Of a stretch of 16,406 bases of DNA, positions 1-16,406 are shown in pieces. The stretch comes from a bacterium Ga0077546. Its GTDB lineage: Bacteria > Cyanobacteriota > Vampirovibrionia > Obscuribacterales > Obscuribacteraceae. The DNA lies in the NCBI GenBank assembly GCA_001464165.1, contig LNEX01000438.1, positions 1-16,406 on the forward strand. The letters are read 5' to 3'. The position numbers and the translations under genes are program-made. The notes beneath the pieces were generated by a model. It saw only the letters and a list, made by a program, of their open reading frames with translations. It made no database searches and was not told where the DNA came from. The stretch's first letter is position 1; each line of letters opens with the position of its first letter.

Positions 1-1743
1 ACCAAGCGTCCTGCTCGAATGATTTACACCAAAGACGACGACATGAAGTACACGGGCAAACGTCATCCCTATCAGAACGACTACAAAGTCGCTTTTACTT
101 CTGATGGCATCATTACCGCATTAGAAGCTAATTTGTGCGCAGATGGCGGTGCTTACAACGATCTCTCTACCGCGGTGCTTGGTCGATCGCTTACTCACAT
201 TGATAATGCTTACTTCCTGCCAGTAGTTAAGGCTGTAGGAAAAATTGCCAAGACTAATTTCCCTCCTAATACCGCCTTCCGTGGCTTTGGTGGTCCCCAG
301 GGTGTGATCACCATTGAAAATATCATCGAAGAAATTGCTGCCTATTTAAAGATGGACGCCTACGAAGTGCGTCGCAAGAATTGTTATGGCATAGACGAAC
401 GCAATGTTACGCCCTATGGTCAGCTAATCAATAACAATACTTTGCCCCAGATTTTTGACGAGTTGCATCAGTCATGCCAGTACAAAGAGAGGCTGGCGGC
501 GGTGAAAGAGTTCAACGCTAAGTCGAAGACCCACCTCAAAGGCTTGTCGTTTACGGCTGTAAAGTTCGGCATCTCCTTCACTAATCAGTTTCTCAATCAG
601 GCCAATGCTCTGGTCAACATCTATTTAGATGGCACAATTCAAGTTTCGACTGGTGCTACTGAAATGGGACAGGGCGTCAATACTAATATCAAAATGTTAG
701 TGGCTGACGAGTTTTCTATTGCTCCTGAGCATGTCATTGTTATGGTTACTTCGACTGAGAAGAACAACAATACCTCTGCCACTGCTGCTTCTTCGGCAAC
801 AGATTTGAATGGCTCAGCTGCAGTGATTGCCTGTCGCAAATTGAAAGAGCGTCTAAACGAAGTAGCGGCTCAACATTTTGCTTCTCGTGAGGTTGGCATA
901 GGCGCCTATGGCCACCTAATTGTCTATAGAGATGGTTATGTGTTTGACGAGCGCCGCCCCCAGCTCAAAATTACATTCTCTCAATTGGTCAATCTCGCCT
1001 ACCGCTCAAGAGTTAGTCTCGGTGAGCGCGGGCACTACATTACACCGGGTATTGGTTTCGATTGGAATGTCGGGCAAGGTTCGCCATTTCTTTATTACAC
1101 CAACGGCTGCTCCTGTTCTGAAGTTTTGATCGATCGCTTCACCGGTGATATGAAGGTTGAGCGTGTCGATATCTTGATGGATATTGGCAAATCGATTAAC
1201 CCTGGTCTTAATCGTGGTCAGATTACCGGGGCCTTTATTCAAGGTATGGGTTGGCTCACCAATGAAGATCTGCGCTATTCGTCGAATGGTGCTCTGCTTT
1301 CTTATTCACCCACTACTTACAAAATTCCTAATATCTACGACACTCCGCCTGTCTTCAATGTTGATGTCATTGATAACGACTGCACGGTCAACGTGCGTGG
1401 CTCAAAGGCCGTTGGTGAACCGCCTTTGTTGCTTGCTAATTCGGTCTTTATGGCTGTTAAGAATGCTCTTTCATATGTCTGCGGTGATCAGATACCGACC
1501 TTGACCACCCCAGCCACTAATGAAGAGATACTTTCTCGACTAACACAGTACAAGCTAGAGGGGCAAAATCTTCCATTTAAACCCTGGTTCGGCGCTGATT
1601 CACCTGTCTTGGCCAAAGCGCCATCATTTGCAAAAGGTTACTTGGCCAGCCCCAACGGCAACAATGGTGGCGGCAATGGTAAGAATGGTTCAAAGTCACA
1701 AGCAAAGTCTGGTGAAAAATCTGGGGCTGAGACTTGTCTTTAG
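1..1743 (+). CDS. xdhB: Xanthine dehydrogenase, molybdopterin-binding subunit (5'-truncated by the window edge)
   Basis: This is the large molybdenum-cofactor subunit of a xanthine dehydrogenase, which hydroxylates hypoxanthine/xanthine to urate in purine breakdown. The frame is open from base 1 (TKRPAR before the first Met at 19), so the N-terminal part lies outside the window. Visible family motifs are DMKYTGKRHP near the start, TAFRGFGGPQ (nt 271-300, with the conserved active-site Arg), KFGISFT, a GATEMGQG cofactor-binding loop (about nt 652-675), and KAVGEPP near nt 1405-1425, whose Glu (1417-1419) matches the catalytic base. The order and spacing follow animal-type XDH closely, up to the final KPW. 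After that comes a tail of about 40 residues, its last 30 rich in G, N, S and K, which the family does not need. The stop overlaps the start of xdhC. The assignment to xanthine dehydrogenase rather than another molybdenum hydroxylase is strong because of the match along the whole length and the xdhC neighbour. Confidence 0.93.
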   Translation, partial: TKRPARMIYTKDDDMKYTGKRHPYQNDYKVAFTSDGIITALEANLCADGGAYNDLSTAVLGRSLTHIDNAYFLPVVKAVGKIAKTNFPPNTAFRGFGGPQGVITIENIIEEIAAYLKMDAYEVRRKNCYGIDERNVTPYGQLINNNTLPQIFDELHQSCQYKERLAAVKEFNAKSKTHLKGLSFTAVKFGISFTNQFLNQANALVNIYLDGTIQVSTGATEMGQGVNTNIKMLVADEFSIAPEHVIVMVTSTEKNNNTSATAASSATDLNGSAAVIACRKLKERLNEVAAQHFASREVGIGAYGHLIVYRDGYVFDERRPQLKITFSQLVNLAYRSRVSLGERGHYITPGIGFDWNVGQGSPFLYYTNGCSCSEVLIDRFTGDMKVERVDILMDIGKSINPGLNRGQITGAFIQGMGWLTNEDLRYSSNGALLSYSPTTYKIPNIYDTPPVFNVDVIDNDCTVNVRGSKAVGEPPLLLANSVFMAVKNALSYVCGDQIPTLTTPATNEEILSRLTQYKLEGQNLPFKPWFGADSPVLAKAPSFAKGYLASPNGNNGGGNGKNGSKSQAKSGEKSGAETCL

Positions 1744-2558
1744 TAACTTTCTACCACCGTGTGGCTGAGCTTATGGGCTGCGGCGAACCCTTTGTAGTCG
1801 CTGCGGTGGTTGATACCATTGGTAGTGTGCCGCAAGAAGTCGGCGCTCGTATGATAGTGACTAGGGCTGGGCGCAATTTCGGTACAGTTGGCGGCGGCAA
1901 AGTTGAAAATCGTGCTATCGAAGAAGCGTCAAAACTTTTGAGTGAATTAAGTGAGGGCGATCACAAGGCGCCTAGAACTCGCTTTGTCAGCTGGAACTTA
2001 GAAAAAGATATCGGCATGACCTGTGGCGGTTCCGTCAAAATGTTTTTCGAAGTGCACAATCTTGGCACTTGGAAGATCGCCATATTTGGTGCTGGCCATT
2101 GTGCTTTAGCTCTGGTAGAAATTTTACACCGGCTCGATTGTCATATTACTTGTATTGATACCCGTCCTGATTGGCTCGATAGCCTACCAAACAGCGGTAA
2201 GGTGAAGAAGTTGTTAGTCAAAGACTATAAGGATGGCCTTGAGAAAGTCAGCCGCGATTCATTTGTGTTGCTTCTATCGAAAGGCCATAGCACTGATTCT
2301 CCTGTGCTGATGGAGATTTTTAGAGGCTATCAGGCTGGTTTAGCAGCTTTTCCTTATTTGGGTGTGATTGGTAGTCGGGCAAAGGCTGAGCGGCTGAAGC
2401 AGGATGTCAAGGTTGCTGGTCTAGACGAAAAGTATTGTAGTGCCTTCCTTTGCCCGATTGGCCTGCCGATTGGAAACAATGATCCCCAGGAAATTGCTGT
2501 CAGCATAGCCGGGCAGTTGTTAGAGTGGCGCGATAAGAGCCAAGAAGATGGCCAGTAA
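1734..2558 (+). CDS. xdhC: XdhC, molybdenum cofactor insertion/sulfuration chaperone for xanthine dehydrogenase
   Basis: XdhC-family proteins bind molybdenum cofactor, assist its sulfuration and hand it to XdhB. This protein (274 aa) shows the N-terminal XdhC/CoxI domain (FVVAAVVDTIGSVPQ, then TVGGGKVENRAIEEA) and a C-terminal Rossmann-like domain starting at IFGAGHCALALVEIL. The conserved PYLGVIGSRAKAERLK and CPIGLPIGNNDPQEIA close it. The chosen start is a TTG at 1734, which has a GGGG Shine-Dalgarno-like stretch 7 bases upstream and overlaps the end of xdhB by 10 bases, so the two are probably translationally coupled. An ATG at 1773 is an alternative but would remove the beginning of the domain. 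A strong hairpin terminator follows at once, so xdhC is the last gene of the operon. Confidence 0.93.
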   Translation: MSLVTFYHRVAELMGCGEPFVVAAVVDTIGSVPQEVGARMIVTRAGRNFGTVGGGKVENRAIEEASKLLSELSEGDHKAPRTRFVSWNLEKDIGMTCGGSVKMFFEVHNLGTWKIAIFGAGHCALALVEILHRLDCHITCIDTRPDWLDSLPNSGKVKKLLVKDYKDGLEKVSRDSFVLLLSKGHSTDSPVLMEIFRGYQAGLAAFPYLGVIGSRAKAERLKQDVKVAGLDEKYCSAFLCPIGLPIGNNDPQEIAVSIAGQLLEWRDKSQEDGQ

Positions 2559-2606
2559 CAAATTTCGCCTCAAGGTCTGAGCAAACCTTCAGGCGAATTT
2601 GTTTTT
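2559..2606 (+). terminator. Rho-independent terminator after xdhC
   Basis: Starting one base after the xdhC stop, CAAATTTCGCCTCAAGGT can pair with ACCTTCAGGCGAATTTG across an 8-base loop, with one bulged T and one C-C mismatch. TTTTTCTCTT follows on the + strand. The stem is long and the U tract is on the + side, so it mainly ends xdhBC. It also sits 18 bases beyond the stop of the convergent gene ending at 2624 and may help there, although the U tract on that side is poor. Confidence 0.88.
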
Positions 2607-2623
2607 CTCTTGTCCCAGAGACT

Positions 2624-3106
2624 TTAGTAGTAGGTCAGCATTACGCTAGGTAGGTCGCTGCGGTGATTGGTGGTCAGACCGGCAGCGCGTTGGCCCGTAA
2701 TACCAGTATTGATGACATTGGCTGCGCTTAGGCCGTTGATTGGCGGCAAGCCGATACAGCCTTCATCGCCATAGATTTGCTCAGCTTGGCCACCAGCTTG
2801 ATAAACGAAGCTATCTAAGGTGGTTCTGGGCAGTCTCTGGCTGCGTTGGCTCAAGATTGTTCTTGAAGTCTCAGCCAAGCTGGCAAGCCGTTGATTGGTA
2901 GTGAATCTAGAAGGGCTAGGAACATAATTTGGTTGGAAGTCTGATTGCGGGTGCGGTGTGCCGGTGTTATCCCCTTGAGCCGGTGCCACGGTGCTCATGT
3001 CGAAGTCGTTGGCGACCTGGGCTAGAGCGGCGCCTGATGACATAATGCAGGCACACAGAGTAAGAACAGCGCGGCGGCTACCTTTAGTAAGTGAAAGCAT
3101 TGACAT
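2624..3106 (-). CDS. Unrecognised small exported protein (160 aa)
   Basis: I do not recognise a family. The first 29 residues form a plausible Sec signal peptide: positively charged MSMLSLTKGSRR, a hydrophobic stretch, then GAALA-Q as cleavage site. The mature part is about 130 residues, rich in T, S, N, Q and R and largely polar, with no membrane segment and one Cys (in GDEGCIGLPP), so it is probably periplasmic or secreted. A GGAGGG ribosome binding site lies 7-8 bases before the ATG at 3106, which supports this start over the second Met two codons later. It stands 156 bases downstream of another exported unknown on the same strand and converges on xdhC. Confidence 0.7.
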   Translation of the reverse strand: MSMLSLTKGSRRAVLTLCACIMSSGAALAQVANDFDMSTVAPAQGDNTGTPHPQSDFQPNYVPSPSRFTTNQRLASLAETSRTILSQRSQRLPRTTLDSFVYQAGGQAEQIYGDEGCIGLPPINGLSAANVINTGITGQRAAGLTTNHRSDLPSVMLTYY

Positions 3107-3198
3107 TAACAGTCCCTCCAGAGAGGCAAATGAGACAGTTAACGCGCTGGTCCAAAATAGTAAGTGGCGCTCGGTAACATTGTTAAATTACTGGCAAA

Positions 3199-3227
3199 GA
3201 CGTGAAATACTCGTGAGTATTTGCGTC
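3199..3227. repeat. Perfect 8-bp inverted repeat with extended arms in an intergenic gap
   Basis: AAATACTC-GT-GAGTATTT (3205-3222) is a perfect dyad with a 2-base centre, and GACG/CGTC (3199-3202 and 3224-3227) extends it after a small asymmetric bulge. It lies between two genes on the minus strand, 93 bases upstream of the gene starting at 3106. No U tract follows on the minus strand, so it looks more like a protein-binding site or an mRNA hairpin than a terminator. The rest of the 156-base gap shows nothing else I can support. Confidence 0.45.
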
Positions 3228-3262
3228 GACCTTAATATTCTTGGCAGAGGCCCTCTGCTTGT

Positions 3263-4012
3263 TTACTTGTCCCCGCCAATTCCTTCCAAGATGTTGCTCA
3301 AATCATCTGTGTTCATAACCACATCTATTTCATTGCGCGCCAATTTATAGCCTTGCGGCACCCTAAATTTTGCTGCTGGGAATGCCCCTGGCTCAATACT
3401 AGTGGTTTCAATGAAGGCACTTCTAGCGCTTTTGCTTGCCGCTGCGAAGCATCTCAGGGGCAAATTTGCCATTTCCTTAGGCAGGCCGTTTACCTTGTGG
3501 TCAAAAGCCGCTATTTCTCGCGCAAGCGGAATTTCATCAGCAGTCCATAGTTCCATTACCTTAAAGTTTTTTGATACTTTGGGGTTTTTGGGTGCTGTGC
3601 GCCAGACCGTAATGTCATGGCCCTTAAATTTGGTTTTGTAGGCTTTTCGCCAATAGCACTCTTCAGCGTTTCGCATTAGGGCGGTGCGCAACAACGAAGT
3701 GCGACCGCTGGAGACATTTGTGGTGGCCTCGGCATTGAAGGGGAAATATGACTTTGATTTTTCGTTGAAAAGAAAAATTTTCCACGAAGGTGCTGCTGAC
3801 ACTAATGTGTATCCGGCATCAAGACAGTCAGTGCGAAAGCCCTTAGCTGTTATGGCGAATTGACTCCTGCCGTATATCTGTCCGCTTTGAGTAATGCGCC
3901 AGCCTGGGTCATCGGCCCTAGCTGGACCAGTACACAAATAGAAGATTAGCAATAGGCTGACTAAGATCTCACCAGTTGCCGGTGCCTTCATATCTCGGTT
4001 TTTCTTTGACAT
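3263..4012 (-). CDS. Unrecognised exported protein (up to 249 aa)
   Basis: I cannot assign a family. The N-terminus has a charged region, a hydrophobic helix (EILVSLLLIFYLC) and a cleavage-like GPARA-DD, so it is exported. The mature protein of about 215 residues is soluble looking, with a SWKIFLFNEKSKSYF stretch and an RNEIDVVMNTDDL segment near the end. Such 'does it resemble a denaturation or lipoprotein-carrier fold' impressions are too weak to name. The start is uncertain: ATG at 4012 gives the usual basic n-region (MSKKNRDMK) but overlaps the upstream gene by 44 bases, while ATG at 3991 gives a shorter leader and a 23-base overlap. Neither has a clear ribosome binding site, which suggests coupling to the upstream gene at 3969-4385. 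Confidence 0.72.
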   Translation of the reverse strand: MSKKNRDMKAPATGEILVSLLLIFYLCTGPARADDPGWRITQSGQIYGRSQFAITAKGFRTDCLDAGYTLVSAAPSWKIFLFNEKSKSYFPFNAEATTNVSSGRTSLLRTALMRNAEECYWRKAYKTKFKGHDITVWRTAPKNPKVSKNFKVMELWTADEIPLAREIAAFDHKVNGLPKEMANLPLRCFAAASKSARSAFIETTSIEPGAFPAAKFRVPQGYKLARNEIDVVMNTDDLSNILEGIGGDK

Positions 4013-4385
4013 CGAATGACTTGCGATTTTGCTCTTTGGGCGAATCTGGTTTGTCGTTGGGCAGTGTGTAGCCTTCTAGCTTAGCCCAGTTACCGGTGCC
4101 TTCATAGCGAGGAGTGTCTTTTTCGCTAAATGAATTGCGATTCCACGCTTTATTCGGCGAATCGTTTACCGGGTGAGAATCGACAAGCTCGACAGAGGGT
4201 AAACTTTTCGTGGCGCTGTCTGCTTGGGCTTTGCCCGTCGGAGCATCAGGCGTTTTATTAGGGTTGTCTGATTTGATATCTACTAAGTTGAGAGTTGGGT
4301 TTCGATCTCCCTTGTCTCCCTTATCTAGATTATCTAGGCCAGCGCCATCTGCTGCTTTCGCAGTAGCTTCGAGTTTGTCTGCCAT
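3969..4385 (-). CDS. Charged, probably disordered protein ending in a repeated PRYEGTGNW motif (138 aa)
   Basis: No family recognised. There is no signal peptide or membrane helix. The first 80 residues are rich in D, K, N, S, T and P and look disordered. The C-terminal half holds two imperfect copies of a 24-25 residue unit (NRNSFSEKDTPRYEGTGNW and NRKSFDVKEKPRYEGTGNW) spaced 38 residues apart, and the protein stops exactly at the end of the second copy. The ATG at 4385 has GGAG 7 bases upstream. The 3' end overlaps the next gene, so the two are probably cotranscribed. The exact repetition of PRYEGTGNW suggests a short binding motif. What it binds cannot be told from sequence. Confidence 0.72.
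   Translation of the reverse strand: MADKLEATAKAADGAGLDNLDKGDKGDRNPTLNLVDIKSDNPNKTPDAPTGKAQADSATKSLPSVELVDSHPVNDSPNKAWNRNSFSEKDTPRYEGTGNWAKLEGYTLPNDKPDSPKEQNRKSFDVKEKPRYEGTGNW
3972..4160 (-). repeat. Two in-gene copies of a 72-75 nt unit, 114 nt apart
   Basis: The segments 4086-4160 and 3972-4043 encode related 25- and 24-residue units, both ending PRYEGTGNW. The DNA match is high near the unit end (CCAGTTRCCGGTGCCTTCATA on the + strand, R = A/G) but drifts elsewhere. The copies are thus old enough to have diverged while the core motif was held. Confidence 0.7.
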
Positions 4386-4418
4386 AGTAATGCTCCGGGG
4401 GATGAGCTGATGTCAAGA

Positions 4419-4434
4419 AGTCATTATTATGACT
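4419..4434. repeat. 6-bp dyad in the gap between two minus-strand genes
   Basis: AGTCAT-TATT-ATGACT forms a perfect 6-bp stem with a 4-base loop, 34 bases upstream of the ATG at 4385 and 33 bases past the patatin stop. It could be a weak hairpin at the 3' end of the patatin mRNA or an operator for the downstream gene. No U tract is present. The rest of the 81-base gap shows nothing definite. Confidence 0.3.
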
Positions 4435-4466
4435 GAAAATCCCCAAATTGCAGCAGAAAATTAATC

Positions 4467-5555
4467 CTAATGCTCTAAGCGGGGCTGAGCGCTCATTTTG
4501 TTATTTAATACTCGCCTAATATCAGGCAGTGCTGCAAGGGCGGCAGTCTCTCCAGCGGCTATGGCCTCTATCATTTCTTCTCGCTTGAATGCGCCCAAAT
4601 CAAACTGCTCAACCTTCGGTTCAATAATTACATCTGCACTCGTAAGTGATTTTTCCTCAACTGAGGCCATCAAAATACTAGTCACTCGATCAGCAAATTC
4701 AAGCGTGGTATCAAATGAGTTGCGGTTCTCCTTTTCGGTATAACCGTGTAGTCTCACTGCCAATACTATCGCTCCGGTGGCTTCGGCTGGGGCTGTGGGC
4801 AGGTTTGAGCTGATGCCACCATCCACCATGTACCTGTTGCCCTCTTTCACCGGTCTGTACAGGAACGGCACTGAACAGCTCGCTTGCACTGCTTTTGCGA
4901 TATTGCCCTTAGAGTGCACAAATTTGGCTCCTGTACTCAAGTCAACTGAAATTGCCACAAAAGGTGTAGGTAGCTGCTCGATATTTTTGTACTTGGCCGG
5001 GATGTTCTTTTTTACAAATTTTGCAATTGACTTGCCACTATACAGGCCGAGAGCCGGTTTTAGTTGCAGAACGCGCATGCAGACATAGCTTGGCAAGTAG
5101 ATAATCTCTTGTATCACTGCTGCGCGAGGAAAGAAGGCTTTGCCAAGTTTGCCGTCCAGCGCGATTGCTTCTATATCATGCGCGCTGAGTCGGGCAGCTG
5201 ACAGACTGCCGATTAGCGCTCCAACGCTGGTGCCAGAGATAAAATCTACGTGGATTTTCTCGCGCTCTAGCACTTTGAGCACGCCGATATGAGCCAGCCC
5301 TCTTGCTCCACCACCGGCCAATACAAGAGCCAACTTTGGCGGGCTCTGCACTACTCGAGCTTGATCGACAGTGGGCACAGTGACTAAGCTTGGAGTTTCG
5401 TCCGGTTTAGCAGTATCTGCGGTTGCAGATGTACTTGTGTGGCTTGATGTAGCATCACTCGTAAGTGCTAGCTCACGTCCCTGAACCGGCGCGATAGTGG
5501 CTGCTAACATGATCGAACACGCTAGCAAGCAGCCAGTGAATTTATCTATGCTCAT
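4467..5555 (-). CDS. Exported patatin-like phospholipase (RssA/YlbK type)
   Basis: Patatin-like serine lipases cleave acyl chains from phospholipids or other lipids with a Ser-Asp dyad. All family blocks are visible (numbering from ATG 5555): the oxyanion loop AGGGARGLAHIG at 80-91, the nucleophile elbow GTSVG with Ser110, and DGG with Asp245. An N-terminal hydrophobic segment (residues 9-24) followed by a polar, T/S-rich linker to about residue 72 indicates export, with the catalytic domain in the periplasm. TTG at 5558 is one codon upstream, but the ATG at 5555 is preferred. Directly before it, an 8-codon ORF with its own AAGGGG site ends in TGATG overlapping this start. The gene lies 91 bases downstream of the respiratory cluster on the same strand with no visible terminator between, so read-through is possible. 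The substrate is unknown. Confidence 0.88.
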   Translation of the reverse strand: MSIDKFTGCLLACSIMLAATIAPVQGRELALTSDATSSHTSTSATADTAKPDETPSLVTVPTVDQARVVQSPPKLALVLAGGGARGLAHIGVLKVLEREKIHVDFISGTSVGALIGSLSAARLSAHDIEAIALDGKLGKAFFPRAAVIQEIIYLPSYVCMRVLQLKPALGLYSGKSIAKFVKKNIPAKYKNIEQLPTPFVAISVDLSTGAKFVHSKGNIAKAVQASCSVPFLYRPVKEGNRYMVDGGISSNLPTAPAEATGAIVLAVRLHGYTEKENRNSFDTTLEFADRVTSILMASVEEKSLTSADVIIEPKVEQFDLGAFKREEMIEAIAAGETAALAALPDIRRVLNNKMSAQPRLEH

Positions 5556-5581
5556 CAAAACTGCATGATCAACATTTTCAT
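5555..5581 (-). promoter_or_regulatory. Possible upstream ORF (8 codons) coupled to the patatin start
   Basis: On the minus strand AAGGGG, four bases, then ATG opens a frame MKMLIMQF with a TGA whose last base is the A of the patatin ATG (TGATG). The patatin gene itself has no good Shine-Dalgarno sequence at normal distance, so re-initiation after the short ORF would explain how it is started. Short ORFs of this size arise often by chance, so this is tentative. Confidence 0.35.
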
Positions 5582-5646
5582 GTTTCCCCTTAGGCAGAAC
5601 AACTCTGTCTAAGATGTAAATTGACTACATTGGTTCCCGCAATTTT

Positions 5647-6999
5647 TCAGTTTGGTTTGAAAGTTAAATTGACGTTTGCTTTATTGATAGTTGAGAGATA
5701 TTTGGCTAGGTCTTTCAGCTCATCATCTTTTCCTGTCAGTGGTGGCATGATTCCTAGATACTGGTTCTTTTCAGGGTTGGTCTCTCTCAGCATGGTCAAG
5801 AAGCCGTAGATGGCGTCTTCATCCCGTTCGCCCAAAAGCTTTTTCATGCTGCGATAGCCTGTTGGTGTGTGACAGCTCATGCACTGATAGCGGAACATTA
5901 CTTCGCCACGCTGCTCATTATTTTCCCCTTGAGCGGTGCAAGCTTTTGACCAGACACCAGCGGTGAGGAAGCCCTCTTGGCTCAGGCGCGGTACATCTTC
6001 TTTGCGGATGCCGTTGGAATAGACATAGTTGTAGACGACATAAGGTTTGCGCAAAAGCTCACGCATATATTCTGTTGAGCCCGTGGCGCCCAGGCCACAT
6101 GCTAAGAAGAGTATGGCAATGCGGAAGGTGAAGCCCTTAGGATTGAGATAGGGTCCGAAGTAGGCGAAGAGCACAATGGTGCCGGAGAGAATCAAGCTTA
6201 GATAGAGTGTTCTGGCGAGAATAGAGAAGTTGCCCACACCAGACGATTGGATACCAGTAAAGATTGTCGACATGGTCGCTTGTGGCACGTTCGCAATGTA
6301 CCAATAGGCCACTAGTGGTCCGAGCAGAAAGATTGGCAGTAGCCACTTGGCGCAATACTTGGCCATGTAAGTACGTAGATCTTCGTCTTTTAGTCTTGAC
6401 GATGTCACCATGGCGTACATACCGGCGATGGCAAACATGATCAGCAAGCGCATGATTAGCGAAGGGAAATAGGTTGGGTTGAGGAAACCATCAAGCCAAT
6501 AGTGCGTTTTGATCCACAGCCCTGGCGTAAGCATGAAGGTGAGAATGCCGTTGATAATCACCAGAGTCATAATTGAAAGGAAGCAATAGAGTCTTGCTAA
6601 GAACAAGTGCATTTCTTTGGATACTTTGTCCCAAGAATAATAATAGACAAAAACGGTAGCTAGCTCAGCGGCAAAGAACAGATATTCAAGCGCCCAAGCT
6701 AGAGTAAAGTTTTGAATGAGAATGGCTGTACCGTCTGGGTTTACTAGGGCAATCGCCCACCATATAGCAACACCAGTGACTGCTCCTGATACCGAAGTCA
6801 ATATCATGAAAAAACGCGAGTGGCTCTTTAGATATTCATAGATTCGGTCGTCTTTTCTTTTATAGGCAAGCCCTTCGGTAATGGCTAAGAAGGCGCCACC
6901 GCCAACGGCAAAGTGTGATAGGTAAACGTGGATGATGGCGATTATACCGATAATCCAACCACCGCCTAAGTAAGGCACAATCCAGACCGGATAATTCAT
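5647..6999 (-). CDS. CydA-superfamily membrane protein with C-terminal haem c domain
   Basis: This 450-aa protein is a cytochrome bd-like polytopic membrane protein fused to a class I cytochrome c domain. Aligned by eye to E. coli CydA, it keeps H24 (as H19, haem b595), E105 and E112 (as E99 and E107), and SWDKVSKEMH with H131 (as H126). The low-spin haem ligand H186 falls on a Met in NPTYFPSLIM, and I see no quinol-binding Q-loop. Residues 373-377 are CMSCH with an axial-ligand candidate Met418 in GIMPP, so one haem c is bound on the periplasmic side. Known families of the cytochrome bd superfamily lack the quinol site, and a haem c partner fits that group. The start overlaps the cytochrome b stop by ATGA, with GGGGAG upstream, so both are made together. 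It probably takes electrons from the Rieske/cytochrome b pair and passes them to oxygen. The final acceptor is inferred. Confidence 0.87.
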   Translation of the reverse strand: MNYPVWIVPYLGGGWIIGIIAIIHVYLSHFAVGGGAFLAITEGLAYKRKDDRIYEYLKSHSRFFMILTSVSGAVTGVAIWWAIALVNPDGTAILIQNFTLAWALEYLFFAAELATVFVYYYSWDKVSKEMHLFLARLYCFLSIMTLVIINGILTFMLTPGLWIKTHYWLDGFLNPTYFPSLIMRLLIMFAIAGMYAMVTSSRLKDEDLRTYMAKYCAKWLLPIFLLGPLVAYWYIANVPQATMSTIFTGIQSSGVGNFSILARTLYLSLILSGTIVLFAYFGPYLNPKGFTFRIAILFLACGLGATGSTEYMRELLRKPYVVYNYVYSNGIRKEDVPRLSQEGFLTAGVWSKACTAQGENNEQRGEVMFRYQCMSCHTPTGYRSMKKLLGERDEDAIYGFLTMLRETNPEKNQYLGIMPPLTGKDDELKDLAKYLSTINKANVNLTFKPN

Positions 7000-8096
7000 G
7001 ACAGGGCTCCCCAGATTGTAAATGCGATTATGCCGAGTAACAAGACTAGGCCATAATAAGTAGCGATTTTGGCTTTGCCAGCCGATTCACCCTTGTCAAA
7101 GAAGGGCACTATGACCATACCTGAGCAGGCCACCACCATTAACAAAGCGCCGAATAGTTCACCTTCGATGGGGCCAATATGAGGAGGTACCAGTTTCAAG
7201 AATTGGAATGGTGCCAGGAAGTACCATTCGGGTTTGATGCCAATGGGCGCTGCTCCAAATGGGTCAGCTTCTGGTCCAAGACCCCAAGGATAGAGGGTGA
7301 CTAGCGCAGCCAGTCCGTTTAAGGCAAGTAACCAAACTAGCAAATCTTTGAGGAAGAAATTCGGGAAGAATTTCTCGTACGTGCGCTTTGCCGCTTCAAG
7401 CTTTTTGAAATAGCCAGGTTCTGACATGCCGTGCATTTGCACGAAGAGCAGGTGCAAAGCCATTAAACCTAGACAAAGCAGTGGTAGCACGGCTACGTGG
7501 ATCATAAAGAAGCGGCTTAGTGTTCCTTGACCAATGTTATGACCGCCCCTCAGCATTGATGCAGCGGCTTCGCCAAACACCGGCATTTTGGAAGCAATGT
7601 CAAGGCCGATCTTAGTGGCAAAGAATGACACGTCATCCCAAGGTAAGAGATAGCCGGTGAAGCCAAAGCCAAGGCAGATCACTAAAAGTATTAGACCAGA
7701 GTACCAAGTGAATTCTCTGGGCTTGCGATAGGCCTTCATGAAGTAAGCGCTGAAGAGGTGACCAGCTAAAACTGCAATGAGAAGATTGGCACCCCAGCTG
7801 TGAATTGAGCGGAAGAACCAGCCGAAGTCAACTTGTGAGTTGATTCTGAGAATGCTGGCGTGGGCCGCCTCAAGGCCTGGCACGTAGTAGACCATCAGCA
7901 ATATGCCGCTGGCAAACTGAATCACCATGAGCATTAAGGCAATGCCGCCAGCGTAGTACCAGACTGAATTTTTGTGAATTGGTACTTGTTTTTTCTGGGC
8001 GAACTTAAAGGCAGCTTCAAGCCCCAGGCGCTCATCGAGCCATTGCAGGAGACTGTCCTTTTTTTTGCCACTTGCTTTTTCAGTACCACTTGTCAC
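6996..8096 (-). CDS. Cytochrome b of a Rieske/cytochrome b complex (b6 plus subunit IV-like fusion)
   Basis: Membrane diheme cytochrome b that oxidises (mena)quinol together with the Rieske protein. Haem ligands are visible as H99/H113 (14 apart) and H200/H215 (15 apart). The second spacing is that of the b6/QcrB type. TGYLLPWDD follows the third helix, and PEWY at 289-292 marks the quinol-oxidation site in the C-terminal part, which corresponds to subunit IV fused on (366 aa in all). The Cys that binds the extra haem ci in b6f and Bacillus QcrB is replaced: the equivalent region reads VWYYAGG. The start is a GTG at 8096 with GGGG 8 bases upstream, 18 bases after the Rieske stop. The 3' end overlaps the next gene by ATGA. 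No cytochrome c1 or f gene is present, so the haem c of the downstream protein is the likely electron acceptor. Confidence 0.93.
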   Translation of the reverse strand: MTSGTEKASGKKKDSLLQWLDERLGLEAAFKFAQKKQVPIHKNSVWYYAGGIALMLMVIQFASGILLMVYYVPGLEAAHASILRINSQVDFGWFFRSIHSWGANLLIAVLAGHLFSAYFMKAYRKPREFTWYSGLILLVICLGFGFTGYLLPWDDVSFFATKIGLDIASKMPVFGEAAASMLRGGHNIGQGTLSRFFMIHVAVLPLLCLGLMALHLLFVQMHGMSEPGYFKKLEAAKRTYEKFFPNFFLKDLLVWLLALNGLAALVTLYPWGLGPEADPFGAAPIGIKPEWYFLAPFQFLKLVPPHIGPIEGELFGALLMVVACSGMVIVPFFDKGESAGKAKIATYYGLVLLLGIIAFTIWGALS

Positions 8097-8114
8097 GACA
8101 GGTTCCCCGTAAAT

Positions 8115-8825
8115 CTAGGCTTTTGAAACGATAATCTTGTCTTTTACAACTTCTACTTTAAGTGCCAACAGTGGCTTGGGTGGAGGACCTGCTGTGTTCT
8201 TGCCGCTCGATGGGTCGTAGCAGCCGCCGTGGCAGGCGCACCAGATCAGATCTTTCTCTGGTCTGAATTGCACTGTACATCCAAGGTGTGTGCACACTGC
8301 GCTAAAGGCGTGAAACTCACCGTCTTTGGTGTGGGTTATCAACGCTGGCATACTGCCAAACTTGAAGTTCTTTCCTGAACCAGGTGGCAAGTCTTTGATG
8401 TCGCCTACCGTCACGCTTGATACTTTACTTTCTGGCTCGTCACCACCGTTAGGGGTGAGATAACTATAAATTGGATAGGCTGCCATTAGAGCCCATACAC
8501 CACCGACGCATGGTACTGCTGCTCTGAGAAACTGACTGCGGCTGCATTTTTCGCTATCGTCATTGCCAGAATTGCCGCATCCGCCGGTGGAGCCGCAGTT
8601 GCTACTTGGTTGCTCAGAATTGCCAATGGAACTGGCTTTTTCAGAACTAATTTTTTCAGAGTTGGATTTGTCGTCGTGACAGCCGCCATTGCCATCGCAG
8701 GCTGAGCTTTTGGCATCGCCACTTGAACCGCAGGGCGAGGGACTGCAAGAACTGTCCTTTGCTGAGCCACCGCAGCCGCCGTGCTCGTGCTTTTCACTAT
8801 TCTCTTCTGGTTTCTGCTCTTCCAT
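8115..8825 (-). CDS. Rieske [2Fe-2S] protein with cysteine-rich N-terminal extension
   Basis: The Rieske subunit carries electrons from quinol to a haem c. Cluster motifs are CTHLGC (C178, H180 ligands, C183 disulfide) and CACHGG (C196, H199 ligands, C198 disulfide), then GPPPKPL, as in bc1/b6f Rieske proteins. A single membrane anchor lies at about residues 99-122. It is preceded by CSRSQFLR, a site where Tat-exported Rieske proteins usually have SRRxFLK, here with Ser in place of the second Arg. Upstream is an unusual 94-residue hydrophilic segment built of S, G, N, D, K with eight Cys (18, 27, 32, 43, 49, 77, 83, 94) and HEHGGCGG- and GGCHDD-like patches, which would face the cytoplasm. 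The start ATG at 8825 has AAGG 7 bases upstream. It sits between the CydA-like gene and cytochrome b in one operon. Confidence 0.93.
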   Translation of the reverse strand: MEEQKPEENSEKHEHGGCGGSAKDSSCSPSPCGSSGDAKSSACDGNGGCHDDKSNSEKISSEKASSIGNSEQPSSNCGSTGGCGNSGNDDSEKCSRSQFLRAAVPCVGGVWALMAAYPIYSYLTPNGGDEPESKVSSVTVGDIKDLPPGSGKNFKFGSMPALITHTKDGEFHAFSAVCTHLGCTVQFRPEKDLIWCACHGGCYDPSSGKNTAGPPPKPLLALKVEVVKDKIIVSKA

Positions 8826-8893
8826 TTCGCGACCTTTTTAAATTTCTGATTTACTTTGTTCGCCTAGTGTCGATGTCTGTTCTGCCAAGGGTG

Positions 8894-10069
8894 TTACATG
8901 GCACTTTGTGTGGCAGTGCTCTGAGCATTATTTGCGGGATTGTGCGCTTTATATATTGTCTTACCAAGCCAAATTAGATAAGCAATTAGTGCCACCGCCG
9001 ACAGTACGAAAATTATTAATAGATCCCACTGGGTAGAGACTTGTACAGATTCTGGCTGAATGTAAGGGCTGACCATAAAATGCCTGAGCTGGTGGCGGTT
9101 GACGATCATAGCGAGCACGCAGAGTATTCCGGCTGTCATGCCGCTGGTGAATGCCGCTGCCGAGCCTTTAAAGGCGGCAAATATGGTTCCAGCTAGTGAC
9201 GCCAGCATCAGCACCATCGCGACTCCGAATACACCGGTGGCGAGAGTATCGGTACCCATGAATTTGTGCATGGTGTCGTGCCCGAGGCTATACATAAACC
9301 AAAGCCCGACAGGAATTTGCAATAGAGTGTAGAAAATGTAGATGGCTGAACCGCGCTTGATTAGCCAGGCGCTGTAGTCGTTGTCTTTCTTGTTCCAGTA
9401 GAGGCCGTACATACCGACCAGTAGACCAGCCACAGCTAGAGCGCCGATGAGCATGTGTAAGTAGCGAGGGGGCACTTGTGGATCGGCGGTGTTGAGGTTG
9501 AGGCCGTTGGCGCTATGTTGATAGAGTGCCATCCATTTTTCAGGATGCAACATCAGTGTCATGTTGTTGCTAAAGATAAAGCCGATAACTGCCATCATTG
9601 CCACTGATATTAGTAATACTAGCGGCCCAAATTTTGCTTTGGGATATTTGCTGCTGTCTTCAGATGCACTTGGAGAAGCTTTGTAAACGACCCAGTAAAG
9701 AAGGAAGTAAGCAACGAGCAATATAAAGATGATGGCGAACCAAGGAACAGCAATTAGCACCGATGACGTGTAGAACATTGGACCGTAAATCAGCTGCACA
9801 AAAAGCAAAGGCACAATGCCTTGGGTAATTGCTACTGAAGTATAGATGGGCAACCCTTTTGCCAGGCCGCGGCCAATTCTATATTCATATGAGTTTTTGT
9901 CTTTCAGGCCTTTCGCTAAAAAAATTGCTGCGAGGAAAGTTCCTCCCAGCATAAAGTTCATAGGAATGGCGTGCAGAAAAAAGCCTAGTATAAGGAGCGT
10001 TTGCAGGAGCCATAGTGGGGCAGGAAACGGCAGTGCCTGGTAGTGAGGAATGAGTGATTGCGGATCCAT
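8894..10069 (-). CDS. Second CydA-like polytopic membrane protein of the respiratory cluster
   Basis: This 391-aa protein has about nine membrane helices and no haem c motif. Its first helix, FFLHAIPMNFMLGGTFLAAI with H33, has the same layout as the first helix of the haem c-carrying CydA-like protein in this cluster (IHVYLSHFAVGGGAFLAI), so both seem to belong to the same superfamily. H205 in PPRYLHMLIGALAVAG sits where E. coli CydA has the low-spin haem ligand H186, the position that is lost in its partner. The acidic residues equivalent to E99/E107 are absent. It may thus form a heterodimer-like core with the partner. I chose ATG 10069 because MDPQSL followed by the helix is a natural start and a GAAAGG lies 10 bases upstream. 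TTG 10120 is an alternative that would add 17 residues. It is the first gene of the cluster, followed after 68 bases by the Rieske gene. Confidence 0.75.
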   Translation of the reverse strand: MDPQSLIPHYQALPFPAPLWLLQTLLILGFFLHAIPMNFMLGGTFLAAIFLAKGLKDKNSYEYRIGRGLAKGLPIYTSVAITQGIVPLLFVQLIYGPMFYTSSVLIAVPWFAIIFILLVAYFLLYWVVYKASPSASEDSSKYPKAKFGPLVLLISVAMMAVIGFIFSNNMTLMLHPEKWMALYQHSANGLNLNTADPQVPPRYLHMLIGALAVAGLLVGMYGLYWNKKDNDYSAWLIKRGSAIYIFYTLLQIPVGLWFMYSLGHDTMHKFMGTDTLATGVFGVAMVLMLASLAGTIFAAFKGSAAAFTSGMTAGILCVLAMIVNRHQLRHFMVSPYIQPESVQVSTQWDLLIIFVLSAVALIAYLIWLGKTIYKAHNPANNAQSTATQSAM

Positions 10070-10212
10070 TTGTGTGTTACCTTTCAGCCAGGCGCTATCT
10101 TGTGCGGCCACAACTGGCAATGCTTTAAGCGTGAAGACTGAAGGTATAATGGCAGCAGTTGTGTAGGCGCTACATCAACCGATGGGCTTAAGCGGCTGAG
10201 GCAATATATACG

Positions 10213-10296
10213 GTGAGAAATTTGGTTCTCATTCTTGAGGATGATTTAGTTACCGATTTGCCTAGGTTGTTACGAGAGCTTCATTACGCAACGTAA
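10213..10296 (+). pseudogene. Possible response-regulator receiver fragment (27 codons)
   Basis: GTG at 10213, with GAGG 11 bases upstream, opens a 27-codon frame that reads like the start of a receiver domain: VLILEDDLVTDLPRLLREL, with the two acidic residues (DD) usual after the first strand, then HYAT and a TAA stop. No downstream receiver motifs appear in any frame, so this would be a remnant or a chance match, or a 27-residue small protein. I am not confident. Confidence 0.2.
10214..10231. promoter_or_regulatory. Operator-like dyad TGAGAA-N6-TTCTCA
   Basis: A perfect 6+6 inverted repeat with a 6-base spacer, located between divergent genes for the respiratory cluster and a PepSY membrane protein. 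The size is that of a dimeric repressor or activator site. The binding protein is unknown. A weak resemblance to iron-regulator boxes is not enough to name Fur. Confidence 0.35.
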
Positions 10297-10362
10297 ATTG
10301 GGCTCAATTTCGCTTGTTTCGTGTCTGTTGCACTAAATCTGCTTTGCTAGGTTTGCTTATCT

Positions 10363-10383
10363 CGCGTATCGCGTATTGCGTAT
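10363..10383 (+). repeat. Three tandem heptamers (CGCGTAT, CGCGTAT, TGCGTAT) before the PepSY gene
   Basis: The repeat ends 12 bases before the ATG and runs into TATATAGGAATAACA, which holds the AGGA ribosome binding site. Position suggests that it lies in the promoter or 5' leader. Copy-number change here would alter promoter spacing. Confidence 0.55.
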
Positions 10384-10395
10384 ATAGGAATAACA

Positions 10396-11640
10396 ATGAC
10401 AAGCGTCGTAGCTAAAAGACCAGATCTGCATTTGGCAGCAAGACGCACTCGCAAAGTGGTCGTGTTTCTTCACCTCTGCACTGGGTTAGTGCTTGGTCTT
10501 TACTTCAGTCTGCTGGGCTTGACGGGCAGCGCGCTTATCTTTAAGAGCGAGTTGCATCGGTTTTTTAAACCGTCTATATATTATGTTGTTCCTCCTGAAA
10601 ACAACTCACGGCTGTCGCTGGATAAACTGGCTCAGGTTTTTAAAGATAATCATCCTGATATTTCGATTGCTTCGCTTGGATTGCCGGTTGCTGCTAGTGA
10701 TGTTTTGATTGTGGGTTATAGGGCGGCTGAGCCAGGGCAAAAAAAGGGTCAATCAATGCAGGCGTTGATTGACCCTTATACAGGCAAGGTTTTGACCGAG
10801 CAGCTTAGCGGCGGCTGGTTCTTTCGCACCTTGCACAACTTGCATGCCAAGCTTTTGCTTGACGACCTAGGCGAGGATATTAATCGCTACGGTGTACTTG
10901 CTATATTTGCCTTGCTGCTTTCGGGCTTCTGGCTCTGGTGGCCGTCTTTTGCTGGCGTTGGCGAGGCCTTCAATTTGTCGAAAGGATTGAGCCAATTCAA
11001 GCAAAAGCTGTCAGTCAAGTTCAACGGCTCGTTTAATCGCAAAACTTTTGATATTCACAACGTGGTCGGATTTTTCACTGCTGGTATTTTGCTTGTTTTT
11101 GCTGTGACTGCTTGTAGTGAACTTTGGCATGAACAGGTTGCGGCGATTGTCGCTGGGTTGACTGGCGGGCCCGTGGAGCCTGACAGAAAGGGTGTGGGGA
11201 CTGAACGTAAGGGGCCGCAGGCAAAGGGATTGCAAACAAACGAATCGCCATCTTCTTACGACGCGATGTTGTCTACCGCTAAAAGTGCTCTACCAAATAT
11301 GGTGGCAGTTGCTATTACCGATAAGTTGGGTGTGCGCATGGTCAGCCCCGAAGACTCTTCTGTAGTGCCTTATGTCGTGCCTCGTTGCGTTACTGTCTTT
11401 TTCAATAAATCAGATGCTAACTTGCTGCGAGTTGAAGACCCCGCGAAGCTGCCCCTCGGTCAACAAATCATGGCTTGGTTGCTACCCATTCACTTTGGTC
11501 AGTGGGGCCCGGGTTTCAGCTATTATTTTGTCAAAGCAATTTGGTTTGTCGTTGGTCTGTGCCCAAGTATTTTGTTTGGCAGCGGTGTGATGATGTTTAT
11601 GCTGAAGCGTGGTAATAGGCGGAATTCTGGTCTTGATTAA
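10396..11640 (+). CDS. PepSY-associated transmembrane protein
   Basis: A 414-aa inner-membrane protein of the PepSY_TM type, known from genes often linked to iron or siderophore uptake and thought to be reductases in some cases. Four helices are visible: VVVFLHLCTGLVLGLYFSLL (about 21-40, continuing to SALIF), RYGVLAIFALLLSGFWLWWP (about 165-184), FDIHNVVGFFTAGILLVFAV (about 219-238), and the C-terminal FVKAIWFVVGLCPSILFGSG. The motif FFRTLHNLHAKLLLD and other helix-edge His residues (H26, the DIHN His, the LPIHFGQWG His) are typical, and in the family may bind haem. A periplasmic loop follows the first helix, and a larger one the third (GPVEPDRKG onward). AGGA lies 7 bases before the ATG. 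It stands alone, diverging from the respiratory cluster, and ends in a strong hairpin. The substrate is not evident. Confidence 0.85.
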   Translation: MTSVVAKRPDLHLAARRTRKVVVFLHLCTGLVLGLYFSLLGLTGSALIFKSELHRFFKPSIYYVVPPENNSRLSLDKLAQVFKDNHPDISIASLGLPVAASDVLIVGYRAAEPGQKKGQSMQALIDPYTGKVLTEQLSGGWFFRTLHNLHAKLLLDDLGEDINRYGVLAIFALLLSGFWLWWPSFAGVGEAFNLSKGLSQFKQKLSVKFNGSFNRKTFDIHNVVGFFTAGILLVFAVTACSELWHEQVAAIVAGLTGGPVEPDRKGVGTERKGPQAKGLQTNESPSSYDAMLSTAKSALPNMVAVAITDKLGVRMVSPEDSSVVPYVVPRCVTVFFNKSDANLLRVEDPAKLPLGQQIMAWLLPIHFGQWGPGFSYYFVKAIWFVVGLCPSILFGSGVMMFMLKRGNRRNSGLD

Positions 11641-11645
11641 GGTAA

Positions 11646-11694
11646 ATTTCTAAAAGGGAAGATTTTTTCGAAAAAATCTTCCCTTTTTAGAAAT
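11646..11694. terminator. Bidirectional rho-independent terminator
   Basis: A 23-bp stem with one bulge and a CG loop: ATTTCTAAAAGGGAAGA then TTTTTT, and its mirror AAAAAATCTTCCC then TTTTTAGAAAT. Each strand has an A tract before and a U tract after the GGGAAGA/TCTTCCC core, so it can end transcription from both sides. It lies between convergent genes ending at 11640 and 11764. Confidence 0.9.
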
Positions 11695-11763
11695 GCTTAG
11701 GTGTTGTGGTATGAGTAATTTATGATTGAAGCGATTTTGGGAAAAAGCTTCTCATATCGCATC

Positions 11764-12192
11764 TTAGATGGTAGCGCTTTCATCCCCATGAATCTTCGCC
11801 ACTTTGTCTCGCACAGCCTGAAAGCCCTGCCAGCCTTCATCAGAAGGATTGTGTGGATCAATTAACTGGCTCGTCGAGCAATCAATTAATGACCACTTGT
11901 TAGGATTAGCAAATTTTAGTAGTGATGGAATTGGATGGCCGTTGCCTCTTACGTGCACCATCAACGACTCAATTGGATCTTCTTTGCCGGTATTGAATTC
12001 AAAGGAAAATTCGTCACCAGTATAGATGCCCCAAGTCGGGTCTGACCAGTCTACGCTGGGCAGTGCATGAGTTATGAGATGGCGCACTTCCTCCGCTGAG
12101 CCTAGCGGATCGGCATTCTGATCTTCTGGCAGTTCTTCTAAGTCTTCGGGTGGCTTGCCACCAAAGTTCAATACCATTACGTCCCAACTCAT
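11764..12192 (-). CDS. Unrecognised cytoplasmic protein (142 aa), last gene of the arsenic operon
   Basis: I do not recognise the family. It has no signal peptide or membrane helix, and is acidic near the N-terminus (PPEDLEELPEDQNADPLG). MSWDVMVLNFGG at the start and VDWSDPTWGIYTGDEFSFEF in the middle look like a compact alpha/beta fold with many aromatic residues. A HVRGNGHPI segment and WSLIDCSTSQLID follow. There is one Cys (C108). The ATG at 12192 overlaps the arsI stop (ATGA) and has AAGGAA 11 bases upstream. An ATG at 12204 would put that site directly on the start codon and is rejected. Transcription with arsR and arsI suggests a link to arsenic or simply cotranscription. A function in arsenic resistance is only an inference. 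Confidence 0.78.
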   Translation of the reverse strand: MSWDVMVLNFGGKPPEDLEELPEDQNADPLGSAEEVRHLITHALPSVDWSDPTWGIYTGDEFSFEFNTGKEDPIESLMVHVRGNGHPIPSLLKFANPNKWSLIDCSTSQLIDPHNPSDEGWQGFQAVRDKVAKIHGDESATI

Positions 12193-12698
12193 GAGTTTTT
12201 GCATTCCTTCTTGGTGAGACTAATACTGATCGGTTGATTCTCTGAGGGCACTGAAGTCTTACCCGATTCTGGTGCACAACACGCTGAGACTTGCGATGCA
12301 GAAACTTGAGGCAGTTCAGCATCTTCACCATAAGTTGTAGCTATGTCGGTAGTGTGGAAGCTTTCCCAGGCAATTCCTTGTGGATCATGCACCCAGGTTT
12401 TGTCTGCCTTGGCGTAACAGCAAGTGGTTTGTTCTTGTTCAAGAATAGGTTGCTGAGCTTTTTTTAAGCGCATTGAAATTTCTTTCAGTGAGCCTGCATC
12501 TTCGACTTGTATGCCTAAATGGTCAAGTCCAGGCTCTCTGCCGCGAGTTGAGATGGCGAAGTTGATGCGGGGATCATCAAGCATCCATTTTGCATAGTCT
12601 TCTTTTGACACAGTCGGCGCTGCATCAAAGAACGTTGAATAGAACTGAATGGATTGTTCTAAGTCTGCTACGGCTACATGTACGTGAAATCTTTTCAT
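12189..12698 (-). CDS. arsI: ArsI-type C-As lyase (organoarsenical dioxygenase), VOC/glyoxalase fold
   Basis: ArsI cleaves the carbon-arsenic bond of trivalent organoarsenicals such as methylarsenite, using Fe(II) and oxygen. The VOC-fold protein starts RFHVHVAVADLEQSIQFY and keeps residues that match characterised ArsI: metal ligands H5, H60 and E112, and the substrate-binding vicinal pair C93-C94 in TTCCYAKADK. WMLDDPRINFAISTRG and WVHDPQGIAWESFHT are further family blocks. CadI-annotated relatives look the same. After the domain comes a 55-residue tail with another Cys pair (SACCAPES). The ATG at 12698 overlaps the arsR stop (ATGA) with GGAGG 9 bases upstream. The GTG six bases earlier is too close to that site. 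The neighbouring arsR supports arsenic induction. Confidence 0.92.
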   Translation of the reverse strand: MKRFHVHVAVADLEQSIQFYSTFFDAAPTVSKEDYAKWMLDDPRINFAISTRGREPGLDHLGIQVEDAGSLKEISMRLKKAQQPILEQEQTTCCYAKADKTWVHDPQGIAWESFHTTDIATTYGEDAELPQVSASQVSACCAPESGKTSVPSENQPISISLTKKECKNS

Positions 12699-13042
12699 TG
12701 ACACTTTCCTCCATCACAACAACCATCATCGTTACCATCACCAGCATCATTTTCTTTTTCTTCAACGCAGCAGTTTTCCAGCATAAAGCTCATTAGTTGC
12801 TGCATTCGCTCGTAATTTGCTGAATATATAATTGAACGACTTTCTCTTCTTGGCACAATTAAACCGGCAGTGCTGAGTTCTTTTAGGTGAAATGACATAG
12901 TAGCCGCAGGCATGGCGAACTGGCTGCTTAGATCGCCGGCAGCCATTCCTTGTTGACCTTTGCGCACCAAGAGTCTGAATATTTCTAGCCTGGTTTCATG
13001 GGCCAGGGCAGATAGAGCGCTTACTGCTGTTTTTATTTCCAT
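12695..13042 (-). CDS. arsR: ArsR-family As(III)-responsive repressor
   Basis: A 115-aa winged-helix repressor of the ArsR/SmtB family, with LSALAHETRLEIFRLL in helix 1-2 and the recognition helix in MPAATMSFHLKELSTAGLI, then the wing RRESRSIIY. The metal-sensing Cys are C-terminal: C91-C92 in ENCC, then C108-C109 and C114 in an acidic, Gly-rich tail. A C-terminal CC pair plus a further Cys is the arrangement of Acidithiobacillus-type ArsR, while the classical helix-4 CVC motif is absent. Its 3' end overlaps arsI by ATGA. It should repress its own operon via the dyad just upstream and release on As(III) or methylarsenite binding. Confidence 0.93.
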   Translation of the reverse strand: MEIKTAVSALSALAHETRLEIFRLLVRKGQQGMAAGDLSSQFAMPAATMSFHLKELSTAGLIVPRRESRSIIYSANYERMQQLMSFMLENCCVEEKENDAGDGNDDGCCDGGKCQ

Positions 13043-13043
13043 G

Positions 13044-13077
13044 TTTCCAATATAGTCGAAATAACGGAGAGAGTCAA
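13044..13077 (-). promoter_or_regulatory. arsR promoter with overlapping operator dyad
   Basis: On the minus strand TTGACT (13077-13072), a 17-base spacer and TATATT (13054-13049) form a good sigma70-type promoter. The -10 box ends only 6 bases before the arsR ATG at 13042, so transcription would start at or next to the start codon. Around the -10 lies an 18-bp imperfect dyad, TTTCGACTA/TATTGGAAA (13044-13061, 7 of 9 positions symmetric). A repressor bound here would block the promoter, fitting ArsR autoregulation. Sequence shows the boxes. Use of them is inferred. Confidence 0.7.
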
Positions 13078-13108
13078 CTGTACGGCCTTAAACATTCGTA
13101 GTAAGTGC

Positions 13109-13150
13109 TTGCCATCCGCCTGACGCGATGTTAACCTCAGCTCAGTTAAC
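13109..13150 (+). promoter_or_regulatory. Candidate his operon promoter with two GTTAAC palindromes
   Basis: TTGCCA (13109-13114), 17 bases, then TAACCT (13132-13137) is a moderate sigma70-like pair that would start transcription near 13144, ahead of the leader peptide. GTTAAC occurs twice (13130-13135 and 13145-13150), and CTCAG is repeated between. This could be a binding site. The -10 match is only fair. Confidence 0.35.
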
Positions 13151-13172
13151 GTTTAGCAGGTTTCTGTAAGAA

Positions 13173-13223
13173 ATGACCGGCCGCCACCACCATCATCATA
13201 TGTTTCTCGATGGAGCGGACTAG
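13173..13223 (+). CDS. hisL: Histidine-rich leader peptide of the his operon (16 aa)
   Basis: ATG at 13173 opens the frame M-T-G-R-H-H-H-H-H-M-F-L-D-G-A-D and stops at TAG (13221-13223). Five consecutive His codons (CAC CAC CAT CAT CAT, 13185-13199) are the sensor of charged tRNA-His in his attenuators such as enteric hisL. The ribosome binding site is weak (GCAGG 12 bases upstream). The peptide is followed by a U-tailed hairpin before hisG, and its 3' codons lie inside the antiterminator arm. It has no homology to enteric hisL beyond the His run, which is normal for such peptides. The assignment rests on position, His run and the RNA structures. Confidence 0.85.
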   Translation: MTGRHHHHHMFLDGAD

Positions 13224-13284
13224 CAGCCACCTTGCGTTTACGCACGAAACTGTTTAGAGCTCGCTCCCTGCGGGCTCTTTTTTT
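13190..13284 (+). promoter_or_regulatory. his operon transcription attenuator (alternative hairpins 1:2, 2:3, 3:4)
   Basis: Three mutually exclusive pairings are visible. Pairing 1:2 is CCATC (13190-13194, within the His codons) with GATGG (13209-13213). Pairing 2:3 is GGAGCGG (13212-13218) with TCGCTCC (13261-13267), 7 bp with one G-U. Pairing 3:4 is AGAGCTCGC (13256-13264) with GCGGGCTCT (13270-13278), the terminator. A ribosome stalled on the His codons would cover arm 1 and leave arm 2 free to pair with 3, preventing the terminator. A ribosome at the stop codon (13221) would cover arm 2 and allow 3:4. A small GCG-TTTA-CGC hairpin (13234-13243) lies in between. This is an RNA-level switch deduced from sequence only. 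Confidence 0.8.
13256..13284 (+). terminator. Attenuator terminator before hisG
   Basis: AGAGCTCGC pairs with GCGGGCTCT (9 bp with one T-G wobble) across a TCCCT loop, followed by seven T. It lies 24 bases upstream of the hisG ATG, so it can only act as a conditional terminator for the his operon. Confidence 0.88.
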
Positions 13285-13307
13285 ATGCAATTTTTGAGGA
13301 TGAGATT

Positions 13308-14297
13308 ATGACCAAGACTGTTAAAGATGGTGAGAATTCAACTGGCTCTGCCAATACTTCCAATACTGCCCATACTTCCAGCGCTGCCAAATTGGAAACT
13401 ACCGAAGGTAGCCAGAAGACCGATTTGCGGTTGACTATACCCAAGGGTCGCATTCAAGAAAAGGTTATGGCTCTTTTAAGTCAGATTGGCATGAATTTTC
13501 TCACTGATGGCCGCTCGTATAGCCCGATTTGCTCAGACCCACACGTAATTACTAAGTTGCTTAAGTCACAAAATATTCCTAGTCTGGTTGCACTTGGTCG
13601 CCATGATTGTGGCTTCTCTGGCTACGACTGGACGATTGAGCAAGACGCCGAAGTTGTTGAGCTGCTTGATTTGCAGTTTGACCCAGTGCGAATTGTTGCC
13701 GCCATGCCTGAAGACTTGCTTGCTGGTGGCGATTTTAGAACAATGAATTTTGGTAGAAAATTGATAGTAGCTTCTGAGTATCGCAATTTGGCTAAGCGAT
13801 TTATTGAGAAGAATAAGTTAGACGCGATTTTTCTTCAGACCTTTGGTGCAACCGAGGCCCTGCCTCCAGAAGACGCCGATATCATTGTAGACAATACTTC
13901 CACTGGCACTACTCTTAAGCATAATCGTTTGGTAATTGTGGAAGAAATTATGCGTTCCACCACGCGCTTTATATGCAACCCTAAAGCTCTTGAAGATCCC
14001 ATCAAGCGCCGCATGCTCGAAGAGATGACAATGCTGATGAAGAGCACACTTCTGGCTAAGCAAAAAGTCATGCTTGAAATGAATGTGTCGCGTGAAGACT
14101 TTGAGTGTGTGGTAGGCAACCTTCCGTGTATGCGCGCACCTACGATTTCAGAGCTTTACAACGGAGGTGGTTATGCTATCAAGATCGCCGTGCCTACTAG
14201 AGAAGTGCCTGATTTGATTCCAAAACTAGTGGCTCTTGGTGCCCGCGATATTCTTGAATATAAAGTAGAGAAAATTGTGGCAGGTTACGACAAATGA
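13308..14297 (+). CDS. hisG: ATP phosphoribosyltransferase, long form
   Basis: HisG condenses ATP with PRPP in the first, feedback-inhibited step of histidine synthesis. LRLTIPKGRIQEKV at residue 40 is the family start, with LVALGRHDCGFSGYDW and the PRPP-binding region around DNTSTGTTLKHNRLV. The C-terminal part, NLPCMRAPTISELYNGGGYA to the end (EVPDLIPKLVALGARDILEYKVEKI), is the ACT-like HisG_C regulatory domain, so this is the long, HisZ-independent form that binds histidine itself. Before the domain is a 38-residue extension of S, T, N, A with repeated AATACTTCC/CATACTTCC-like DNA, absent from typical HisG. GAGG lies about 9 bases before the ATG. The stop overlaps the next gene by ATGA. 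Confidence 0.95.
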   Translation: MTKTVKDGENSTGSANTSNTAHTSSAAKLETTEGSQKTDLRLTIPKGRIQEKVMALLSQIGMNFLTDGRSYSPICSDPHVITKLLKSQNIPSLVALGRHDCGFSGYDWTIEQDAEVVELLDLQFDPVRIVAAMPEDLLAGGDFRTMNFGRKLIVASEYRNLAKRFIEKNKLDAIFLQTFGATEALPPEDADIIVDNTSTGTTLKHNRLVIVEEIMRSTTRFICNPKALEDPIKRRMLEEMTMLMKSTLLAKQKVMLEMNVSREDFECVVGNLPCMRAPTISELYNGGGYAIKIAVPTREVPDLIPKLVALGARDILEYKVEKIVAGYDK

Positions 14298-15031
14298 GTA
14301 GCGATAGCAGCAGAGGCAGTATAAATTTCAATGACAGCGGGAGCAGCAACTCCGCGCTTATCGTGCCGCAAGCCAGCGACGCCAACTATGCTGTGATTTT
14401 TGATCTTGATGGCACTCTTGTCGATACCTCCAAGAGTTTCGATGAAACCATTAAACAAATGGTGCAAAAATATTCGGGCGCACCACTGTTTGATCAAGAG
14501 ATTGCAAACCTGCGACAAGAGGGCGGATACAATGACGATTGGGTAACTACTGCCGAGCTATTGCGCCGTCGTGGTTTTGCCGAGCCTCTTTCTAAAATTG
14601 TCCAAGAGGCGACTGAGTTATATTTGCAACTAGCGCCAAGCAACGAATTTGCTCTGTTTGATGATCAGCTTCTTAAAGCTATTTCTGAGCGGCATCCGCT
14701 ATTTATTGTTACTGGTCGCACAAGACCAGAGTACGATCCAATTTGGGGCGAGCGCTTAGACCCATTATTTAAGCGGGTTTATTGCCTCCATGACGTTCCT
14801 GGTAAAGCACCGAAGCCGTCTCCCGACTATCTTTTGCAATTGATGATTGATTTCAATTTAGAAACTGGAGTCTATGTTGGCAACGCCGTAGACGACATGT
14901 GGGCAGCGCGGGATGCTAACCTAACGCGCATTGGTATCACTTCTACTTTGCCAGCGGCCGCTCTTAGTGCCGCAGGTGCACAGATAGTTCTAGAATCAGT
15001 AAACGAGCTAAGACAGGTATTTTCACTATGA
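14294..15031 (+). CDS. HAD-superfamily phosphatase in the his operon, candidate histidinol-phosphatase
   Basis: A HAD hydrolase of subfamily IA, with motif I DLDGT (nucleophile D37, acid D39), motif II TGR, motif III Lys in KAPKPSPDYLL and motif IV GNAVDDMWAARDA. YNDDW is placed in the cap as in the small clade (TIGR01548, hyp1) known from cyanobacteria, haloarchaea and some protists. It lies between hisG and hisB, joined to both by ATGA overlaps. The pathway needs a histidinol-phosphate phosphatase, and no hisN- or HisB-type phosphatase domain is seen here, so this is a good candidate. The role is an inference from position. The substrate is not proven. The N-terminus carries a 30-residue low-complexity extension (S, N, D, G) before the domain. 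Confidence 0.85.
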   Translation: MSSDSSRGSINFNDSGSSNSALIVPQASDANYAVIFDLDGTLVDTSKSFDETIKQMVQKYSGAPLFDQEIANLRQEGGYNDDWVTTAELLRRRGFAEPLSKIVQEATELYLQLAPSNEFALFDDQLLKAISERHPLFIVTGRTRPEYDPIWGERLDPLFKRVYCLHDVPGKAPKPSPDYLLQLMIDFNLETGVYVGNAVDDMWAARDANLTRIGITSTLPAAALSAAGAQIVLESVNELRQVFSL

Positions 15032-15705
15032 CAACAGCTTCTGGAAAAGACCATATTGGAAAAGAACAGATTGGTAAGGACCAAATTGAAAGGAAACAAA
15101 TGACTCAGAAAATCAGTAGATTTGCTTCTGTCACGAGGAAAACCAAAGAGACCGACATCACTATAGAAATCAATTTGGATCAACCTAGCCCACCTGATAT
15201 TGAGACATCTTTGCCCTTCTTGTCGCACATGCTAGACGCCTTAGCTGTGCACGGCAGATTTGGCCTCAAGGTGCGCGCCGTTGGCGATATCGAAGTTGAT
15301 CCCCATCACTTAATTGAAGACACTGGCATCACTTTGGGTGAGGCCATTTTTAAAGCTTTAGGTGGATTGGCTGGGATAAATCGCGCTGGCTGTTTTACTT
15401 ACCCGATGGACGGCAGCTTGGTCACTATCGCCATTGATTTGTGTGGCCGCCGCAATCTCACCTGGAAAGTACAGTTTGGTAATTTTGAAGTTGGTCACCT
15501 CGACCCCAATCTTTTTAGAGAATTCTTCAAGGGTTTGGTTGATGGCTTGAGAGCTACGTTGCACTGCCACGAACTTTATGGTGACAACGATCACCACGTC
15601 ATTGAAGCAGTCTTCAAGGGCTTAGGCAAGGCGCTGCGTCAGGCCGTAGTGCCTCTAGAAACTGGTGAATATCTCAGCACTAAAGGCATCTTGGATGAAA
15701 GCTGA
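15028..15705 (+). CDS. hisB: Imidazoleglycerol-phosphate dehydratase
   Basis: HisB dehydrates imidazoleglycerol phosphate in histidine synthesis, using Mn(II) held by His/Glu clusters. SLPFLSHMLDALAVHGRFG, DPHHLIEDTGITLGEA, and HCHELYGDNDHHVIEAVFKG are the family motifs that supply the ligands. It is the monofunctional enzyme, without the HisN-like domain of enteric HisB. Two starts are possible. ATG 15028 overlaps the HAD stop by ATGA. ATG 15100 has an AAAGGA site 6 bases upstream and opens directly on the family sequence (TQKISRFASVTRKTKETD). The 24 residues between are four 5-residue repeats (GKDHI, GKEQI, GKDQI, ERKQM) after MTTAS, so they are not needed for activity. I give the longer form because of the coupling. 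Confidence 0.95.
   Translation: MTTASGKDHIGKEQIGKDQIERKQMTQKISRFASVTRKTKETDITIEINLDQPSPPDIETSLPFLSHMLDALAVHGRFGLKVRAVGDIEVDPHHLIEDTGITLGEAIFKALGGLAGINRAGCFTYPMDGSLVTIAIDLCGRRNLTWKVQFGNFEVGHLDPNLFREFFKGLVDGLRATLHCHELYGDNDHHVIEAVFKGLGKALRQAVVPLETGEYLSTKGILDES
15043..15102 (+). repeat. Four tandem 15-nt units at the hisB 5' end
   Basis: Units at 15043, 15058, 15073 and 15088 share the pattern GGAAAAGA-CA-ATT and encode GKDHI, GKEQI, GKDQI and ERKQM in frame. The last unit ends at the ATG of the alternative hisB start (15100). Divergence rises towards the gene, so it is a decayed minisatellite-like duplication. Confidence 0.8.
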
Positions 15706-15721
15706 GTATGGCGCGATTGTG

Positions 15722-15763
15722 CAAGAGCAATTAATCAAGAGCAATTGATCAAGAGCAACTGAA
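15722..15763 (+). repeat. Three tandem 14-bp units between hisB and hisH
   Basis: CAAGAGCAATTAAT, CAAGAGCAATTGAT and CAAGAGCAACTGAA lie back to back in the 76-base hisB-hisH gap, ending just before the GAAGGAGG ribosome binding site of hisH. The unit size is 14, not a multiple of 3, and no coding is seen. It may influence hisH translation spacing or simply be slippage. Confidence 0.8.
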
Positions 15764-15781
15764 GAAGGAGGCGACAGTAAT

Positions 15782-16402
15782 ATGAATTCCCAAAAATTTG
15801 CTGTAGACCTAGTCACATCAGTTGGTGGCAACCTGGGCAGCGTCGGTCGTAGCTTGACTCGCCTTGGTATCAATTTTAATGCTGTTGATGTAAGCAATCC
15901 GCCCGATGGTTCGCGCCCTATTATTTTGCCGGGTGTTGGCGCCTTTGGGGCGGTTATGGCATCCTTGCGAGAAGGTGGCTTTGATCAAGCTGTCAAATCA
16001 TTGGTACAAGCTGGTACTCCATTTCTTGGAGTTTGCGTCGGCATGCAAATTCTCTTTGATAGCAGTGAAGAAGCCCCTGGTGTTGCTGGGCTTGGTTTGG
16101 TGAAAGGCACGGTCGTCAAATATACTCAAGGCAAAGTGCCGCAGACTGGCTGGAATGAAGTAAGACCAGTCAATGGCAATAGTGACGGCGACGAGGGCTG
16201 GCCCTCCGGATTTGTTTATTTCGTCAATTCTTATTATGCCAAGCCCGAGAATGATTCAGCCACTCTCTATGAGGCTGACTACTTCGGCCCATTTTGCGCT
16301 GCTGTGTCGACTTGCAACATTACAGCCTTTCAGTTTCACCCAGAAAAGAGCGGTGAATTTGGTGAGAGTCTTCTGAAAAGATGGGTGAGCGATGTTGTCT
16401 AG
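15782..16402 (+). CDS. hisH: Imidazole glycerol phosphate synthase, glutaminase subunit
   Basis: HisH releases ammonia from glutamine for HisF in the fifth step of histidine synthesis. This 206-aa class I glutamine amidotransferase has GVGAFG, the nucleophile C85 in FLGVCVGMQ, and H186/E188 in FQFHPEKSGEFG, completing the catalytic triad. GWNEV and YFVNSYYA are the usual family blocks. The N-terminal strand region (FAVDLVTSVGGNLGSV) keeps the GGNLGSV loop but has TSVG in place of the usual DYGMG. The ATG at 15782 follows an AAGGAGG 10 bases upstream. The stop is at 16400-16402, four bases before the window end. hisA and hisF are expected downstream but lie outside. Confidence 0.95.
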   Translation: MNSQKFAVDLVTSVGGNLGSVGRSLTRLGINFNAVDVSNPPDGSRPIILPGVGAFGAVMASLREGGFDQAVKSLVQAGTPFLGVCVGMQILFDSSEEAPGVAGLGLVKGTVVKYTQGKVPQTGWNEVRPVNGNSDGDEGWPSGFVYFVNSYYAKPENDSATLYEADYFGPFCAAVSTCNITAFQFHPEKSGEFGESLLKRWVSDVV

Positions 16403-16406
16403 CGGG

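Follow-up and report, generated by a model that had tools for sequence, protein, structure and literature searches.

In a bacterium of the Cyanobacteriota, a short open reading frame with a run of histidine codons and a hairpin stand in front of hisG, which raises the question whether a translating ribosome controls histidine biosynthesis in this organism. The whole stretch of DNA analysed (the window) comprises 16,406 nucleotides of contig LNEX01000438.1 from the bacterium Ga0077546. Its order, Obscuribacterales, is a non-photosynthetic sister lineage of cyanobacteria. The initial annotation, which was made from the sequence alone, had suspected a host of the cyanobacterial lineage, and this was right in a wide sense because the NCBI taxonomy places Candidatus Obscuribacterales in Melainabacteria, inside the Cyanobacteriota/Melainabacteria group. 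The hisG gene of the window shares 93% identity with its counterpart in the nearest genome compared. A protein search with hisG returned 3368 proteins at E 1e-30, and the organism names among the best 120 of these were Obscuribacter, Melainabacteria and Cyanobacteria in addition to one soil metagenome, with few of them named. The features on which the analysis rests are the following:

12695 to 13042, minus strand: ArsR/SmtB-type regulator gene, divergent, left neighbour of the leader (profile match)
13109 to 13137, plus strand: probable promoter with TTGCCA (13109-13114), a 17-nt spacer and an extended -10 element TGTTAACCT (TG at 13129-13130, hexamer at 13132-13137) (consensus scoring)
13173 to 13223, plus strand: leader peptide open reading frame MTGRHHHHHMFLDGAD, 16 codons, ATG at 13173, TAG at 13221-13223 (read directly)
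13185 to 13199, plus strand: regulatory codons CAC CAC CAT CAT CAT (read directly; runs of 3-7 His codons in 25 aligned leader loci)
13212 to 13226, plus strand: antiterminator arm 2 (GGAGCGG A CTAG CAG), which runs across the stop codon (folding of the RNA before arm 4, pair counts, partner-swap test)
13233 to 13244, plus strand: small apical hairpin TGCG-TTTA-CGCA within the antiterminator (fold before arm 4)
13250 to 13267, plus strand: arm 3, CTG T TTAG AGC TCGCTCC, pairing with arm 2 and overlapping the left arm of the terminator (folding, swap test, pair counts)
13256 to 13284, plus strand: intrinsic terminator AGAGCTCGC / TCCCT / GCGGGCTCT, T run to 13284 (terminator scan, folding)
13270 to 13278, plus strand: arm 4, the right arm of the terminator and partner of arm 3 in the proposed mechanism
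13308 to 14297, plus strand: hisG, ATP phosphoribosyltransferase, long form (TIGR00070 and TIGR03455 above cut-off; PF01634, PF08029)
14294 to 15031, plus strand: HAD-family hydrolase (PF13419, PF00702)
15028 to 15705, plus strand: hisB, imidazoleglycerol-phosphate dehydratase (PF00475; best NCBIfam match 220.9 against a cut-off of 231, just below)
15782 to 16402, plus strand: hisH, imidazole glycerol phosphate synthase subunit (TIGR01855 above cut-off)

Direct reading and scans confirmed the 16-codon open reading frame with five His codons, the U-tailed hairpin and the downstream hisG that had been annotated. The reading frame is kept in the three closest relatives (L001, L002, L003), where it has 5 or 7 His codons and ends in TAG or TAA. 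Its ribosome binding site is weak by eye, and none is clear. No run of at least four CAC/CAT codons was found in 402,374 strand-bases of his loci (a total that includes near-duplicate loci) outside the 340 nt before the match. The terminator-like hairpin occupies 13256-13278 and its T run 13278-13284; shuffles of that 401-nt region contained on average 0.4 terminator-like sites. Downstream of the terminator, the genes follow in the order hisG-HAD-hisB-hisH, and from its position the HAD-family hydrolase (14294-15031) is possibly the histidinol-phosphatase.

As the ArsR-type gene at the left is divergent, the leader should have its own promoter. The block at 13109-13137 fits an extended -10 promoter and is a probable candidate. 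It scores 14 out of 14 positions and was equalled by none of 200 mononucleotide shuffles, a score that is high by construction since the motif was read from these same loci and then scored on them. Scores of at least 11 out of 14 were found in 17 of the 25 leader loci (at most 8 of 200 shuffles equal), and the other eight were within chance (30 to 125 of 200 shuffles equal). Two loci without a leader (L006, L007) score 11 and 13. A general promoter scan gave no plus-strand site in the region of 13109-13137. On the minus strand of the window, 12189-13042 holds the ArsR/SmtB-type regulator together with a glyoxalase-family protein, both with cysteine pairs near their ends; these two genes are possibly a metal or arsenic response unit.

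The annotation had described a set of pairings (1:2, 2:3 and 3:4) that compete for the same RNA. As long as arm 4 is absent, the RNA is predicted to fold into pairing 2:3 (13212-13226 with 13250-13267; -19.4 kcal/mol, z -2.19, matched by 12 of 300 shuffles), and pairing 3:4 reaches -15.8 kcal/mol. The annotated antiterminator (2:3) and terminator (3:4) are thus supported by folding, and also by the relatives and the covariation described below. Pairing 1:2, with arm 1 on the His codons, did not hold up in the window, where its duplex energy of -10.7 compares with a shuffle mean of -12.7 and 397 of 500 shuffles were as good. Folding of the entire leader stretch, which had been proposed as a check, was likewise unsuccessful: 13173-13300 did not outperform its shuffles (z -0.92; 32 of 200 matched it). 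Across the 25 loci the mean z of 1:2 was -1.0. In eight loci (L005, L015, L035 and five of genus g23) at most 21 of 500 shuffles were as good, and the stronger 1:2 of L015, L035 and genus g23 has its first arm upstream of the His run. A protector pairing 1:2 is dispensable for the basic switch. What stands of the attenuator as annotated is therefore the His open reading frame, pairings 2:3 and 3:4 and the host lineage; the 1:2 pairing on the His codons does not.

The 25 leader loci (the window and 24 genomes) show which parts of the leader are retained. The His codons differ in number and synonymously (105 CAT and 28 CAC in total), and the remainder of the peptide varies, as do the length of the reading frame (9 to 66 codons, depending on the start chosen), the position of the stop and the stop codon itself (TGA in 10, TAG in 9, TAA in 6). 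The distance from the first His codon to the core of arm 2 meanwhile stays narrow, at 18-32 nt with eight arm starts set by hand, or 14-32 nt by an automatic rule. Measured to the start of arm 2, the window has 25 nt from the first His codon and 13 nt from the last, and the stop codon follows 9 nt later. By this geometry, a ribosome stalled at an early His codon would leave arm 2 free and a ribosome at the stop codon would cover it. Arm 2 would be covered only partly in genus g23, whose stop codon precedes it by 8 nt. The terminator hairpin folds in all 25 loci, with its 3' end set by hand in two (L010, L015). When the RNA running from the last His codon through arm 3 was folded, the region of arm 2 paired with arm 3 in 25/25 predictions, including L008 with only 4 such pairs. 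The mean z of these folds was -3.2, and the weak cases were L008 (-0.45) and L013 (-1.07). The sequence of the apical hairpin (13233-13244) differs among the relatives.

RNAalifold on the leader alignment returned the terminator alone (7 pairs) and not the antiterminator, and the antiterminator was therefore assessed by counts on the named structure. The count covered 13 pairs in 27 sequences (26 distinct), in place of a set of 34 matches that included 9 low-scoring ones. Paired cells made up 75.7% (70.3 ± 1.2 in shuffles), doubly changed cells numbered 30 (15.5 ± 2.8) and the covariation score was 0.266 (0.186 ± 0.016), values that were each reached by 0 of 500 shuffles in tests that are inflated by the relatedness of the sequences and use an alignment fitted to the structure. 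Sliding the partner lowered the pairing to 30-47%. By a weaker measure, nine pairs were changed on both sides compared to 6.9 in shuffles (44 of 500 reached it), and the inner pairs of the helix were just 58-62% paired. An alignment-free swap test on 20 loci gave -18.4 kcal/mol for own partners vs -16.6 kcal/mol for foreign ones (permutation p 0.001), the own partner being the best of 20 in one row and one column only.

Individual exchanges illustrate the covariation. In L004, L005 and L013, GAGCGG/CCGCTC is replaced by GAGCAG/CTGCTC, and the right arm of the terminator retains its G and accepts a G-U pair. The pair CTGA/TCAG (e.g., in L035) corresponds to CTAG or CTAA with TTAG in the genus of the window and to CTCA/TGAG in genus g23. 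In the genus of the window, a T in place of C in arm 3 thereby corresponds to the TAG or TAA stop that replaces the TGA within CTGA. The annotation had asked the relatives for conserved His codons and for covariation in the 2:3 and 3:4 arms; His codons are retained, and 2:3 has compensatory changes in excess of shuffles. The sequence parts, their conservation and the covariation of the antiterminator are thus shown.

Equilibrium folding was carried out with a ribosome placed on the RNA. The terminator had a probability of 1.0 in 25/25 loci when the ribosome sat at the stop codon; for a ribosome at the first His codon this probability was below 0.5 in five loci and at least 0.5 in the other 20. 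In the window it was at least 0.9 whichever His codon the ribosome occupied. Two controls, the leaders of E. coli his and trp, likewise favoured the terminator at equilibrium with arm 2 free. As these controls behave alike, the equilibrium test does not discriminate, and it lends no support either. Since the terminator is kept at equilibrium even when arm 2 is free, the switch must be kinetic, with 2:3 preceding arm 4.

From these parts we infer the transcription start, translation, stalling, switching and kinetic order as follows. RNA polymerase would start near 13144 and a ribosome would translate the leader. When charged His-tRNA is scarce, the ribosome would stall within 13185-13199 with its leading edge leaving arm 2 free, and arm 2 would pair with arm 3 before arm 4 exists, blocking the terminator and letting transcription continue into the operon. 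With plentiful His-tRNA, the ribosome would proceed to the stop codon at 13221 and cover arm 2, arm 3 would pair with arm 4 and transcription would stop at 13278-13284. The locus combines a tandem-His open reading frame before a his operon, a terminator between the leader and the first gene and a covarying antiterminator that shares an arm with it, features of the His attenuator class. Judged by its sequence, the region very probably works as a ribosome-mediated attenuator of hisG-HAD-hisB-hisH transcription, with charged histidyl-tRNA as the signal sensed.

The terminator could instead be governed by a protein or small molecule (a T-box, a riboswitch or an RNA-binding protein), with the leader reading frame secondary, and passages of PMC9413887 indeed place some his operons elsewhere under T-boxes or the repressor HisR. 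In the window, no Rfam family reached its threshold, none of the nine Rfam matches up to E 10 in 13100-13320 was a T-box, and the competing pairing fits the position of a ribosome, counter to control by a ligand or protein. We consider such control highly improbable.

The leader is widespread in the order. A protein search and a Pfam model detected hisG in 28 of 53 Obscuribacterales genomes, and 26 of these 28 carry the leader according to a covariance model. Since the window and 24 of the matching genomes went into this model, only G030 and G073 are independent finds. In G030 the match lies before hisD, not hisG, and the His run is reduced to HRHH; in G073 it lies at a his gene and the contig begins inside the leader. 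The hisG match of G030 (L085) is short and located elsewhere on its contig. A leader with at least three adjacent His was present before hisG in 24 of 26 loci of the order tested. Homologous loci lacking both the His run and the terminator, named in the annotation as the observation that would count against it, occur in two of the 28 hisG genomes, both of one genus (G031, locus L006; G010, locus L007). These two have hisG without a leader and retain a promoter-like block; L006 maybe also holds a terminator remnant. Both bear Trp and Leu leaders before other genes and a Ser leader, which is looser in G031.

Two other loci of the order deviate. Three other members of the genus share 89-93% hisG identity with the window and L016 (G005) only 63%, and the leader of L016 looks by eye like that of genus g23; a possible explanation is exchange of the his operon together with its attenuator. 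In L019 (G007), hisG by eye continues in frame into an apparent hisC, 690 codons from the start of the match.

Searching 386 genomes of the phylum with model R1 under strict filters gave two matches at E 1e-4 (G001 and G211) and nothing convincing outside the order. The match in G211 by eye resembles a repeat-protein gene and was set aside. G001 was the sole leader-bearing genome of the order recovered, and the sample of 386 therefore evidently contained few of them. For other classes of the phylum, 21 hisG loci were read and none had four adjacent His codons upstream; one of these loci (L222) has a short open reading frame with three adjacent His codons before hisG. No His run was seen by eye in four hisG loci from elsewhere in the class (L020-L023); short HisG-like matches (L024-L030) were excluded from the reading of leaders.

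Leaders for other amino acids were found in the same order. A selectivity test covered 420 nt upstream of 112 loci: 26 hisG, 29 trpE, 27 leuA (of 30 loci), 20 serS2 (second seryl-tRNA synthetase) and 10 serS1 (ordinary seryl-tRNA synthetase, 10 of many matches), with trpE locus L164 dropped as its upstream stretch is short. Two adjacent Trp in a short open reading frame preceded trpE in 26 of 29 loci (L149-L178), and four adjacent Leu preceded leuA in 13 of 27 (strict test; L179-L205). A number of the Trp leaders then carry a terminator-like hairpin, and several of the Leu leaders are followed, by eye, by GGCTCTGT-type hairpins with U runs. A short open reading frame with four adjacent Ser was present in 15 of 20 serS2 loci, L107 among them being doubtful, and a looser Ser run was seen by eye in three more (L099, L102, L103); a Ser-run leader preceded serS1 in 0 of 10 loci. 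The 26 hisG loci had no WW, LLLL or SSSS leader, and an HHH leader was absent from the 29 trpE, 27 leuA, 20 serS2 and 10 serS1 loci, so that none of the four run types stood before a wrong gene.

The serS2 leaders surfaced through weak matches of the His model, and the encoded protein passes the serS cut-off. Terminators were present in 14 of 15 serS2 leaders examined; Ser-run leaders with terminators lie, for example, at L083:770-908 and at the upstream ends of L090-L106. Just 3' of the T run of the serS2 terminator there is a GTGCCTCGC-like stretch (L090-L098 and others), which in many loci is by eye complementary to the right arm of the terminator, GCGAGGC. We regard it as likely from these sequences that the order runs a lineage-wide set of attenuators, with His leaders at hisG, Trp at trpE, Leu at leuA, Ser at serS2 and none at serS1.

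This selectivity bears on the possibility that the His-rich reading frame encodes a working small peptide, for example a metal-binding one, and that the terminator merely separates it from hisG. Runs of histidine are known to bind metals, and an ArsR/SmtB-type regulator gene lies divergently next door (12695-13042). Against such a peptide, only the His run is kept while the other residues, the length and the stop codon vary, and among the 112 loci HHH leaders stand before hisG only and WW, LLLL and SSSS leaders before trpE, leuA and serS2 only; the covariation of the antiterminator would also be left unexplained. A working peptide is in our estimation even less probable than control by a ligand. 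Just as improbable is that the leader boosts hisG translation by reinitiation or coupling with the hairpins incidental, a role that passages of PMC4833913 suggest for short leader genes near their gene, with a peak at 10-11 bp and a longer distance usually required for attenuation, given that 84 nt including the terminator separate the leader stop from the hisG start at 13308 and that the identity of the His codons is not accounted for.

A ribosome-mediated attenuator, the preferred reading, can be compared with the leaders of E. coli. E. coli hisL resembles the window in its 16-codon leader with a His run (MTRVQFKHHHHHHHPD in E. coli), in the terminator before hisG, in the use of arm 3 in the fold before arm 4 and in the terminator favoured at equilibrium. 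It differs in a stronger terminator (-28.2 compared to -15.8 in the window) and, as folded here, in a longer chain of hairpins; in the window, unlike in hisL, arm 2 lies partly inside the leader reading frame and 1:2 is unsupported. E. coli trpL is like the window in the layout and energies of arms 2, 3 and 4 (fold before arm 4 -15.6 and terminator -14.0, compared to -19.4 and -15.8), and has Trp codons where the window has His codons. The 1:2 pairing of E. coli trpL is well known. The Rfam model RF00514 (His_leader, cut-off 49 bits) reached its cut-off in none of the 28 hisG-bearing genomes and in one of 14 control genomes. It was absent among the nine matches up to E 10 in 13100-13320 of the window, and matched the leader far below the cut-off in G062, G029, G005, G007 and G061 (E 1.2 to 5.9). 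The covariance model built here thus finds leaders that the Rfam model misses.

Passages of PMC9413887 describe candidate his attenuators of Firmicutes in the Bacillus cereus group, in Peptostreptococcaceae and Lutispora, and in Erysipelotrichales. By that description they share with the window a His leader peptide, a terminator and an antiterminator before the his operon, and they belong to another phylum. His leader peptides also precede hisS and hisZ in bacilli, according to passages of PMC2965389. That 2010 paper, in the same passages, knows leader-peptide systems in Proteobacteria and Actinobacteria only, besides its own Bacillus case and an atypical ermC leader. A 2016 paper notes that reliable data on attenuation in cyanobacteria were lacking (PMC4833913). 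In the open-licence literature (titles and starts of abstracts), no earlier report of leader-peptide attenuation in the Obscuribacterales lineage was found among the matches listed. The uORF motif at cysS in Rhodobacterales, described in passages of PMC8632094, is like the serS2 leaders in placing cognate codons before an aminoacyl-tRNA synthetase gene, and unlike them in its Cys codons and in belonging to Alphaproteobacteria. No paper on serS leaders was found by title among the matches listed or in passages of PMC1183508 and PMC8632094.

If the attenuator works, transcription and translation would be closely coupled in Obscuribacterales. If the lineage-wide set is real, serS2 would be a backup synthetase induced by uncharged tRNA-Ser. 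Streptomyces has an attenuated extra tryptophanyl-tRNA synthetase. The set would then also count as the first convincing case of ribosome-mediated attenuation in the Cyanobacteriota/Melainabacteria group. A sister lineage of cyanobacteria with one well supported case, and apparently with a whole set, is relevant to the question whether attenuation has an ancient origin or arose repeatedly.
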